DNA of 64,000 nucleotides from an uncultured Bacillota bacterium (GTDB taxonomy: Bacteria; Bacillota_I; Bacilli_A; Culicoidibacterales; ZOR0006). Under the pieces are notes generated by a model. It had not been told where the DNA came from, did no database searches, and worked only from the letters and a program-made list of their open reading frames with translations. The stretch is taken from assembly GCA_945956935.1 (NCBI GenBank), contig CAMFJD010000002.1, positions 1 through 64,000 on the forward strand, written 5' to 3'. The position numbers were made by a program, and so were the translations under genes. How positions within the stretch are numbered: the stretch's first letter is position 1; each line of letters begins with the position of its first letter. Below, piece after piece: positions 1 to 64,000 of the stretch.

Positions 1-56
1 ACTATTTTATGAGCATTTGTGATCTTTTTGGTCTACTTTTATCTTAGCATTCATAT

Positions 57-79
57 AAAACACTGAAAGGTGTTTTTTT
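57..79 (+). terminator. intrinsic terminator of an upstream gene
   Basis: An 8-bp stem (57-64 with 69-76) is closed by a GAAA tetraloop and followed by a run of T on the + strand. It would end a transcript entering from the left and so insulates parE. Confidence 0.7.
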
Positions 80-92
80 CTTAATATTATTG

Positions 93-120
93 TTGTCATA
101 ATGACAAAAAGTGGTATAAT
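93..120 (+). promoter_or_regulatory. parE-parC promoter
   Basis: TTGTCA at 93-98 and a perfect TATAAT at 115-120 are separated by 16 bp and lie just after the upstream terminator. This looks like a housekeeping sigma-A promoter for parE-parC. Confidence 0.6.
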
Positions 121-213
121 ATGAACGGCGATTGTTGTATAAAACAGAAATCAGATGGAGATTCAATTCAAAATATGATAAAATAGGCAAGTATTTTAAA
201 GGAGTGACAACAT

Positions 214-2151
214 ATGAGACAACAATATGATGAGTCAGCAATTCAAGTTTTAGAAGGACTTGAAGCGGTTCGTAAGCGGCCGGGAATGTATATTGGTTCT
301 ACAGACGCACGTGGATTACATCATCTCGTTTATGAAATTGTTGACAATGCAATAGATGAGGCGTTAGCAGGATTTGGTCGTGCTATCACAGTGACAATTC
401 AAAAAGATAATTCAATTCAAGTAAAAGATGAAGGGCGTGGAGTACCAACAGGTATGCATTCATCTGGGAAACCAACGCCAGAAGTTATTTTTACTATATT
501 ACATGCTGGTGGTAAATTTGGACAAGGTGGATATAAGACGAGCGGTGGATTACATGGTGTAGGATCATCAGTTGTGAATGCATTGTCAGAGTGGCTAGAA
601 GTTGAGATTGAACGTGATGGCAAAAAATATCGGCAACGTTTTGAGCACGGGGGAAATCCAACTACAACATTAGTTGAAATAGGGACGAGTAAAAAGACAG
701 GGACTACAGTAACTTTCAAACCAGATGGATCAATTTTTTCAACAACAGAATATAACTACAATACATTAAGAGATCGTTTAAGAGAATCTGCTTTTTTGAT
801 TACGAATTTAAGTATGACGTTAATTGATCAACGAACAAAAACAAGTGAAACATTTATGTACGATAATGGGTTGTATTCATTTGTTACTTTTTTAAATGAA
901 AATAAAATATTAAATCATGAACAAGTTTTTAGTTTTACAGGTGAGGCTAATGACATTGAGATTGATTTTGCATTCCAATACACGCAAACATATAATGAAA
1001 CATTTTATTCGTTTGTTAATAATGTTCGCACAAAAGATGGTGGGACACATGAAACAGGTGCTAAAACAGCAATTACAAAAGCAATTAATGAATATGCTCG
1101 TAAATATGCTTTAATAAAGGAAAAAGATAAAAATTTAGATGGTGCCGATGTTCGTGAAGGACTGACTGCTGTACTTTCAGTGCGTATTCCTGAGAAGTAT
1201 CTGCAATTTGAGGGGCAAACGAAGTCAAAACTTGGAACACCACAAGCTCGTTCAGCAGTTGAACAAGTAGTGAGTGAACAACTAAATTTTATTTTTGAAG
1301 AAAATAAAGAACTAGCAAATGAGCTAATTAAAAAGGCTGTCCGTGCACAACAAGCACGTGAAGCGGCGAGAAAAGCACGTGAAGAAATTAGACTTGGTAA
1401 GAAAAAAACGAAAAAAGATACGATATTATCAGGAAAGTTGACACCAGCACAATCTAAAAATCCAACGAAAAATGAATTGTACTTAGTAGAGGGAGATTCT
1501 GCAGGTGGATCGGCTAAACAAGGGCGAGATCGTAAGTTTCAAGCAATTTTACCGTTGCGTGGAAAAGTAATCAATAGTGAAAAAGCAAAAATGGCGGATA
1601 TTTTGAAGAATGAAGAAATTAGCACAATTATCCACACAATTGGAGCTGGAATAGGTGCTGATTTTGATTTAAAAACATGTCAATACGATAAAATTGTGAT
1701 TATGACTGATGCCGATACCGATGGAGCACATATTCAAGTGTTGCTTTTAACGTTTTTTTTCCGTTATATGCGAGAATTAATTGAAAGTGGTAAGGTCTAT
1801 ATTGCCTTACCACCGTTATATAAAGTAAGTAAAGGAACTGGTTTGAAATCGAAAATTTCCTATGCTTGGACAGATGATGAACTCAAAGAATTACTACATG
1901 AATTTGGACGTGGATATATGATTCAGCGTTATAAGGGGCTTGGTGAGATGAATGCTGATCAGTTATGGGAAACAACAATGAATCCTAAAACACGAACATT
2001 TATTCAAGTGACCATTGATGATGCAGCTCAAGCTGATCGACACGTTGGTATTTTGATGGGTGATAAAGTAGAACCACGACGAGAATGGATTGAAAGTCAT
2101 GTAGATTTTACAACAAATGATGATTATGTGAATAATTTAATGCAAGAGTAG
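214..2151 (+). CDS. parE: DNA topoisomerase IV subunit B
   Basis: ATP-binding subunit of topoisomerase IV, which decatenates daughter chromosomes together with ParC. The GHKL ATPase motif with EIVDNAIDEA lies at residues 41-50. The TOPRIM part shows EGDSAGGSAK (about 426), PLRGKVINSEKA and DADTDGAH (about 500). The stretch FEGQTKSKLGTPQARSAV and the end PRREWIE match Gram-positive ParE (GrlB) better than GyrB. The length, 645 aa, is normal for the family. An AAAGGAG site sits about 9 bp before the ATG. The gene is followed at once by parC, so the two are clearly co-transcribed. GyrB is the only serious alternative and fits less well. Confidence 0.95.
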   Translation: MRQQYDESAIQVLEGLEAVRKRPGMYIGSTDARGLHHLVYEIVDNAIDEALAGFGRAITVTIQKDNSIQVKDEGRGVPTGMHSSGKPTPEVIFTILHAGGKFGQGGYKTSGGLHGVGSSVVNALSEWLEVEIERDGKKYRQRFEHGGNPTTTLVEIGTSKKTGTTVTFKPDGSIFSTTEYNYNTLRDRLRESAFLITNLSMTLIDQRTKTSETFMYDNGLYSFVTFLNENKILNHEQVFSFTGEANDIEIDFAFQYTQTYNETFYSFVNNVRTKDGGTHETGAKTAITKAINEYARKYALIKEKDKNLDGADVREGLTAVLSVRIPEKYLQFEGQTKSKLGTPQARSAVEQVVSEQLNFIFEENKELANELIKKAVRAQQAREAARKAREEIRLGKKKTKKDTILSGKLTPAQSKNPTKNELYLVEGDSAGGSAKQGRDRKFQAILPLRGKVINSEKAKMADILKNEEISTIIHTIGAGIGADFDLKTCQYDKIVIMTDADTDGAHIQVLLLTFFFRYMRELIESGKVYIALPPLYKVSKGTGLKSKISYAWTDDELKELLHEFGRGYMIQRYKGLGEMNADQLWETTMNPKTRTFIQVTIDDAAQADRHVGILMGDKVEPRREWIESHVDFTTNDDYVNNLMQE

Positions 2152-2162
2152 AGGTGAAAAAA

Positions 2163-4694
2163 ATGGATGGTGGTCAAATTCGGAAAGAAACACTTGAACA
2201 AATTATGGGAGAGCGTTTTGGTCGTTATTCGAAATACATTATTCAAGAACGTGCGTTGCCAGATGCACGAGATGGATTAAAACCGGTCCAACGACGCATT
2301 TTATATGCAATGCATCAAGAAGGCAATACATTTGAAAAAGGTTTTAGAAAGTCAGCAAAAACAGTCGGAACTGTCATTGGTAATTATCATCCACATGGTG
2401 ATATCTCAGTGTATGAAGCTATGGTGCGTATGAGTCAAGATTGGAAATTACGTGAAGTACTTGTAGAGATGCATGGAAATAATGGATCAATGGATGGTGA
2501 TTCAGCTGCTGCCATGCGTTATACTGAGGCACGTTTAGCTAAAATTTCAGGATTATTGATGCAAGATATTGAAAAGCAAACAGTTGATTTTATTCCCAAT
2601 TTTGATGATACAGAATTAGAACCAACAGTATTACCATCGAGAATTCCAACATTATTAGTAAATGGAGCAACAGGAATTTCAGCGGGTTATGCGACAGAGA
2701 TACCACCACATAATCTTGGAGAGGTTATAGATGCAGCAATTTATCGTTTGGAATCACCAAACTGTCGCTTGGATACACTGATGAATATAGTTAAAGGACC
2801 CGATTTTCCAACAGGAGCAATTGCAGAAGGGAAAAATGGTTTACGCCAAGCATACGAAACGGGTCGTGGCCGGATTATGATGCGCGCAAAAATGGAGACT
2901 GTAATCACAGGTGCTAAAAACCAACTTGTAATTACAGAAATACCATACGAAGTCAATAAAGCAACTTTGGTGCGTAAAATAGATGAATTACGTATCGATA
3001 AAAATCTGGATAGTATGAGTGAGGTACGGGATGAAAGTGACCGTCAAGGATTACGAATTGTGATTGATCTTCGAAAAGATGCAGATGAAAAATTAATTCG
3101 GCATGTTTTATTAAAAAATACAGATTTACAAATGGCATATAATTTTAACATGGTAGCAATTCACGAAGGCAGACCAGTTCAGATGGGACTTATTCAGATG
3201 CTCGATGCATATATTGATCATCAACTTGATGTTGTTACACGTCGGAGTAATTATGAGTTGAAGGTAGCTCAAACGCGTCAGCATTTAGTAGAGGGGCTTA
3301 TTCGAGCAATTTCAATACTAGATGATATCATTGCAACAATTCGTCAAGCAATTGATAAAAAAGATGCAATTACGCAACTTTGTGAACAGTATGAATTTAG
3401 TAAACGCCAAGCAGATGCAATTGTTAGTTTGCAGCTATATCGTTTAACATCAACTGATATTACTAGTTTACAAGCGGAACATAATGAACTTTCAGCCAAA
3501 ATTCAACAGTTGCTAGCGATACTTGCTGATGAGGAAGTGTTGAGATCAGTTATTAAAGATGAATTGAAGTCGGCAAAAAAACAATTTGCGACACCAAGAC
3601 GTACATCGATTCGTGAAGAGGTAAAAGTATTATCGATTGAACAAACAGCATTAATCCCTAAGCGGGAAGGAATTGTGACAATGACACGTGACGGATATGT
3701 AAAAATGACGTCGAATCGTTCATTTGCTTCAAGTAAAAATGAAGAAACAAAAATGAAAGAAAATGATCGTCTCATTGCTCAATTTGCGTTGAAAAATACG
3801 GATATATTAGTAGCTTTTGCGAATAATGGGACATATACATGTATACCGGTCCACCGTTTACCGGACGTGCGTTGGAAAGATTTAGGGCAACATATTAGTG
3901 CATTTAGTAAGTTTGAACCGAATGTGCAATTTGTTCGAAGTTTTGCATTAGATACTTTTGATCAACGCTATGTTATTACGATAACTGAACAAGGAATGAT
4001 TAAACGCACATCATTAGCTGATTTTGCAATGCAACGAATTAACAAGTCAGCAATAGCAATGAAGTTGAAAGAGTCGGATGTATTGAAACGAGTCTTTATA
4101 AGCGATGGTCAGAGTGATATTATTTTGCTAACAAAACAAGGATTTGTGAATCGTTTTAGCGAGCATGATGTGCCACAGGCAGGTATTCGTGCTGGTGGGG
4201 TAAAAGGTATTAAATTAGGTGTAGAAGATAGTGTTGTCGACGCTGTAATTTTACCGAAGAAACCGACACCGTTATTGTTTATCAGTGAAAAAGGAATTTT
4301 TAAACATCTCATTTCAACTGAAATTCCTGAGACGGGCCGCTTTAAAAAGGGATTCGTTATTTTGAAACAACCAAAAACGAATCCACATCGTTTAATTGCA
4401 GTTGTAAATGCAAATCATCGATTCAGTATTGAAACAATAGGTGGTGAGAAAGAAATTAATCCCACATTGATTAAATTTACAACATTAGAAACAACACCCC
4501 GTCCATTTATTCAAGAACAAATTATTGATGCCCATTTAATTCCAAATCATTTGCCGGAGTTTGTTCCAGAGGAAACAATGGTTGATGATCGAGATGAGAT
4601 TACTTTAGGAGTGGAACAACAACTACAACAGCGTTTAAAGCAAATTCAACAACGGCGTCAGCAACGTTTAGATCTTTTGATTGATGAGTTATAA
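2163..4694 (+). CDS. parC: DNA topoisomerase IV subunit A
   Basis: DNA breakage-reunion subunit of topoisomerase IV. The catalytic tyrosine is Y120 in AMRYTEARL. The quinolone-resistance region reads HPHGDISVYEAMVR (around residues 76-89), so the position equal to Ser80 of S. aureus GrlA is isoleucine (codon ATC at 2403) while the Glu84 equivalent is kept. The C-terminal half carries ParC-type beta-propeller repeats without a GyrA box and ends in a Gln/Arg-rich tail. The ATG at 2163 is preferred because GAGGTG lies 6 bp upstream; the in-frame GTG at 2154 lies inside that ribosome binding site. The gene follows parE within a few bases. Confidence 0.95.
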   Translation: MDGGQIRKETLEQIMGERFGRYSKYIIQERALPDARDGLKPVQRRILYAMHQEGNTFEKGFRKSAKTVGTVIGNYHPHGDISVYEAMVRMSQDWKLREVLVEMHGNNGSMDGDSAAAMRYTEARLAKISGLLMQDIEKQTVDFIPNFDDTELEPTVLPSRIPTLLVNGATGISAGYATEIPPHNLGEVIDAAIYRLESPNCRLDTLMNIVKGPDFPTGAIAEGKNGLRQAYETGRGRIMMRAKMETVITGAKNQLVITEIPYEVNKATLVRKIDELRIDKNLDSMSEVRDESDRQGLRIVIDLRKDADEKLIRHVLLKNTDLQMAYNFNMVAIHEGRPVQMGLIQMLDAYIDHQLDVVTRRSNYELKVAQTRQHLVEGLIRAISILDDIIATIRQAIDKKDAITQLCEQYEFSKRQADAIVSLQLYRLTSTDITSLQAEHNELSAKIQQLLAILADEEVLRSVIKDELKSAKKQFATPRRTSIREEVKVLSIEQTALIPKREGIVTMTRDGYVKMTSNRSFASSKNEETKMKENDRLIAQFALKNTDILVAFANNGTYTCIPVHRLPDVRWKDLGQHISAFSKFEPNVQFVRSFALDTFDQRYVITITEQGMIKRTSLADFAMQRINKSAIAMKLKESDVLKRVFISDGQSDIILLTKQGFVNRFSEHDVPQAGIRAGGVKGIKLGVEDSVVDAVILPKKPTPLLFISEKGIFKHLISTEIPETGRFKKGFVILKQPKTNPHRLIAVVNANHRFSIETIGGEKEINPTLIKFTTLETTPRPFIQEQIIDAHLIPNHLPEFVPEETMVDDRDEITLGVEQQLQQRLKQIQQRRQQRLDLLIDEL

Positions 4695-4703
4695 TAATAA
4701 AAT

Positions 4704-4724
4704 GAACCGAAAGGTTCTTTTTTT
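4704..4724 (+). terminator. parE-parC terminator
   Basis: GAACC-GAAA-GGTTC hairpin followed by seven T, 9 bp after the parC stop. Confidence 0.85.
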
Positions 4725-4803
4725 ATTATAATAAAAAACATTTACAGAATGGATTTTATGATAAAAATAAGATTATTTTTAATGTTATCGTTAACAAAAA
4801 AGG

Positions 4804-4832
4804 TTTACATGAGAATGATTAGGAGTTATATT
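4804..4832 (+). promoter_or_regulatory. promoter with Fur-like box in the spacer
   Basis: TTTACA (4804-4809) and TATATT (4827-4832) are 17 bp apart. The spacer holds TGAGAATGATTAGGA (4810-4824), which agrees at 11 of 14 informative positions with the 7-1-7 Fur-family consensus TGATAATNATTATCA. Regulation by Fur, PerR or Zur is an inference from this overlap. Confidence 0.4.
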
Positions 4833-4900
4833 ATCTTTAAGGTGTTTTACACTGGAATAAAGATAAAAAATAAAATAAGTATGATAAAGGAGGTATTTAT

Positions 4901-5074
4901 ATGAAAAAGTTATATCAACCTGGAGAATATCCAAAAGAATCAGGATTGTATCGTCTTGTTAACACGCTAGAAGCACATGTTGAGGCAAATATGAAAAAAA
5001 TAATTATATATATTGGCCCATACCAGCAATTACCAGCAGTAGAAGGAAATGGAAATGTTTGGATAAAGGCTTAG
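4901..5074 (+). CDS. small YjzC-like protein
   Basis: A 57-residue ORF with a very good AAAGGAGG site 7 bp before the ATG. It starts MKKLYQPGEYPKESGLYRLV and ends NVWIKA. The N-terminal pattern PGE-x2-P-x-SG-x-Y and the late Trp recall the short YjzC family of Bacillus, whose function is unknown. It stands alone between the parC terminator and a bidirectional terminator, with its own promoter that carries a Fur-like box. Coding status is well supported by the ribosome binding site and the flanking signals; the family call is tentative. Confidence 0.6.
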   Translation: MKKLYQPGEYPKESGLYRLVNTLEAHVEANMKKIIIYIGPYQQLPAVEGNGNVWIKA

Positions 5075-5111
5075 TGTGTAACAGGGGAGAATGAGCATGT
5101 TGATTATAAAT

Positions 5112-5139
5112 AAAAACGAGTCGGACTGACTCGTTTTTT
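5112..5139. terminator. bidirectional terminator
   Basis: An 11-bp stem (AAAAACGAGTC with its complement) around a 5-nt loop. A-runs and T-runs on both sides let it serve the small gene on + and the flippase gene on -, whose stop codon overlaps its right end. Confidence 0.8.
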
Positions 5140-6184
5140 ACTGTGATTTCAGTTGCTGATTTAGTCTGTTTAGCCAAGCAGTATACGTAAATGTGACCGT
5201 TCCACCAACGAATAAAGTAAAGAAAAAAGTTGATGTACGCCAAAGCAGCATACCTACAATAAGTGTTTTTTCATTTGGAAATAAAAAAAGAAAGAAGAGT
5301 GTGAAAATAAATTCGGCACCGCCACTGCCACCAGGTAAAGGAACAAAAGCGACAATTAAGGCAACAATAGCACTCGCAGCAATACTATCAATAAAAACGG
5401 TTTGCCAACTTGTTGTTAGTGGTATTTGTAATGACATCATTATGAAGAATGGAATTGCATGGAAAATAAATAGCCGCAATAAATTTATGAGTAGAATGCG
5501 AAAAAAGACAAGTTTGTTGTTATTCACTGTTTGAAAACTCACTCTAAACTCAGTTAACGTTTGTTCAAGTGCAGCGAGTTTATTTGGTAGATCTTTGATA
5601 AAAGTGAGTTTTCGAATAATTTTGTTGATAACAAATTGATGTATTTTAGGAGATGTTGAGAGGAGTACAAGTAAAATGTAGACGGCAAAATTTGAAATGA
5701 GTCCAATGGTAAACCAAAAGTAAAAGTTAGGAATCATGCTGGCGAACATTTGAAACTTTGTCAGAGCGAAAAATGCACAAAAAATCATTAAAGCAACAAT
5801 ATAAAGACTTAGGTTTAAGAGCGTAATCATGACTCCATCCTGCGTTTTCAATCCTTGTTGTCTCATGTAAAAAATTTGAAAAACTTGTCCGCCACTAGCC
5901 ATTGGTGTAAGGGCGCTATAGAATTGACCAATAATTGCAGTTAATAAGCTATCTGTGAAGCGATAATGGTTTCGATTGGTCTGAGCAATTAAACACATAA
6001 CATAAGCCTCACTCACCCACCAAATGAGTACACATGTAAGTGCAATGATAATCCAAAATGGATTTGCAGCGAGTAAAAGCTGTAGTTTAGCATGGAAGTC
6101 ATCTTTGACAGAGAAAAAAATAACGACAAAAGTGACAAGTGAAATAATCAAGAAATAGATTAGGTTTTTATATTTTTTAAACAT
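5138..6184 (-). CDS. flippase-like integral membrane protein (UPF0104 / LPG synthase TM family)
   Basis: 348 residues with about eight hydrophobic segments, starting MFKKYKNLIYFLIISLVTFV. The signature PLPGGSGGAEF near residue 285 is typical of the lysylphosphatidylglycerol synthase transmembrane (YbhN/AglD-type flippase) family. These proteins are the membrane half of MprF or stand-alone lipid or glycolipid flippases. No aminoacyl-transferase domain follows, so it is not a full MprF. It is transcribed divergently from a glycosyltransferase, which suggests a shared role in cell-surface glycolipid or polymer assembly (inference). The substrate cannot be told. Confidence 0.75.
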   Translation of the reverse strand: MFKKYKNLIYFLIISLVTFVVIFFSVKDDFHAKLQLLLAANPFWIIIALTCVLIWWVSEAYVMCLIAQTNRNHYRFTDSLLTAIIGQFYSALTPMASGGQVFQIFYMRQQGLKTQDGVMITLLNLSLYIVALMIFCAFFALTKFQMFASMIPNFYFWFTIGLISNFAVYILLVLLSTSPKIHQFVINKIIRKLTFIKDLPNKLAALEQTLTEFRVSFQTVNNNKLVFFRILLINLLRLFIFHAIPFFIMMSLQIPLTTSWQTVFIDSIAASAIVALIVAFVPLPGGSGGAEFIFTLFFLFLFPNEKTLIVGMLLWRTSTFFFTLFVGGTVTFTYTAWLNRLNQQLKSQ

Positions 6185-6223
6185 GGAGGATCCTACCTTC
6201 TAGATGTGTTATCTTTTAATTGA

Positions 6224-6251
6224 AATATAGTACTATAGCTTATTTTAACAA
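6224..6251 (-). promoter_or_regulatory. promoter of the flippase-like gene
   Basis: On the minus strand TTGTTA and TATATT are 16 bp apart, about 40 bp upstream of the ATG. Confidence 0.45.
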
Positions 6252-6395
6252 AATTACTAGCTAGAAACAACTTTTAAGGAGTTTCTTTTTATATGATAAG
6301 TTGATACAATAAATGAGAAATATATACGATGATTCAATGAATTGTAATTGGTTAAAGGAGGAACTACAAAAGAAACGCTTTTTGTAGGATACACA

Positions 6396-7526
6396 GTGAA
6401 AAAACAAAAAATTTTATTTTTAACATATTCATTAGCAGTAGGTGGTACCGAACGTGTACTTGTCAATTTACTTGATAAGATAAAAGATAATTATGAAATT
6501 GAGATTGCAATATTAGTTAATAAAACAGATATGTTACACGCAGTTCCCCAAGGAATCAAGGTAACTCCTTTGTTTGAAGATACAAGCTTAAATGCATCGA
6601 CGATGCTGAAGATTTGGGCTTATTCTAGAAATCCAAAATGGATTCAGCGGTTGTATCAAGAAAAACTTTCTGGCGATTATGATGTCGAAATAGCTTTTTC
6701 AGATTGGGGAGGGTGCCCATCATTTATTGCATTTAGCCCAAATGAGCGAGCAAAAAAAGTCGCCTGGTTACATTTTGATGCTAAAGTTTTTGATTATAAG
6801 GTATACGGATTTATTCCCTTTGAACGAACGATGCAACTCTTTGATCAAATTGTTGGGGTTTCCAATACGGCAGAAGAATCTGCTCGTGAACTATTTCCGA
6901 CTTTAAGTGATAAGCTGTCAACAATACATAATTTGATGCGTGTAGAAGATATTATAGCAAAGGCGGAAGATGAGGAAAATCCATTTTTTGAAACTCAACA
7001 TACATTAAATATTTTAGCAGTAGGTCGGATGTACCCGCAAAAAGGATTTGAACGTTTAATTCAAGCACATAAAAAATTAATTGATCAAGGATATCAGTAT
7101 CACCTTCATTTTGTTGGTGAAGGAATTGAATTAAAACCTTTAAAAATGGCAATTAAAACAGCAGGTCTTGATGAGTGTACAACATTTTGGGGTATTCAAA
7201 AGAATCCATATAAATTTATGAAAAATGCTGATTTATTTGTGTTATCGTCTCGCTATGAAGGATTACCAACGGTGTGCATCGAAGCATTCTTATGTGGAAC
7301 ACCAATCGTAGCAACCGAGGTTGCTGGAATTTATGAAATATTTAAAAATCAACCAGTTGGATTGGTAACTGAAAATAGTACGCATGGCGTATACCAAGGG
7401 CTAAAAACTGCGCTTGATAATCCAGAACAAATTCAAGCGTGGAAAAAATCTGTACAAGCATATACATGGCATAATGATGTCATTATTGATGAAATTCATG
7501 TATTATTCCAAAATCATTGCCAGTAG
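6396..7526 (+). CDS. glycosyltransferase family 4 protein
   Basis: GT-B type glycosyltransferase that transfers a sugar from a nucleotide donor to an unknown surface acceptor. The N-terminal SLAVGGTERVLVNLL is the usual acceptor-side motif. The C-terminal half has GRMYPQKGFERLI and SSRYEGLPTVCIEAFLCGTP with the E-x7-E donor-binding glutamates. No signal peptide is seen, so it is probably cytosolic or peripheral. The start is uncertain: GTG at 6396 has AGGA 6 bp upstream and gives the usual N terminus MKKQKILFLTYS. A longer TTG start at 6348 is possible but contains a Shine-Dalgarno-like AAAGGAGG inside it. Confidence 0.85.
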   Translation: MKKQKILFLTYSLAVGGTERVLVNLLDKIKDNYEIEIAILVNKTDMLHAVPQGIKVTPLFEDTSLNASTMLKIWAYSRNPKWIQRLYQEKLSGDYDVEIAFSDWGGCPSFIAFSPNERAKKVAWLHFDAKVFDYKVYGFIPFERTMQLFDQIVGVSNTAEESARELFPTLSDKLSTIHNLMRVEDIIAKAEDEENPFFETQHTLNILAVGRMYPQKGFERLIQAHKKLIDQGYQYHLHFVGEGIELKPLKMAIKTAGLDECTTFWGIQKNPYKFMKNADLFVLSSRYEGLPTVCIEAFLCGTPIVATEVAGIYEIFKNQPVGLVTENSTHGVYQGLKTALDNPEQIQAWKKSVQAYTWHNDVIIDEIHVLFQNHCQ

Positions 7527-7812
7527 TAATAGTATCCAAATATGCCTTCCAGATTGAAGAGAAAATTTTCTTGGCTGTGAAGGTTTTTTGTATATGTCTA
7601 CAGGATGTTGTATTGATAAGTTTGCAATGATGAATACGAACACACTGAAAAACATGAGTAAGTAGTCTAGACAAATCAACAAGAAAAGTCATGAAAAGCT
7701 GTATTCTGTATAGATAGCACGATTAAAAAACGTAGGATAAGAGATATTTGCTTTACATATGTGGTGAAAGGGAGATAATAAGAATATAAATTTGTTTTTT
7801 GGAGGAAATAGA

Positions 7813-8022
7813 ATGGCAACAATTTATGCAAAAGTAACAAGTAGTCACGATGGTGTAGTATTAGAACTGTGTCACCTTGGGTATCATATAATGGGGGAAA
7901 CAGTTGAGGAAGTGACAGCATCCGCACAACAATTTTTGTCGAATAATGGAGAATATATCGAAACGAATATACCAGATATTGAAATGAGTGCAGGACAACA
8001 ATTGATTTCATTGATAGTATAG
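7813..8022 (+). CDS. small uncharacterised protein, HicB-like fold possible
   Basis: 69 residues, starting MATIYAKVTSSHDGVVLELC, with GGAGG 8 bp before the ATG and a strong terminator behind. The order of a short beta stretch, a G-x-T-x-E-E-V helix start (GETVEEVTASAQQFL) and an acidic end resembles the N-terminal part of HicB-type antitoxin domains. There is no DNA-binding extension and no HicA toxin next to it. It is a free-standing single-gene unit; a weak TTTACA-18-TAATAA promoter may lie at 7752-7781. Function unknown. Confidence 0.55.
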   Translation: MATIYAKVTSSHDGVVLELCHLGYHIMGETVEEVTASAQQFLSNNGEYIETNIPDIEMSAGQQLISLIV

Positions 8023-8053
8023 TTTCATCGTGGAAATATATCCAAAATGAATG

Positions 8054-8084
8054 AAAAGACCTCGCTTCAGCGGGGTCTTTTTTT
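8054..8084 (+). terminator. terminator of the 69-residue gene
   Basis: Stem of AAAAGACCTCGC with its near-complement around a TTCA loop, followed by seven T. Confidence 0.85.
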
Positions 8085-8132
8085 CATAGAGATAGGGGAC
8101 GTTAAAAAGTTATATGTAGAAGTAATAATAAC

Positions 8133-8158
8133 AAAAAAAGCACCTAAAGGTGCTTTTT
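8133..8158 (-). terminator. rpsT terminator
   Basis: GCACC-TAAA-GGTGC hairpin flanked by A7 on the + strand (U-tract on the minus strand), directly after the rpsT stop codon. Confidence 0.85.
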
Positions 8159-8162
8159 GAAA

Positions 8163-8423
8163 TTATAATCCGTTTACTTTAGAAGCTAAGCGAGATTTGT
8201 TACGCGCAGCGAAGTTAGGGTGTACAATTCCTTTTGTAGCAGCTGTATCTAATTTTTTGTACGCTACTACTAATGCTGCAGTAGCAGCATCTTTATCATT
8301 AGCTAAAACCGCTTTTTCAACGTTTTTCACTGCTGTACGCATTGAAGATTTGAAAGCTTGGTTTGATAAACGACGTTTTTCATTCGTTTTAATACGTTTA
8401 ACTTGTGACTTAATATTTGCCAT
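8163..8423 (-). CDS. rpsT: 30S ribosomal protein S20
   Basis: Small subunit protein that binds 16S rRNA. 86 residues, starting MANIKSQVKRIKTNEKRRLS, which is diagnostic for S20. The ATG at 8421-8423 is chosen because GGAGG sits 8 bp upstream on the minus strand; a GTG three codons earlier overlaps that site. It is a single-gene unit with its own promoter and terminator, opposite in direction to its neighbours. S20 can regulate its own translation in other bacteria; no such element can be shown here. Confidence 0.97.
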   Translation of the reverse strand: MANIKSQVKRIKTNEKRRLSNQAFKSSMRTAVKNVEKAVLANDKDAATAALVVAYKKLDTAATKGIVHPNFAARNKSRLASKVNGL

Positions 8424-8459
8424 TCCGTTCACCTCCGGTATTAACGTGTCAACGTTTGC

Positions 8460-8488
8460 ATTTTAACAAAATTTCAGGTTTGTTTCAA
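8460..8488 (-). promoter_or_regulatory. rpsT promoter
   Basis: On the minus strand TTGAAA and TAAAAT are 17 bp apart, about 37 bp before the start codon. Confidence 0.6.
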
Positions 8489-8834
8489 TAAAAAATTTTA
8501 CCGCCACGAATAATTATAGAGAAAATGATGATAAATAGCAAGAGTGAAATGCATTTTCTTTATATTTTTTCACGGAATAGAATACATATAATAACAGTGT
8601 AATCAAAATGACTTGCAATTGAGGATGAAAAGACCGGCAAAAGAGTGCATATATTAGTAATTTATCAAAAACCAAGTGAAACCGAGGTGAATTTTAATAT
8701 AATGCTTGACTATTGAATTGTAAATCGGTATGATTACGATTGTAAAATAAAACGTAACATTTACGAATTGTAGTTTTAAACGTAATTGTTTTGAGTTGTA
8801 AGTGTAAAACGTGAATTTGAGGAGGAATGTAGTA
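8489..8834. other. intergenic region upstream of cydD
   Basis: About 350 bp with no convincing ORF. It holds the probable cydD promoter. The 100 bp before cydD are full of related short motifs (TTGTAA, TTACG, AAACGT), including CGTAA-CAT-TTACG at about 8753-8765. These could be regulator sites, but no known operator can be named. Confidence 0.4.
8706..8734 (+). promoter_or_regulatory. cydDC promoter
   Basis: TTGACT (8706-8711) and TATGAT (8729-8734), 17 bp apart, leave a leader of about 95 nt before cydD. Confidence 0.5.
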
Positions 8835-10625
8835 ATGATGATCAACAAACGGTTGATTGAACTTTGTCCGAAAACAAAGCAATATATTGTATTCACAGTG
8901 ATGAGCCAATTGGTGATTTTGTTGAGCAATATTGGAATTATCTATACGTTAGGGCAAATTATTCATTATTTTGTGTCGACACCACAACTAGATGGTGTAA
9001 GCCAAGCGACATCGGTATTTGCGATTCAAGTAACAACATCATTAACGGTAAGTCGAGCAGCTATTGTTTTTATTTTATTGTTAATCATAAAATATGGTGC
9101 TTATCGCCTACAAGGAAAATATTCATATTTGGCAGCAGCGGATGCACGAACGACGTTGCGTACACAATTATACGATAAATTACTTCAACTTGGCGTACAT
9201 TATCAAGAAGCTGGAAAAACAGCAACGCTTGTACAAATTGCAGTTGATGGTATTGAGCAACTTGAAGTATATTTTGGACGGTATTTACCGCAATTTTTTT
9301 ATGCATTACTAGCACCTGTTGTATTGTTTGGAGTTATTTCAACCATTTCTGTTTCGACGGCTGTTGTTTTTATCGTATGCGTGCCTTTAATTCCAGTTTC
9401 AATTATCGCAATTATGAAAATTGCAAAACGCATTTTACATGCTTATTGGGGGAATTACGCTGATTTGGGAGCAACATTTTTAGAAAATATTCAAGGCTTA
9501 ACGACATTAAAGTTATTCCAACAAGATAAGGCGTATCACGATGCTATGAATGATGAGGCAGAACGTTTTCGTAAATCGACGATGAAAGTACTGAGCATGC
9601 AGTTGAATTCAATCACAATTATGGATATTGTTGCTTTTGGTGGAGCAGCAGTTGGAAGTATTGTTGCACTCTATCAGTATCAGCAAGGTTTGATTACGAT
9701 AGGCGGACTTTTTATCATTATTTTATTAGCAGCTGAATTTTTTATTCCGCTACGTTTGTTAGGTTCATATTTTCATATTGCTATGAATGGAATGGCAGCA
9801 AGTGATCGAATTTTTGCCGTATTAGATTATGAACATCCTGAGAAACTTACACAATCGAAGAAATATCCAAAAATCATTGATGCGATTGATGTTCGTAATT
9901 TGAGTGTATCGTTTGAGCAACGTACTGTGCTTAAGAATGTTAATGCAACATTTAAAGCGAATGAAGTGACAGCGATAGTTGGTACGAGTGGAAGTGGTAA
10001 AAGTACGCTTGCTCGTGTGTTAAGTAAGCAATTATTAGTTGATGAACAGAAAGTGTTTTATGGTACAGCCGATATTGCGGCACTTTCAAGTAGTATATTA
10101 GCAAAACATGTTGGCTTTGTTGATGCACATAGCTATATTTTTACGGGAACAATAGCCGATAATTTACGTTTAGCGAACCCACAGGCAACGATAGAAATGA
10201 TGATGCAAGCATTAACAGCAGCACGCTTGCATGGATTCGTTCAAAATTCAAAAGAAGGGTTAGATACTTTTGTAGGTGAATCAGGCAGTGAACTATCAGG
10301 CGGTCAGAAGCAACGTCTAGCATTAGCACGAATGATTTTAGCCGATCGGGATGTCTATATCTTTGACGAAGCAACATCAAATATTGATGTAGAGAGTGAA
10401 GAAGCTATTTGGGATGCTATTTATGAATTAGGGCGATTAAAAACTGTTATTGTTATCACACACCGTTTAGCAAATGTAAAAACAGCGAATATGATTCATG
10501 TCTTAGAGCACGGTGAGCTCGTTGAATCAGGAACACATGAAACGTTATTAACGAAAAATGGACAGTACGCTGAGCTGGTTTTACAACAGGAACAACTAGA
10601 AAAAATCCGTGAGGTGAGAAAATGA
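8835..10625 (+). CDS. cydD: thiol reductant ABC exporter subunit CydD
   Basis: One half of the heterodimeric CydDC ABC exporter, which moves cysteine or glutathione out of the cytoplasm and is needed for cytochrome bd assembly in characterised bacteria. An N-terminal six-helix membrane domain (to about residue 320) is followed by an ATPase with GTSGSGKST (about 383), LSGGQKQRLALAR (about 487) and VYIFDEATSNID. The ATG at 8835 follows AGGAGG by 9 bp; the longer GTG-initiated frame starts within the leader. It overlaps cydC by 4 bp. The cydAB oxidase genes are not in the window. A generic multidrug exporter pair is the alternative. Confidence 0.85.
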   Translation: MMINKRLIELCPKTKQYIVFTVMSQLVILLSNIGIIYTLGQIIHYFVSTPQLDGVSQATSVFAIQVTTSLTVSRAAIVFILLLIIKYGAYRLQGKYSYLAAADARTTLRTQLYDKLLQLGVHYQEAGKTATLVQIAVDGIEQLEVYFGRYLPQFFYALLAPVVLFGVISTISVSTAVVFIVCVPLIPVSIIAIMKIAKRILHAYWGNYADLGATFLENIQGLTTLKLFQQDKAYHDAMNDEAERFRKSTMKVLSMQLNSITIMDIVAFGGAAVGSIVALYQYQQGLITIGGLFIIILLAAEFFIPLRLLGSYFHIAMNGMAASDRIFAVLDYEHPEKLTQSKKYPKIIDAIDVRNLSVSFEQRTVLKNVNATFKANEVTAIVGTSGSGKSTLARVLSKQLLVDEQKVFYGTADIAALSSSILAKHVGFVDAHSYIFTGTIADNLRLANPQATIEMMMQALTAARLHGFVQNSKEGLDTFVGESGSELSGGQKQRLALARMILADRDVYIFDEATSNIDVESEEAIWDAIYELGRLKTVIVITHRLANVKTANMIHVLEHGELVESGTHETLLTKNGQYAELVLQQEQLEKIREVRK

Positions 10626-12298
10626 AACGATTATCAGGTTGGAAAATAATGACTCGTCTTATTGGTGAATTACAGGCGTTAATTCCAGTAATGATGTCAA
10701 CTATTTTTCTAGGAGTATTAGGATTTTTAGCAGCTATTTTCATCTCAGGATTTGCTGTAATTGCATTAGGGATATTTACGGGAGAAATTACCACAATTCG
10801 ATTTGAAACTGCTATTACAGTTATGATTGTGTTAGCAATTATGCGTGGATTTCTACGTTATGGAGAACAATTGTCTGGTCATTATTTAGCATTTAAAATT
10901 TTAATGCAGTTACGTGATAAAGTGTTTGCACATTTACGTAAACTTGCACCAGCTAAATTAGAAACAAAAGCAAAAGGGCAACTTATCGCGATTGTAACAA
11001 GTGATATTGAAATGTTAGAAGTTTTTTATGCACATACAATTGCACCGATTGCAATTGCGATAATTACAAGTAGTATTATTGTTGCAGTATTAGCACAAAT
11101 TCATGCTATATTTGCATTTATTGCTGCGATTTTCTTTCTATTAGTCGGTGTAGCAATGCCGTTATATTCTTCAAAGGCAGCTGGAAAAGCAGGTGTTGCT
11201 TATCGTGAAGTATTTAGTAATGGAAATAATTTTTTACTCGATTCGTTACGCGGATTAAAAGAGATTGTTGCTTTTGGGCAACAAGCAGCTCGTAGTGAGG
11301 CAATTAAACAGCACTCAGTATGTCTAAACGAACAAGTAAAACATTTAAAGCAAGATGAGGCGATAACGAGTGGGATGAGTGATATTCTCATCTCGTTAGC
11401 AATTATTATTGCGACGTTGACTGGAGCGATGTTGTACGTACAAGGAACATTGAGTTTTGTTACAATGATTTTTGCAGTTGTCATTATTGCATCATCATTT
11501 GGTCCAGTAGTGGCACTGAGCCGACTTGCGAATACGTTAGGACATACATTTGCGTGTGCACAACGATTATTTGATTTATTAGATGAACAACCTCAAGTGA
11601 TGGAAATTGATGGGCAGCAGCCAATGACAATTGAAAGGATGACATTGGAAAATGTTGCATTTCAATATGAAGATGTTCCAGTTCTAAAACAAGTGAATAT
11701 GACTATCAAAGCAGGTGAAAAAGTGGCTATTATTGGTCCAAGTGGGAGTGGAAAAAGCACCTTGATGAAACTATTGTTGCGTTACTTTGATCCACAAGTT
11801 GGAGGAATCAAGATGAATAACCAACCGTTACACTTGTTACCGACTTCGACTATACGAACTTTTGAAAGTGTGATGAGTCAAGAAATATTTTTATTTGCAG
11901 ATACAATTCGAGCTAATTTATTGATTGCAAAGCCGAGTGCGACACAAGTAGAACTTGAGTCAGCGACGAAGAAAGCTGCCATTCATGATTTTATCGTTCA
12001 ATTACCAAATGGATACGATAGTCAAGTTGGAGAATTAGGTTCGCTGTTATCAAGCGGTGAGCGGCAACGGTTGGGGCTTGCACGATTATTTTTACATGAT
12101 GGTCAAGTTTGGTTGCTAGATGAACCGACAAGCAATTTAGATGCATTAAATGAAGCAACAATTTTACAATCACTATCGATAAATGCTGAAGAAAAAACAG
12201 TCATTTTCATTTCACATCGACAATCGACGACTGCAATTGCAGATAGTGTGTATAGTATTGAACACGGTGTGATGAAACAAAAAGAGACAGATGTGTGA
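10622..12298 (+). CDS. cydC: thiol reductant ABC exporter subunit CydC
   Basis: Partner of CydD, translationally coupled through an ATGA overlap. An N-terminal membrane domain (about 1-310) is followed by an ATPase with GPSGSGKST (about 372) and Walker B VWLLDEPTSNLD. The signature reads LSSGERQRLGLAR, with Ser in place of the first Gly of LSGGQ. Length 558 aa is normal for CydC. Together with the glutathione-synthesis gene at the right end of the window it fits a thiol-export role (inference). The remnant of a YgbA-type gene starts on top of its stop codon. Confidence 0.85.
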   Translation: MKRLSGWKIMTRLIGELQALIPVMMSTIFLGVLGFLAAIFISGFAVIALGIFTGEITTIRFETAITVMIVLAIMRGFLRYGEQLSGHYLAFKILMQLRDKVFAHLRKLAPAKLETKAKGQLIAIVTSDIEMLEVFYAHTIAPIAIAIITSSIIVAVLAQIHAIFAFIAAIFFLLVGVAMPLYSSKAAGKAGVAYREVFSNGNNFLLDSLRGLKEIVAFGQQAARSEAIKQHSVCLNEQVKHLKQDEAITSGMSDILISLAIIIATLTGAMLYVQGTLSFVTMIFAVVIIASSFGPVVALSRLANTLGHTFACAQRLFDLLDEQPQVMEIDGQQPMTIERMTLENVAFQYEDVPVLKQVNMTIKAGEKVAIIGPSGSGKSTLMKLLLRYFDPQVGGIKMNNQPLHLLPTSTIRTFESVMSQEIFLFADTIRANLLIAKPSATQVELESATKKAAIHDFIVQLPNGYDSQVGELGSLLSSGERQRLGLARLFLHDGQVWLLDEPTSNLDALNEATILQSLSINAEEKTVIFISHRQSTTAIADSVYSIEHGVMKQKETDV

Positions 12299-12591
12299 GA
12301 AGAAAAGGACGCATTCAATTTGAAAAAGAAACAATCACATTGATGGTTGAGTTGTACTGTAAAAAACCATCGTACAACGGTAGTATGCAACTCATGTGTT
12401 CAACTGCATGAGTATGTACACAAACGGCTCACTTATTGTAAATTTCAAGATGAAAAAACGAGTTGTCAAAATGTACAATTCATTGTTATCAAAAACAGCA
12501 ACGTGAAGAAATTAGAGCTGTGCTGCGTTTTTCAGGGCCGAGATTACTCATCTATCGTCCTTTTGCATATTTGAGACATTTATTTTACTAA
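12295..12591 (+). pseudogene. frameshifted YgbA-type (nitrous oxide-stimulated promoter family) gene
   Basis: Read in two frames, this stretch gives the pattern of the YgbA/NO-stimulated promoter family. Frame 1 (12295 to about 12400) gives RRKGRIQFEKETITLMVELYC. A +1 frame (about 12400-12470) gives LHEYVHKRLTYC and DEKTSCQN. The first frame again (12472-12591) gives CTIHCYQKQQREEIRAVLRF, then SGPRLLIYRP and a TAA. The conserved order Cys-rich centre, C-x3-C, then SGPR is kept, but two frameshifts break it. The second is explained by loss of one T near 12471. It starts on the cydC stop and ends 11 bp before the next gene. A small zinc-binding role is assumed for the intact family. Confidence 0.65.
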
Positions 12592-12602
12592 GGAGAATTG
12601 CG

Positions 12603-12995
12603 ATGAAGAAAATTGGAAAAGCAGTGTATGTATGTTTTGGTTTAGTTGCATTAGGATTGGCATTTCTTGGTGCCATTTTGCCTATTATTCCAACAACACC
12701 ATTTCTTTTATTGGCTTCGGTTTGCTTTGTGAAAGGATCAAGACGATTCGATACTTGGTTTAAGAAAACAAAGATATATCAATTATATTTAGCGGATTAT
12801 GTTGCAACACGTGCCATGACGAGCCGACAAAAATGGACGATTTTAACGCTTGCAAGTATTATGCTGTTATTTCCACTATTCTTTATTGGAAATTCGCTGA
12901 TGAAATGTGTAATTCTTGCGCTTTACATAGGAAAATATTATTACTTTTTAGTGAAGATTCCAACAATTAATGATAAGTCAACAGAATCTGTGTAA
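12603..12995 (+). CDS. DUF454 (YbaN family) membrane protein
   Basis: 130 residues, starting MKKIGKAVYVCFGLVALGLA, with the family signature LGAILPIIPTTPFLLLAS near residue 20. Two to three further hydrophobic stretches (about 80-110) indicate an inner-membrane protein. The KGSRRFDTWF block after the first hairpin is also typical of DUF454/YbaN. AAGGAG lies 8 bp before the ATG. It probably belongs to the cydDC transcript, after the YgbA remnant. The function of the family is unknown. Confidence 0.8.
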   Translation: MKKIGKAVYVCFGLVALGLAFLGAILPIIPTTPFLLLASVCFVKGSRRFDTWFKKTKIYQLYLADYVATRAMTSRQKWTILTLASIMLLFPLFFIGNSLMKCVILALYIGKYYYFLVKIPTINDKSTESV

Positions 12996-13042
12996 AAAAC
13001 ATGTGTGTCAGATAATTTGTTCTGTAATTTTGGCCAATAAAT

Positions 13043-13051
13043 TGGTATAAT
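13043..13051 (+). promoter_or_regulatory. extended -10 element, lepA
   Basis: TGG followed by a perfect TATAAT (13046-13051), about 115 bp upstream of lepA. There is no good -35 box. Confidence 0.4.
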
Positions 13052-13167
13052 GTTTCTTGAAGTCTGCCAACTGTATCTATAGCTTGAATTATATTGTGAA
13101 ATATTAATTTATGCATATAGATTGTTAGTATGCACAGAGAATTTTTGAATGAAAGTAGTGGAAATAC

Positions 13168-14997
13168 ATGAGCAAAATGACGAAAGAGCAAAAGCTTGAA
13201 TTACAGTCACGTATGCGTAATTTTTCAATTATCGCACATATCGACCATGGGAAATCAACGTTAGCTGACCGTATTTTAGAACAAACTGGAACGGTTCAAG
13301 CACGTGATATGAAAGCACAATTACTCGATTCGATGGAATTAGAGCGCGAGCGTGGAATTACAATTAAATTAAATGCAGTACAGTTAACATATACTGCAAA
13401 AAATGGAGAGGAATATTTATTTCACTTAATCGATACACCAGGGCACGTCGATTTCACATATGAGGTGTCTCGTTCATTGGCAGCATGCGAAGGAGCTTTA
13501 CTTGTTGTTGATGCCGCTCAAGGTGTTGAGGCACAAACACTGGCAAATGTTTATTTAGCAATCGATAATGATTTAGAAATTATTCCGGTTATTAATAAAA
13601 TTGATCTACCAAGTGCTGAACCTGAGCGTGTAAAAGAAGAAATTGAAGATTTAGTAGGATTAGATACAGAATACGCAGTGTTAGCCTCAGCTAAATCAGG
13701 AATTGGGATTGAAGATATCCTTGAATCAATTGTTGAGCATGTACCTGCACCAACTGGTGATCCAGAAGCACCATTGAAAGCATTGATTTTCGATTCGTAT
13801 TTTGATGCATATCGTGGAATTATTGCTTCTGTCCGGATTGTAGAAGGAACAATGCGCAAAGGTCAAAAAATACGTATGATGCAAGCAGGAGCTGAATATG
13901 AGATTGTTGAACTAGGTGTGACAACACCAACTGAATTGAAAAAAGATGAGCTTATTGCTGGTGAAGTAGGGTATGTGGCATGTTCAATTAAAAACATTAA
14001 AGACGTTAATGTTGGTGATACAATCACAGAAGCGAATAACCCAGCATCAGAACCACTTGATGGATATCGCAAGTTAAATCCAATGGTATTCTGCGGACTA
14101 TATCCAATTGATACAGCACGATACAATGACTTGCGTGAGGCATTAGAAAAATTACAGTTAAGTGATTCTGCGTTACAGTTTGAACCGGAAACATCACAAG
14201 CTTTAGGGTTTGGATACCGTTGTGGGTTTTTAGGATTATTACATATGGAAATTATCCAAGAACGTTTAGAGCGTGAATTTAATCTTGAATTAATTGCAAC
14301 GGCACCGAGCGTAATTTATCATGTAACCATGACGAACGGTGAAGAAATTATTGTTGATAATCCATCGGCAATGCCAGAGGCACAATTACTCGATAAAATT
14401 GAAGAACCATACGTACGTGCAACAATTATGACACCAACAGATTATGTTGGTCCAATTATGGATTTATGCCAAAAGAAACGCGGTGAATATGTTGGCATGG
14501 ATTACATTGATTCAACACGTGTGCGTATTACATATGAAATGCCGTTAGCTGAAATTGTATACGATTTCTTTGACCGTTTAAAATCAGGAACAAAAGGATA
14601 TGCATCGTTTGATTATGAAATGATTGGCTATAAACAATCACGTCTTGTTAAAATGGAAATTTTATTAAATAGTGAACGTTTAGATGCATTAGCAGTAATT
14701 GTTCACCGTGATTTTGCTCATGATCGTGGAAAAACAATTACGGAAACATTAAAAGAAGTAATTCCACGTCATCAGTTTGAGGTGCCAATTCAAGCGGCAA
14801 TTGGAGGAAAAATTATTGCTCGCTCGACAATTAAAGCACTGCGTAAAAACGTATTAGCTAAATGTTATGGTGGAGATATTTCACGTAAACGTAAGTTGTT
14901 AGAAAAACAAAAAGCTGGTAAAAAACGTATGAAGTCAGTTGGGAATGTAGAAGTCCCACAAGAAGCATTCATGGCAGTATTGTCAATGGATGAATAA
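13168..14997 (+). CDS. lepA: elongation factor 4 (ribosomal back-translocase)
   Basis: Translational GTPase LepA/EF4, which acts on stalled or mistranslocated ribosomes. G1 AHIDHGKST (about residues 24-32), RGITIKLNA in switch I, DTPGHVDF and NKIDLPSA are all present. The LepA-specific C-terminal domain includes [20 protein letters not shown]. Length 609 aa is standard. The ribosome binding site before the ATG is poor, and an ATG three codons further on is possible. It is a single gene followed by a 326-bp gap. Confidence 0.97.
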
Positions 14998-15018
14998 CTC
15001 TAGAACTATCAGAGTATA

Positions 15019-15048
15019 TTGACACATGATAATACTTAACTGTAGCAT
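15019..15048 (+). promoter_or_regulatory. possible iron-regulated promoter of the siderophore operon
   Basis: A perfect TTGACA (15019-15024), an 18-bp spacer and TAGCAT (15043-15048). The spacer contains TGATAATACTTAACT (15027-15041), which matches the Fur 7-1-7 consensus at 11 of 14 positions. It lies about 275 bp before the operon. Confidence 0.3.
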
Positions 15049-15254
15049 CGTGTTGTTATGTAAAAATAAACAGTGGTAGTGAATTGAAATGTTGCCTATC
15101 GATGTTTGTGTTTAGATGAGACTTGAAGTATATGAGACCATGAGTGTCTGCTATCATTTTCAGCTGAAATTCTGAAATGAAAAAGATAAATAATAAGAAC
15201 AGAAGTGCTTAAATTGTAAATTCATGCTTTCTATGTGCTGAAATAGTGATTTTT

Positions 15255-15290
15255 AAAAGGCGATTATTTTTGTGAAAGTAGTCGTCTTTT
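15255..15290 (+). terminator. hairpin before the siderophore operon
   Basis: Stem of 12 bp (15255-15266 with 15279-15290, two G-U pairs) and only four T after it. It is a weak terminator or an attenuator-like leader hairpin. Confidence 0.4.
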
Positions 15291-15323
15291 GTCATATTAA
15301 GATTATAAAATGGAGTGAAAAAA

Positions 15324-16262
15324 ATGAAGAAAATATTTGGTTTAATTTTAACAGCAGCATTAGCGATAACATTAGTCGCATGTGGATCAACAACATCTGA
15401 AGATGCGACAACAGAAATGAGAACAGTACAAGATATCAAAGGAGAAGTATCAATTCCTGTGAATCCACAGCGTATTGTTGACTTAAGTGGTGCAAGTGAC
15501 ACGTTATCGATTTTAGGCTATGACGTGGTAGGAACAGCAAATAGTGATGGATATGACTACACAAAATTCCCCTCGTATTTAGAAAAAGAATTAGAGGGAG
15601 CTGAAATTTTAGGATATAGCTTCCAAGATACAATGGATGTTGAGGCTGTATTTGCATTAGAACCAGATTTAATCATCATTTCAACGATGCAAGAAAAAAT
15701 GTATGATCAGTTATCAGCTGTGGCACCAACAGTTATGATTGAGTTAGCACAACTTGATTGGCGCGAAGATTTTATGAATGTGGCAACAATTATGGATCGA
15801 GTAAACGAAGCGAATACATGGTTAGCTGAATATGATGCAAAGGTTGCACAAGTGAGTGAGAATATTAAAGCAACATATGGTGAAAATACAACTTATCTTT
15901 CATTTTTAGCAAGTGGTGGATCATTATTTGTTTTTGATGGTGCTGGATTAGGAAGTCTACTCTACGATGAATTAGAATTAGCAAAACCAATCGGTATGCC
16001 AGAACAAGTAGATGTAAGTTTGCCAGTTGTCTCTTATGAAGGATTGGCGAGTATTGAAGCTGATACAGTATTAGCAATTGGTCAGACAGCAGATATGGAA
16101 GCATTAATTGCACACCCTGTTTGGTCAAATTTACCTGCAGTACAGGCAGGTAAAATAGTTGAATTACCAGCAAGTCCATATTTTAATATCGGTTATAGCC
16201 CAATCGGACGACTTGCGTTCTTAAATGAAATCGAAGCATTATTAGCGGGGATGAATGAGTAA
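15324..16262 (+). CDS. iron-siderophore ABC transporter substrate-binding lipoprotein
   Basis: FecB/FhuD-type periplasmic-binding fold. The signal peptide ends in the lipobox LVAC with Cys20 as lipidation site, so the protein is anchored outside the membrane. The mature part has NPQRIVDLSGASDTLSILGY and EPDLIIISTMQEKMYDQLSA, typical of the cluster A-8 binding proteins that bind ferric siderophores or haem. The ATG at 15324 has GGAG 8 bp upstream; the GTG at 15315 lies inside that site. The end overlaps the permease start by 8 bp. The ligand cannot be told; B12 is less likely given the paired permeases. Confidence 0.88.
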   Translation: MKKIFGLILTAALAITLVACGSTTSEDATTEMRTVQDIKGEVSIPVNPQRIVDLSGASDTLSILGYDVVGTANSDGYDYTKFPSYLEKELEGAEILGYSFQDTMDVEAVFALEPDLIIISTMQEKMYDQLSAVAPTVMIELAQLDWREDFMNVATIMDRVNEANTWLAEYDAKVAQVSENIKATYGENTTYLSFLASGGSLFVFDGAGLGSLLYDELELAKPIGMPEQVDVSLPVVSYEGLASIEADTVLAIGQTADMEALIAHPVWSNLPAVQAGKIVELPASPYFNIGYSPIGRLAFLNEIEALLAGMNE

Positions 16263-17241
16263 AAAAATTACGTTTTTTACGCTCCTTTGCATAGTATTAT
16301 TAGTAATTGGGCTATTTATTGCTGTAAGTGCGGGAGCAAAGACGATTCCATTTCAAACTGTTATAGATAGTATTTTTGCTTATGATCATACACTTGACAT
16401 GCAACTTATTCGCGAAGTGAGAATTCCAAGAGCGTTAAGTACACTCTTAGTAGGTGGATTATTAGGTATGAGTGGAGCGATGATGCAAGGTGTTACGCGT
16501 AATCCAATTGCAGAACCATCATTGATGGGTATTACACAAGGAGCAACTTTAGCGATTGCAATCGGATATGCTTTCCCAACCTTTTCAGGATTGTTTAGTA
16601 CAAGTGCGGCAGCTTTTATAGGAGCATTATTGAGTGGACTACTCGTGTTGATCGTAACGATGCAACAAGCAAGAATAGTGAATATTTCACGTCTTTTATT
16701 GGCTGGTACTGCACTGAGCACATTTTTTCTCTCACTAGCATCAGTAATTGCCTTGTTAACAAATCAGTCACAAAATCTTGCGTTTTGGATTAGTGGAGGT
16801 TTTAGAAGTGCAACTTGGGGAAGTGTCGAAATGCTCGTGATTGTTGGTGGGATTTGTACGTTATTAGGATTATTGCTTGCTAAACGTATTAATATTGTTA
16901 ATCTTGGCGAAGATGTTGCAGTTGGACTTGGTGAAAAGCCAATGCAAGTCAGGTTCCTTACTTTGTTAATCATTATTCCAATTTGTTCGATTTGTGTAAG
17001 TGTTGCTGGAAATATTGCTTTTGTTGGCCTAATCATTCCGCAGATTATTCGAAAACTCATTGGACAAAATTATCGAATGATTCTTCCGCTGTCATTCTTA
17101 CTTGGTGGGACGCTACTTGTGTGGTCGGACATTTTGGCGAGACTCGTAGCCCAGCCATATGAAACACCAATAGGATTATTTACGACATTATTAGGGGTAC
17201 CATTTTTTATTTGGATGGTTAGAAAAGAGCGAAGTGTATGA
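16255..17241 (+). CDS. iron-siderophore ABC transporter permease (FecC/BtuC family)
   Basis: 328 residues with about nine to ten membrane helices. RIPRALSTLLVGGLLGMSGAMMQ and NPIAEPSLMGITQGA are the FecCD family signatures, and GNIAFVGLIIPQIIRKLIG is the coupling region that contacts the ATPase. The start lies within the end of the binding-protein gene, and the end overlaps the second permease by an ATGA, so all four genes are one operon. It forms a heterodimeric channel with the next protein. Confidence 0.92.
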   Translation: MSKKITFFTLLCIVLLVIGLFIAVSAGAKTIPFQTVIDSIFAYDHTLDMQLIREVRIPRALSTLLVGGLLGMSGAMMQGVTRNPIAEPSLMGITQGATLAIAIGYAFPTFSGLFSTSAAAFIGALLSGLLVLIVTMQQARIVNISRLLLAGTALSTFFLSLASVIALLTNQSQNLAFWISGGFRSATWGSVEMLVIVGGICTLLGLLLAKRINIVNLGEDVAVGLGEKPMQVRFLTLLIIIPICSICVSVAGNIAFVGLIIPQIIRKLIGQNYRMILPLSFLLGGTLLVWSDILARLVAQPYETPIGLFTTLLGVPFFIWMVRKERSV

Positions 17242-18248
17242 TGAAAAAAAAGACGACAATAGTTATGATTACATTAGCAATAATATTAGTAGGAGTTATT
17301 CTACTTGCATTGAGCTGGGGCACATATCAGATGAATCCATTTGAAATCTTACAGACGTTCCTTGGGAATGGAAATAAAATTCAAGAAACAACGATTTTTC
17401 AATTGCGCTTACCAAGAATTGGTGTGGCACTATTAGTTGGATTTGCATTGTCTACAGCAGGTTGTATTTTACAGAGCATAACTAAAAATGAGCTAGCAGA
17501 ACCTGGAATTATTGGTATTAATGCTGGAGCAGCATTAGCAGTAGTTATTGTAATAGCAACGAGTACAAGTGCCTATTACAGTACATTGGGAGCCTTTGCG
17601 ACCTATGTCATGCCGATTGCGGGGATTGCAGGTGCATTGCTTGCTGCAATTGTTATTTATAGCTTAAGTTATCAAAAGGGAATTTCACCTACACGATTAA
17701 TTTTAATTGGAATTGGAATGAATGCAGGTTTGAATGCAATAATTACTTTATTTCAGTTAACACTTTCAAAAGGTGACTATAATCAAGCACTAACCTGGAT
17801 TAGTGGAAGTCTTTGGGGGAGTAGTTGGCAATTTTTCTGGATTATATTCCCAATTGTTGTTATATTCATTGGTTGGACCATTTTAGAAAGTCGACATTTA
17901 GATGTTCTTGATCTAGGGGATGAATTAGCAACAGGCTTGGGAATTAAAGTAGAGCGAACAAGACGAAAATTTTTAATTTTTGCTGTTGTTTTAGCAGCTG
18001 CCAGTACGGCAGTAGCAGGGAATATTGCCTTTTTAGGGCTCCTTGGTCCACACCTTGGAAGGCAGCTAGTTGGTCCAGTGCACCAACGCTTAATTCCAGT
18101 AGCAGGATTAATCAGCGCAACGGTTATTATTTTGGCAGATACATTATCGCGAAATATTTTTTCGCCGATTGAAATTCCAGTTGGAATTACGATTTCAATT
18201 GTTGGAGTGCCGTATTTTATTTATTTAATGTTAAAAATGAAGGAGTGA
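17238..18248 (+). CDS. iron-siderophore ABC transporter permease (FecD/BtuC family)
   Basis: Second FecCD-family permease, 336 residues. RLPRIGVALLVGFALSTAGC and NELAEPGIIGINAGAALAV correspond to the same signatures as in the upstream partner. GNIAFLGLLGPHLGRQLVG is the cytoplasmic coupling loop. Two consecutive Met codons lie at the overlap with the previous gene. The ATPase gene follows after 5 bp. Confidence 0.92.
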   Translation: MMKKKTTIVMITLAIILVGVILLALSWGTYQMNPFEILQTFLGNGNKIQETTIFQLRLPRIGVALLVGFALSTAGCILQSITKNELAEPGIIGINAGAALAVVIVIATSTSAYYSTLGAFATYVMPIAGIAGALLAAIVIYSLSYQKGISPTRLILIGIGMNAGLNAIITLFQLTLSKGDYNQALTWISGSLWGSSWQFFWIIFPIVVIFIGWTILESRHLDVLDLGDELATGLGIKVERTRRKFLIFAVVLAAASTAVAGNIAFLGLLGPHLGRQLVGPVHQRLIPVAGLISATVIILADTLSRNIFSPIEIPVGITISIVGVPYFIYLMLKMKE

Positions 18249-18253
18249 GTCTG

Positions 18254-19042
18254 ATGGAATCAGCCATAGTTGTTGAAAATTTATCGGTTGCATATGATGA
18301 TAACGTCATTATTGATCAGTTAAATGTAACGATTCCAAAAGAAAAAATCACGATGATTATTGGTACAAATGGATGTGGAAAGTCGACGCTATTGAAGACA
18401 ATTGCACGGATTTTAAAACCGAAACAAGGTGAAATTAAATTAAACGGTGAATTGATTCGTTCACTTGCACCAAAAGAAATAGCTCAAAAAATGGCGGTTT
18501 TGCCACAAAGTCCAATAGTGCCACCAGGATTGTTAGTACATGAACTTGTATCGTATGGTCGGTTTCCATACCAACGTTTATTTGGTGGATTAGCAACATG
18601 TGATTTAGATATGATTGAATGGGCATTATCAGTTACTGGTATGAGTGAATTCTCACAAAGGCCGGTTGATCAGTTGTCCGGTGGACAACGTCAACGAGCA
18701 TGGATTGCTATGGCACTGGCACAAGAAACAGAAATTTTAGTGTTAGACGAACCAACAACGTATTTAGATATGGCGCATCAACTTGAGGTATTAACATTAT
18801 TACAAAAATTAAATCGGGAACAAAAACGAACAATCATCATTGTTTTACACGAATTAAATAATGCAACAAAATTTGCTGACCATATTATTGGGTTAAAAGC
18901 AGGTCAGCAAGTATTTGCGGGGAAACCATTAGATGTAATTACAGAAGAGAATCTTCACAAACTGTATGGTATTCGTGCTACATTGCAACGAGATGAGAGT
19001 GGGACATATCCTATTTGTGTTGATTTTTCATTAGATAAATAA
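18254..19042 (+). CDS. iron-siderophore ABC transporter ATP-binding protein (FecE/FhuC type)
   Basis: 262 residues. Walker A GTNGCGKST at 37-45, the Q-loop in LPQSP, the signature LSGGQRQRAWIAMAL, Walker B ILVLDEPTTYLD and the switch His in VLHELNNA are all present. TYLDMAHQLEVL after Walker B is typical of FecE/FhuC. The start ATG at 18254 follows AAGGAG by 8 bp. It powers the two permeases in front of it. Confidence 0.93.
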   Translation: MESAIVVENLSVAYDDNVIIDQLNVTIPKEKITMIIGTNGCGKSTLLKTIARILKPKQGEIKLNGELIRSLAPKEIAQKMAVLPQSPIVPPGLLVHELVSYGRFPYQRLFGGLATCDLDMIEWALSVTGMSEFSQRPVDQLSGGQRQRAWIAMALAQETEILVLDEPTTYLDMAHQLEVLTLLQKLNREQKRTIIIVLHELNNATKFADHIIGLKAGQQVFAGKPLDVITEENLHKLYGIRATLQRDESGTYPICVDFSLDK

Positions 19043-19053
19043 AGGAGATTGAA

Positions 19054-20319
19054 ATGATGAGTGTGAAAAGTAGAAATTTCAACATCATTGTTACAGGTCA
19101 AATAATATCACTATTTGGGAGTGCAATTCAGCGATTTGCACTCTCATTATATTTATTAGATATTACTGGTTCAGCAAGTATTTTTGCGACAATTCTAGCA
19201 ATTTCAATGGTTCCAATTATCATCTTTGCTCCAATTGCAGGAATGATTGCTGATCGTGCAAATAAACGACAAGTAATGATTTGGTTAGATGTAATAAGTG
19301 CTTGTGTTGTGTTTGGTTACTTTTTTTATGTGAGTGCTGGATTCGAGTCAACAGCTATTATTGCAGGAGTGATGATCGCGCTATCAGCTATTTCGACGGT
19401 TTATCAAGCGACAGTAACAGCGAGTTTACCAGTGATTGTAGAGAAAAAACAACTTATGAAAGCGAATGGTATTGTATACCAAGTATCTTCATTGGCGAAT
19501 TTTTTAGGACCCATTTTAGCTGGAATTGTTTATGGGTTATTTGGTATTCATGCGATATTGCTTGTGAATGCTATGAGTTTTTTAGTATCAGCGTTTTTAG
19601 AATGCGCACTCAGGTTACCACATCAAAAGCAAAGTAGCGATAAACCAATACAGCAACTTTTTTTAGATGATATGCGTGCAAGTTATCAATATCTTAAACA
19701 TGAGCAACCTTTCGTATTGAGAATGATTATGACAGCTGGTCTGTTTAATTTATTTTTAGTACCTATTTTTTCGATTGGAGCACCATATATAATTAAGGAA
19801 TTGTTTGGTTTCAGCTCACAGGTATATGGACTCAGTGAAGGCTGTATTGCTTTAGGTATGATTGGTGGTGCATTTTTTATTGGCTTACGTCCGCATAGTG
19901 TGAGCATTACAAACGTACATCGTATTTTATATGGTGTATGTGTTGCGATGTGTATTATGTCAGTGACGCTTGTACTTGTACAAGTGGACGCAGCTAACTC
20001 GTTAAAACAGCTTGTAATTTTCACTTTAAGTGGAAGTATGATCATGTTCGTTTTGGGAATGGCAAATGTTGTGACGAATACATATGTACAGCTTGAGACG
20101 AATACAAAGATGATTGGAAAAGTAAGTGCATTTGGTGCTGCTTTTGCCACGGTATGTGTTCCTATTGGACAAGTATTGTTTGGCGTTGGACTAGATATTT
20201 TTGCTGATCAAGCAAGTATAGTAGTTATTATTTTTGCGATTGCAACATTTTTTGTGACATTACTTGTTCGTCAAAATAGTTACCGAATCCAAACAAAAAT
20301 AAAACACAAGAGAGTATGA
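19054..20319 (+). CDS. MFS transporter
   Basis: 421 residues with about twelve membrane helices. The first loop has FAPIAGMIADRANKRQVMIW, the usual MFS signature between helices 2 and 3. The sequence resembles the EntS/macrolide-efflux branch (MFS_3). It starts 11 bp after the siderophore ATPase with AAGGAG and shares the operon terminator. A role in siderophore export or related traffic is an inference from position; drug efflux is the alternative. Confidence 0.85.
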   Translation: MMSVKSRNFNIIVTGQIISLFGSAIQRFALSLYLLDITGSASIFATILAISMVPIIIFAPIAGMIADRANKRQVMIWLDVISACVVFGYFFYVSAGFESTAIIAGVMIALSAISTVYQATVTASLPVIVEKKQLMKANGIVYQVSSLANFLGPILAGIVYGLFGIHAILLVNAMSFLVSAFLECALRLPHQKQSSDKPIQQLFLDDMRASYQYLKHEQPFVLRMIMTAGLFNLFLVPIFSIGAPYIIKELFGFSSQVYGLSEGCIALGMIGGAFFIGLRPHSVSITNVHRILYGVCVAMCIMSVTLVLVQVDAANSLKQLVIFTLSGSMIMFVLGMANVVTNTYVQLETNTKMIGKVSAFGAAFATVCVPIGQVLFGVGLDIFADQASIVVIIFAIATFFVTLLVRQNSYRIQTKIKHKRV

Positions 20320-20328
20320 GCATGTTTT

Positions 20329-20359
20329 AGCCAAGAACAGTAATGTTGTTGGCTTTTTT
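20329..20359 (+). terminator. terminator of the siderophore-MFS operon
   Basis: An 11-bp stem (20329-20339 with 20344-20354) closed by GTAA and followed by six T. Confidence 0.85.
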
Positions 20360-20406
20360 GTATGATATAATATAAGTAATAAAAAGAGAAGAGGAAGGTA
20401 CAAAGT

Positions 20407-21060
20407 ATGATTGAAACACAGATTCGTCATATTACAGAGCAGTGTCAAAACCACCAAACGCTTGTAGCGGTCACTAAAACAGTTCCTGTTAAACAAATGG
20501 AGCGAGCGCGTAGTGCTGGGATAACTATTTTTGGAGAAAATCGGGTACAAGAACTACTAAGTAAGTATGATTATTTTATTGATACAGAGATTCAGTGGCA
20601 CCTGATTGGTAATCTTCAGACAAATAAAGTCAAGTATATTATTGATAAAGTAACAATGATTCAGTCGCTAAACCGACAAAATTTAGCAATTGAAATTCAG
20701 AAACAAGCACAAAAATTAGGAATAAGTATGGATTGCCTCGTGGAAGTGAATATCGGTAATGAAGCAAATAAACATGGATTAGCCTATGAAGATGTTGAGG
20801 ATTTTTTAGCGTATTTAGCAAATAATTGTCCAAACATACGAGTATGTGGATTGATGGCAATGGCACCATATGTAAAAAAGGAGCAAACACGACCCTATTT
20901 TGCGAAAATGTATCGGTTGTTTTATCATTGTCAACAATTTTCTACGGTGACTGACGCATTTCAAGTATTGTCAATGGGGATGAGCCATGATTGGCAGGTA
21001 GCAGTTGAGGAAGGTAGTACGATGATTCGAATCGGAAGTGCGATATTTAGTGAGGAGTAG
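20407..21060 (+). CDS. PLP homeostasis protein (YggS/PLPBP family)
   Basis: Pyridoxal-phosphate-binding protein that buffers PLP and affects amino-acid balance. AVTKTVP has the PLP-binding Lys, followed by FGENRVQELL, HLIGNLQTNKVK and, near the C terminus, SMGMSHDWQVAVEEGSTMIR. Length 217 aa is normal. A GAGGAAGG site precedes the ATG, and a perfect TATAAT (20366-20371) sits about 36 bp upstream. In many Bacillota this gene lies in the ylm/sepF cluster; here it is next to coaBC. Confidence 0.93.
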   Translation: MIETQIRHITEQCQNHQTLVAVTKTVPVKQMERARSAGITIFGENRVQELLSKYDYFIDTEIQWHLIGNLQTNKVKYIIDKVTMIQSLNRQNLAIEIQKQAQKLGISMDCLVEVNIGNEANKHGLAYEDVEDFLAYLANNCPNIRVCGLMAMAPYVKKEQTRPYFAKMYRLFYHCQQFSTVTDAFQVLSMGMSHDWQVAVEEGSTMIRIGSAIFSEE

Positions 21061-21064
21061 AACA

Positions 21065-22234
21065 ATGAAAAAAAGAATAACATTACTAATAACAGGTTCC
21101 ATTGCAGTTGTCAAAATTGAGCAATTATGTGATTTACTTATACAAACTGGAAAATATGAGTTACAGGCAGTTGTGAGTGAACATGCTCAACAATTATTCG
21201 AATGGCAGAAATTGGAAACTATATTAGGAAAACACCATGTTTACATTGATTTTTTTGATGAAAGTACGGGTGTCACTCATATTGATTTAGCACAGCATAC
21301 TGATGCAGTTATTGTATTACCTGCAAGTTATAGTATTGTTGGAAAAATGGCAAATGGGATTGCAGATGATTTAGTTTCAACAGTATTAGCAGCAGTCAAG
21401 CAACCTGTACTATTTGTACCAGCTATGAATACGCATATGTATGAAAATCCAATTTTTCAAACAAACAAAGCACGACTAGAGTCATATGGACATATATTTA
21501 TGACTCCAGCCGTAGGTATGTTAAAGTGTGGTGTCGAAGGTATTGGTCGCTTGCCAGAATTAACGCGTATTGTTGAGCGAATAGATATTTTTTTAGATGA
21601 AAGACCGTTAAGTCGTAAAAAAGTTTTAATTACAGCAGGGCCGACACGTGTATATATTGATCCAATTCGCTATATTACGAATACTGCTTCTGGAAAACTT
21701 GGATATGAATTAGCCAAAAAAGCACAGCAGTTAGGTGCTGAAGTGACACTTGTTTTAGGCCCAAGCATTTTACCAGATTTACCCGGTGTCAAAATTGTAC
21801 GAGTAGAGACACCAGATCAAATGTATACAGCATGTGACACTGTATTTGCGTATAGTGATATAGTGATAATGAATGCCGCTGTTTCTGACTATAAGCCAAC
21901 GACTACAGCAGATAAAAAAATTAAAAAAAGCGGAGATACACTTACATTGACACTCGAACGGAGTATTGATATTTTAGCAACACTTGGCAAAAAGAAAGTT
22001 GACCAAGTATTAATTGGATTTGCAGCAGAGAGTGAGAATCATATCGAATATGCTCGTGGGAAATTAATCCGTAAAAATGCTGATATTATTGTAGCAAATG
22101 ATTTATCAAACTTTAATACTGATGAACATGAAGCAATTATTATAACGCATGATACGGAACGTCCATTACCAAAGGTACCAAAAGAGAAGTTTGCACATAT
22201 CCTATGGGATGCATTATTAACAATTGTTGATTAG
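21065..22234 (+). CDS. coaBC: bifunctional phosphopantothenoylcysteine decarboxylase / phosphopantothenate-cysteine ligase
   Basis: Makes 4'-phosphopantetheine for coenzyme A. The N-terminal flavoprotein (CoaC) half has the catalytic His in THIDLAQHTDA, PAMNTHMYENP and KCGVEGIGRLPE with its Cys. The C-terminal CoaB half has KVLITAGPTRVYIDPIRYI, NTASGKLGYELA and NAAVSDYKP. The ATG at 21065, 4 bp after yggS, has GAGGAG about 8 bp upstream; a GTG start at 21038 would overlap yggS. 389 residues is typical. Confidence 0.95.
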   Translation: MKKRITLLITGSIAVVKIEQLCDLLIQTGKYELQAVVSEHAQQLFEWQKLETILGKHHVYIDFFDESTGVTHIDLAQHTDAVIVLPASYSIVGKMANGIADDLVSTVLAAVKQPVLFVPAMNTHMYENPIFQTNKARLESYGHIFMTPAVGMLKCGVEGIGRLPELTRIVERIDIFLDERPLSRKKVLITAGPTRVYIDPIRYITNTASGKLGYELAKKAQQLGAEVTLVLGPSILPDLPGVKIVRVETPDQMYTACDTVFAYSDIVIMNAAVSDYKPTTTADKKIKKSGDTLTLTLERSIDILATLGKKKVDQVLIGFAAESENHIEYARGKLIRKNADIIVANDLSNFNTDEHEAIIITHDTERPLPKVPKEKFAHILWDALLTIVD

Positions 22235-22252
22235 AAAAGGAAGTGTCTTAGT

Positions 22253-23512
22253 TTGAATCAAGAACGTGTTATTTTAGTTGGTGTCCAAACGACACAAACA
22301 ACAGAACAATTTAATTATTCACTAGAAGAGTTGGAAAGACTGACAACTACAGCAGATGGAACCGTTGTATTAACGATGACACAAAAAATAGAAGCAATTC
22401 ACATGAAAACATATTTAGGAACAGGAAAACTTGAAGAATTGAGAGCATATGTGAGTGAAAAAGAAGCAGATACAGTTATTTTCAATACTGAACTTTCTCC
22501 AACTCAAGTGCGAAATCTACAAGCAGCATTATCGGAACAATGCAAAGTCATTGATCGTACACAACTTGTACTAGATATCTTTGCAAAGCGTGCAAGAACA
22601 AAAGAGGGGCGCTTGCAAGTGGAATTGGCTCAGCTTGAGTATTTGTTGCCACGATTGCGAGGTCAAGGAAGTCAGTTATCAAGACTTGGTGGAGGAATAG
22701 GGACAAGAGGCCCAGGAGAATCAAAATTAGAGACTGATCGACGACATATTGTGCGAAAAATTGATGATATTAAAGCAGAGCTTGTGAAAGTACAGCGGCA
22801 TCGGGCACGCCAACGCGAGCAACGAAAAAGTAATGAATATTGTCAAATTGCATTAATTGGTTATACGAATGCGGGAAAATCGACAGTTTTTAATGCTTTG
22901 AGTAAAGGACATTCGTTTGCTGAAGATAAATTATTTGCCACATTGGATCCACTAGCACGTCAATTTGTGTTACCATCAGGGATGATTGTTATTTTGACAG
23001 ATACAGTTGGCTTTATTCAAGATTTACCGACGAAAATTGTTGCAGCATTTCGTTCAACGTTAGAGGAAGCAAAAGAGGCGGATTTACTTTTGCATATTGT
23101 TGATAGTTCCAGTGATAATTTTATTGCTCATGAAGAAACGGTAGAATCATTATTAACAGAATTAGATGCAAGTGATATTCCTATCTTAACTGTGTATAAC
23201 AAAGCAGATTTACTTACAAGCACGTTTTTACCAAGGAAATTACGTCATGTATTAATCAGTGCAAAGCAGTCAGGCGATTTAGAACGCCTAGGAATAGCAA
23301 TTGAACAACAACTTTGTCAGCAATTTGAAGCATATGCATTGACACTATTACCAGAGCAACTTGATTGGTATCATCGTTTAAAACGTCAGACAATTGTGAA
23401 TGAATTCGAATACAATGAACAAACAAATACATATTCAGTTAGAGGGTATATGCCAAGAACCGGTGTTTTTCAAGCTCGTATCAAAAATTCACTCTTTTCA
23501 TTCGATAAATAA
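22253..23512 (+). CDS. hflX: GTPase HflX
   Basis: Ribosome-associated GTPase that splits stalled 70S ribosomes under stress. The N-terminal HflX domain has AQLEYLLPRLRGQGSQLSR and GGIGTRGPGESKLETDRR. The G domain has GYTNAGKST, DTVGFIQDLP and YNKADL. The usual DPTTR after ATL reads DPLARQ. It starts with TTG, preceded by AAAGGAAG, 18 bp after coaBC. A strong terminator follows. Confidence 0.95.
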   Translation: MNQERVILVGVQTTQTTEQFNYSLEELERLTTTADGTVVLTMTQKIEAIHMKTYLGTGKLEELRAYVSEKEADTVIFNTELSPTQVRNLQAALSEQCKVIDRTQLVLDIFAKRARTKEGRLQVELAQLEYLLPRLRGQGSQLSRLGGGIGTRGPGESKLETDRRHIVRKIDDIKAELVKVQRHRARQREQRKSNEYCQIALIGYTNAGKSTVFNALSKGHSFAEDKLFATLDPLARQFVLPSGMIVILTDTVGFIQDLPTKIVAAFRSTLEEAKEADLLLHIVDSSSDNFIAHEETVESLLTELDASDIPILTVYNKADLLTSTFLPRKLRHVLISAKQSGDLERLGIAIEQQLCQQFEAYALTLLPEQLDWYHRLKRQTIVNEFEYNEQTNTYSVRGYMPRTGVFQARIKNSLFSFDK

Positions 23513-23526
23513 ACAGAAAATACATG

Positions 23527-23556
23527 AAAAACAAGTCGAATATGACTTGTTTTTTT
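23527..23556 (+). terminator. hflX terminator
   Basis: Stem with ACAAGTC and GACTTGT around a 6-nt loop, flanked by A4 and followed by a T-run, just after hflX. Confidence 0.85.
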
Positions 23557-23650
23557 GTTTATTATCCGAGTTTTCCTGTTTTGTTTTGTCTAAAATGAGA
23601 AAAAATAGTACATTTTTATGGAAAAATTAGATTTTTTGTTGCAATATTCC

Positions 23651-23672
23651 GATTATTTTGTGAAAAATAATC
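23651..23672. promoter_or_regulatory. 9-bp inverted repeat, possible operator
   Basis: GATTATTTT and AAAATAATC are perfect complements around GTGA. No T-run follows, so it is not a terminator. It lies about 35 bp upstream of the extended -10 box of the aminotransferase gene. Confidence 0.35.
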
Positions 23673-23708
23673 AAAATATTGTTTCGTACCTGTTTAAATC
23701 GTTAAATA

Positions 23709-23717
23709 TGATATAAT
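23709..23717 (+). promoter_or_regulatory. extended -10 promoter of the aminotransferase operon
   Basis: TGA followed by a perfect TATAAT (23712-23717), 35 bp before the start codon. There is no clear -35. Confidence 0.5.
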
Positions 23718-23752
23718 GATGAAGATTAAAATCTTAGAAATGGGGCGTTTGT

Positions 23753-24826
23753 ATGTCAAAGGTAACACTTTTTACACCTGGACCAGTTCAAGTGAATCCG
23801 AAGTGGATGGAAGCAATGGCACAGCCATTTTTTCATCACCGAGGGCGTGAATTTGAGCAATTAATGAGACAACTACAACCAAAATTACAGTACACATTTC
23901 AAACGCAGCAACCTGTTATGGTCATGGCAGGATCAGGAACACTGGCAATGGAGTCAGCGGTACGCAATTTATTTGCAGTGGGTGAACACGTACTTGTTGT
24001 GAGTATTGGCTATTTTGGTGATGTATTTGCGAAAATAGCGACGCTTTGTGGACTACAAGTCACGATGCTTTCGTTTGAGAAAGGAACAGCCGCACAGGCA
24101 GAAGATATTGCACAAGCAATTGCAAAAGATTCAACAATTTCAGGTGTGTTAGTGACACATCATGAAACAGCAACAGGAGTAGCAAATGATTTGAAATCGA
24201 TAGCTGAAGTTGTTAAAGAAACGGAAGCTTTACTTGTTGTTGATGCAATCAGTGGTTTAGTCATTCATGAATTGAAGATGGATGAATGGGAAATCGATTG
24301 TGTGTTGACAGCATCACAAAAAAGTTACTTTCTACCACCAGGCCTTGCAATGTGTGCTTGTAGTCAAAAAGCATGGAAAAAAATGCATGCATTACCTGCA
24401 AAGAGCTACTATCAAGATTGGCGTTTATATGAGCAAATGTGGCGTACAAAACAACAGACACCATTTACACCACCAATTCCTTTACTCGTTGGATTGAATT
24501 ACGCATGCGATGCTATTATTGAGGAAGGGCTTGATAATTTACAAGCTCGTCATCAAGCAATCCGTATGTTTGTACAAAAACAAGTAATTGAATCAGGCTA
24601 TGAACTTGCACCGACCGATCCACACGCACAAGGAAATGTACTTGTTGCTATTCGTGTAGATCAAGGTGCAAAGAATATAACTGATTATTTAGAATCACAT
24701 GGGTTTATGGTTGCACCAGGGCAAGGTGAGGAAATTGAAACGATTTTTCGGATCGGATGCATTGGTTATTTAGAGAAAAGTGATTTTGAAAATCTTTTTG
24801 CTACATTAGTGGCATACAAAAATTGA
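23753..24826 (+). CDS. class V aminotransferase (alanine/serine-glyoxylate type)
   Basis: PLP-dependent aminotransferase, 357 residues, starting MSKVTLFTPGPVQVNP, the family hallmark. MAGSGTLAMESAVRN binds the cofactor phosphate, VVDAISG has the Asp that contacts the pyridine ring, and ASQKSYFLPPGLAM holds the Schiff-base Lys. Relatives include PucG, AGXT and serine-pyruvate transaminase. The following P-loop gene starts 16 bp downstream and is surely co-transcribed. The natural substrate pair is not known; glyoxylate or pyruvate as amino acceptor is likely. Confidence 0.88.
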   Translation: MSKVTLFTPGPVQVNPKWMEAMAQPFFHHRGREFEQLMRQLQPKLQYTFQTQQPVMVMAGSGTLAMESAVRNLFAVGEHVLVVSIGYFGDVFAKIATLCGLQVTMLSFEKGTAAQAEDIAQAIAKDSTISGVLVTHHETATGVANDLKSIAEVVKETEALLVVDAISGLVIHELKMDEWEIDCVLTASQKSYFLPPGLAMCACSQKAWKKMHALPAKSYYQDWRLYEQMWRTKQQTPFTPPIPLLVGLNYACDAIIEEGLDNLQARHQAIRMFVQKQVIESGYELAPTDPHAQGNVLVAIRVDQGAKNITDYLESHGFMVAPGQGEEIETIFRIGCIGYLEKSDFENLFATLVAYKN

Positions 24827-24842
24827 TTGGGGGAACCTTACT

Positions 24843-26567
24843 ATGAGTTTTGCATTTGAGATGGGGCGCAACAGCGCTATTGCAAATTTTACACGACAAT
24901 ATTGTCAAACGGAAACAGAAGTTTTATCGAGTGAAGGTTTCGAACAAGTTTTAATAAGTTATTTGAATCGTATTACAAAAAAACAAACACGAACACATCA
25001 ATTTTTAATCTCGCATTTTGAACAAGAAAAAATCGGTGCTGAATTAAAACGGTTATTTAAGCTATTATTAGCATTTGATGCATGTGAAGTACGTGGTGCT
25101 GAATATCAAGCAATTCTACAAGATAAGCAACGTTTTATTGAAGTTATTGAAGAGTTTTATGATTATTGGCGCAGTCTTGAACGTTATGCGGTGATTTATA
25201 ATGCTGAGCAACGTCACACAACAGGGTTACAGGCACGGCAATTCTTACAAACAAATACTGATTTTGCGAATTTAATTTTAAGTCTATATCGTCAGATTGA
25301 AGAGACAGTAATTGGTGCACATCACCAAGTGTATCGTCAACTTATTGCCGGTGTAAATGCAGGTGTTATCGTTCATAATCCAAAGACGTTATTACCAGAA
25401 GAGTATCATTTTTTAAATGAAACACCGATGATTGAATCTGTTGTTTTACATCCACCATTTATCACATATCCATCACAAACAACACGTAATGGATTATTTG
25501 CAGAAGTTACAGAACAACCATTAATTGCCAGCGAGTACACAGCAGAGCATTTCTTCTGTTTCCCTGTAAAAGTTGGATCACTACTTGCATTTGTTTATTT
25601 TCATCGTGACTTTATGGCTCAGGGGATTACATTGGCCAATCTTTTTGAAATTGCTACACCAGCACAGACAGCAACAAAGAAGCCAGATTTAATCTATGTT
25701 TATGGAATGCCTGAAACCAAGGGTCAGAAGGCATGCTTCTATCACGATAAAGATGAACAAGTGTATATTGGGTATGCAACATATAGTGAAGCCCATGATT
25801 ACTTTGGTTATATGAAAAAAATGTTATTAACATTACATAATGTTGCCATGATTGATCAACAAAAATTACCGTTACATGGAGCAATGGCCCAAATTGAGTT
25901 TATGAATGGTAAAACAGCAAACGTTGTTATTATTGGTGATAGTGGTGCTGGAAAATCAGAAACATTGGAAGCTTTACGTACAGCAAGCAAAGGGATTATC
26001 CGTCAAATGACAATCATGTTTGATGATATGGGGACGCTACAGTTCAATAAACAAGGACAAATTGTTGCAACAGGAACAGAAATTGGAGCGTTTGTACGTT
26101 TAGATGATTTAGATACCGGATATGCATACCGTCAAATTGATCGTAGTGTATTTATGAACCCTGATAAAACAAATGCTCGTTTAGTAATTCCGATTGCAAC
26201 ATATGAAGAAATTATGACACCACAACCAGTTGATTTATTCTTATATGCCAACAACTATGAACACGGAGAAGCATTGGATTTCTTTACTGAAGTTGCACAG
26301 GCACATGAAGTGTTTGTTGCTGGTGCAAGAATGGCGAAAGGAACGACACAAGAAGTTGGATTAGTGAAATCATATTTTGCGAATCCATTCGGTCCAGTTC
26401 AGCGGCAAGCACAAACGGATGGATTACTGAAAACATACTTTGAGGCGTTGTTTAATGAAGAAATTCAAGTTGGACAGATTCGTACAGAACTTGGATTTAG
26501 CGAGTGTGCACAATCAGGCCCAGCAAAAGCAGCAGCAGCACTACTTACATACTTACAATCAAAATAA
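24843..26567 (+). CDS. uncharacterised HPr kinase/PEPCK-superfamily P-loop protein
   Basis: 574 residues. The first 250 or so match no domain I recognise. The centre has VVIIGDSGAGKSETLEALR; the P-loop GDSGAGKSE (365-373) is the type seen in HPr kinase/phosphorylase rather than the GLSGTGKTT of ATP-dependent PEPCK. MFDDMGTLQF, with paired Asp about 30 residues on, may bind Mg. The C-terminal part (AGARMAKGTTQEVGLVKSYF, ANPFGPVQ) resembles the PEPCK scaffold. It is paired with a class V aminotransferase. The enzyme activity is unknown; either a small-molecule kinase or a PEPCK-like reaction is possible. Confidence 0.6.
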   Translation: MSFAFEMGRNSAIANFTRQYCQTETEVLSSEGFEQVLISYLNRITKKQTRTHQFLISHFEQEKIGAELKRLFKLLLAFDACEVRGAEYQAILQDKQRFIEVIEEFYDYWRSLERYAVIYNAEQRHTTGLQARQFLQTNTDFANLILSLYRQIEETVIGAHHQVYRQLIAGVNAGVIVHNPKTLLPEEYHFLNETPMIESVVLHPPFITYPSQTTRNGLFAEVTEQPLIASEYTAEHFFCFPVKVGSLLAFVYFHRDFMAQGITLANLFEIATPAQTATKKPDLIYVYGMPETKGQKACFYHDKDEQVYIGYATYSEAHDYFGYMKKMLLTLHNVAMIDQQKLPLHGAMAQIEFMNGKTANVVIIGDSGAGKSETLEALRTASKGIIRQMTIMFDDMGTLQFNKQGQIVATGTEIGAFVRLDDLDTGYAYRQIDRSVFMNPDKTNARLVIPIATYEEIMTPQPVDLFLYANNYEHGEALDFFTEVAQAHEVFVAGARMAKGTTQEVGLVKSYFANPFGPVQRQAQTDGLLKTYFEALFNEEIQVGQIRTELGFSECAQSGPAKAAAALLTYLQSK

Positions 26568-26570
26568 CAA

Positions 26571-26600
26571 AAAAAGAAAGGGAATATCCTTTCTTTTTTT
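26571..26600 (+). terminator. terminator of the aminotransferase operon
   Basis: A 13-bp A/T-flanked stem with AGAAAGGA and TCCTTTCT around a 3-nt loop, ending in a T-run. Confidence 0.85.
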
Positions 26601-26714
26601 ATGTTTAACAAAGAGGCATGTTGATGGAGTACAATGATTTAGAGACAAATAATGGCTTCACTGCATATAACACGGTTATTCATAAATATTTTGTTATTTT
26701 GAGAGATAATCATT

Positions 26715-27584
26715 TTATATAAAATATTTCCATAGTGCCTGTGTTCCTTTATAGGCAAGTGTCGGATCGCGTTCGATAAGTTGTTCAAGCATATCAAGAA
26801 CATGTGCAGCCCCTGATAAGTGTAAATTAGAGGCACTTGCTTCTTCAAGCGCAATGCTCAGGTCTTTGATGAAATGAGTAATATAAAAACCAGGTTCAAA
26901 ATCTGCTTGAAGCATTTTAGATCCATTATTGATTAATTGCCAACTTGATGCTGAACCACTACCTGCTGTTTGAAGCATTTTTTCAGAGTCAATTTTTTGT
27001 GCTTTCGTATATGCTAAGAGTTCAACTACGCCGAGTAAATTGTTCGCAATTGCAATCTGATTTGCCATTTTTGCATGTTGTCCCATACCAGCTTCTCCAT
27101 AATAGGTAATTGATGTAGCGAATAAACTGAGTAAAGGATAGACGAGATGAAATTCAGTTATATTTCCACCGACCATCATTGATAATGTTCCGTTTTTTGC
27201 TCCAACATCACCACCAGTGACAGGTGCGTCAAGGGTGTGTATTCCACTCGTGAGCGCTTTCGAATGAATTTTTTGTGCAAGTGAAGGTTTCGAAGTTGTT
27301 AAATCAACTAAAATAGTGCCTTTCTTGCAATGAGAAAGCAAACCATTTTTTGTATCGAGATAAATATCCTCGACATCATGTGGAAATCCAACCATAGTGA
27401 AAATAACATCACTTGTTTGTGATACGGTTGCAATATCGTCAGCCCAAATCATGCCGGCATCAATAAGATCAAGGGCTTTTGTTTTTGTACGTGTATAGCC
27501 AGTTACACGGTAATTATGTTTCAATAAGTGTCGAACGATCGCATTACCCATGACACCCAAACCAATAAATCCAATGTTAGACAT
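26715..27584 (-). CDS. NAD(P)-dependent beta-hydroxyacid dehydrogenase (3-hydroxyisobutyrate dehydrogenase family)
   Basis: 289 residues. The N-terminal Rossmann motif GFIGLGVMGNAIVRHLLKH binds NAD(P). DAPVTGGDVGAKNGTLSMMV is the substrate-binding signature, and the catalytic Lys is in GQHAKMANQ (G-x3-K-x3-N pattern). Members reduce tartronate semialdehyde, succinate semialdehyde or oxidise 3-hydroxyisobutyrate; the specificity cannot be told. AAGGAGG lies 9 bp before the ATG. It converges on the aminotransferase operon, which would suit glyoxylate/serine metabolism (inference). Confidence 0.88.
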   Translation of the reverse strand: MSNIGFIGLGVMGNAIVRHLLKHNYRVTGYTRTKTKALDLIDAGMIWADDIATVSQTSDVIFTMVGFPHDVEDIYLDTKNGLLSHCKKGTILVDLTTSKPSLAQKIHSKALTSGIHTLDAPVTGGDVGAKNGTLSMMVGGNITEFHLVYPLLSLFATSITYYGEAGMGQHAKMANQIAIANNLLGVVELLAYTKAQKIDSEKMLQTAGSGSASSWQLINNGSKMLQADFEPGFYITHFIKDLSIALEEASASNLHLSGAAHVLDMLEQLIERDPTLAYKGTQALWKYFI

Positions 27585-27613
27585 AGGGAACCCCTCCTTA
27601 GTATATTGTCATA

Positions 27614-27641
27614 ATTATATCAAAAAATAAGAATGAAACAA
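27614..27641 (-). promoter_or_regulatory. promoter of the hydroxyacid dehydrogenase gene
   Basis: On the minus strand TTGTTT and a perfect TATAAT are 16 bp apart, 30 bp before the start codon. Confidence 0.6.
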
Positions 27642-27729
27642 TCAGAAATTATGAATTCAACCTAGGATAGCAAAAAGACTCGAGTTTTATCGATGTGTTT
27701 GGTATAGTAAAAGAAAGGAAGTGAATGGA

Positions 27730-28899
27730 ATGGAAGTTGAAATTATTTGTGTTGGAACAGAGTTGTTACTTGGAGAAGTATTGGATACAAATTCACAATA
27801 TCTTGCTAAAATTTTGGCGAACTATGGATTTGATCACTATTATCGCAGTATCGTCGGTGATAATGAAGAGCGACTGTATCAAGTGATTGATACTGCTTTT
27901 GTACGTGGAGCAAAACTTGTTATTTTAACGGGTGGACTTGGACCTACTCAAGATGATGTAACTAAAGAAGTAGCTGCACGTTATTTTAAATTTCCATTGT
28001 TTGAAGACAGAGCTGAACGAACGAAAATTCAAATGAAATATCAATCACTTGGTAATGAACATATGATCGAAAGTGTATACAAACAAGCTCTTTTTCCTAA
28101 TAATTGTATGATTTTACCAAACGATAATGGTACAGCTCCTGGGTGTCTAATGACAAGAGGTAATCAACATATTCTCGTATTACCAGGACCGCCACATGAA
28201 TTAGTACATATGGTTGAAATGTATGTGTGTCCATTATTTGAACAGTGGCAAGAAACAAAAATTTATTCTCATGTTTATCACTGTTTTGGCTTAGGAGAAA
28301 GTAATATGGAGGCCGCAGTTGCCGATATTCATTTAGCTAACACACCAGTGACAATTGCTCCATATGCCAATGTGGGAACATCGCGCATTCGCATGAGTGT
28401 AAAAGCAAAAACAATGCAAGAAGCACAACATTGGATTGAATTCATTGGTAAGCAAATATACGATCGGATAGGTAAGTATATATTTGGTGAAAATGATGAA
28501 ACGTTGATTGATAAGATGATGGAAAATCATAAAGGAAAACGATATGGTCTTATCGATTGTACAAATGAAGCACAGTTATTTTGGCAATTACAGAGCTCAG
28601 TATTAGCTCAAGTGTTTTGTGAACAGCTAGCCGGTTCCCTTGTTAGTTTATCTGATCAACTCCAAGAGCGAACACTTGCAGGTGTTGTTATGAAAATAAG
28701 CAGACATTTTGATCTTGATGGTGTTCTTGTTTTTGAAACAGAAAAATCAGAGTATCAACACCATGTATACAGTTGTCGATTTTATGATAGCTTAGGCAAT
28801 GAACTATGGAACCAATCATTTCAAAGTCTTACACCATATGATCAACAATGTGAGCGAACGATAACAATGGTATCCGGATTGTTTTGGCAAGCACAATAG
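27730..28899 (+). CDS. cinA: CinA-like protein with degenerate C-terminal domain
   Basis: The N-terminal MoaB-like/COG1058 half is intact: EIICVGTELLLGEVLDTNSQ, LVILTGGLGPTQDDVTKE, NDNGTAPGCLM and VLPGPPHELVHM. The C-terminal half should be an NMN deamidase (PncC-type) domain with an AESCTGG-like motif and a PGSS-containing region. Instead it reads YGLIDCTNEAQLFWQLQ and lacks these residues, so deamidase activity is doubtful. The ATG at 27730 has AAAGGAAG 8 bp upstream. recA, the usual neighbour, is absent, but dprA is close by. 389 residues. Confidence 0.85.
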   Translation: MEVEIICVGTELLLGEVLDTNSQYLAKILANYGFDHYYRSIVGDNEERLYQVIDTAFVRGAKLVILTGGLGPTQDDVTKEVAARYFKFPLFEDRAERTKIQMKYQSLGNEHMIESVYKQALFPNNCMILPNDNGTAPGCLMTRGNQHILVLPGPPHELVHMVEMYVCPLFEQWQETKIYSHVYHCFGLGESNMEAAVADIHLANTPVTIAPYANVGTSRIRMSVKAKTMQEAQHWIEFIGKQIYDRIGKYIFGENDETLIDKMMENHKGKRYGLIDCTNEAQLFWQLQSSVLAQVFCEQLAGSLVSLSDQLQERTLAGVVMKISRHFDLDGVLVFETEKSEYQHHVYSCRFYDSLGNELWNQSFQSLTPYDQQCERTITMVSGLFWQAQ

Positions 28900-28907
28900 A
28901 AGGAATG

Positions 28908-28938
28908 AAAAAGCATTGGATATAATCCAATGCTTTTT
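28908..28938. terminator. bidirectional terminator between cinA and plsY
   Basis: A 14-bp perfect stem (28908-28921 with 28925-28938) around ATA, with A5 and T5 at its ends, lies between two convergent genes. Confidence 0.9.
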
Positions 28939-29521
28939 AAAATAGTTTGTTTTCAGTTCCAGTAAGCAGACGCTGAATATTCGCACGATGGGCGAAAAAT
29001 AATAGTAGTACAATAGCTGTGTAAGGAAGAGCGAACCATGTCAAGCCTGTGAACCACGCTAAAAGTAAGACTGCTAGACTACCCAGCATTGAACCAATTG
29101 ATACTATACGTGTTGTATAAATAGTTGCAACTAAAACAGCAATACCAAACAACGCATATGGGGTAGCATAGAAAAGGGCAGCCGCCCCTGCAACAGCAGC
29201 AGCTTTACCTCCGCGAAAATCTGCGAAAATTGGAAAACAGTGTCCAAGAGCAGCACCAAAAGCTAGCCAGATAGGATTGGCAGGGATTTGGAAGAGTAAT
29301 GCAATCCAGTAGGGTACAAGTACTTTTGATAAGTCAAAGAGAAAAACGATGACTGCAGTTTTTTTCCCAAACGCACGTAACGAATTTGTTGTGCCAGTTC
29401 CTCCTGAACCAACTTCACGTACATCTTTATTATGGAGCAAGCGCCCAATGAATAAACCTGAAGGAATCGATCCGTATAAGTAAGCAATCACGAATATTAA
29501 AATAAGAAAAATAAATTCCAT
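28937..29521 (-). CDS. plsY: acyl-phosphate:glycerol-3-phosphate acyltransferase
   Basis: Integral membrane enzyme that makes lysophosphatidate from acyl phosphate and glycerol-3-phosphate, the first step of phospholipid synthesis. 194 residues with about five helices. Motif 1 reads GSGGTGTTNSLRAFGKK; the usual form is GSGN-x-G-x-TN, so the Asn is replaced by Gly. GHCFPIFADFRGGKAAA is motif 2 (GHxFPxFxxFxGGK). GGAGG lies 7 bp before the ATG. It is a single gene, convergent with cinA. Confidence 0.93.
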   Translation of the reverse strand: MEFIFLILIFVIAYLYGSIPSGLFIGRLLHNKDVREVGSGGTGTTNSLRAFGKKTAVIVFLFDLSKVLVPYWIALLFQIPANPIWLAFGAALGHCFPIFADFRGGKAAAVAGAAALFYATPYALFGIAVLVATIYTTRIVSIGSMLGSLAVLLLAWFTGLTWFALPYTAIVLLLFFAHRANIQRLLTGTENKLF

Positions 29522-29620
29522 TGAAAAACCTCCACTAAAGATATCTTTTTAAGTATACACTGAAAAAAATCTGAACTCAAATCTTTTTCATGCGAATAAT
29601 AGAGTATGAGGTGATTTTTT

Positions 29621-30448
29621 ATGAATAAGGTAGATATAGTTCATCAAAATATGACAAAAAGGGCGTTATGCGTGATGAGTTGGCATTTTCAAGGGAAACT
29701 TATAACAAAAAAACAACAAGAATGGTATGATCAACTCTCGGATGATGAACAGGAAAGACGATATCAATCCTTGCTACATGTGTGTAAAATGAAAGCAATC
29801 ACAATTGTTACAGTCTATGATCAAGCGTATCCACAATTGTTGCGTAATATATCTAAGGCGCCTACTGTCTTATATGTTAGAGGGAAATATACTGACTTAA
29901 ATGCTTGTTTTTTAAGTGTTGTTGGGAGTAGAAAGCCTCATGAATACTCACGTTGTGTTGCACAAATACTTGTAAGACAAGCAGTTCAACACCGATATGT
30001 AGTTGTGAGTGGATTAGCGCAAGGAATTGATAGTATTGCACATGAAGTTGCACATCACTGTGGTGGTAGGACAGTAGCAGTATTAGCATTCGGACATGAT
30101 TTTTGTTACCCAGCTACACAATGGCACAATCAGTTGAAGCAATTACTTGATCGTGAACAAACAGTGGTATCACAATATCCACCGCAAACACCGATTGCGA
30201 AATGGCGATTTATTGAGCGGAATTTTTTAATCGCAACACTCAGCCGCGCAGTTGTTGTTATACAAGCAAAACAAAAGAGTGGTTCTTTGATTACTGCTGA
30301 TATGGCAGTTGAGGCAGGACGGGATGTGTATATTGTCACAGGTGTTTTTGGTGATGATACATATACAGGTGGAATCGAGCTGATTCACGAAGGTGCCATT
30401 GCTTGCCATCATTTTAGTCAAATAATGAATAGTTATGAAAAAATTTAG
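29621..30448 (+). CDS. dprA: DNA-processing protein DprA
   Basis: Binds incoming single-stranded DNA and loads RecA during natural transformation. The Rossmann-like core has VVGSRKPHEYSR, SGLAQGIDSIAHEVA, TVAVLAFGHDFCYP, ERNFLIATLSRAVVVIQA and KSGSLITADMAVEAGRDVY. The length, 275 aa, is a little short and no winged-helix domain follows. GAGGTG is 9 bp before the ATG. It is followed by topA, the common order in Bacillota, but topA has its own promoter. Confidence 0.93.
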   Translation: MNKVDIVHQNMTKRALCVMSWHFQGKLITKKQQEWYDQLSDDEQERRYQSLLHVCKMKAITIVTVYDQAYPQLLRNISKAPTVLYVRGKYTDLNACFLSVVGSRKPHEYSRCVAQILVRQAVQHRYVVVSGLAQGIDSIAHEVAHHCGGRTVAVLAFGHDFCYPATQWHNQLKQLLDREQTVVSQYPPQTPIAKWRFIERNFLIATLSRAVVVIQAKQKSGSLITADMAVEAGRDVYIVTGVFGDDTYTGGIELIHEGAIACHHFSQIMNSYEKI

Positions 30449-30477
30449 TTGACATTTTGAAAAGTTTCCACTAATAA
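30449..30477 (+). promoter_or_regulatory. topA promoter
   Basis: A perfect TTGACA (30449-30454) directly after the dprA stop, and TAATAA (30472-30477) after 17 bp. Confidence 0.65.
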
Positions 30478-30538
30478 TAAGATTTGAATACTTATTCATC
30501 ACATAAGTAGATTAAAAACCGAGAAGGTGGAACAAACA

Positions 30539-32740
30539 ATGAAAAACTTAGTAATTGTCGAGTCTCCAGCAAAATCGAAAACGATAGAGAAATATTTAGG
30601 AGAAGACTTTGTTGTCTTATCTTCAGTAGGACACATTCGTGATCTAGCAAAAACTGGAAAAGAACGTTTAGGAATCGATGTCGAAAATGACTTCGCGCCA
30701 AATTATAAAGAAAGTAAAGAAAAAAAAGACGTAATTAAAGAATTGAAAAAGGTAGCGAAAAAAGCAGACCATGTGTATCTTGCAACCGATCCAGATCGCG
30801 AGGGAGAAGCAATTAGTTGGCATCTTGCCGAAGTATTAAAACTTAATTTAACTGAAGATAATCGTGTTGTATTTAATGAAATTACGAAAGATGCCGTTTT
30901 AGCCGCATTTGAACATCCTCGTAAAATTGACATGAATCTCGTACATTCTCAAGAGTCACGTCGCCTATTAGATCGTATTATCGGGTTTAAGTTGAGTCGA
31001 CTATTGCAAAATAAATTAAAAAGTCCAAGTGCTGGTCGGGTCCAGTCAGTTGCACTACAACTCATAGTTGAACGTGAACGTGAAATTGAAGCTTTTATTC
31101 CACGTGAGTACTGGGATATAGCTGCTAAATTCCACGTAGATACAACTGAATTTAAAGCTGATATTACTAAGTATGCTGGAAAAAAATTAGCGCTAGCGAA
31201 TAAGGAAGAAACTGATGGTGTATTAGCACAGTTAAGTAGTACATACACAGTACAAAAAATTACGCAACGAAAGACAAAGAAGCAACCAAAGCAACCGTTT
31301 ACGACGTCAACATTGCAACAAGAAGCTGCAAATAAATTAGGTTTTGCTGCGCGTCGAACGATGCAACTCGCACAAAAATTGTATGAGGGTGTACAATTAG
31401 AAGATGAACAAGTTGGATTGATTACGTATATGCGTACTGATTCAACACGCTTATCAGATAATTTTGTGAAACCAACCTTTGCTTATATCGAAGCAACATA
31501 TGGGAAAAAGTATGTAGGGAGTATCCGAGGTGGAAAAGTAAAGGAAAATGCTCAAGATGCACATGAGGCTATCCGACCAACAGACATTACTCGAACACCT
31601 CTGAGCATCAAAAAATATGTAACACCGAGTGAATTCAAGTTATATCGCTTTATTTGGGCTCGAACGATTGCATCATTGATGGCTGATGCACAAAGTCAAA
31701 CAACGAAAATTATCTTTGAGAATAATGGTTATGAAGCTAGTGTTAGCGGAAGTGTACCTGCATTCGATGGGTATTTAGCCGCATATGGTGAGTTTGAAAC
31801 GACCAAATCAGAACAATTACCAGTGCTAGAAGAAGGGCAAGTTTTAAGTGCGAATGAGGTTGTACCAACACAACATTTTACTAATCCTCCAGCACGATTT
31901 AGTGAAGCAACATTAATTAAAATGTTGGAAGAACTTGGTATTGGTCGCCCATCCACATATACAGCAATTTTAGGAACAATTGTAGCAAGAGGTTATGTAA
32001 CATTAGAAGAAAAACGTTTCAAACCGACGTATCAAGGTACACTTACAACGGATAAATTACGTGAATTTTTTGCTAACATTATCAATGTTGAATACACGGC
32101 GAATATGGAACATGACCTTGATTTGATTGCACAAGGTGAAGAAGAATCGCTTGCTTTTCTCCAAAGATTTTACGGTGTATTTGCACCACTCATTGAACAT
32201 GCATATGAACATATGGAAAAAGTACCACCAAGAGAAACGGGAGAACCTTGTCCTGAATGTGGGAAGCCACTTGTCTATCGTCGTGGCCGTTTTGGAGAGT
32301 TTGTTGCATGTAGTGGGTTTCCTGAATGTACATATATTCAAAAGAAAGCGCAAGAACCACCAAAATCAACAGGAGTGACTTGTCCAAAATGTCAAGAAGG
32401 CGAAATTGTTGAGCGAAAAACACGTCGAGGAAAATTATTTTTCAGCTGTAATCGTTACCCTGATTGTGATTTTGCAATGTGGGAACGTCCAATTCCACAA
32501 GTATGCCCAGACTGTGGTGGAATGCTTGTAGAAAAAGGAAAAAAGATTGTATGTAAAGACTGTGAATTTAATCGAGTAAAAACACCAGAAGAACTTGACC
32601 GTGTTGATTCTGAAACAGGAGAAGTTGTTGTTGATTCAACAGCCACTGTAACAACAATTGAAGAATTATTTGCCGAGGAGCAAGCATGCGTTCAAGCAGA
32701 AGAACTTGATCGTGTTGATTCTGAAACAGGAGAAGTTTGA
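30539..32740 (+). CDS. topA: DNA topoisomerase I
   Basis: Type IA topoisomerase that relaxes negative supercoils. The TOPRIM domain has VIVESPAKSKTIEKYLG and TDPDREGEAISWHL. The catalytic Tyr is Y297 in ITYMRTDST. The C terminus has three zinc-ribbon units with Cys pairs (CPECGKPL/CSGFPEC, CPKCQEGE/CNRYPDC, CPDCGGML/CKDC). After these comes an acidic tail in which EELDRVDSETGEV occurs twice, 37 codons apart, the second copy ending the protein. The ATG at 30539 follows GAAGGTGG by 8 bp; a GTG at 30527 lies in that site. 733 residues. Confidence 0.97.
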   Translation: MKNLVIVESPAKSKTIEKYLGEDFVVLSSVGHIRDLAKTGKERLGIDVENDFAPNYKESKEKKDVIKELKKVAKKADHVYLATDPDREGEAISWHLAEVLKLNLTEDNRVVFNEITKDAVLAAFEHPRKIDMNLVHSQESRRLLDRIIGFKLSRLLQNKLKSPSAGRVQSVALQLIVEREREIEAFIPREYWDIAAKFHVDTTEFKADITKYAGKKLALANKEETDGVLAQLSSTYTVQKITQRKTKKQPKQPFTTSTLQQEAANKLGFAARRTMQLAQKLYEGVQLEDEQVGLITYMRTDSTRLSDNFVKPTFAYIEATYGKKYVGSIRGGKVKENAQDAHEAIRPTDITRTPLSIKKYVTPSEFKLYRFIWARTIASLMADAQSQTTKIIFENNGYEASVSGSVPAFDGYLAAYGEFETTKSEQLPVLEEGQVLSANEVVPTQHFTNPPARFSEATLIKMLEELGIGRPSTYTAILGTIVARGYVTLEEKRFKPTYQGTLTTDKLREFFANIINVEYTANMEHDLDLIAQGEEESLAFLQRFYGVFAPLIEHAYEHMEKVPPRETGEPCPECGKPLVYRRGRFGEFVACSGFPECTYIQKKAQEPPKSTGVTCPKCQEGEIVERKTRRGKLFFSCNRYPDCDFAMWERPIPQVCPDCGGMLVEKGKKIVCKDCEFNRVKTPEELDRVDSETGEVVVDSTATVTTIEELFAEEQACVQAEELDRVDSETGEV
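32586..32626 (+). repeat. direct repeat copy 1 in the topA tail
   Basis: A 41-bp segment encoding EELDRVDSETGEV, repeated in frame at 32697-32737 with one synonymous difference (GAC/GAT). The offset is 111 bp. Confidence 0.9.
32697..32737 (+). repeat. direct repeat copy 2 in the topA tail
   Basis: Second copy of the 41-bp segment; the TGA stop of topA follows immediately. Confidence 0.9.
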
Positions 32741-32776
32741 ACGGATATAAAAGCAGAACAATAACAATTAATAGAC

Positions 32777-32807
32777 AGTCCGAGGGTAATGCTTCGGACT
32801 TTCGTTT
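32777..32807 (+). terminator. topA terminator
   Basis: AGTCCGA and TCGGACT form a 7-bp stem around a 10-nt loop, followed by a T-run broken by CG. Moderate strength. Confidence 0.5.
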
Positions 32808-32850
32808 TCAAAGCTACAAATAGCAAAATATTCATAGAGGTGAAAAAAAG

Positions 32851-34158
32851 ATGAAAAAAGTAACAGTGATTGGTGCAGGTCTTGCAGGAAGTGAAGCTGC
32901 ATGGCAACTTGCACAACGTGGGATTCAAGTAGATTTATATGAAATGCGTCCTAAAAAAATGACACCAGCTCATCAAACACAAAATTTTGCAGAGCTTGTT
33001 TGTTCAAACTCATTGCGTGCGGATGGATTAGCAAATGCAGTTGGTGTACTGAAAGAAGAAATGCGTCGTCTAGATTCAATTATTATGACTTGTGCCGATG
33101 CGACGCGAGTACCAGCAGGTGGCGCCCTTGCAGTTGATCGTGAAGGATTTGCGCAGCTAGTAACAGATAAAATTCGCAATCATCCAAATATTACTGTTAT
33201 TGAAGATGAAGTGACAATAATTCCAGATGGACCAACAATTATTGCATCAGGTCCACTGACGAGTGATACGCTTGGCCAATCAATTCAAAAATTCATTGGT
33301 TCTGATTATTTTTATTTTTACGATGCAGCAGCACCTATTATCGAAAAAGAAAGCATTGATTTTAATAAAGTTTACATTAAATCACGTTATGATAAAGGTG
33401 AAGCATCATATATCAATTGTCCAATGGATGAAGCAGAATATACGGAATTTTATGAAGCGTTAATTAACGCTGAAACTGTTGAGTTGAAAAGTTTTGAAAA
33501 AGAAATTTTCTTTGAAGGATGTATGCCAATTGAAGTTATGGCTAAGCGTGGTTTTCAAACAGCTTTATATGGGCCGATGAAACCGGTTGGATTACGTAAC
33601 CCGCATAAAAATGACGAGACACCATTTGCGGTCGTACAGTTACGACAAGATAATGCAGCGGCGAGTTTGTACAATATTGTTGGTTTTCAAACACATTTAA
33701 AATGGCCAGAGCAAAAACGTATTATCCAAATGATTCCAGGATTAGAAAATGCGAATATTGTGCGATATGGTGTGATGCATCGGAATACATTTATTAATTC
33801 ACCTAAGGTATTATTACCGACATACCAAACGAAAGTACGTCATGATTTATTCTTTGCTGGTCAAATGACGGGTGTTGAAGGATATGTTGAAAGTGCAGCG
33901 AGTGGATTATTAGCTGGAATCAATTTAGCACGAATTGTACGCGGATTAGAGCCACATGTAGTATCACCACAAACAATTATCGGTTCAATGGCACATTATA
34001 TTACTCATGCAAGTACGGATGGATTTCAACCGATGAATGCGAATTTTGGAATATTACCAGAGTTAGCTGAACGCACAAAAAAGAAAGAGCGTAAGGCGGC
34101 TTACGCAGCACGAGCACTTGAGGTGTTGGCAACCGAATATGAGCAGCTTAGCGAGTAA
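32851..34158 (+). CDS. trmFO: methylenetetrahydrofolate-tRNA-(uracil-5-)-methyltransferase
   Basis: Folate- and FAD-dependent enzyme that makes m5U54 in the tRNA T-loop. The FAD-binding start [44 protein letters not shown] and, later, [20 protein letters not shown] and [19 protein letters not shown] are TrmFO hallmarks. Length 435 aa is standard. GAGGTG is 8 bp before the ATG. Its 3' end overlaps xerC by 20 bp, the classical trmFO-xerC pair of Bacilli. Confidence 0.97.
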
Positions 34159-35107
34159 TGAGCAATTACTTCATCAATTTTTACAGTATTTGCAAGTGGA
34201 GAAACATTATTCTGAACATACGATTGTCGCATATGAGCGAGATATTACACATCTGTTGAAATGGTTAGCTCGGGCAAATATTGGAGTAATTGACTTGACA
34301 TATCAACAATTCCGCCAATATTTAACGGAACTATTTCAAAAGCGTTATGCGAAAAAAACTTTTGTCCGAAAGATATCCGCAATTAAAAGTTTTTATCGTT
34401 ACTTATTACGAGAACGCTTGATTGAACATAGTCCAATCGATCATGTTGTGCTACCAAAAGGAGAGCAGCGATTACCCAATTTTTTGTATGAAGATGAGAT
34501 CGATACATGGTTATCGCATCGTGCAAATAATCAAGAATTAGATATTCGTAATCACGCGTTGTTTGAACTCATGTATGCAAGTGGTTTGCGGGTGAGCGAA
34601 GTGTGCGCGTTACATATAAATGATTTCGACTTTGAACAACGACGTGTGCACATACGTTCAGGAAAAGGTGACAAGATGCGATTTGTGCCAATGGGTACGT
34701 ATGCAATTGAAGCAATGCAGTTGTATTTTGAATCATCACGTTCGATATTGATTTCCCAAAAAAATGTTGAACATGCATTTGTGAATCAACATGGAGAACC
34801 GCTAAGTGAGCGTGGTGTACGTCATATCTTAAAAACTATTGCACAGGCATCAGGAGTTACAACGAAATTACATCCACATATGCTGCGTCATTCTTTTGCC
34901 ACTCATTTATTAAGTAATGGTGCTGATTTACGAACAGTGCAAGAATTGTTAGGTCATGAAAATTTATCAAGTACACAAATTTACACGCATGTGAATCTAG
35001 AGCAACTTCGGACGATATATCAGGCAGCGCATCCGAGAGCAAAACGAACACGAACACATAAATGGTTAAAAACAGAAAAAGAACTTGCAGAAGAAGTAGA
35101 AAAGTGA
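34139..35107 (+). CDS. xerC: tyrosine recombinase XerC
   Basis: Site-specific recombinase that resolves chromosome dimers at dif. The N-terminal SAM-like core-binding domain has [20 protein letters not shown]. The catalytic residues are visible: Arg in [10 protein letters not shown]-x2-R in [14 protein letters not shown], His in [12 protein letters not shown] and the final Tyr of IYTHV. The ATG at 34139, inside the trmFO end, is chosen; its ribosome binding site (GAGGTG, 13 bp away) is far. In Bacillus hslV-hslU-codY follow; here rpsB comes next. Confidence 0.93.
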
Positions 35108-35113
35108 TAAAAT
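35085..35113 (+). promoter_or_regulatory. rpsB promoter
   Basis: TTGCAG (35085-35090) and TAAAAT (35108-35113), 17 bp apart, overlap the end of xerC. Confidence 0.5.
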
Positions 35114-35117
35114 TTAT

Positions 35118-35237
35118 CCGTTGTTTAAAAACAACCAAACAGACACGTCGCTGAATTCACTCGTCAGGTGCTAATTTTTATTAGTGGCTAGTGTTCGAAA
35201 GCACGGAAGTTCAAACAAAATCTAGGAGGATATTCAC
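35118..35237 (+). promoter_or_regulatory. structured 5' leader of rpsB
   Basis: About 120 nt between the promoter and rpsB. It contains the perfect hairpin GTTGTTT-AA-AAACAAC (35120-35135) and further short stems such as CTAAT/ATTAG. No ORF is seen. Autogenous control by S2 through such leaders is known in other bacteria; here it is an inference. Confidence 0.35.
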
Positions 35238-36011
35238 ATGGCAGTAATTTCTATGAAACAATTACTTGAATCAGGTGTACATTTTGGACACCAAACACGT
35301 CGTTGGAACCCAAAAATGGCGAAGTATATTTATACTTCACGTAACGGAATCTATATCATCGACTTACAAAAAACATCTAAAAAAATCGACGAAGCTTACG
35401 AAGTAATCCGTAACATCGCAGCAGACGGTGGAAAAGTATTATTCGTAGGTACGAAAAAACAAGCACAAGAAGCTGTAAAAGAAGAAGCTTTACGTGCGGA
35501 TATGTTCTATGTTAACCACCGTTGGTTAGGAGGAACGTTAACAAACTTTACGACAATTCGTAAACGTATTGAGCGTTTATTCGATATCTACCGTATGGAA
35601 GAAGATGGAACTTTCGAAGTTTTACCGAAAAAAGAAGTTGTTGCATTACGCAAAGAAGTTGAGAAACTTGAAAAATTCTTAGGTGGAATTAAAACAATGA
35701 AAGATATTCCACAAGCTTTATTCGTTATCGATCCACGTAAAGAGCGTATCGCTATCGCTGAAGCACGTATCTTAAACATTCCAGTAATCGGAATCGTAGA
35801 TACTAACTGTGATCCAGATGATGTTGATTACGTAATCCCAGCAAACGATGATGCAATTCGTGCTGTACGTTTAATCGTATCAAAAATGGCTGACGCTATT
35901 ATCGAAGGACGCGATGGTTTAGCACCAAATGCTGAAGCTCGTAAACCACGTACTGAAGCTAAAACAGAAGTTGAAGCAACAGTTGAAGAAGTAGTAGTAG
36001 CTGCTGAATAA
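35238..36011 (+). CDS. rpsB: 30S ribosomal protein S2
   Basis: 257 residues, starting [20 protein letters not shown], followed by [12 protein letters not shown] and, further on, [18 protein letters not shown] and [20 protein letters not shown], all S2 hallmarks. The tail is acidic and repetitive ([18 protein letters not shown]). A perfect AGGAGG lies 8 bp before the ATG. Codon use is that of a highly expressed gene. It is separated from tsf by a strong terminator and a new promoter. Confidence 0.98.
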
Positions 36012-36020
36012 TTAAAGCAG

Positions 36021-36057
36021 AAACAGACTCTCGGTTCTTCCTAGAGTCTGTTTTTTT
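36021..36057 (+). terminator. rpsB terminator
   Basis: AAACAGACTCT and its complement form an 11-bp stem around an 11-nt loop, followed by seven T. Probably partial read-through into tsf. Confidence 0.85.
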
Positions 36058-36086
36058 ACAGAAGAGACATTTTACAACAGAAAAGC

Positions 36087-36115
36087 TTGCTTGCAAGCCT
36101 TTGAAACTGTATAAT
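36087..36115 (+). promoter_or_regulatory. tsf promoter
   Basis: TTGCTT (36087-36092), 17 bp, then a perfect TATAAT (36110-36115). Confidence 0.6.
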
Positions 36116-36179
36116 GAAAATGATAAAAAATGATTGCGAAAAAGAAGAAGCAATCGTCCAAACTTAGGAGGATGTACAC

Positions 36180-37064
36180 ATGGCCGCTATTACAGCTCAA
36201 TTAGTTAAAGAATTACGTGAAAAAACTGGTGCAGGAATGATGGACTGCAAAAAAGCATTAAACGAAGTAGATGGAGACATCGAAAAAGCAATCGATTACT
36301 TACGTGAAAACGGAATCGCAAAAGCTGCGAAAAAGGGTGATCGTGTTGCTGCAGAAGGTTTAGCAGCAATCAAAATCGATGGAAATAAAGCTGTTATTGT
36401 TGAAGTAAACTCAGAAACAGACTTCGTTGCGAAAAACGACAAATTCTTAGCTTTAGTTGACACAATTGCGACAACATTATTGACAAATGATGTAGCAACA
36501 GTTGAAGAAGCATTAGCTTTAACAATTAATGGAGAAACATTAGATTTCGTAATTAATCAAGCAATTGCTACAATTGGAGAAAAAATTACATTACGTCGTT
36601 TCTCAGTAATCGAAAAAACAGATGCTGATGCATTTGGTGGATACTTACACATGGGTGGACGTATCGCAGCGTTAACAGTATTAACTGGAACAACTTCTGA
36701 AGAAGTTGCAAAAGATGTTGCAATGCATGTAGCTGCATTAAACCCACAATTCATCTCTGAAGAGCAAATTGATGCTGACATCATTGAACGTGAGCGTAAA
36801 GTATTAACTGAGCAAGCATTAAATGAAGGAAAACCAGCAAACATTGTTGAAAAAATGATTGAAGGACGTTTACGTAAATTCAAAAAAGATATCTGTGCTG
36901 TAGATCAAGCATTCGTTAAGAATCCAGACCAAACAGTAGGACAATATGTATCTGCTGCAGGTGGAACTTTCGCAACATTCGTACGTTACGAAGTTGGAGA
37001 AGGAATCGAAAAAGCAGAAGTAGACTTCGCTGCTGAAGTAGCAAGCCAAGTAGCTGCTCACTAA
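36180..37064 (+). CDS. tsf: elongation factor Ts
   Basis: Guanine-nucleotide exchange factor for EF-Tu. The N-terminal UBA-like domain has [20 protein letters not shown], and [16 protein letters not shown] is the second EF-Ts signature. [11 protein letters not shown] follows in the core. 294 residues is normal. AGGAGG is 8 bp before the ATG. Highly expressed codon pattern. Its own promoter and terminator flank it. Confidence 0.98.
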
Positions 37065-37073
37065 TAAAAGACA

Positions 37074-37101
37074 AGAAAGACACGAAGGTGTCTTTCTTTC
37101 T
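37074..37101 (+). terminator. tsf terminator
   Basis: AGAAAGACAC and its perfect complement around GAAG, followed by a pyrimidine-rich but not pure T tail. Confidence 0.65.
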
Positions 37102-37126
37102 AAACAATTAGATTAAAAAAAAATAA

Positions 37127-37864
<738 letters not shown>

Positions 37865-37877
37865 GGAGGATTTGCAA

Positions 37878-38423
37878 ATGGCAGCAACAGTATTAGCACA
37901 AGCAACACAAAAAATGGATAAAGCATTACACCATTTAGAAGAAGAATTAACGACAATTCGTACAGGACGTGCGAATCCAACAGCGTTAAATAAAATAACA
38001 GTTGAGTATTATGGGACACCAACACCATTAAATCAAGTAGCAAATGTAACGGCTCCGGAAGCCCGTATGCTATTAGTCTCACCATATGATCGTTCAATTT
38101 TAGGTGGAATTGAAAAAGCGATTCAAGATGCAAATTTAGGATTCAATCCAACAAATGATGGTTCAGTAATTCGTATCGCAATCCCAGCATTAACAGAGGA
38201 ACGCCGTAAAGAAATGGTGAAAAAAGTAAAGTCAATGGGTGAAACTGCAAAAGTTGGTGTGCGTAATGCTCGTCGTGATGCAAATGATGCATTAAAAAAA
38301 CTTGATATTACTGAAGATGAAGTGAAAGCATATCAAGATGATGTACAAAAGTTAACGGATACATACACTAAAAAAGTAGATGATATTGTTAAAGCAAAAG
38401 AAACAGATGTAATGACAGTCTAA
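37878..38423 (+). CDS. frr: ribosome recycling factor
   Basis: Splits post-termination ribosomes together with EF-G. EELTTIRTGRANPTALNKI, VEYYGTPTPLNQVANV and the late VRNARRDANDALKKL are hallmarks. 181 residues. The ATG at 37878 has AAGGAGG 8 bp upstream; a TTG two codons earlier is less likely. uppS and cdsA, the usual next genes, are missing. The last codons of frr fall inside the first repeat unit of the odd non-coding region that follows. Confidence 0.97.
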   Translation: MAATVLAQATQKMDKALHHLEEELTTIRTGRANPTALNKITVEYYGTPTPLNQVANVTAPEARMLLVSPYDRSILGGIEKAIQDANLGFNPTNDGSVIRIAIPALTEERRKEMVKKVKSMGETAKVGVRNARRDANDALKKLDITEDEVKAYQDDVQKLTDTYTKKVDDIVKAKETDVMTV

Positions 38424-38465
38424 GTGTTTGACACCGGTGCTCAATACTAAGTAATCAAGAGAGCA

Positions 38466-38554
38466 ACAGCTTCCGGTGGCTAAGTGGTAGCTTTGGCGAT
38501 TTTCAAGCGAATGCAAGAAAAAATCACCAAAGCGAACTTAGCGGGGGAAGTTGT
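38466..38554 (+). ncRNA. candidate structured RNA (long nested hairpin)
   Basis: About 29 bp of stem in four helices: 466-474 with 546-554 (9 bp), 479-485 with 536-542 (GCTAAGT/ACTTAGC), 490-496 with 527-533 (GCTTTGG/CCAAAGC) and 498-503 with 520-525 (all +38000). The loop is about 16 nt. Such nesting with internal loops suggests a conserved RNA fold. No T-run follows, so it is not simply a terminator. I match it to no known RNA family. Confidence 0.4.
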
Positions 38555-38570
38555 AGGTGGAGACACGTTA
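38554..38570 (+). repeat. 17-bp direct repeat, copy 1
   Basis: TAGGTGGAGACACGTTA, found again exactly at 38816-38832, immediately after the long hairpin. Confidence 0.85.
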
Positions 38571-38684
38571 CAGTCTAAGTATTCGAAGCCGTTTTTCATC
38601 TTAAAGTATTTAAGGTGGAAAAACATAATGTGATTTAGTCTTCAATTGTTAGAAAAACTCATTCTCACTCAAAAATGAGTTTTG

Positions 38685-38699
38685 TGATAATGATTATTT
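38685..38699. promoter_or_regulatory. Fur-family box in the non-coding region
   Basis: TGATAATGATTATTT fits TGATAATNATTATCA at 12 of 14 informative positions. It contains a GATAAT (-10-like) with TTCTCA 18 bp upstream. It may control a short transcript ending at the terminator at 38805. Confidence 0.4.
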
Positions 38700-38759
38700 T
38701 TCATTCGCAATTGATGCAATCATCGACTGTATTACTCAAAAATAATGGCGACGAAAATA

Positions 38760-38805
38760 AACAAGTGCCTGGATTCAGAGAGAATGAGTTCAGGCACTTG
38801 TTTTT
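38760..38805 (+). terminator. strong terminator in the non-coding region
   Basis: AACAAGTGCCTG and CAGGCACTTGTT form a perfect 12-bp stem around 19 nt, followed by T5. It would end either read-through from frr or a short RNA that starts near 38700. Confidence 0.8.
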
Positions 38806-38815
38806 AGCTAATTAC

Positions 38816-38832
38816 TAGGTGGAGACACGTTA
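38816..38832 (+). repeat. 17-bp direct repeat, copy 2
   Basis: Exact second copy of TAGGTGGAGACACGTTA, 262 bp after the first and 10 bp after the terminator T-run. Confidence 0.85.
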
Positions 38833-39016
38833 AGCGTTGATGGCGGTGTAATCCAAAGGAAATAAGGTATCATCAGTGTGGCTGAAAAATAATCGCGCAT
38901 ATTCACAGGTAGCTGAGATGCCGTCGGTCCTTTCGTTTTTTGAACACTGAGGTACGAAACGCGCTCGACATTAAGTACCTGAATTGAAAGAAAGATAGTT
39001 GGCAGTAAGGCAACAT

Positions 39017-39077
39017 AAAAAACACGACGAAAATCAGGTGGATGAGATACTGCTTGATATTTCAGCGTGTTTTTTTT
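39017..39077 (+). terminator. large terminator-like hairpin
   Basis: The outer stem AAAAAACACG (39017-39026) pairs with its complement at 39066-39075, with inner pairing of GAAAATCA-like segments, and is followed by a long T-run. The loop carries GGTGGATGAGATACTG, a variant of the region's repeat motif. Confidence 0.65.
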
Positions 39078-39583
39078 AGTATTGAAGCACGAATTATGCT
39101 AAAAGCTTAAGCGTTTGAAGCTCTTTAGAAAGAAAAGAAGAAAAGATTCAATTGAATGGTGTACATAAGTAAAGAAACGAATAGTTGCAGTAGTGTAGAA
39201 ATGATATCTGCTCTTTTTGGCTTATGATAGACATTTGAAGGCTGAGATACGTTCAATCTGAGTGCCTAACACCAGTGTTTCGAATCAAGAAAAAGAAATA
39301 GCTCCTCTTGATAGATATGTGATAGAAATTTTAGTTTGTGATTGGTAGAGAATATTGAAATTTCAATTTTGTTGAAGAAGATAGAAGCACATTAAAGTCC
39401 TGAGCGTCTGACAGCGATTCAAAACTTAGGTAAAATAGGACTACAACATTAAATGCATTGATAGCGGTAATACGTTATACGAGAATGGACTCGTGAATTG
39501 AAGCGGTGCCTTTTGTCATATTGTAAACATTTTAAGAAAAATTTCTGATACAATAATGTATGGAAAGAAAAGGGGAAAAATAG

Positions 39584-40225
39584 ATGACACAGTTAGATTT
39601 TATTTATAATCGTAAAAGTATTCGTCAATTCCAAAAACAAGGTGTTCCAAGAACAGGTATTTTAGCAATGATACAAGCAGCAACATATGCACCATCACCG
39701 AAGCATCAACAAAATTGGCATTTTGTTGTGTTACAAAATCGTGAGAAAATACAAGAACTTGCAAGAATCGTTTACGACAGTCATAAAGAAATAGGGCGTT
39801 TGGCAAAGAATGAACAAGATTTTAAACGTCATATGAGTGTGATTAATTACTATACTTCCTTTAAATACGCACCGGTTGTTATACTTGTATATGGCTGTGA
39901 ATATAAAATGATTGAATATAAAATCATGCAAGAAAACAATGCATCGCAAGAAATACTCAATATGCTTATGTCACCACAATCGGCTGCACAAGCGATAGGT
40001 GCAGCTGTCGAAAATTTTTTATTAGCAGCAAGCGAATTAGGATATGGCACATGCTATATGACGGGACCAACACATGCAAAGATTAAAATTGAAGCAGCTA
40101 TTGATTTTGCTAAGCCTGGATATGAACTTATGTCAATGATTTCACTCGGTGTTGCCGCTGATAACACACCTCCACAACCATCTAGGAAACCGCTAGAAAC
40201 AACCGTGACGTTTCTCGATGAATAA
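39584..40225 (+). CDS. nitroreductase family protein
   Basis: FMN-dependent NAD(P)H oxidoreductase fold, 213 residues. FIYNRKSIRQFQ is the FMN-contacting start, AATYAPSPKHQQNWHFVV the usual second motif, and ASELGYGTCYMTGP plus MISLGVAADNTPPQPSRKPL the C-terminal ones. The substrate cannot be told; nitroaromatics, quinones or enones are typical. A GGGG-type ribosome binding site precedes the ATG. It is a single gene behind the repeat-rich region. Confidence 0.9.
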   Translation: MTQLDFIYNRKSIRQFQKQGVPRTGILAMIQAATYAPSPKHQQNWHFVVLQNREKIQELARIVYDSHKEIGRLAKNEQDFKRHMSVINYYTSFKYAPVVILVYGCEYKMIEYKIMQENNASQEILNMLMSPQSAAQAIGAAVENFLLAASELGYGTCYMTGPTHAKIKIEAAIDFAKPGYELMSMISLGVAADNTPPQPSRKPLETTVTFLDE

Positions 40226-40364
40226 AGTGTACTATAAGAGTGATGATATATGATTGGAAATGCTATGATTAAAAGAATATTAATTCGATAAGCATCTTAT
40301 TTGAGTTTAAACAGAAAATATGATATGATTGCAAACACAATAAAATGAAAATGAGGAAACAGAT

Positions 40365-40643
40365 ATGATATTTTTTTGGACAGCATGGCTACTATTTATT
40401 ACCTATTTGCTTTATGGAAAGCAGGGAGAAATTGCGAAACAAAAAGGAGCCTTTACATTGTCAATTGTGTTAACTGGTCTATTGTTATTAGTAAATATTA
40501 GTGTTGCAACGCTAAATGAACAATTAATCATTGTTGTTTCAACAGTTTTCGTTGCTTTTGCTCCTATCATCAAAAATCAGTACTTCAACATTAGCCGATG
40601 GTGTGTTTTATTACCTGCTATTTTGGCATATCTTCTCTTATAA
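40365..40643 (+). CDS. small membrane protein of unknown function
   Basis: 92 residues with three hydrophobic segments (about 2-17, 28-48 and 53-68) and a hydrophobic end (LLPAILAYLLL). A charged loop, GKQGEIAKQKG, separates the first two. GAGGAAA is about 8 bp before the ATG. It stands alone between the nitroreductase and aroQ. I recognise no family. Confidence 0.6.
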   Translation: MIFFWTAWLLFITYLLYGKQGEIAKQKGAFTLSIVLTGLLLLVNISVATLNEQLIIVVSTVFVAFAPIIKNQYFNISRWCVLLPAILAYLLL

Positions 40644-40764
40644 GAGGAACGTGGAACAGAGCATATTTATGCTTTATTTCACTTTTTTTTGATGAAATCA
40701 GCATAAATGAAGAAAATATGCTATGATAAGGTAAATGCTTGTGTTGAAATGAGGAATTGTGATT

Positions 40765-41205
40765 ATGAAAATATTAATCTTAAATGGACCAAACTTGAAT
40801 TTACTCGGCATTCGAGAACCAGAATTTTATGGGTATCAAACATTAGCTGATTTAGAACAATTACTGATGATTCAAGCAGTAAATGCAGGTATTGAAGTTG
40901 TATTTGCACAAAGTAATCATGAAGGGGTATTGATTGATTGGTTACATCAAGCCTTTTTTGAACAATTTTCAGGCGTAATTTTGAATCCAGGTGCCTATAC
41001 GCACTATAGTTATGCGATTCGTGACGCAATTGCAAGTATTCCAATACCAGTCGTAGAAGTACACTTGAGTGATATAGCATCGAGAGAAGCATTTCGACAA
41101 CATTCGGTTATTGCTGAAGTCGTAGTCGCACGTTTTAGTGGGAACCAGTTTCAAAGTTATGGAGAAGCATTACAATTTTTGATTGAAAGAGGGAATGAAG
41201 AATGA
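40765..41205 (+). CDS. aroQ: 3-dehydroquinate dehydratase, type II
   Basis: Shikimate pathway enzyme that dehydrates 3-dehydroquinate. NGPNLNLLGIREPEFYG holds the catalytic Tyr and the flexible loop Arg. NPGAYTHYSYAIRDAI and EVHLSDIASREAFRQHSV carry the substrate Asn and His residues. 146 residues is normal. The ATG at 40765 has GAGGAA 8 bp upstream. It overlaps the peptidase gene by an ATGA, the yqhS-yqhT order of Bacillus. Confidence 0.96.
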   Translation: MKILILNGPNLNLLGIREPEFYGYQTLADLEQLLMIQAVNAGIEVVFAQSNHEGVLIDWLHQAFFEQFSGVILNPGAYTHYSYAIRDAIASIPIPVVEVHLSDIASREAFRQHSVIAEVVVARFSGNQFQSYGEALQFLIERGNEE

Positions 41206-42275
41206 AAAAACGTATTGAAGCAGTTCAAGCATTTTTAGTAGCCAATAACTATGATGCTTTTTATACAGAGAATGGATATAACCGCCAATATTTAAGTGGC
41301 TTTACAGGAACAACAGGTGCTGTACTTATTACGAAAACAGATGCTTATTTTATTACTGATTTCCGTTATACACAGCAAGCGAAAAGCCAGTGTACAGAAT
41401 CAACGGTTGTTGAACATACGACAACATTGGCACAAGCAGTGGCAGAGTTAGCAGTACAACAAAAAATTGCGACAATTGCTGTTGAAATTGATCATATTAG
41501 TGTTGCATATTATCAAATATTAGAAAAAACGTGGCCAGTTCAATTAATGCCGACACAACGCATTATTGAAGATATTCGGATGATTAAACAAATGGATGAA
41601 ATCGTCTTAATGAAGAAAGCAGTAGAAATTATTGAACAAACATATGCGTTTGTACTTGAGACAGTGAAACCAGGGATGCGTGAATGTGATCTTGCGTTAG
41701 AAGCGGAGACATATATGCGTCGTCTTGGAGCGAGCGGGCCATCATTTGATACTATTATTGCTTCAGGATGGCGTGGAGCGTTGCCACATGGACGTGCGAG
41801 TGAAAAAACGATTGAAACCGGTGAATTAGTAACAATTGATTTTGGTGCGTTTTACCAAGGCTATGCTTCAGATATGACGCGAACATTTGCGCTTGGTACA
41901 CCAGCTTCAAGCCAGATGGTCGACATTTACGAGCTTGTCCTCAAAGCTCAAGTTGCGGGAGTTGAAGCTGTTGCACCAGGAAAAACATGTAAGTCAATTG
42001 ATGATGTCACACGTGGAATTATTACTGCAGGTGGCTATGGACCAGAATTTGGGCATACAACTGGTCACGGGTTAGGACTAGAAGTGCATGAAGCACCACG
42101 CTTATCACAAATTGTGGAATTACCATTGCAACCAGGGATGGTTGTCACGGTTGAACCAGGAATTTATGTTGAAGGACTTGGTGGTGTGCGAATTGAGGAT
42201 GATATTCTTGTCACTGAAATGGGACATGAAAACTTGATGACAACACCCAAACAATTAATTATTGTAGGTGAATAA
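41202..42275 (+). CDS. M24 family Xaa-Pro aminopeptidase
   Basis: Metallopeptidase with a creatinase-like N-terminal domain (ENGYNRQYLSGFTGTTGAVL) and a pita-bread catalytic domain. The five metal ligands are visible: D and D in TIDFGAFYQGYASDMTRTF, H in GHTTGHGLGLEVHE, E in TVEPGIYVEGLG and E in VRIEDDILVTE. 357 residues. It probably cleaves X-Pro dipeptides or N-terminal X-Pro bonds (PepQ/PepP/YqhT group). Translationally coupled to aroQ. efp normally follows directly; here 3.6 kb intervene. Confidence 0.93.
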   Translation: MKKRIEAVQAFLVANNYDAFYTENGYNRQYLSGFTGTTGAVLITKTDAYFITDFRYTQQAKSQCTESTVVEHTTTLAQAVAELAVQQKIATIAVEIDHISVAYYQILEKTWPVQLMPTQRIIEDIRMIKQMDEIVLMKKAVEIIEQTYAFVLETVKPGMRECDLALEAETYMRRLGASGPSFDTIIASGWRGALPHGRASEKTIETGELVTIDFGAFYQGYASDMTRTFALGTPASSQMVDIYELVLKAQVAGVEAVAPGKTCKSIDDVTRGIITAGGYGPEFGHTTGHGLGLEVHEAPRLSQIVELPLQPGMVVTVEPGIYVEGLGGVRIEDDILVTEMGHENLMTTPKQLIIVGE

Positions 42276-42379
42276 AAAGGCTATTTTTAAGCGTATTGCA
42301 TGAGTGTTGTTTAGAGCACAGTTAGCTAAAATCATAAAATTAATACAAAAAGCAAATCAAATGTCATGTAAATAAAATG

Positions 42380-42431
42380 ATACCTATACTTTGAACACTC
42401 AAAAAAGAGTTTTTAAGGTATAGGTATTTTT
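42380..42431 (+). terminator. aroQ-peptidase terminator
   Basis: A 13-bp stem (42380-42392 with 42415-42427, one G-U pair) followed by T5. The loop is 22 nt. Confidence 0.8.
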
Positions 42432-43278
42432 ATATCCTTAAAAGCTCTAAACTAAAACGAGAGTAAACTGAGTGGGTAAATTATTAATTTAGCGAATATT
42501 ATTAGCAAAAAGCAGCTATTTGTTTTTGGGAGATTGTAATAACTAATTGAAAATAGGTTGCTATATATCTAAATCGTAGTTGTTTAAATTTAAAAATAAT
42601 CATAAAATTAGTAACTCACTGTACGAGAGGAAAGTGGATGAAAAATGAGGCAAGTAATATATGAAAATAAAAAAACAACAGTAAATGCATTTCATTATAA
42701 TGAATAATGGCGTGCATAAATAAATTGTGGGATATCTTTTTTATATTGGCGTGATATGGATACTGCTTTATGGAGAGTACCGTGTTGCTGTTAGTGGAAC
42801 AATTGCCTTTTTAGAAGCGAGTATTTGCTTTTTATAAATTCCGCTGAGGCAATTATTGAACAGCATTCAAAAACATGTATGTACATAGCGCCCTTGTGCC
42901 TACGAATAGCAATTTTTTATCCGCTTTCGTTTGTGTGTATTACGTGAACGGCATTGATGGCTCAGGAATGCTCATGATTGAATGTATCTTGTTGGCATTG
43001 CTTTGATTATTGTTTTTCTCACTACGCTGATAACGAGGAGTATTAGTTTAATCGTGATTACTTCGATTATTTTTGATCTTGTTGTTTATTCTTGCAACAC
43101 TAATAATTTTTTGTCGGTGAAGAAATCAAAAGTGTAAAATCATGAGAAAGCCCGCAGCGTCACGTTTTTTTGTTTGTTGCTTTTTCATATCAAATTGTTG
43201 AATTTTAATGACAAAGAGCGTAGAATAAAAGTACTTTTTTTTTAAAAAGTGGCTATTGCGTGAAAGGGTGGGGGACTA
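42432..43278 (+). pseudogene. decayed region, remnant of a membrane protein gene
   Basis: About 850 bp without an intact gene. From about 42735 to 43110 the + strand gives hydrophobic pieces in shifting frames, such as YIGVIWILLYGEY, AVSGTIAFLEASICFL and LIIVFLTTLITRSISLIVI, each cut by stops. This looks like a degraded multi-helix membrane protein, perhaps once part of the ABC transporter locus that follows. The parent family cannot be named. The first 300 bp hold nothing I can interpret. Confidence 0.4.
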
Positions 43279-44154
43279 ATGGAAATAGTTGTACAAACAG
43301 AGAAATTAACGAAAATGTATGGGAAACAACGTGGAATTAGTGATGTTGATTTAACGATTTATAAAGGAGAAATTTTTGGTTTTATCGGTCCGAATGGGGC
43401 CGGGAAATCAACAACGATTCGGACGTTATTATCTTTGATTTATCCGACGTCAGGGGACGCGAAAATTTTTGGCTTAGATACAATTAAGGGTCATGAACAA
43501 ATTTTAATGCAAGTTGGTTATCTACCATCAGAGGTATTTTACTATGATCACATGAAAGTCCGCGACTTATTGAAATATGCGGCAAGCTTTTACAAAAAAG
43601 ATTGTACGAAACGTATAAACGAGTTAGCAAACCGTCTCGATTTAGATTTGAATCGTAAAATTGCCGATTTATCATTGGGGAATAAAAAGAAAGTTGGGAT
43701 TATTCAAGGGTTGCTTCATGAACCGGAATTAATCATTCTCGATGAGCCAACAAGTGGGCTTGATCCGTTGATGCAAAATACGTTTTTTGAGATTATTCGC
43801 GAAGAACAACAGCGTGGAGCAACAATTTTCTTTTCTTCACATATCTTAGGTGAAGTGCAAAAATTATGTGATCGGGTAGCCATTATTAAAGAGGGAAGAA
43901 TCATTAAAATTGAAACAATGGCAGATCTCGCGCAAACAACATATAAACATGTCGAACTTGAATTGTTTGAGGAAGAAGAGATTGAACTAACCAATCTAGG
44001 GGTCACTAATCTTGAAATTGACGGAACAAAAGTGAGTTTTCTTTTCAATGGAGATATTAACGCTCTGATTCAAGTACTTGTTACCCACAAGCTCAAAAAT
44101 TTACAAGTGAGTGAACCGGATTTGGAAGCGATTTTCTTCCATTATTATGAATAG
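43279..44154 (+). CDS. ABC transporter ATP-binding protein (ABC-2/BcrA type)
   Basis: 291 residues. Walker A GPNGAGKST, LPSEVFYY in the Q-loop region, the signature LSLGNKKKVGIIQGLL (a variant of LSGGQ, common in this group), Walker B LIILDEPTSGLD and the switch His in FFSSHILGE are present. The C-terminal extension after IKIETMADLA is typical of BcrA/NatA-type exporters. Two permease genes follow at once. The operon uses more G/C-ending codons and GGG than its surroundings, consistent with acquisition (inference). The cargo is unknown. Confidence 0.9.
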   Translation: MEIVVQTEKLTKMYGKQRGISDVDLTIYKGEIFGFIGPNGAGKSTTIRTLLSLIYPTSGDAKIFGLDTIKGHEQILMQVGYLPSEVFYYDHMKVRDLLKYAASFYKKDCTKRINELANRLDLDLNRKIADLSLGNKKKVGIIQGLLHEPELIILDEPTSGLDPLMQNTFFEIIREEQQRGATIFFSSHILGEVQKLCDRVAIIKEGRIIKIETMADLAQTTYKHVELELFEEEEIELTNLGVTNLEIDGTKVSFLFNGDINALIQVLVTHKLKNLQVSEPDLEAIFFHYYE

Positions 44155-44167
44155 GAGGGGATGAACG

Positions 44168-44959
44168 ATGAATATTTGGCGTTTTGAACTTCGACAAAGT
44201 CTGATGCGTAGCGTCATCTGGACGATTATTATTACAGGGATTGCGGGCTTGTTCTTATCAGTTTATCCAAGTTATCAAAATGGTGCGGATGAATTTCTAA
44301 AACTGTTAGAAGGCTATCCGCCACAATTGATAGCAGCATTTAATATCAATCCTGATACGATTTTCACTTACTTAGGTTTTTATGCATTCGTGTTACCATT
44401 TGTTTTTATTGCTGGAAGCATTTATGCGACGAATCTTGCTTTAACCATTATGGGACGCGAAAAAAGCATGAATGCCAGTGAATTTCTACTTGCTAAACCA
44501 GTATCACGGACAATGATTTGGTTACAAAAAATTTTAGCACTAAAAACAATCCTGATTATTCATAATGTTATTTTTACTGTCATCATGGTTGGCATCACGA
44601 GTTACTTTGATCAAACGCAAATAACAAAACCAAGTTTTTGGATGATGACACTAGCGCTATTTCTGATTGAGTTGATTTTTGCTAATCTTGGGATTCTTTT
44701 AGCTGTGCTTTTGAAAAGGCTGAAAAGTATTACGAGTTTAGCAGTTGGGATTGCAGTGAGTTTTTATGTGATTTCACTCTTGCAAGCATTATTAGAAAAT
44801 GAATTGATGGCCTACCTTACACCATTCCAATATGTTAATCCACAATATATTTTAGAAAATCAACACTATGATTGCCCATTGTTGGCAATTGGTTTGGGAA
44901 TTATTATTCTATCAGCACTAGTGAGCTACACTCGCTATACGAACCAAGATGTTGGATAG
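44168..44959 (+). CDS. ABC-2 type transporter permease
   Basis: 263 residues with about six membrane helices, starting MNIWRFELRQSLMRSVIWTI. The cytoplasmic loop REKSMNASEFLLAKPVSRT is the ABC-2 hallmark that contacts the ATPase. A good ribosome binding site (GGAGGGGATGAACG) lies in the 13-bp gap after the ATPase gene. It is a paralogue of the next gene, so the exporter is probably a heterodimer. Confidence 0.88.
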   Translation: MNIWRFELRQSLMRSVIWTIIITGIAGLFLSVYPSYQNGADEFLKLLEGYPPQLIAAFNINPDTIFTYLGFYAFVLPFVFIAGSIYATNLALTIMGREKSMNASEFLLAKPVSRTMIWLQKILALKTILIIHNVIFTVIMVGITSYFDQTQITKPSFWMMTLALFLIELIFANLGILLAVLLKRLKSITSLAVGIAVSFYVISLLQALLENELMAYLTPFQYVNPQYILENQHYDCPLLAIGLGIIILSALVSYTRYTNQDVG

Positions 44960-44975
44960 AGAAGGAGGAGGTAAG

Positions 44976-45773
44976 ATGAAACTATTTTTACATGAACTTC
45001 GCATGAGTTGGAAAGTTGCCTTGTGGGTGAATATCGGAACAATCGTATTACTTATCGTTGGGGTGATTAAATATACTGGATTTGCAAGTGATCCAACTGC
45101 GAATACCAATTTGTTGGCACAATTCCCGAAAGTTGTTTTTGCCGTTTTAGGGATGGGTGATTTGGATTTAGGGACAGTGTCTGGTTTTTATGGAGTACTT
45201 TTCTTCTATGTCATTTTGATTGGTGCAGCGTATGCAACTTCGTTAGGGATTAACTGTATCGCCAGAGAAGAAAACGAGCAAACGATTGAATTTCTCTTGG
45301 TTAAACCAATTGCACGATGGCATATTTTAGCAGTAAAACTGGCAGTAGCCCTTTTTTGGATTAGCATATTTATCGTGGCAAGTGCAATAGCAACCTTGAT
45401 TGGTTTGCAGCTGATTGAAGTAACACAAGATATTACTTCGCAAGTTTGGCTTGCAAGTGCGAGCTTAATACCACGATTTATCATTTACATCGGGATTGGT
45501 TTATTAACGGCAACGTTTTTAAATAAAGCTACAACTGGAGGATTGATAGGATACAGTTTTTATGCAATTAGTTGGTTGTTGAGCATATTTTATCTGATGT
45601 TTACACAACTCGCGTGGTTCCGCTTTTTGACTCCGTTTCAATTTTATCAAATTCAGGATCTCCTTCATCTTGGATGGTCGTGGTCAATGACGCTCTATAG
45701 TGTTGGGTTGATTATCACCTTGCTCACCTTTGGTTTTTGGCGCTATCAAACAACCGATGTTCGTGTGCACTAA
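44976..45773 (+). CDS. ABC-2 type transporter permease
   Basis: 265 residues, six membrane helices, starting MKLFLHELRMSWKVALWV. The loop REENEQTIEFLLVKPIARWH corresponds to REKSMNASEFLLAKPVSRT of its partner. The ATG at 44976 follows GGAGGAGG by about 6 bp; an ATG at 44949 would overlap the previous gene. No two-component system or lantibiotic gene is nearby, so peptide-antibiotic immunity is only one option. Confidence 0.88.
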   Translation: MKLFLHELRMSWKVALWVNIGTIVLLIVGVIKYTGFASDPTANTNLLAQFPKVVFAVLGMGDLDLGTVSGFYGVLFFYVILIGAAYATSLGINCIAREENEQTIEFLLVKPIARWHILAVKLAVALFWISIFIVASAIATLIGLQLIEVTQDITSQVWLASASLIPRFIIYIGIGLLTATFLNKATTGGLIGYSFYAISWLLSIFYLMFTQLAWFRFLTPFQFYQIQDLLHLGWSWSMTLYSVGLIITLLTFGFWRYQTTDVRVH

Positions 45774-45812
45774 TGAAAAGTATCAAATCCAAATAAAGAA
45801 AGAGGCTTGCTG

Positions 45813-45841
45813 ATGACAAAAAAGTCAAATTATGCTATAAT
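45813..45841 (+). promoter_or_regulatory. efp promoter
   Basis: ATGACA (45813-45818), 17 bp and a perfect TATAAT (45836-45841), about 54 bp before efp. Confidence 0.55.
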
Positions 45842-45895
45842 GCTCAAGAAAACTCACTGCCAAGGCAGAATAGAGGTATTTAGGAGGATACATTC

Positions 45896-46453
45896 ATGAT
45901 CTCAGTAAATGATTTTAAAACAGGTATGACAATTCAATATGATGGACAAATTTTCAAAGTATTAGAATTTTTACACGTAAAACCAGGAAAAGGTGCAGCA
46001 TTTGTTCGTACAAAATTACGTAACTTACGTTCAGGAGCAAATATTGATAAAACATTCAATGCTGGTGAAAAAGTTGAAAAGGCGCACATCGACTACCGTA
46101 AAATGCAATACTCATACAATGCTGGAGAGGATTTCATTTTTATGGACCAAGAGTCATATGAAATGGTTGAAATTCCACGTACGGCAATCGAGTGGGAAGC
46201 AAATTTCTTAAAAGAAAGTTTAGAAGTAAGCATCGAAATGTTCGAAGGTGAAATTATCGGGGTAACATTGCCAGATAAAATTACTTTGAAAATCGTTGAA
46301 TGTGATCCTGCTGTTAAAGGAAATACAGCAACAAATGCGACAAAAAATGCGACTGTAGAAACAGGATTCGTAGTAAAAGTTCCTTTATTCATTCAAAATG
46401 AAGAAGAAATTATTGTCAGCACACAAGATGGGAAATACGCTTCACGCGCATAA
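45896..46453 (+). CDS. efp: elongation factor P
   Basis: Rescues ribosomes stalled at polyproline. VNDFKTGMTIQYDGQIFKV begins the KOW-like domain. KPGKGAAFVRTKLRN is the loop whose Lys (about residue 32) is the site of post-translational modification in relatives. 185 residues. AGGAGG is 8 bp before the ATG. The asp23-like gene follows after 28 bp; accB-accC, found between them in Bacillus, are missing. Confidence 0.97.
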   Translation: MISVNDFKTGMTIQYDGQIFKVLEFLHVKPGKGAAFVRTKLRNLRSGANIDKTFNAGEKVEKAHIDYRKMQYSYNAGEDFIFMDQESYEMVEIPRTAIEWEANFLKESLEVSIEMFEGEIIGVTLPDKITLKIVECDPAVKGNTATNATKNATVETGFVVKVPLFIQNEEEIIVSTQDGKYASRA

Positions 46454-46481
46454 ACCAATTGTAAGATAAGGGGGAATTAGG

Positions 46482-46835
46482 ATGAAAGGATATATTTTTT
46501 TCGCAGATAATAAAGATGGATACCGTGCCATTCATTCAGAAGCCATTGAAATGATGACATTAATGGCAGCATTGAGTGTAAAAGGTTGTGGTTTACACCA
46601 ATTGAAAAAAGGTATTGATTTAGAAACCTTTAATCGTATTGGAAAACGTCATGTTGAAGTTGATGTTGTTGATCAATTACTCAATATTCGTTTGACAATT
46701 GATATTGTGCACGGACATGCAATTGATAAAGTAGCATATGCTGTACAAAAACAAATCAAAGAAGAACTTACACAGTCATTAGGAATGGAAATCGGTGAGA
46801 TTGACATTACAGTCGAAAATATTATTTTTAACTAA
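46482..46835 (+). CDS. Asp23/Gls24 family protein (YqhY-like)
   Basis: 117 residues. EAIEMMTLMAALSVKGCGLH and VDVVDQLLNIRLTIDIVHGH, then VQKQIKEELTQSLGMEIGEI, fit the Asp23/Gls24 (DUF322) family. Its position between efp and nusB is that of yqhY, which in Bacillus is linked to acetyl-CoA carboxylase control. The accBC genes themselves are not present here. An AAGGGGGA-type ribosome binding site precedes the ATG. Confidence 0.85.
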   Translation: MKGYIFFADNKDGYRAIHSEAIEMMTLMAALSVKGCGLHQLKKGIDLETFNRIGKRHVEVDVVDQLLNIRLTIDIVHGHAIDKVAYAVQKQIKEELTQSLGMEIGEIDITVENIIFN

Positions 46836-46843
46836 TATAACCT

Positions 46844-46865
46844 AAAGGCCCAGCAATGGGCTTTT
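46844..46865 (+). terminator. terminator after the Asp23-like gene
   Basis: AAAGGCCCA-GCAA-TGGGCTTTT hairpin with a T-run interrupted by A. Confidence 0.75.
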
Positions 46866-47189
46866 TATTTTGAATGATAGCATGTAATTTAAGAGGAATA
46901 CTTGCCTTTTTGAAAGAAAATAGATATACTGAATACGTCACAAAAGTCAGATGTTAACAAAAAAATGCAACGTCATGACGATGATAAATCCAAAACCTAT
47001 GTATTTTTAGTAGATAGTACTATTTGGATTAAGAACTTGTTTTTTTACAAAATGAACATAAACTGAACTGTGTCACAAACCGTGCGTAAATTGTTAGAAG
47101 TTTATGGATGGTTTTTTATATTTAATCTCTTCTTAATAGCAGAATTCTGTATAATGAAGAAGAGATAGCGTAAAGAGAGGAACGATAAT
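46866..47189. other. intergenic region before nusB
   Basis: About 320 bp without a recognisable gene. The only clear signals are near its end: TATAAT at 47150-47155, flanked by an 8-bp inverted repeat CTCTTCTT (47127-47134) and AAGAAGAG (47157-47164). Confidence 0.4.
47127..47164 (+). promoter_or_regulatory. nusB promoter with flanking inverted repeat
   Basis: A perfect TATAAT at 47150-47155 lies inside a perfect 8-bp inverted repeat with a 22-bp interval. The arrangement could be an operator for a dimeric repressor. Confidence 0.35.
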
Positions 47190-47648
47190 ATGCGTATTGA
47201 AGGAAGAAAAAAAACAATTCAGGTATTATATCAATTAGATATTTTACGTCAAATACAAGTGAATAGTACACCCGATGAAGAGGTGACATTAGGAAGTAAA
47301 GTAATTCAAGATGAAATGAACATCATTTTAAACACAATCGCTCAAGAAAACGGCGCAGTCGACGTTGATTATATTCGTCATAGTGTCACTGGTGTTGTGA
47401 ATAATCAAGCAACAATTGATTCAGCTGTATCTGAATATTTATCGGCAAAGTGGCCATTCAAACGTTTAGGGTATTTAGAACGAGCGATTTTACGCTTAGG
47501 TGCATTTGAAATTTTACATGACGAGATGAGTAATACAGTTGCTATTAATGAAGCGGTAAAATTAGCTCAAGAATTCTGCGATGATGATGCGTATAAAGTA
47601 ATTAATGGCGTGCTTGATAAGTTGGCAAAGGCAAATACAGAGCAATAA
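47190..47648 (+). CDS. nusB: transcription antitermination protein NusB
   Basis: Binds boxA RNA with NusE (S10) in rRNA antitermination. RKKTIQVLYQLDI at the start, then WPFKRLGYLERAILRLGAFE and NTVAINEAVKLAQEFCDDDA, and finally YKVINGVLDKLA are hallmarks. 152 residues, slightly long because of a middle insertion. GAGAGGAAC is about 7 bp before the ATG. It is followed 1 bp later by xseA. Confidence 0.94.
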   Translation: MRIEGRKKTIQVLYQLDILRQIQVNSTPDEEVTLGSKVIQDEMNIILNTIAQENGAVDVDYIRHSVTGVVNNQATIDSAVSEYLSAKWPFKRLGYLERAILRLGAFEILHDEMSNTVAINEAVKLAQEFCDDDAYKVINGVLDKLAKANTEQ

Positions 47649-47649
47649 A

Positions 47650-48933
47650 ATGGAACAACAATACTTGAGTGTTTCGGCACTAAATAAGTATATTAAATTA
47701 AAATTTGACCGTGATACCCATTTACAAGTTGTCTATTTAAAAGCCGAAATTTCTAACTTTAAGCATCATTCACGTGGACATCTTTATTTTACTTTAAAAG
47801 ATGAATCGGCACGTATACAAGCAGTCATGTTCAAACAACATGCCCAAAATCTTGCATGCAAACCTGAAGATGGTATGAATGTATTTATAAAGGGAAACGT
47901 GAATGTTTTTGAATCGCAAGGAAATTATCAAATTTATGTTGAAGAAATGGTTGATGCAGGAGCAGGAAACTTTGCACTCGAATTCGAAAAACTAAAACAA
48001 AAATTAGATGCTGCAGGTTATTTTGCACTTGAACGCAAACGCCAATTGCCACAATATCCGCAAGTTATTGGTATTGTGACATCACCAACTGGTGCAGCGG
48101 TGAAAGATATTTTAACAACATTACAACGTCGTGCACCATATGCACAAGTCTTTATTTTTCCAGCACTGGTTCAAGGCGAACAGGCGAAGTATTCAATTGT
48201 GCAGGCGATAGAGTCGGCGAATAATTTTCCAAATATCGACGTGCTTATTGTCGGACGTGGTGGAGGATCAATTGAAGACTTGTGGGCGTTTAATGAAGAA
48301 ATTGTTGCATCAGCAATTTTAACATCAAAAATCCCAATCATTAGTGCAGTTGGTCATGAAGTTGATACAACGATTGCAGATTTTGTTGCAGATGTACGAG
48401 CAGCAACACCGACAGCAGCAGCAGAAATAGCAGCTGTACCACTGAGTGATTTGCAACAGCAACTACAGCAAACAAAGCAACGGTTAGTTCGCGAACTGCA
48501 CAATCAGTACCGCTATCAAAAGCTCCGTATCGATAGAGTGCAGCAACAACGTTTTTGGCAACAACCACAGATATTGCTGCAAACGTATGAACAACGTTTT
48601 GATACAATGTATGCACGCTTTATTCAACAACGACCACTGCAACAAATTCAAGTTGAAAAACAACAGTTACAGCAACTTGAACAAAGGTTATACCAACAGA
48701 TTGTTCATACGATTCAACGTAAAGCAACGTTATTTGAGTTGCAAAGACAAAAGTTACATGCATATAGTCCGTTACATGTGATGAAAAGAGGATATACGTT
48801 GACTATGGATGAACAATCAAGACGAGTTATTCGTTCAGCAACAGAAGTCGTACCGAATCAATTACTTTCGGTGAAGTTTTATGATGGAATCATTAAGTGT
48901 CATGTCAATCAAATTGAGCACAAAGGGGAATAA
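47650..48933 (+). CDS. xseA: exodeoxyribonuclease VII large subunit
   Basis: Catalytic subunit of Exo VII, a single-strand DNA exonuclease. The N-terminal OB fold has LKAEISNFKHHSRGHLYFTL. The core has GIVTSPTGAAVKDILTTLQ, GRGGGSIEDLWAFNEE and AVGHEVDTTIADFVADVRA. The last third is a Gln-rich coiled coil where XseB subunits bind, followed by LHVMKRGYTLT. The ATG at 47650 is preferred over upstream starts inside nusB. 427 residues. folD, found before xseA in Bacillus, is missing. Confidence 0.96.
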   Translation: MEQQYLSVSALNKYIKLKFDRDTHLQVVYLKAEISNFKHHSRGHLYFTLKDESARIQAVMFKQHAQNLACKPEDGMNVFIKGNVNVFESQGNYQIYVEEMVDAGAGNFALEFEKLKQKLDAAGYFALERKRQLPQYPQVIGIVTSPTGAAVKDILTTLQRRAPYAQVFIFPALVQGEQAKYSIVQAIESANNFPNIDVLIVGRGGGSIEDLWAFNEEIVASAILTSKIPIISAVGHEVDTTIADFVADVRAATPTAAAEIAAVPLSDLQQQLQQTKQRLVRELHNQYRYQKLRIDRVQQQRFWQQPQILLQTYEQRFDTMYARFIQQRPLQQIQVEKQQLQQLEQRLYQQIVHTIQRKATLFELQRQKLHAYSPLHVMKRGYTLTMDEQSRRVIRSATEVVPNQLLSVKFYDGIIKCHVNQIEHKGE

Positions 48934-48938
48934 GTACT

Positions 48939-49166
48939 ATGGTAAAAACACAATCTTTTGAACAATCATTACAAGCACTTGAACAAATTGTGAAACAATT
49001 AGAGCAAGGGGAAGTTGAGCTAGAACAATCAATTGCATTATTTCAAGAAGGTATGCTACTAGCACAACAATGTAATAAAAAGTTAGCAGCTGTTGAGGAA
49101 CAAATGGCAACATTAGTCGATGAAAATGGACAATTAAAACCGTTTAGTTTGGAGGCTGATGAGTAG
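48939..49166 (+). CDS. xseB: exodeoxyribonuclease VII small subunit
   Basis: 75 residues. SFEQSLQALEQIVKQLEQGE and VELEQSIALFQEGMLLAQQC are the XseB pattern of two helices that wrap around the XseA coiled coil. It begins 5 bp after xseA and its TAG overlaps the GTG start of ispA. Confidence 0.95.
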   Translation: MVKTQSFEQSLQALEQIVKQLEQGEVELEQSIALFQEGMLLAQQCNKKLAAVEEQMATLVDENGQLKPFSLEADE

Positions 49167-50038
49167 TGTTATCACAACATTTACAGCACGAATTGCAGCA
49201 ATTTGAGACGTACTTACTCACAAGCATACAAAATTTAACGTACCCTGAACATCTGAAAGAATCGGTGCAATATTCACTATTAGCTGGTGGAAAGCGAATT
49301 CGACCGTTATTATCAATTGCGATTGCGAAAGCTGCCAAAATACCAAGTAGCTCAGTGTATCCATTAGCAGCAGCAATTGAGATGATTCATACGTATTCAC
49401 TCATTCATGATGACTTACCAGCAATGGATGATGATGATTTACGTCGTGGAAAACCAACAAATCATATTGTATTTGATGAAGCAACAGCAATTTTAGCAGG
49501 AGATGCTTTATTGACTGAAAGTTTTCACCAAATGACATTACTGAGTGTCCCAGCCACAATTATTGTGGACTTAATTCAGTCCTTGAGCGCATGTGCTGGT
49601 GGAGGTGGTATGGTCGGTGGACAAATACTTGATATTGCTGCTGAAAACAAAACAGTAACACTTTCGGAATTACGGAACATTCATTATTTGAAAACTGGAA
49701 AAATGATTGAAATTGCTGTTGTTGGTGCAGCAAAAGTAGCACAGTTGTCGGATGAAAAAATCCAGCAGTTACAACATTACAGTGAAGCAGTAGGTGTGGC
49801 TTTCCAAATACAAGATGATATTCTTGATGTTGTAGGAACAACACAACAATTAGGGAAACCACAAGGAAGTGATTTAACTAATGGAAAAAGTACATATGTT
49901 TCATTATTGGGATTAGTCGGTGCAAAACGAGCGCTCGAGTCAGAGTATGAAAGAGCACTTCAATGTTTAATTGATACAAAAATGGAAATATCAGAGTTGT
50001 TAGAATTGACACGACTCATTTGCCAACGACAAGGATAA
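49166..50038 (+). CDS. ispA: polyprenyl (farnesyl/geranyl) diphosphate synthase
   Basis: Condenses IPP with allylic diphosphates to farnesyl diphosphate. The first Asp-rich motif is in HDDLPAMDDDDLRRGKPT, the second is QDDILDV. GGKRIRPLLSI binds diphosphate, and GGMVGGQILD and YLKTGKMIE follow. It starts with GTG, overlapping the xseB stop, with GGAGG 10 bp upstream. 290 residues. The dxs gene follows after 11 bp. Confidence 0.95.
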   Translation: MLSQHLQHELQQFETYLLTSIQNLTYPEHLKESVQYSLLAGGKRIRPLLSIAIAKAAKIPSSSVYPLAAAIEMIHTYSLIHDDLPAMDDDDLRRGKPTNHIVFDEATAILAGDALLTESFHQMTLLSVPATIIVDLIQSLSACAGGGGMVGGQILDIAAENKTVTLSELRNIHYLKTGKMIEIAVVGAAKVAQLSDEKIQQLQHYSEAVGVAFQIQDDILDVVGTTQQLGKPQGSDLTNGKSTYVSLLGLVGAKRALESEYERALQCLIDTKMEISELLELTRLICQRQG

Positions 50039-50049
50039 GAGGTGGTAAT

Positions 50050-51954
50050 ATGGCAAAAAAATATGAGTATTTACTCGATATTAGTGGACCAGAGTTTATT
50101 AAAGATTTTACAATTGATCAAATGGAGATTTTGGCAAGTGATATTCGCCAATTTTTAATTGAAACGTTATCGAAAACTGGAGGACATGTTGCGCCAAATC
50201 TTGGTGTCGTTGAATTAACGTTGGCGTTACACTATGTATTTGATTCACCAATTGATAAATTGATTTTTGATGTTGGTCATCAATGCTATATTCATAAAAT
50301 ATTGACTGGTCGTGCTAATCAGTTTGAACAATTACGTCAATACCAAGGGTTAAGTGGGTTCCCGCGTCTTGAAGAAAGTATTCATGATGCATTTGAAACT
50401 GGGCACAGTTCAACATCGCTATCAGCTGCGATGGGAATGGCAGTTGCTCGTGATTTGCGTGGAGAACAACACCATATTATTCCAATCATTGGAGATGGTG
50501 CTTTAACTGGTGGAATGGCATTAGAAGCACTGAATCACATTGGTGATGAGCAACGTCCGATGGTTATTGTATTGAATGATAATGAAATGTCAATTTCCAA
50601 ACCAGTTGGTGCTATTAACCGCCAATTAGAAGCGATTCGTGTTAATAAAAATTATGCACAAGCGAAACAAGTGTTTCGCTCAGCACTTGAAAGTATACCG
50701 GTTGTCGGTGATTCACTAGCAACAACAGCAGAACGCGTGAAAACACGTGCTAAACGAGCAATTGTTACAAGTGAAGAATCAAATTTATTTGATGCTTTAG
50801 GTATTCTTTATTTAGGACCAATTGATGGACATAATTTTCATGATTTGATTTCGGCATTTCAGTTGGCAAAACAAGTAAATCGCCCAGTTGTTGTTCACGT
50901 TATGACTCAAAAAGGTCGAGGTTATTTACCGGCGCAAAGTGATGAACGTGGATCATGGCATGGAATAGGATCATTTGATTTAGAAACTGGCCGAAAACAT
51001 CATAAGAAGGCAAATTATGATGATCGGGTTTGGAGTTGTATAGTATCACAAACACTTGAACGATTTGCCGAAAAAGATAAGCGACTTGTAGCAATTACCC
51101 CTGCAATGATTAAAGGGTCAAAATTGGAATTTTTTCAGAAAAAATTTCCTGATCAAACATACGATGTAGGAATTGCTGAACAGCATGCGGCAACGTTTGC
51201 AGGAGGATTGGCAATTTCAGGTATGAAACCTGTTTATTTTGTGTATTCAACGTTTTTACAACGTGCATATGATCAAGTCATTCATGATTTAGCTCGTCAA
51301 AAACTTGATGTTGTGATTGCAGTTGATCGTTGCGGATTTGCGACAGGTGATGGCGATACGCATCATGGTATTTATGATATAAGCTTTTTACGAGCAATTC
51401 CTGAGCTGACAATTGTTATGCCAAAAGATCAAATCGAAGCACAACATTTATTCTATAGTGTTTTATATGAATATGAAGGAAAAGGGACGATTGCCTATCG
51501 ATACCCGCGTGGCTATACAACGTATACACCAATACAGCTATTTGAGCCAATTCCATATGGAAGCTGGACAATTGAACGTAACGGTAAAGATGCAACGGTT
51601 ATAACATTTGGACCAATGGTAGCAAAAGCACTGGCATATGCTGCTGTATTGGCAGAATCAGGAATAGAGTTACAAGTAGTTAACGCACGGTTCATTAAAC
51701 CAATGGATGAAAAGATGCTTACTCGCATACTGGCGATACAAAAACCAGTTTTCACAATAGAAGAAGGCAGTGTAGTGGGTGGATTCGGTAGTGCAGTAGC
51801 ACAATGGAATAATCAATACCAGTATCAATGCCCTTTGCATATGTTTGGTATTGATGATACTTACCATGCGCAAGGAGATAGTGTGAGCTTATTTGAAGAA
51901 TCTGGTCTTGGTGATGCACATATCATTGAAACAATAAAGGAAATGGTGAAATAG
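50050..51954 (+). CDS. dxs: 1-deoxy-D-xylulose-5-phosphate synthase
   Basis: First enzyme of the MEP isoprenoid pathway, TPP-dependent. DVGHQCYIHKILTGR, FETGHSSTSLSAAMGMA and GDGALTGGMALEALNHIG with DNEMSIS bind TPP and Mg. GIAEQHAATFAGGLA carries the catalytic Glu. FATGDGDTHHGIYDISFLRAI corresponds to the usual DRAG-VGxDGxTHxGxxD block but is altered at its start (CGFATGDGDTHHG). The ATG at 50050 follows GAGGTGG by about 6 bp. 634 residues. Confidence 0.96.
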   Translation: MAKKYEYLLDISGPEFIKDFTIDQMEILASDIRQFLIETLSKTGGHVAPNLGVVELTLALHYVFDSPIDKLIFDVGHQCYIHKILTGRANQFEQLRQYQGLSGFPRLEESIHDAFETGHSSTSLSAAMGMAVARDLRGEQHHIIPIIGDGALTGGMALEALNHIGDEQRPMVIVLNDNEMSISKPVGAINRQLEAIRVNKNYAQAKQVFRSALESIPVVGDSLATTAERVKTRAKRAIVTSEESNLFDALGILYLGPIDGHNFHDLISAFQLAKQVNRPVVVHVMTQKGRGYLPAQSDERGSWHGIGSFDLETGRKHHKKANYDDRVWSCIVSQTLERFAEKDKRLVAITPAMIKGSKLEFFQKKFPDQTYDVGIAEQHAATFAGGLAISGMKPVYFVYSTFLQRAYDQVIHDLARQKLDVVIAVDRCGFATGDGDTHHGIYDISFLRAIPELTIVMPKDQIEAQHLFYSVLYEYEGKGTIAYRYPRGYTTYTPIQLFEPIPYGSWTIERNGKDATVITFGPMVAKALAYAAVLAESGIELQVVNARFIKPMDEKMLTRILAIQKPVFTIEEGSVVGGFGSAVAQWNNQYQYQCPLHMFGIDDTYHAQGDSVSLFEESGLGDAHIIETIKEMVK

Positions 51955-52758
51955 ATGCGAAAAGAGCGAATTGATGTACTACTGGTAGAACAAGGTTTTT
52001 TCGATAGTCGTGAAAAAGCAAAACGTGCGATAATGGCGGGAATTGTTTATGCAAATACCGCAAGAATTTTAAAAGCTGGTGAGAAAGTAGCCGCTGATGT
52101 AGAAATCATGGTGAAAGGGAAAACAATTCCATATGTGAGTCGTGGCGGTTTAAAGCTCGAAAAAGCAATTCAAGTATTTGGTTTAGATTTAACTGGAAAA
52201 ATTGTTCTAGACATCGGGGCTTCAACAGGTGGTTTTACTGACTGTTCATTACAAAATGGTGCAAAATTCGTGTACGCACTAGATGTTGGTACAAATCAAT
52301 TAGATTGGAAGTTGCGGAATGATGAACGTGTATTATCTCTAGAGAAAACAAATTTTCGTTATGCGACACAAGAGCTCTTTGTTCATGGACAACCAGAATT
52401 TGCGACAATTGATGTTTCCTTTATTTCACTGAGCAATATTTTACCGAATTTAGCTAATATTTTAACTGCAAATGGGGAAGTAATGGCATTGATTAAGCCA
52501 CAATTTGAAGCAGGTCGGGAGTTCGTTGGTAAAAAAGGAATTGTACGTGAACAGAAAGTACATCAAATGGTGTTAGAGAAAACAGTTACAATGATGAATG
52601 ACACTGGATTTGCTGTACAAGCAATCGCGCACTCACCAATTACAGGTGGTGAAGGAAATATTGAATTTATTGCATATTTGCAATATGGTGTGGAACAAGC
52701 TATTGAGTATAATTATGCTGAATTAGTAAAAGAAGCACATAGTCAATTTCAATCATAG
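51955..52758 (+). CDS. tlyA: TlyA family rRNA (cytidine-2'-O)-methyltransferase / haemolysin-like protein
   Basis: 267 residues. The N-terminal S4 RNA-binding domain has RIDVLLVEQGFFDSREKAKR and GGLKLEKAIQVFGL. The FtsJ-like methyltransferase domain has VLDIGASTGGFTDCSLQNGA (SAM binding), and the later IDVSFISLSNILPNL and ALIKPQFEAGRE. Members 2'-O-methylate rRNA in mycobacteria; the Bacillus equivalent is YqxC. It starts directly after the dxs stop and ends the operon. Confidence 0.93.
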   Translation: MRKERIDVLLVEQGFFDSREKAKRAIMAGIVYANTARILKAGEKVAADVEIMVKGKTIPYVSRGGLKLEKAIQVFGLDLTGKIVLDIGASTGGFTDCSLQNGAKFVYALDVGTNQLDWKLRNDERVLSLEKTNFRYATQELFVHGQPEFATIDVSFISLSNILPNLANILTANGEVMALIKPQFEAGREFVGKKGIVREQKVHQMVLEKTVTMMNDTGFAVQAIAHSPITGGEGNIEFIAYLQYGVEQAIEYNYAELVKEAHSQFQS

Positions 52759-52771
52759 CCTGATAGGATAT

Positions 52772-52796
52772 AAAACGTCTCGTTTGAGGCGTTTTT
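52772..52796 (+). terminator. tlyA terminator
   Basis: AAAACGTCTC-GTTT-GAGGCGTTTT stem with one G-U pair, followed by further T. Confidence 0.85.
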
Positions 52797-52841
52797 TCGT
52801 GTTTTTGAATCTGAATTTTTGCATAAATTTTACGTGAAATA

Positions 52842-52869
52842 TTGTTTTAAACAATGAAAGTGGTAGAAT
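52842..52869 (+). promoter_or_regulatory. kup promoter
   Basis: TTGTTT (52842-52847), 16 bp with TGG at its end, then TAGAAT (52864-52869). I see no ydaO-type c-di-AMP riboswitch in the short leader. Confidence 0.45.
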
Positions 52870-52920
52870 GAAGGGGCGCTGTGACACGCATGAATTTAAG
52901 CAGAAAGAAGGCAAAAAATT

Positions 52921-54873
52921 GTGAATCAACACGGAAAAAAAGAAATCGTGACACTTACATCAATGGTTATTGCATTAGGGATTGTTTATGGAGATATAGG
53001 CACCTCACCACTGTATGTGATGCGTTCGATTCTAGAGGCAAATGCAGGTTTTGTCACAAAAGATCTCATATACGGTGCTGTTTCACTGGTATTTTGGACA
53101 TTGACATTACAAACAACAATTAAATATGTCATATTCACGTTACGAGCAGATAATCATGGTGAAGGTGGTATATTTTCATTGTATACACTTGTACGAAAAC
53201 GGGCCAAATGGTTAATTATTCCAGCCGTAGTTGGTGGAGCGGCATTATTAGCAGATGGAATGATTACACCGCCGGTAACGGTAACATCGGCGATTGAGGG
53301 CCTCGAGCTACTTTTTCCATTGACAACGCTACAAATAGTTGGGATTGTTTTAGCAATTTTAGCTGGATTATTTCTATTCCAACAATTCGGAACGAAAGTG
53401 ATTGGTCGAATTTTTGGTCCATTGATGCTTGGGTGGTTTCTCATGTTGGCAGTGATTGGTGTCTTAGCTTTTAACACGCATTGGCAAATTATCGCTTCAT
53501 TGAATCCATTGTATGGTATTCGTCTGCTGTTAGATAATCCTCAAAGTGTATATCTACTCGGAGCTGTTTTTTTATGTACGACTGGGGCAGAAGCACTATA
53601 CTCTGATTTAGGTCATTGTGGACGCAAAAATATTCATTATACATGGTTTTTTGTCAAAGTATGTCTTGTACTCAATTACTTAGGGCAAGGGGCATGGTTA
53701 TTACAGTTTGAAGGTCAGCATGTGGAGGTGAATCCATTTTTTGGGATGATGCCACAGTGGTTTTTAGTCATCGGTATCGCATTGGCAACTTTGGCAGCCA
53801 TTATTGCGAGTCAAGCATTGATTTCAGGCTCTTTTACACTTGTTTCTGAAGCGATTAAACTTAATATTTTTCCAAGACTCTCTGTACATTATCCAAATGA
53901 TACGAAAGGTCAAATTTATGTTCCAGCGATTAATGTGGCACTTTGGATAGGATGTAGTGTACTTGTGTTATATTTTCAAGAATCAGCTAAAATGGAAGCA
54001 GCATATGGATTAGCCATTACTGTAACAATGTTGATGACATCAATTTTACTGTATCACTTTTTGCGTCAAACAGGTTATAGATTATGGCGTGTCATACCTT
54101 TGATTGGTGCTTTCATAATTATTGAACTTGGATTTCTATTTGTGAATTTATTTAAATTTTTCCACGGTGGATTTATTACGGTTATTATTGCAGGAATTAT
54201 TATTGCTTTGATGGTCGTTTGGATTCGTAGTGGAAATATTAAAAAGCAATACCAAGAATATGTTCCATTAGATAACTATACAGAACAATTTAAAGCATTA
54301 GCTAAAGAGGAAGATATTGAACGTTATGCCACGAATGTTGTATATTTAAGCGAGGCAAGTGAAATCGATGCAATTGAGACGAAAATTATGTATTCTGTTT
54401 TTAATAAACGTCCGAAGAAAGCAGATTTTTATTGGTTCGTACATATTAAAGTTACAGATGAGCCATATACAAATCACTATCGCGTTGTTTGTGTTGTACC
54501 AAATCAAGTGTATCGTGTGGAGTTTATGCTTGGATTTCGTGTTGAGCAACGTTTGAATGTGTTTCTTCGACAAGTTATTCATGAATTAGTAGCAGAGCAA
54601 CAATTAGTTTGGACACCGAAAGCATATATGCTTACATTTAATAACCAACCATCGCTAGGTGATTTTCGATTTGTTTTATTACAAGAAGTACTGTCTAATG
54701 AGGGGGAACTTTCTATTTGGGATCGACGTATTTTTAAGTTGAGAACAGCAATTAAAAAAATTACTATTTCGCCTGAAAAGTGGTTCGGTATTGATACAAG
54801 TAATGTTGAAGTCGAATCGGTACCAATTACAATCGGAACAATTAGTCATATTCAACTAGAACGAATCGAATAA
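52921..54873 (+). CDS. kup: KUP/HAK family potassium transporter
   Basis: K+ uptake permease, probably proton-coupled. IALGIVYGDIGTSPLYVM and ADGMITPPVTVTSAIEGLE are KUP hallmarks. About twelve helices fill residues 10-440, and a cytosolic domain of about 200 residues follows. 650 aa is normal. The start is GTG with AGAAGG about 10 bp upstream. It stands alone between two terminators. The gene lies in the interval between tlyA and recN that usually carries argR. Confidence 0.94.
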   Translation: MNQHGKKEIVTLTSMVIALGIVYGDIGTSPLYVMRSILEANAGFVTKDLIYGAVSLVFWTLTLQTTIKYVIFTLRADNHGEGGIFSLYTLVRKRAKWLIIPAVVGGAALLADGMITPPVTVTSAIEGLELLFPLTTLQIVGIVLAILAGLFLFQQFGTKVIGRIFGPLMLGWFLMLAVIGVLAFNTHWQIIASLNPLYGIRLLLDNPQSVYLLGAVFLCTTGAEALYSDLGHCGRKNIHYTWFFVKVCLVLNYLGQGAWLLQFEGQHVEVNPFFGMMPQWFLVIGIALATLAAIIASQALISGSFTLVSEAIKLNIFPRLSVHYPNDTKGQIYVPAINVALWIGCSVLVLYFQESAKMEAAYGLAITVTMLMTSILLYHFLRQTGYRLWRVIPLIGAFIIIELGFLFVNLFKFFHGGFITVIIAGIIIALMVVWIRSGNIKKQYQEYVPLDNYTEQFKALAKEEDIERYATNVVYLSEASEIDAIETKIMYSVFNKRPKKADFYWFVHIKVTDEPYTNHYRVVCVVPNQVYRVEFMLGFRVEQRLNVFLRQVIHELVAEQQLVWTPKAYMLTFNNQPSLGDFRFVLLQEVLSNEGELSIWDRRIFKLRTAIKKITISPEKWFGIDTSNVEVESVPITIGTISHIQLERIE

Positions 54874-54911
54874 ATAAAAACAGTACTTACAAAGTACTGT
54901 TTTTATTTATT
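54869..54911. terminator. kup terminator, 20-bp perfect inverted repeat
   Basis: Arms at 54869-54888 and 54892-54911 are perfectly complementary around ACA. The kup TAA stop lies inside the left arm. A/T flanks make it work in both directions. Confidence 0.9.
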
Positions 54912-54940
54912 ACTAATTTTTTTGTTTATTTAACAAAAAA

Positions 54941-54969
54941 TTAAATAATTCAATAATTATTAGTATAAT
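54941..54969 (+). promoter_or_regulatory. promoter of the 5'-nucleotidase gene
   Basis: TTAAAT (54941-54946), 17 bp and a perfect TATAAT (54964-54969), within a very AT-rich stretch that also forms an imperfect inverted repeat around ATTCAAT. Confidence 0.45.
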
Positions 54970-55029
54970 AATTGAATATATTAGAATAATGCTTTATTAT
55001 TGAGGTGTATAAAAAAGGAGGATTAAAAA

Positions 55030-57276
55030 GTGAGAAAGCGAAAAAAAATAACTGGATTCTTATCGGCGGCTTTAATTGGACAAATGATTATTCCAAGTGG
55101 AGTTGTACAAGCATTATCAAGTGAAGGTGAACAACAGTTGCAAACGATTACCATTATGCACACGAACGATATTCATGGCCGATTAGTAGCGGATTCATCA
55201 TCATTAGGGGTTGCAAAATTAAAGACATTTGTCGATCAAGTACAACCAGACTTTTTATTTGATGCTGGTGATGCCTTACAAGGATTACCATTATCAAATG
55301 AATCAAAAGGTATGATGATGCTAGAAGCAATGAATGCAATTGGCTATGATGCAATGGTAGTCGGAAACCATGAATTTGATTTTGGCTATGATATCGCTAA
55401 ACAATATGTGAATACAGCGGATTTTCCCGTTTTATCAACGAATATTCTAGATAAGCTGACACAAGAATCTGCATTTGAAAAAACACATATGTTTGAAGCA
55501 TACGGGATTCAAATTGGTGTGATTGGTGTATCAACACCAGAAACGGCTGAAAAAACACATCCGGATAATGTTGTTGATGTAGTATTTGAAGATCCATATA
55601 TAACAACGCAAATCGCAGTAGACGTATTAGAACAACAAGGCGCGGATATTATCATCGCACTCTCTCATTTGGGCCTTGACCCTTCATCAGTAGATCGCTC
55701 TGATTTGTTAGCCGAGCGTGTAACAGGACTGGATTTAATTATTGATGGACATAGTCATACAACATTATATGAACCACTCATTGTTAATCGCACACCAATT
55801 GTTCAAACAGGGGAGTATCTTAATAATGTAGGATTAGTCGAAGTAACATATGATACGAAGACAAATGCAGTTGTTGATGTCCAAGGGCACCTAGAAGCGA
55901 CAAAAGATAATTTAGTACATATCCAGCAAGATGAGGAATTACAATCATTAGTAGCGCAAGCACAAGCAGATTTTGATGAACGAACAAATGTTCCTGTTTT
56001 TGAAAACACTGTATTGTTAGATGGTGTTCGAGAACATGTACGTACACGAGAAACAAATTTAGGAAACTTAATTACAGATGCTATGGCTGATTATGGACAA
56101 ACAGGAGGTTTTAAAAATCGTACTGACTTTGCAGTTACTAACGGTGGGGGAATTCGTGCGAATTTAGAAATTGGAACTGTAACGCTTGGTAATATTATTA
56201 CGGTTCTCCCATTTGGAAATCAGATTTCCCAAATTCCTTTGACTGGTGCGGAAATTATAGCGATGTATGAAAAATCAGTTGGAGAATATCCAGCGGCAAA
56301 TGGGGGATTTTTACAATCTTCGCGTGATATTATTGTAAATTATAATGTAGCTGCAAATAAAGGAGAACGAATATTAACAATTTCTATTGCTGATGAAAAT
56401 GGCCAGTACCACTTGCTTGATGAAGAACAGACATATTATGTTGCCATGCCAGATTTTCTATCTGTTGGTGGAGATGGTTATACGATGTTAGCAGGTAAGG
56501 TGCGTGAAGAAGGAGGCACTTTAGATAGTGTAGTGGCAAATTATACAAAATTAGAAACATTTATTTCTGAAACATATGCATGGTCAACCGGAAGTGAACG
56601 TTTATTAGCAACAAATTTCACACCGGATATACCAATTTTAACGTCACCAATGACAACCATTGATGTAAGTGGACAAATGATTACTTTTGGAGAAGTGAAA
56701 GTAACATTTGATGCTGAAATAATTATGAAGCAAACAGATACACAGATTGAACTGTATACATATGATATGAAAAAAATAGTGACACTTGATTTAGTAAATA
56801 AATCATTGACAATTCAGGATGCTATCACAAGTGATACATATGTTGTAGCAGGTGGATTGTTTATGTTTACACCTATGGTGCATAATACAAGGGGAGGGCA
56901 GGCTGTACAAGCTTATGAAATTGACTTAGTTACAGGAAATATTCATGTAGATGGTGTAGTTATTGGGCAGTATACTCAACCATTGTCGTTAAGCATTACA
57001 CAAGAAGGTGGAGTAATGTTCAATCATCCAGATCAAACGGGATTGCCAGAAGTTGGATTAGGTCCGGATGGTGATGTCACGCCTGAGCTCAGTGCAACGC
57101 CTGAAAGTAATATATCACCAACACCAAACACAAATGAGCAAATGAATAATAATTCAGCTAGTCAAACATTGCCAGAAACCGGTATGGTTCATTCTCAACA
57201 ACTCCTTGGAATAGGAATAGTTATGATTCTTAGTGGTTCAGTAATCGTGTATCGGAGAGCACGAAAAATAGCATAA
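55030..57276 (+). CDS. cell-wall-anchored bifunctional UDP-sugar hydrolase/5'-nucleotidase
   Basis: 748 residues. A signal peptide (about 1-29, ITGFLSAALIGQMIIPSGVV) is followed by a metallophosphatase domain with MHTNDIHGRL, DAGDALQGLP, VGNHEFDFG, SHLG and DGHSHTT, all metal ligands. The 5'-nucleotidase C-terminal domain has TNGGGIRANLEIGTV and SVGGDGYTML. The protein ends with LPETG at 714-718, a hydrophobic helix and RRARK, so sortase should link it to the wall. It would release adenosine or other nucleosides outside the cell. It starts with GTG, 7 bp after AAGGAGG. Related wall-bound enzymes (AdsA type) damp host immunity; that role is not shown here. Confidence 0.93.
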   Translation: MRKRKKITGFLSAALIGQMIIPSGVVQALSSEGEQQLQTITIMHTNDIHGRLVADSSSLGVAKLKTFVDQVQPDFLFDAGDALQGLPLSNESKGMMMLEAMNAIGYDAMVVGNHEFDFGYDIAKQYVNTADFPVLSTNILDKLTQESAFEKTHMFEAYGIQIGVIGVSTPETAEKTHPDNVVDVVFEDPYITTQIAVDVLEQQGADIIIALSHLGLDPSSVDRSDLLAERVTGLDLIIDGHSHTTLYEPLIVNRTPIVQTGEYLNNVGLVEVTYDTKTNAVVDVQGHLEATKDNLVHIQQDEELQSLVAQAQADFDERTNVPVFENTVLLDGVREHVRTRETNLGNLITDAMADYGQTGGFKNRTDFAVTNGGGIRANLEIGTVTLGNIITVLPFGNQISQIPLTGAEIIAMYEKSVGEYPAANGGFLQSSRDIIVNYNVAANKGERILTISIADENGQYHLLDEEQTYYVAMPDFLSVGGDGYTMLAGKVREEGGTLDSVVANYTKLETFISETYAWSTGSERLLATNFTPDIPILTSPMTTIDVSGQMITFGEVKVTFDAEIIMKQTDTQIELYTYDMKKIVTLDLVNKSLTIQDAITSDTYVVAGGLFMFTPMVHNTRGGQAVQAYEIDLVTGNIHVDGVVIGQYTQPLSLSITQEGGVMFNHPDQTGLPEVGLGPDGDVTPELSATPESNISPTPNTNEQMNNNSASQTLPETGMVHSQQLLGIGIVMILSGSVIVYRRARKIA

Positions 57277-57284
57277 TAGAAATG

Positions 57285-57317
57285 AGTGTATAGAAAGATA
57301 ATTCTATACACTTTTTT
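57285..57317 (+). terminator. 5'-nucleotidase gene terminator
   Basis: AGTGTATAGAA and its perfect complement (57302-57312) around a 6-nt loop, followed by T6. Confidence 0.88.
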
Positions 57318-57355
57318 ATGAATAATAATTATTTTTGGATTTACTATAATAATAC

Positions 57356-57385
57356 TTGTGAGGGACATGCTATTTCGTGTATAGT
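57356..57385 (+). promoter_or_regulatory. possible promoter of the 156-residue gene
   Basis: TTGTGA (57356-57361), 18 bp and TATAGT (57380-57385). Confidence 0.35.
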
Positions 57386-57452
57386 AGAGTGAAAAGAATA
57401 CGTGATGTAGGGAGGCGTATCCGACTTACCTAATGTGAGTACGGGTGAATAA

Positions 57453-57923
57453 ATGATTGATATAGAAACAATGCAACATGTCTATGCAATGGTGATTGAA
57501 GAATTCGGAAGAGAAGATTTAATTGTAGATTTAACACCACAGTCAATGGTGGAATTGGATCGTTTGGTGGTTAAGTGGTACCAACAGCAAGGATACAGTG
57601 TGAAAACAGTTGATGATGTTTGGATTCGTGAAAATCAGCATCAAAGAGTTAAATTAGGAAAAATTATGAAATTGACGAGCTTTATTCGTGAACCGAATGG
57701 TGAAATTATTAAAATACCATTTTATACGTACCAAGAAGCAGTTCAAATACTGTATCAGCAAATAGTAGCAGGAGATGGTAAAGGGCATAACTTATTTGCG
57801 AAAGAGACAACTATTGTTCAATTGCAAGAACAGCAACTTGTTCAATTTTTTGAAATGCAAGGACATGATATTACATATTATATTTATCAAATCGACGCTA
57901 TTCAGTATCCAGAAAATTACTAG
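57453..57923 (+). CDS. uncharacterised 156-residue protein
   Basis: Starts MIDIETMQHVYAMVIEEFGR. It is a soluble, acidic protein without signal peptide or membrane segment. It alternates helical stretches (QSMVELDRLVVKWYQQQGY, TYQEAVQILYQQIVAGDG) with short strands. No catalytic motif is apparent and I recognise no family. The ribosome binding site is GGGTG, a weak one. It is followed 56 bp later by a PH-domain gene in the same direction; both lie in the interval where argR is found in relatives, but neither looks like ArgR. Confidence 0.6.
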   Translation: MIDIETMQHVYAMVIEEFGREDLIVDLTPQSMVELDRLVVKWYQQQGYSVKTVDDVWIRENQHQRVKLGKIMKLTSFIREPNGEIIKIPFYTYQEAVQILYQQIVAGDGKGHNLFAKETTIVQLQEQQLVQFFEMQGHDITYYIYQIDAIQYPENY

Positions 57924-57979
57924 ACAAAAATCAGTGTTTTGGTACAATAGGAATGATAAATTGAAAGAAGGTAAGGGCT

Positions 57980-58378
57980 ATGGGATTATTTGATGGTGTA
58001 TTAGGAAATGCGAGTGCAGTAAGTGATTCGAAAATTATTCAACCATATTTACTTGATAATGAGACAATCATTCAAGCATATCGATTTATTCGAGATGAAA
58101 TTATTTTGACTACACATGGAATTTATCAAGTAGATGTTCAAGGTATGAGTGGAAAAAAAGTCAGTGTAAAATTTTTTCCAAAGAGTAAAGTGAAAAGTAT
58201 TTCTTTTGAGACTGCTGGTACGTTTGATATGGATGTTGATATTAAAATAGGCGTAGATGGTAATACAGAATTTGTTAATGGTGTTCCTTATGGGGCGCCA
58301 ATCAGCTTTAAGGTTCCAAAAGCACAAGGACAACAAGCACAGCAAATTGTAAAATTAGTCAAAGAATATTATTTATAA
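57980..58378 (+). CDS. bacterial PH domain protein
   Basis: 132 residues. The start MGLFDGVLGNASAVSDSKII, the pattern LLDNETIIQAYRFIRDEIILT and TTHGIYQVDVQGMSGKKVSV, then SFETAGTFDMDVDIKIG, fit the bacterial PH-like (DUF1696/bPH_1) family. It is mostly beta, with a C-terminal helix (QAQQIVKLVKEYYL). No membrane segment. Function of the family is unknown. An AAGG-type site precedes the ATG and a strong terminator follows. Confidence 0.75.
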   Translation: MGLFDGVLGNASAVSDSKIIQPYLLDNETIIQAYRFIRDEIILTTHGIYQVDVQGMSGKKVSVKFFPKSKVKSISFETAGTFDMDVDIKIGVDGNTEFVNGVPYGAPISFKVPKAQGQQAQQIVKLVKEYYL

Positions 58379-58404
58379 AAGTCGCTCATAGAGCGGCTTT
58401 TTTT
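58378..58404 (+). terminator. terminator of the PH-domain gene
   Basis: GTCGCTC-ATA-GAGCGGC hairpin extended by A/T pairs and followed by seven T. Confidence 0.88.
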
Positions 58405-58433
58405 GTCGAAAAGTTTTTAATATAATAATATAT

Positions 58434-58446
58434 TGCCAATTTGGCA
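58434..58446. promoter_or_regulatory. palindrome upstream of recN
   Basis: TGCCAATTTGGCA is a perfect palindrome with a central T, about 90 bp upstream of recN and 40 bp upstream of a TATAAT (58488-58493). Possible operator; it does not resemble a Gram-positive LexA box. Confidence 0.35.
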
Positions 58447-58538
58447 TATTTGTAGTATTATGAAAGTAAAGCAGAAGTAAATGTTAATATAATGAATATA
58501 AATAAGTTAAAACAGTTTATGAAGAAGGAGTCGTTAAT

Positions 58539-60185
58539 ATGTTGACACAGTTGCGAATTGATAACTTTGCTATTATTGAACATATTCAAATTGATTTTCA
58601 AAATAATATGAGTGTATTAACTGGAGAAACTGGAGCCGGAAAATCAATTATTATCGATGCAATTGCTATTTTAAATGGAGAGAGGACATCAAATGAAATT
58701 ATTCGTTTTGGTGCTGACTATGCTTATATTGAAGGGGTTTTTCTTGTTGGCGAACACCACCCTGCAAGTGAATTATTACGAGAAAATGGAATTGAATATG
58801 ATGAGTTTTTAATAGTTTCTCGTCGTATTGGCCAAAATGGAAAGAGTATTTGTCGTGCGAATGGAAAAGCAATAACGGTAAATACATTAAGAGCAATTGG
58901 TGCTTTATTAATTGACATTCATTCACAGCATGAAACACAATACTTACTTCAACCTAAAAATCATTTACGCTTGCTAGATCAATTTGTTGAGTTTGATGAA
59001 CTGTATCAAATGTATAAAGTAGCATTTCAAGCATATACTGACATTAAAAAGAAATTTACTGTAGAGCAGCAACGTATTGTAACTGCAGAACAGCTTGATT
59101 TGTATCAGTATCAATTGACAGAACTTCAAGGAGCACAAATTCAGCCAGGAGAATTAGAACAATTAGAGCAAGAACATCGTGAATTTGCTAACGCAAATAG
59201 TATTTGTGATATTTTGACATACATGAGTAATCAATTATTGAATGACGAACAAGCAGTTATTCCCATGCTCCATCATGTGAAAAAGCAATTTGAACAATTA
59301 CAACGATATAGTACCCAATATGATGGATATGTTGAGCAGTTTACCAATTTGTATTATGAATTATCAGAGCTAAGCACAGCAGTAAGCCAAGAGTATCAAC
59401 AATTTGATAATCAAACTGCTCGTTTACAAGAAATTGAAGCAAGAATGAGTTTGATTTATCAGTTGCAGCGGAAATATGGACAAGATTTGAGTGCGTATGA
59501 ACAATTTTTACTTGCAGAGATTGAACGGATTGAAAACTATGATGCGTATATTGGTAAATTGGGAAAACAATTGGAGGTAGCACAGCAAGAGGCAGGTCAA
59601 CTTGCGAATAAAATGAGTGTATTAAGAAAAGAGCAAGCTGCTACTTTAACATTGGCAATTGAACAACAACTCACAGATTTACAAATGCCTTATGCACGCA
59701 TAAATATTCTTATCGAAAAGCAGGAGTTGCAAGCAACTGGACAAGACAGAGTCGAGTTTTTACTTATGGCGAATAAAGGGGAGCTATTTCGGCCACTAGC
59801 AAAAATAGCTTCAGGTGGAGAGTTATCTCGAATTATGTTGGGTATGAAAGTTATTTTTGCTAAAAAACAGCCGATTCAAACGATGATTTTTGATGAAGTT
59901 GATACTGGAGTAAGTGGAGCAGTTGCACAAGCAATTGCACAAAAAATGGCTGAATTAGCTAAAGATATGCAAATTTTATGTATTACTCATTTACCACAGG
60001 TCGCTGCAATGAGTCAGCACCACTTATTTGTAAGTAAACATGTGACGCATACTCACGTGAAAACAGAAGTAGAAACATTAAATGTAGAAGAACGTATTGA
60101 AGCATTAGCGCAAATGTTAGCTGGTGAACATATGACACAGACAGCTCGCCAACATGCGAAGGAGTTACTAGCGATGACGCATTAA
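58539..60185 (+). CDS. recN: DNA repair protein RecN
   Basis: SMC-like ATPase that gathers double-strand break ends. MLTQLRIDNFAIIEHIQIDF begins the head; Walker A is GETGAGKSI (about residue 30). RANGKAITVNTLRAIGALLI and DIHSQHETQYLL follow. The centre is coiled coil. The C-terminal head has LASGGELSRIMLG-like IASGGELSRIML, FDEVDTGVSG (Walker B) and THLPQVAAMSQHH. 548 residues. AAGAAGGAG precedes the ATG. argR, usually upstream, is missing. Confidence 0.96.
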   Translation: MLTQLRIDNFAIIEHIQIDFQNNMSVLTGETGAGKSIIIDAIAILNGERTSNEIIRFGADYAYIEGVFLVGEHHPASELLRENGIEYDEFLIVSRRIGQNGKSICRANGKAITVNTLRAIGALLIDIHSQHETQYLLQPKNHLRLLDQFVEFDELYQMYKVAFQAYTDIKKKFTVEQQRIVTAEQLDLYQYQLTELQGAQIQPGELEQLEQEHREFANANSICDILTYMSNQLLNDEQAVIPMLHHVKKQFEQLQRYSTQYDGYVEQFTNLYYELSELSTAVSQEYQQFDNQTARLQEIEARMSLIYQLQRKYGQDLSAYEQFLLAEIERIENYDAYIGKLGKQLEVAQQEAGQLANKMSVLRKEQAATLTLAIEQQLTDLQMPYARINILIEKQELQATGQDRVEFLLMANKGELFRPLAKIASGGELSRIMLGMKVIFAKKQPIQTMIFDEVDTGVSGAVAQAIAQKMAELAKDMQILCITHLPQVAAMSQHHLFVSKHVTHTHVKTEVETLNVEERIEALAQMLAGEHMTQTARQHAKELLAMTH

Positions 60186-60216
60186 AAAAGCGCTTGAAAA
60201 AATTTCAAGCGCTTTT
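60186..60216. terminator. bidirectional terminator of recN and the small minus-strand gene
   Basis: AAAAGCGCTTGAAA and its perfect complement (14 bp) around AAA, with A and T runs on both sides. Confidence 0.92.
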
Positions 60217-60218
60217 CG

Positions 60219-60338
60219 TTATTGTTGTAAGAGGGTGATAAGTGGTACAATAAGCCCAATTAAAGCTGTAAAAATAAAAATACTTGCTAGGCCGATTGCA
60301 AAATATTTTTGTGCTTTTTTTGCTTTTGATATTGCCAT
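60219..60338 (-). CDS. 39-residue single-span membrane peptide
   Basis: Minus-strand ORF: MAISKAKKAQKYFAIGLASI followed by FIFTALIGLIVPLITLLQQ. A short basic N terminus precedes one long hydrophobic helix. TAGGAGGG is 6 bp before the ATG, an excellent ribosome binding site. It ends 3 bp from the bidirectional terminator shared with recN. Size and build recall the DUF4044-type small proteins of Bacilli, but that match is only by appearance. The ribosome binding site and terminator make it likely to be real. Confidence 0.65.
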   Translation of the reverse strand: MAISKAKKAQKYFAIGLASIFIFTALIGLIVPLITLLQQ

Positions 60339-60424
60339 ATAAATCCCTCCTATGTGATTATTCTTTTTATAATTATAGGAAAAAGTAGCTGAAAAGTCAA
60401 TGAATGAGGAAGTGAGTGATATAT

Positions 60425-61495
60425 ATGGGGAAAATTATTTTTCATATTGATATGAACAGTTATTTTGTTGCTTGCGAATTGGCAAGCCAACCGCATTTAC
60501 GAGGGTTACCCGTTGTAGTGAGTGGGCATAGTCGGAGAGGGGTAATTACAACGGCGAGTTATGAAGCACGTGCACTTGGTATTCATGCTGCTATGCCATT
60601 GCAAAAAGCGTTAAGAATATGTCCTACATTAATTGTCTTGCCTGTCAATCATCAACTTTACCGTGAATGCTCAGTAGCAATGATTAAAATTTTGAAAAAA
60701 TATAGCCTTTTGGTTGAACAAGCATCAATTGATGAAGCGTATATGGATATGAGTCATCTATCTCAATGTAATCAGTCGTATGAATATGTGGCAAGAATAA
60801 TTCAAGCGGATCTTCAGAGAACATTACAATTAGGTTCAAGCGTAGGCATTTCATATAATCGATTTCTCGCAAAAATGGCATCTGATATGCAAAAACCAAA
60901 TGGATTGACGATTTTACGTCGTAGTGATATTGCAACGAAAATTTGGCCACTACCAATTAGTGAAATGTATGGTGTTGGACCGAAAACATCAGAGAAATTA
61001 CGTGCACTTGGTATAGAAAGCATCGGTGACCTCGCACACTATAAGGAGGAACAAGCTGTGAAAGAATTACTTGGCGATAAACAAGCATCGTCGTTGCGTA
61101 TGCGAGCATGCGGGAATGATTTCACACCTGTTGTTTCCTCAACAAAAGACGAACTAGATAGTATTGGGCATTCTAAAACATTACTAAATGATACACTTAA
61201 TGAACACGATCTTGAAAAATTATTAATACAATTGGTGCACTTAGTTGAACAACGTCGGAAAAAGCATGGTGTTGTTGCTAAAACAATTCAAATAATGATT
61301 CGTAATCATATGTTTGAAACAATTACGCGATCAATCACACTTGATAGTTATATAAAAGGTGAGACACGAATTTTATATTATGTAACTCAATTGTTTTGGG
61401 AACACTGGGATGGAACAGCAGTACGATTATTAGGAGTGACAATTCAAAATTTGAGAAGACAGAGCACTGTTTATGAGCAATTACGTTTATTTTAA
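60425..61495 (+). CDS. dinB: DNA polymerase IV (Y family)
   Basis: Error-prone translesion polymerase. IIFHIDMNSYFVACELA has the first metal Asp, TTASYEARALGIHAAM follows, and VEQASIDEAYMDMS carries the catalytic Asp-Glu. GISYNRFLAKMASDMQKPNG and VGPKTSEKLRALGIESIGDL (HhH) are next, then a little-finger domain. 356 residues. The C terminus lacks a QL(S/D)LF clamp motif but ends EQLRLF, which could serve. The ATG at 60425 is chosen; GTG at 60416 is possible. Confidence 0.94.
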   Translation: MGKIIFHIDMNSYFVACELASQPHLRGLPVVVSGHSRRGVITTASYEARALGIHAAMPLQKALRICPTLIVLPVNHQLYRECSVAMIKILKKYSLLVEQASIDEAYMDMSHLSQCNQSYEYVARIIQADLQRTLQLGSSVGISYNRFLAKMASDMQKPNGLTILRRSDIATKIWPLPISEMYGVGPKTSEKLRALGIESIGDLAHYKEEQAVKELLGDKQASSLRMRACGNDFTPVVSSTKDELDSIGHSKTLLNDTLNEHDLEKLLIQLVHLVEQRRKKHGVVAKTIQIMIRNHMFETITRSITLDSYIKGETRILYYVTQLFWEHWDGTAVRLLGVTIQNLRRQSTVYEQLRLF

Positions 61496-61569
61496 AAAAC
61501 TTAAACATTGAAGTTTATCTATGTATGTGGTAGAATGTGCTATATAGAAAGAAAGAGGAGTTAGATAAA

Positions 61570-61989
61570 ATGGAACAACGCAAACCACGCGTAGCTTTTA
61601 TTTGTGTGCACAACTCGTGTCGTTCACAAATGGCAGAGGCGCTAGCTAAACATTTCGCATCAGATGTGTTTGATGCATATTCGGCAGGAACAGAGTTACG
61701 CCCTGAAATAAATCAAGATGCGGTAAGAATTATTCAAAATTTGTATCACATTGATATGAATAAAACACAGTACTCAAAATTGTTAGCAGATATTCCACCT
61801 GTTGATATTGTAATCACAATGGGATGTAATGTGAGTTGTCCCAACTTGCCAAATAAATATCGCGAGGATTGGGGATTAGATGATCCAAGTCATCAAGCAG
61901 ATGACGTCTTTATTAATACTGCTCAAACAATCGAACAGAAAGTGAAAAATTTACGCCAGCGAATTATCAATGGGACAATTCACTTATAG
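61570..61989 (+). CDS. arsC: arsenate reductase / low-molecular-weight protein tyrosine phosphatase family
   Basis: 139 residues. The P-loop CVHNSCRSQMAEAL (C-x5-R) binds the oxyanion. SAGTELRPEINQDAVRII and VITMGCNVSCPNLP follow; the two further Cys are placed as in thioredoxin-coupled ArsC (Cys82/Cys89 of pI258). EDWGLDDPS supplies the general acid Asp. This favours arsenate reductase over a plain phosphatase. No ars operon genes surround it. The ATG at 61570 has GAGGAG 8 bp upstream. Confidence 0.85.
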   Translation: MEQRKPRVAFICVHNSCRSQMAEALAKHFASDVFDAYSAGTELRPEINQDAVRIIQNLYHIDMNKTQYSKLLADIPPVDIVITMGCNVSCPNLPNKYREDWGLDDPSHQADDVFINTAQTIEQKVKNLRQRIINGTIHL

Positions 61990-62029
61990 AAACGACACAC
62001 TTCTATTATGTAAGAACGAAACAACCTTG

Positions 62030-62056
62030 ATGAGCGAAATCTGAGGTTGTTTTTTC
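62030..62056 (+). terminator. arsC terminator
   Basis: AACAACCT and AGGTTGTT stem around a 6-nt loop, followed by a T-run. Confidence 0.75.
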
Positions 62057-62148
62057 TCTTTGTGCTTGGAAAAGTAAGGACTGAGCACTTTGGATAATGA
62101 AATAAGTAGCATCATGTATAATAAAAAAATATGAAGGAGACAAAGTAG

Positions 62149-63486
62149 ATGTCAAAAGGAAAAGATTTAACAGTTGGAAAAGAGTTGCCAGCGTTATTAC
62201 AACTTGCATTACCAATTATGTTGAGTTCGTTATTGCAAATGACGTATAATTTTGTTGATATGATTTTTGTGGGGAAATTGGGAAGCGATGCAATTGCTAG
62301 TGTTGGAACTGCCAGTTCATTTGTGAATCTCGGATATGCTATTAATGCATTAGTTGTGATCGGTGCAGGGATTAAAGTGTCACATGCCGTTGGGCAAAAA
62401 AATCAACAAGAGATAGGATTTTTCCTACATGCTGCATATAGATTTAATGCTGGACTTGCATTAGTATACGTATTGATATTACTCATTTTTGTTCGTCCAT
62501 TCATTAATTTTTTTGATCTGCCAACTGTAGTGAGTCAACAAGCTATGATTTACTTAGCGCTAAGTGCTATTATGTTAATTCCAAGTTTTTTTAACATTTT
62601 ATATAGTCGTTTATTTAGTAGTTTTGGTGATAGTAAAACGGCACTAATAGTGAGTACTATTGGTGTAGTAGTCAATATTGTGCTAGATCCTTTATTGATT
62701 TTCACATGTAATCTTGGAGTTGCTGGTGCGGCGATAGCTAGTATTTTAGCTAATCTATTGATGACTGCTTTATTTATTTGGTATTCGAGGCAGTGGATAC
62801 CAAACGAGATGCGAGGTTTTATTCGTGTGCCTAGAAGGTATTTTCAATCGATTGCTAAACTCGGCTTTCCAATGACAACTCAACGTGTCCTGTTTACGAT
62901 TATAGGTATCCTTATGGCGAAGTTAATCGCTTTATATGGAGCAGATGCTGTTGCGGCACAAAAAATTGGCTTGCAAATTGAATCATTAACTTTTATGGTC
63001 ATCGGTGGCTTGAATGCGGCAACTGCAAGTTTTATTGGTCAAAACTTTGGGGCGAAAAAATGGATACGTATAAAAAATGGCTATAAAAATGCTATACGTG
63101 TTGCATTATGTTATACTGCATGTACAATGACAATTTTCTTATTTTTCCCCGAACCAATTGTACGTATTTTTGTAGATACGCCGGAAACAGTCCAGTTATC
63201 TGTTGATTATTTGCGCATCATTGGTTTAACTCAATTGTTTTCAGCAATTGAAATGGTGACTAATGGAGCATTTTCAGGATTAGGTCAAGCAAAGTATCCA
63301 GCAATTATTAGTATTAGTTTTACAGCCATGCGTGTACCAATTGCACTTGCATTGATGCCATTTATAGGTTTGAATGGTGTTTGGTGGAGTTTAGCCATCA
63401 GTAGTGCGCTAAAAGGAATTATTGCATACATCGTATTTAAGCAGAAAGGTATGAAAAAGTATGAAGCAAATTTTAAAACAATGTAG
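62149..63486 (+). CDS. MATE family efflux transporter
   Basis: 445 residues with about twelve helices. LALPIMLSSLLQMTYNFVDM and FVGKLGSDAIASVGTASSFV are the first MATE repeat; KLGFPMTTQRVLFTIIGILM and FIGQNFGAKKWIRIKNGYK belong to the second. It would extrude cationic drugs in exchange for Na+ or H+. AAGGAG is about 9 bp before the ATG. Its last 26 bp overlap the glutathione-synthesis gene. Confidence 0.93.
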   Translation: MSKGKDLTVGKELPALLQLALPIMLSSLLQMTYNFVDMIFVGKLGSDAIASVGTASSFVNLGYAINALVVIGAGIKVSHAVGQKNQQEIGFFLHAAYRFNAGLALVYVLILLIFVRPFINFFDLPTVVSQQAMIYLALSAIMLIPSFFNILYSRLFSSFGDSKTALIVSTIGVVVNIVLDPLLIFTCNLGVAGAAIASILANLLMTALFIWYSRQWIPNEMRGFIRVPRRYFQSIAKLGFPMTTQRVLFTIIGILMAKLIALYGADAVAAQKIGLQIESLTFMVIGGLNAATASFIGQNFGAKKWIRIKNGYKNAIRVALCYTACTMTIFLFFPEPIVRIFVDTPETVQLSVDYLRIIGLTQLFSAIEMVTNGAFSGLGQAKYPAIISISFTAMRVPIALALMPFIGLNGVWWSLAISSALKGIIAYIVFKQKGMKKYEANFKTM

Positions 63487-64000
63487 TCCATATGAATTAA
63501 GTCAAGGGAATTTTGGCCTTGAACGAGAAGCGCTGCGTGTGAATCGTAATGGTGAAATTGCGCATACGGATCATCCGAGCGTTTTTGGTGATAAATTATC
63601 TCATCCTTATATTACAACTGATTTTGCTGAAAGTCAGGTGGAACTTATCACGCCAACTTTCTCAACACCAGCAAAAGCACATGAGTTTTTAACAGCATTA
63701 TACGATATTGTGGCACTTGAACTAGGAGATGAACTTTTATGGCCACAGTCAATGCCAGCAATTGTCGATGAAACAAAAATTACGGTGGCAACGTATGGTC
63801 CAGATGGTGAAAGTGCGCGACTTTATCGTGAGCATTTGGCGAAGCGTTATGGTGTGAAAAAACAACTGATTTCGGGAATTCATTTTAATTTTTCATTTGC
63901 TGATGAACTATTGCGAAAATGGTATCAATTTAGTGATCATTCGTTAACGTATAGTGATTTTTGTAATCAAGTATATTTAAAGCTTGTTCGACAATATTTA
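63461..64000 (+). CDS. glutamate-cysteine ligase, N-terminal part (GshF/GshA), cut by window end
   Basis: 180 codons run open to the window edge. The frame starts MKQILKQCSPYELSQGNFGL, then EREALRVNRNGEIAHTDHP, YITTDFAESQVELITPTF and ELLWPQSMP, which are hallmarks of gamma-glutamylcysteine synthetase of the GshA/GshF type. In many Bacillota it is fused to an ATP-grasp glutathione synthetase; whether that is so here cannot be seen. The start lies inside the MATE gene. Glutathione made here could be exported by CydDC (inference). Confidence 0.88.
   Translation, partial: MKQILKQCSPYELSQGNFGLEREALRVNRNGEIAHTDHPSVFGDKLSHPYITTDFAESQVELITPTFSTPAKAHEFLTALYDIVALELGDELLWPQSMPAIVDETKITVATYGPDGESARLYREHLAKRYGVKKQLISGIHFNFSFADELLRKWYQFSDHSLTYSDFCNQVYLKLVRQYL

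Follow-up and report, generated by a model that had tools for sequence, protein, structure and literature searches.

What does a gene encode whose product sets the P-loop of an HPr kinase/phosphorylase (HprK) within a body resembling phosphoenolpyruvate (PEP) carboxykinase (PEPCK)? The question is raised by a 574-codon ORF in the window, a 64,000-nucleotide stretch of DNA from an uncultured member of the Bacillota whose genome measures 1.84 Mb and is 99.8% complete; over the same interval, the one frame read on the reverse strand contains many stops (coordinates are collected in Table 1). An earlier note on this DNA had described an uncharacterised protein of the PEPCK superfamily, coupled to a class V aminotransferase, and had thought of a small-molecule kinase or carboxykinase in serine/glyoxylate metabolism. 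We consider it probable that the gene product represents an unrecognised class of PEP carboxykinase, with an anaplerotic role in supplying oxaloacetate for aspartate and asparagine; we infer the activity, its direction and the phosphoryl donor.

The gene was present in 104 of 395 genomes sampled from the class (one per species), in most over nearly its full length, and in all four species of the window's order that were in the collection; carriers outside the class include Clostridium, Fusobacteriales and Bacteroidales. When each GTDB species was represented by one genome, a scan confirmed at least 474 stretches as relatives, and the best 80 of these, which were kept, include representatives of Clostridium, relatives of Erysipelotrichaceae, Fusobacterium, Cetobacterium, Dysgonomonas, Prevotella and segmented filamentous bacteria. 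Going by record titles, a good part of the carriers are gut and rumen anaerobes. A search of open PMC papers yielded no paper recognised as treating this family. The idea of a phage or plasmid gene was rejected: there was no related locus in viral contigs, no phage record and a single plasmid record, that of L. fermentum DR9, in which the homologue (35.7% identical) is annotated as phosphoenolpyruvate carboxykinase. A search of BFVD returned two giant-virus PEPCKs alone at E<=0.001.

The window protein stays below the cut-off of every Pfam and NCBIfam model; PF01293 (PEPCK_ATP) gives 22.9 bits under a cut-off of 26.5 and the NCBIfam PEPCK model NF006821 gives 27 bits under one of 369, and both scores count against our assignment. 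The GTP-PEPCK model PF00821 showed no match to the window protein up to E 1. Among 20 diverse members of the family, PF01293 matched 11 and NF006821 matched 17 at E<=0.01; the Pfam and NCBIfam matches of these members were all weak (best E 2.1e-5 and 5.4e-8, respectively), and PF00821 was not among the 11 families matched at E 0.01. DUF4914 (PF16260) is weakly matched by three of these members (best E 0.0023) and unmatched at E<=0.01 by the other 17, the window protein included; the weak match suggests that DUF4914 and the PEPCK-like protein belong to a common superfamily. Searches of PDB sequences brought a single phmmer match to the window protein (E 0.12, taken as chance) and, with the family profile, weak matches to P-loop proteins, to HprK and to one other entry, all at E>=0.025.

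An AlphaFold2 model computed from 64 sequences (pLDDT 89.0, pTM 0.89) was compared with known structures by Foldseek and VIA, and all 50 matches listed by each program were PEPCK entries, among them 1j3b_B in Foldseek (E 1.4e-15) and 1ii2_B in VIA (Z 26.9, rmsd 2.9, 344 residues aligned). The absence of HprK from the VIA rows listed carries no weight either way. Model residues 178-574 were superposed by VIA on residues 5-466 of E. coli PEPCK (1os1; Z 25.6, rmsd 3.2, 363 aligned, 17% identity), the final residue of the model pairing with residue 466, so that, relative to a PEPCK, the protein lacks the last ~75 residues and carries a 176-residue N-terminal extension. GTP-PEPCK (EC 4.1.1.32), represented by 2fah_A, shares the fold (Z 23.3, rmsd 3.4, 380 aligned). 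The C-terminal part is therefore predicted to adopt the PEPCK fold, which bears out the placement in the PEPCK superfamily. The N-terminal part had been put at about 250 residues; because the PEPCK fold begins at about residue 177, it shrinks to about 176, and its description as a part with no clear known fold stands. Modelled apart as residues 1-196 (pLDDT 75.5), it gave no Foldseek match at E<=0.001, and its best VIA matches were globins (Z 6.2, rmsd 3.7, 110 aligned), which is uninformative for a helical model.

The active site was placed by hhalign of the family against E. coli Pck (L219) plus ten PEPCKs (probability 93.9, E 1.6e-7, 265 columns), and conservation was read from two alignments, A1 with 20 members and A2 with 64, the latter comprising the window protein and 63 of the 80 named loci, the rest having been thinned as close relatives or, at L189, cut by a contig end. 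The P-loop falls in register, G365-S372 lying on PEPCK G248-T255 and thus including K254/T255. Two counterparts are less direct. D394/D395 reach D268/D269 through HprK, of which the HprK-PEPCK step is weak (probability 34.7), and direct hhalign and MAFFT alignments put them elsewhere; R215 was assigned to R65 by its position in the strand order alone, and MAFFT does not pair the two, aligning R65 with P185. All of the listed counterparts (R215, Y320, K325/K326, H345, D394/D395, R446 and the P-loop) are invariant in A1 and A2. We take E. coli R65, Y207 and R333 to act on oxaloacetate, PEP and CO2, and K213, H232 and D269 to bind metal, and the oxaloacetate and metal side of the PEPCK site has been retained, probably including the counterparts of D268/D269 and R65. 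E. coli R449, which presumably sits on the ATP side, falls on S558 in the MAFFT alignment and has no counterpart. The residues kept, together with the absent R449, indicate a site whose oxaloacetate side is that of a PEPCK and whose nucleotide side differs.

Table 1. Positions of the features discussed (window coordinates unless a locus is named)
Feature	Coordinates	Strand	Basis
PEPCK-like gene (P0001), 574 aa; ATG at 24843, stop at 26567	24843..26567	+	ORF and translation
Class V aminotransferase, 357 aa; probable partner (glutamate/oxaloacetate -> aspartate)	23753..24826	+	Pfam PF00266
Residues 1-176, helical N-terminal domain peculiar to the family, without clear known fold (predicted)	24843..25370	+	predicted models
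Residues 177-574, PEPCK fold (predicted)	25371..26564	+	Foldseek and VIA on predicted model
R215, putative counterpart of E. coli PEPCK R65	25485..25487	+	strand order only; invariant in A1 and A2
Y320-F-G-Y-x-K325-K326, counterpart of Y207/K212/K213	25800..25820	+	hhalign; invariant in A1 and A2
H345, counterpart of PEPCK H232 and HprK H137	25875..25877	+	hhalign
Walker A GDSGAGKSE, residues 365-373, counterpart of PEPCK 248-256	25935..25961	+	hhalign
D394-D395, probable counterpart of PEPCK D268-D269 via HprK D175-D176	26022..26027	+	hhalign, transitive
R446 in NxRxxxP, counterpart of PEPCK R333	26178..26180	+	hhalign, also MAFFT
Hairpin followed by T-run, terminator-like	26568..26602	+	read by eye
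Two T-boxes at L035	6482-6694, 6724-6935		81.3 and 81.1 bits, both under cut-off 93
Two T-boxes at L036	11024-11231, 10777-10992		100.8 bits; 76.4 bits, under cut-off 93
T-box at L037	11046-11251		97.1 bits

Family ORFs could be taken from 82 of 83 loci (L045, with masked bases, gave none), and ten catalytic positions are intact in 80 of the 82; the sole departures are two degenerate paralogues, L110:7722-9170 (-) and L111:7737-9152 (-), which are 26% and 21% identical and occur in genomes that also hold an intact gene. The Walker A motif is altered in the first and broken in the second, and both are followed by a gene from a cluster of phosphoribosyltransferases (PyrR-like, as judged from another member that was scanned). 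The paralogues, together with the extra helical domain, might invite the view that the protein is a PEPCK relative without catalytic activity, or one with a regulatory role alone, such as a sensor of aspartate or a nucleotide, but the intact sites of all other aligned homologues make this very improbable.

Measured against classical ATP-PEPCK (EC 4.1.1.49), then, the window protein has the same predicted fold and counterparts of Y207, K212/K213, H232, K254/T255 and R333, together with those of D268/D269 reached via HprK, but it differs in its low identity (13-17% in the listed VIA rows), in a P-loop that reads GDSGAGKSE rather than GLSGTGKTT, in lacking a counterpart of R449 and the last ~75 residues, and in bearing the helical domain of 176 residues. 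The full-length match to a characterised ATP-PEPCK that the earlier note had contemplated was thus found by halves: it holds on the oxaloacetate and metal side, whereas the nucleotide end is missing and no family cut-off is reached. Passages of a 2020 review (PMC8100219) distinguish three PEPCK types, dependent on ATP, GTP or PPi, of which the ATP and GTP enzymes have a conserved mechanism and the PPi enzyme (EC 4.1.1.38) is unrelated to them.

Gene neighbourhoods point to aspartate. Neighbours of the 82 homologues and 80 named loci were clustered and cluster representatives, rather than every member, were scanned; omission of the two paralogues and 11 duplicate proteins left 149 distinct loci. 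An aminotransferase is the immediate neighbour in 15 of these (12 on the same strand, three divergent), and aminotransferases account for 15 of 289 genes at positions +-1 as against 4 of 1538 at +-2 to +-8, a comparison in which the queries were picked after the neighbours had been seen and the related genomes are not independent. The adjoining enzymes span PF00266, PF00155 and PF12897. Class I aminotransferases stand on the same strand at L067, L096, L097, L108, L109 and L156 and divergently at L063, L100 and L104; for that of L067, aspartate aminotransferases are the nearest named PDB proteins, after two unassigned class I/II entries, and at L107 the gene adjoins a member of the true aspartate aminotransferase family PF12897 (450.5 bits). 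The class V aminotransferase of the window ends 16 bp before the start codon of the PEPCK-like gene, as the proposed coupling would have it, but enzymes of this class adjoin the gene at only 5 of 149 loci (the window, L032, L033, L034 and L173), and the pairing is not a general one. Its nearest NCBIfam model is BhcA (202.9 bits, cut-off 650), and its best PDB relatives, 2dr1 and 1iug, are by their labels a hypothetical serine aminotransferase and a putative aspartate aminotransferase.

Other neighbours use up aspartate or have biosynthetic roles. AsnA is encoded directly upstream at three loci (L035-L037), threonine synthase (ThrC) adjoins at three (L081 and L093 on the same strand, L048 divergently), with ThrB also among the neighbours, and argininosuccinate lyase and synthase (ArgH/ArgG) lie upstream at three (L118, L119 and L128); formate-tetrahydrofolate ligase is upstream at 10 loci, and PurE or FolD follows the PEPCK-like gene at several. 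Against the main reading we count the many neighbours that have no obvious relation to aspartate, such as a signal peptidase cluster (14 pooled loci), ProS and a SpoU-type rRNA methylase. An AsnC-like regulator lies within four genes, on the opposite strand, at 23 of the 80 named loci, mostly in Clostridium; the one representative scanned, L118:10017-10487 (-), scores 200 bits against NCBIfam AsnC (cut-off 227), and an asparagine-responsive regulator is possible there. ZMP/ZTP riboswitches occur a few kilobases downstream in two Clostridium species with argGH upstream (L119:12565-12643 and L128:11639-11719).

Regulation supplies a further link. Tandem T-box leaders (RF00230) precede asnA at all three loci at which asnA precedes the PEPCK-like gene, the second element at L037 being recognised solely from TGGCACCGTG at 10832, by eye. 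All six T-boxes share the specifier region GGAACAC, and in the predicted fold of the first stem at L036 the bases AACA are unpaired between two helices, so that the specifier may be read as AAC, a codon for asparagine, with the customary A after it; the predicted folds of L035 and L037 show the specifier loop less cleanly, and fold energies are not unusual against shuffled sequences (z 0.22, -0.65 and -1.40). By mechanical ORF calls, 19-51 bp separate the asnA stop codon from the PEPCK-like gene; inspection by eye shows no terminator between the two at L037. Given the leaders, the short gap and, at L037, the lack of a visible terminator, the PEPCK-like gene at these three loci, which stand for a single lineage, is probably induced together with asparagine synthetase when asparagine is short. 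The window's own operon (L001) contains no T-box or other Rfam element at gathering score, which we count against the main reading. In that genome asnA lies on another contig (contig 31, L222:1447-2451), directly preceded by a T-box of 127.4 bits at L222:1105-1345 (+).

Five classical families tied to oxaloacetate were considered (PF01293, PF00311, PF02436, PF00821 and PF14010), and the window's genome has no match to any of them at E<=1e-20. None of the five was found in 58 of the 80 carriers checked, the window's genome included, and aspartate-family synthesis in these organisms is thereby left open by standard annotation. Within the class, PF01293 occurs in 45 of the 395 genomes and in 13 of the 104 carriers, PF00311 in four genomes and no carrier, and PF02436 in 62 genomes and six carriers; 60 of 63 PF02436 matches lie in ORFs of 400-600 codons (longest 702), lengths that we take to be nearer to oxaloacetate decarboxylase alpha than to pyruvate carboxylase. 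PF00821 was present in seven of the 80 carriers and PF14010 in one. The class sample as a whole shows no strict complementarity with the classical enzymes, PF01293, PF00311 or PF02436 being found in 19 of 104 carriers versus 65 of 291 non-carriers (p 0.41), and the twelve f14 genomes that hold both the PEPCK-like gene and a classical ATP-PEPCK count against the main reading. Among genomes positive for Asd/ArgC (PF02774), one of these three enzymes was found in 1 of 13 carriers versus 11 of 20 non-carriers (p 0.009), or 1 of 13 versus 10 of 12 with family f8 left out (p 0.0002); the restriction was made post hoc and the genomes are related, and this rarity is suggestive only. Asd/ArgC itself is not significantly commoner with the gene (13/26 versus 20/54, p 0.33) and is absent from the window's own genome, two further points against us.

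The best-surviving alternative keeps the PEPCK chemistry and reverses it: aspartate would be deaminated by the aminotransferase and the oxaloacetate converted to PEP, in the service of gluconeogenesis or of the fermentation of amino acids. Clostridium and Fusobacteriales, which often ferment amino acids, make up many of the carriers, and an aminotransferase partner suits either direction. According to passages of the 2020 review (PMC8100219), PEPCK in other organisms operates close to equilibrium and is for the most part gluconeogenic. The recurrent neighbours tell against such a flux, since AsnA, ThrC/ThrB, ArgG/ArgH and formate-tetrahydrofolate ligase with PurE/FolD consume aspartate or serve biosynthesis, and tandem asparagine T-boxes would induce the gene when asparagine is short; we regard the reversed reaction as unlikely.

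The likeness to HPr kinase/phosphorylase (PF07475, TIGR00679) gives rise to a second alternative, a kinase of a small molecule such as serine or glycerate, or an HprK-like protein kinase, with the class V aminotransferase acting on serine or glyoxylate. The two families share a GxSGxGKSE Walker A, an HG before it and a DD pair after it, and the early identification of residues 365-373 as an HprK-type Walker A was sound: the motif matches that of HprKs in related genomes (for example GKSGIGKSE), at every one of the nine positions at least 80 of 82 homologues agree, and on both counts it is not a chance resemblance. The class V enzyme is, moreover, related to serine-glyoxylate and alanine-glyoxylate aminotransferases, and a gene resembling 2-hydroxy-3-oxopropionate reductase lies downstream (26715-27584, on the opposite strand; TIGR01505 210.6 bits, cut-off 340.75). 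That gene, however, is convergent with the PEPCK-like gene and was seen beside it only within the genus (the window and the sister species L032). The alignment of HprK with the family (hhalign, probability 81.9) is limited to 57 columns, outside which lie the invariant PEPCK motifs YFGYxKK and NxRxxxP; PF07475 has no listed match to the window protein or among the 20 members, and TIGR00679 is weakly matched in two of the 20 (best E 0.0013). HprKs of related genomes are ~307-317 aa long compared with 574 aa here, and of the 48 carriers tested, 43, the window's genome among them (G000:C15:26571-27074), have a separate HprK gene at another site, on which ground a role as HprK substitute was rejected. 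With PEPCK residues kept outside the shared stretch and class V pairing rare, a kinase of either sort is improbable and the serine/glyoxylate part of the original proposal is disfavoured, while its carboxykinase option gains from the predicted fold and the retained oxaloacetate and metal residues. The divergence of the nucleotide end, with S558 in place of R449 and the last ~75 PEPCK residues absent, would also suit a carboxykinase-like enzyme with a different 2-oxo acid or enol as its substrate, or with a non-nucleotide phosphate donor; residues that touch oxaloacetate, PEP and metal are nevertheless among the invariant ones and the recurrent gene context centres on aspartate, and we find this quite improbable.

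Under the preferred reading of an anaplerotic PEP carboxykinase, K326, H345 and D395 would bind the metal ion, K371 and S372 of the P-loop the metal-nucleotide, and R215, Y320 and R446 would hold PEP or oxaloacetate. The enzyme would catalyse PEP + CO2 + NDP (or another phosphate acceptor) <-> oxaloacetate + NTP, running mainly in the carboxylating direction, as the gene context suggests, and the neighbouring aminotransferase would convert oxaloacetate to aspartate, from which asparagine (AsnA), arginine (ArgG), threonine and purines could be made. The N-terminal helical domain probably either reaches in from outside to complete the active site, in place of the nucleotide-side residues that are missing, or has a regulatory effect on that site, and may itself be a sensor. 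Should the assignment be true, a step that is anaplerotic, fixes CO2 and conserves energy would be added to metabolic models of the carriers, and the PEPCK/HprK superfamily would acquire a member that combines a PEPCK active site with an HprK P-loop sequence. More tentatively, and with considerable doubt, we suggest that the family might constitute a fourth PEPCK class beside the ATP, GTP and PPi types, evolved for the fixation of CO2 into aspartate and asparagine in anaerobic Firmicutes, Fusobacteria and Bacteroidetes, with a novel phosphoryl donor site completed by a gating or sensing N-terminal helical domain and, in some species, under tRNA-Asn control via tandem T-boxes.

A divergent PEPCK-like group was also encountered in five genomes (L202-L206, in G155, G265, G217, G182 and G077). 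Its members score 74-79 bits against PF01293, the four that were aligned carry CHGG and GLSGSGKST motifs, and in all five genomes the PEPCK-like match lies ~1.2 kb from a PYC_OADA match.

Follow-up and report, generated by a model that had tools for sequence, protein, structure and literature searches.

The window analysed here, a stretch of 64,000 nucleotides, carries the gene for ribosome recycling factor, frr, at 37878-38423 on the forward strand (NCBIfam TIGR00496, 232 bits against a cut-off of 149), with its TAA stop codon at 38421-38423. Between frr and a nitroreductase-family gene there is a gene-free stretch of 1160 bases and in it, starting 43 bases past the frr stop codon, lies a hairpin of 89 nt which an earlier note on this DNA had placed at 38466-38554; RNAfold returned exactly this span. 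The four helices and roughly 29 base pairs first counted were borne out as far as the nested helices are concerned, the number of pairs found being slightly higher. The outer helix of the RNAfold structure has 9 bp (ACAGCUUCC/GGAAGUUGU) and is followed by a lone pair, the middle is formed by two helices of 7 bp each (GCUAAGU/ACUUAGC and GCUUUGG/CCAAAGC), and the innermost part is ragged (5+2+2 bp). It is clear that pairing goes far beyond chance, as had been claimed: the minimum free energy is -40.3 kcal/mol compared to -20.7 +/- 2.9 for dinucleotide shuffles (z -6.8), a value matched by none of 200 such shuffles, and the reverse strand of the same span gives a z of -7.7. The terminator T-run said to be missing is indeed absent after this hairpin, and a scan of 38300-39650 found no terminator-like site (a GC hairpin with an immediate T tract). 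Rfam 15 gave no match at the gathering threshold across the 64-kb window, in agreement with the statement that no RNA family could be recognised; with permissive filters, sub-threshold matches were at chance level only.

The hairpin is not, however, the self-contained structure it was taken for. Folding it together with its flanks places it as one arm, P3, of a longer three-way junction at 38424-38567 on the forward strand. The closing stem P1, seen both in the fold and by covariation, pairs GUGUUUGACACC (38424-38435) with GGUGGAGACACG (38556-38567) and consists of 5 bp with one bulge, a tandem G-A/G-A and a further 4 bp. The second arm, P2 (38438-38465), is a UGCUC/GAGCA stem with an 18-nt loop containing CUAAGUA, and there is no linker between P2 and P3. 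The pairing of AATACT with AGTATT that had been suggested for the flanks is wrong, since the first of these belongs to the P2 loop and the second lies at the start of the repeat copy that comes next. Nearly all other copies inspected by hand have a P3 of 71-89 nt, and the P1 strands follow the consensus GTGYT-GA-N4 / N4-GA-RGCAC, which gives an imperfect stem of about 9 bp; viewed as DNA, these strands are terminal inverted repeats as in a miniature inverted-repeat element (MITE).

A DNA search of this genome and 60 relatives gave weak matches to parts of the element, 11 of them in the single congener searched, Firmicutes bacterium ZOR0006 (frr contig JTLC01000042; Frr 88% identical). When the loci behind these matches were read by eye they proved to contain tandem units with unrelated middles and a common fold; a BLAST match in a distant genome (L041) lay inside other sequence on reading and was judged to be chance. 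Two covariance models were built, R1 on 14 copies and R2 on 142 hits. With R1, which scored up to 150 candidates per genome, the window's genome yields at least 32 copies and the congener at least 131; the elements are 115-150 nt in size (a full copy is roughly 145), non-coding and dispersed, so that the family is short, non-coding, high-copy and scattered as MITEs are. The same model found no convincing copy in the nearest genome of another family, and R2, applied to 395 class genomes and 392 phylum genomes with strict filters and 8 candidates scored per genome, settings under which distant variants could be missed, gave strong matches only in the two genomes of the genus. Seven other genomes of the class had one R2 match each (E 0.0009-0.009), as expected by chance over that many genomes. 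Among 50,697 phage records (blastn with one copy) and 72,556 plasmid records (blastn with another) there was no match. A search of the literature on the congener and on stop-codon-anchored structured repeats, with subscription journals largely outside its reach, found no description, and the family seems to be a mobile DNA cassette, folding as RNA, of a kind not yet described. Many contigs end inside arrays, among them C22, C23, C35, C43 and C45 of this genome (G000) and C21, C29, C44, C81 and C85 of ZOR0006 (G001); copy numbers and array lengths are therefore under-counted in both draft assemblies, and the arrays account for contig breaks in draft genomes of the genus.

The junction described above is the first of about six copies that fill 38424-39395. 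Element 1 (38424-38571, forward strand; R2 87.9 bits, E 2.5e-21, filters off) begins at the base next to the frr stop codon, is intact, holds the P3 hairpin, and runs from the junction through TTAC to 38571. The last bases of frr including its stop codon, ACAGTCTAA (38415-38423), are copied again past it at 38570-38578 on the same strand, a spacer which, by its sequence and by the spacer statistics given below, resembles a target duplication; the congener's frr array (L032/L098) has ACAGTCTAA as its spacer too. Element 2 (38579-38833, forward; R2 21.2 bits) is split at its P2/P3 junction by a reverse-strand element of about 112 nt from the same superfamily (38625-38735; R2 28.2 bits), and its P3 part (38738-38832) shares 82% identity with the element that comes first at the congener's frr. 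The nested element is 90-92% identical to three congener copies, at L099 (2038-2149, minus strand), L113 (2225-2336, minus) and L119 (1592-1703, plus), which likewise stand reverse-oriented beside or inside arrays. It is thus far more conserved between the species than most copies are, and was possibly mobile recently. The remaining forward-strand copies are element 3 (38834-38967, diverged; 44.6 bits, E 1.3e-10), element 4 (38975-39102, badly decayed and marginal; 14.4 bits, E 0.0035, filters off), element 5 (39111-39255, diverged; 49.6 bits, E 7.2e-12) and element 6 (39262-39395, diverged; 29.7 bits, E 5.9e-7), all scored with R2. With copy 1 intact and the others decayed, the array is an old one.

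The location of the frr array, directly behind a stop codon, is typical of the family. Arrays hold 1-5 detected units arranged head to tail, and of 65 arrays 6 start at a contig edge. Among the 59 others, 40 start 0-12 nt past the stop codon of a frame that runs on the same strand and has 100 codons or more, and 10 of these follow the stop codon directly; in a survey of 723 frames in contiguous sequence, just 3.6% of intergenic strand-positions fell within that range. Genes upstream of arrays, as identified with NCBIfam, include frr, a manganese pyrophosphatase, acetate kinase (ackA), an RNase J1-like gene, mutS, valS and dnaJ; as the C-terminal part alone was submitted, several of the matches score under the full-length cut-off. 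At L107 (ZOR0006 valS), L128 (ZOR0006 ileS) and L257 (1651-1770, ileS of this genome) the elements reach into the coding 3' end and provide new last codons together with a stop codon, the proteins ending in ...LESLKPIQ (ValS) and ...CNEVLTPVQ (IleS).

The two species differ in the elements that stand at orthologous genes. The genes at L102, L106, L110 and L114 have orthologous empty sites in the window's genome, and frr and the genes at L105 and L108 carry arrays in both species which are made of different elements. A clear case is valS of the congener, where an element lies within the coding end: the native end CGCTTAGAGAGTCTGAAAAAATAA (R-L-E-S-L-K-K-stop) is found behind the element, a copy of its first bases stands in front, and ValS of a relative ends in R-L-E-S-L like the displaced native end. 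More generally, spacers resemble the gene-end flank of their own locus (identity 0.46, compared to 0.38 when shuffled and a maximum of 0.43 in 2000 permutations), repeating it over about 7-16 nt depending on the locus, with no constant length. Since the duplications are not uniform in length, the boundaries of the element are not fixed. Furthermore, several arrays contain identical units, such as copies 1 and 3 at L112, which shows that tandem duplication also shapes the arrays.

Taken with the terminal inverted repeats, these observations lead us to consider, with a probability of about 0.7, that the hairpin is the P3 arm of a single member of a non-autonomous, MITE-like family which is specific to the genus and stands in structured arrays in 3' UTRs. 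Its elements would spread by entering the DNA at gene 3' ends, where a short stretch of local sequence (about 7-16 nt) would be duplicated, in a reaction catalysed by some enzyme that would recognise the folded element ends. The arrays lie where the mRNA of the upstream gene is read through, and so they probably cap mRNA 3' ends and slow 3'-to-5' decay; some copies would help termination, and such effects may make the elements tolerable or even useful to the host. Protection of mRNA from 3' exonucleases, or a tuning of termination, is thus a probable consequence of the arrays, judged by their position and by analogy with known repeats. Among the nearest of these are the bcr1-bcr18 repeats of the Bacillus cereus group, of which bcr1-bcr3 are MITE-like and bcr10 and bcr18 are predicted functional RNAs, and where the presence of bcr3 in a transcript correlates with a longer half-life (3.6 compared to 2.5) (PMC3446304). 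Like the present family, bcr repeats are restricted to one group and intergenic, some having a conserved secondary structure and being transcribed in UTRs (PMC3446304). Compared by description rather than by sequence, the family differs from them in sharing one junction with a G-A/G-A P1 across modules unrelated in sequence, and in its tandem same-strand arrays, its anchoring to stop codons and its array-specific ends.

That the fold itself is maintained is well supported. When 14 copies are aligned with MAFFT, no structure being given, pairing in P1 reaches 98%, both sides have changed in 8 of its 9 pairs, and covariation scores 0.575 compared to 0.249 in shuffles, figures to be read with the caveat that several of the copies were chosen by a pattern requiring P1b complementarity. 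The alignment of the 142 model hits, in which, by RNAalifold, double changes preserve the pairing at 17 of 18 consensus pairs, is less affected by this selection, yet the covariance model itself contains P1. One P1b pair is distributed among these hits as GC38/AU37/CG31/UA20, and the G-A/G-A positions of P1 are conserved at 88-95%. Compensatory changes among homologues, whose lack the earlier note had named as grounds for giving up the structure, are therefore plentiful. Read on the sense strand of the upstream gene, there are 159 G-U pairs against 33 A-C mispairs; the median folding z is -5.75 (n=133 copies), with 96 of the 133 giving a better fold on the sense than on the antisense strand. 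The excess of G-U and the better folding of the sense strand both indicate that the molecule which folds is the sense strand of the gene, as RNA or as single-stranded DNA.

It is possible, although we hold it to be doubtful, that function came first: the elements would then be host regulatory or mRNA-stabilising 3' UTR structures under selection, spread by recombination between arrays and not as a transposon. Covariation and sense-strand bias are both strong and agree with this, as does the presence of arrays behind housekeeping genes (frr, valS, ackA, mutS, dnaJ, and those for the pyrophosphatase and the RNase J-like protein). The ileS element, common to both species at the same place, adds to it: P2-P3 is about 94% identical (some 6 of 106 positions differ) while fourfold-degenerate sites of ileS are 63% identical, which suggests selection on that copy or else gene conversion, in a single case. 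On the other hand, most orthologous genes compared have no element in common, the family is confined to one genus, and the valS and ileS elements of the congener run into the coding end; outside ileS little shows selection for function rather than for mobility. An element at guaA was also considered as evidence of constraint and was dropped, as the copy in the window's genome adjoins no guaA gene. A fourfold-site comparison at frr and a comparison at guaA were likewise set aside, since neither aligned truly homologous reading frames. The element at L079 (G000:C28) and that at L119 (guaA of ZOR0006) are 95% identical and are accompanied by TTGAGTGGGAATAA, which in ZOR0006 ends guaA; L079 looks as if an array had moved with a scrap of the gene end. 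Whichever way the MITE-like family came to be placed, its more than 100 strongly covarying, stop-codon-anchored junctions amount to a natural experiment on bacterial 3' UTR structure.

The outer and inner parts of the elements behave differently. With tandem duplicates left out, similarity of the outer ends is 0.72 within arrays against 0.64 between them, a difference reached in 0 of 300 label shuffles; for the inner modules the values are 0.38 and 0.385, i.e. there is no grouping by array. Near-identical modules are also found at different loci with different self-complementary ends (L097:1974 and L111:1843, 94%), and at L102, L108, L112, L118 and L123, inspected by eye, the 5' part of a further unit comes after the last full one and is itself followed by a plain terminator, so that an array has the look of n copies with a 5' half copy at its end. 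These features would fit a cassette system in which inner modules are exchanged site-specifically between arrays and the local head and tail stay, by a logic like that of integrons or CRISPR. Integron cassettes and their attC sites indeed share with the family head-to-tail units, structured but sequence-variable sites, and conserved ends around a variable interior. The units here, however, have no gene, the arrays accompany dozens of unrelated genes, and it is the gene's RNA sense strand that the pairing pattern follows; among the recombinases listed for both genomes no integron integrase was identified, the two long ones examined having phage-type domains, and ordinary transposition plus gene conversion could yield the same pattern. 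We therefore regard such a system as unlikely.

The array-specific ends also include the bases that flank the element. The 3 bases before it pair fully with the 3 that follow CACG in 98 of 129 copies, where 43 would be expected. The 3' tails of elements are G-UUA, G-UUG and G-UUU; the 3 bases they pair with are often the stop codon, and an element placed right behind TAA has the complementary tail UUA. The tail might thus serve as a guide which, by pairing with the local head, would select the target, or it might be rewritten by the target. That the family should be a new class of RNA-structured mobile cassette, targeting gene 3' ends by pairing, seems to us quite unlikely; if pairing between tail and target did direct insertion, it would be a new RNA- or ssDNA-guided principle of insertion.

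Like intrinsic terminators and hairpin clusters, the elements lie between a stop codon and the downstream gene, and about a third of them carry a T-rich tract in P3 (44 of 138 copies). Of 48 arrays scanned automatically, 23 had a hairpin and T tract no more than 330 bases away, and the plain terminators at the five array ends inspected fit the same picture. The structures downstream of frr could on these grounds be a row of alternative or failed terminators, but this is very improbable: the reported copy has no T-run and the T tract is absent in 94 of 138 copies; P1, P2 and the G-A/G-A motif are not features of terminators; and terminator hairpins would not be expected to covary over more than 100 diverged, arrayed copies. 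The three-way junction architecture, the high relatedness of copies and the lineage-specific insertions likewise set the MITE-like family apart from terminators.

REPs are a further group of high-copy structured repeats, which lie near the 3' end of the gene upstream, in some cases in clusters and in some cases giving the stop codon (PMC3733652). That the elements are REP/REPIN palindromes moved by a RAYT transposase, our first idea, scarcely deserves credence and was rejected, for although REPs too lie within about 20 bp of gene 3' ends, can supply a stop codon (PMC3733652) and, as here, may form arrayed palindromes, the copy-rich congener has no Y1_Tnp family gene and hence no RAYT, the window's genome has a single one of IS200 size (135 aa), and the units are three-way junctions of about 145 nt rather than 20-40-nt stem-loops with a GTAG or CGTC tag. 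The family thus differs from REP, BIME and REPIN in size, in fold and in the lack of a tetranucleotide tag, and it stands in direct tandem arrays with a single orientation per array where a REPIN is an inverted pair. In behaviour it resembles bcr repeats and REPs; on the features tested it is a member of neither.

Candidates for an enzyme that would move the MITE-like family were sought in the genomes, and no copy of the element with a gene of its own came to notice. No RVT_1 match was obtained in four related genomes including both species, although controls matched, and retrotransposition of the retron or group II intron kind was rejected for this reason. The family thereby bears on how a short element can find gene ends precisely without a reverse transcriptase or a RAYT. 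The single Y1 transposase of this genome is of IS200 type and is encoded at G000:C2:103904-104269 on the minus strand. In this survey, which covered reverse transcriptases, Y1 transposases and recombinases, the recombinases of both genomes look Xer-like or Xer-sized, or of phage type; the two long ones examined carry Arm-DNA-bind_4 and phage SAM-like domains. Phage-type integrases of 378 aa at L260 (G001:C75) and L263 (G000:C8) are very similar in the two species, which suggests an integrative element that was recently shared.
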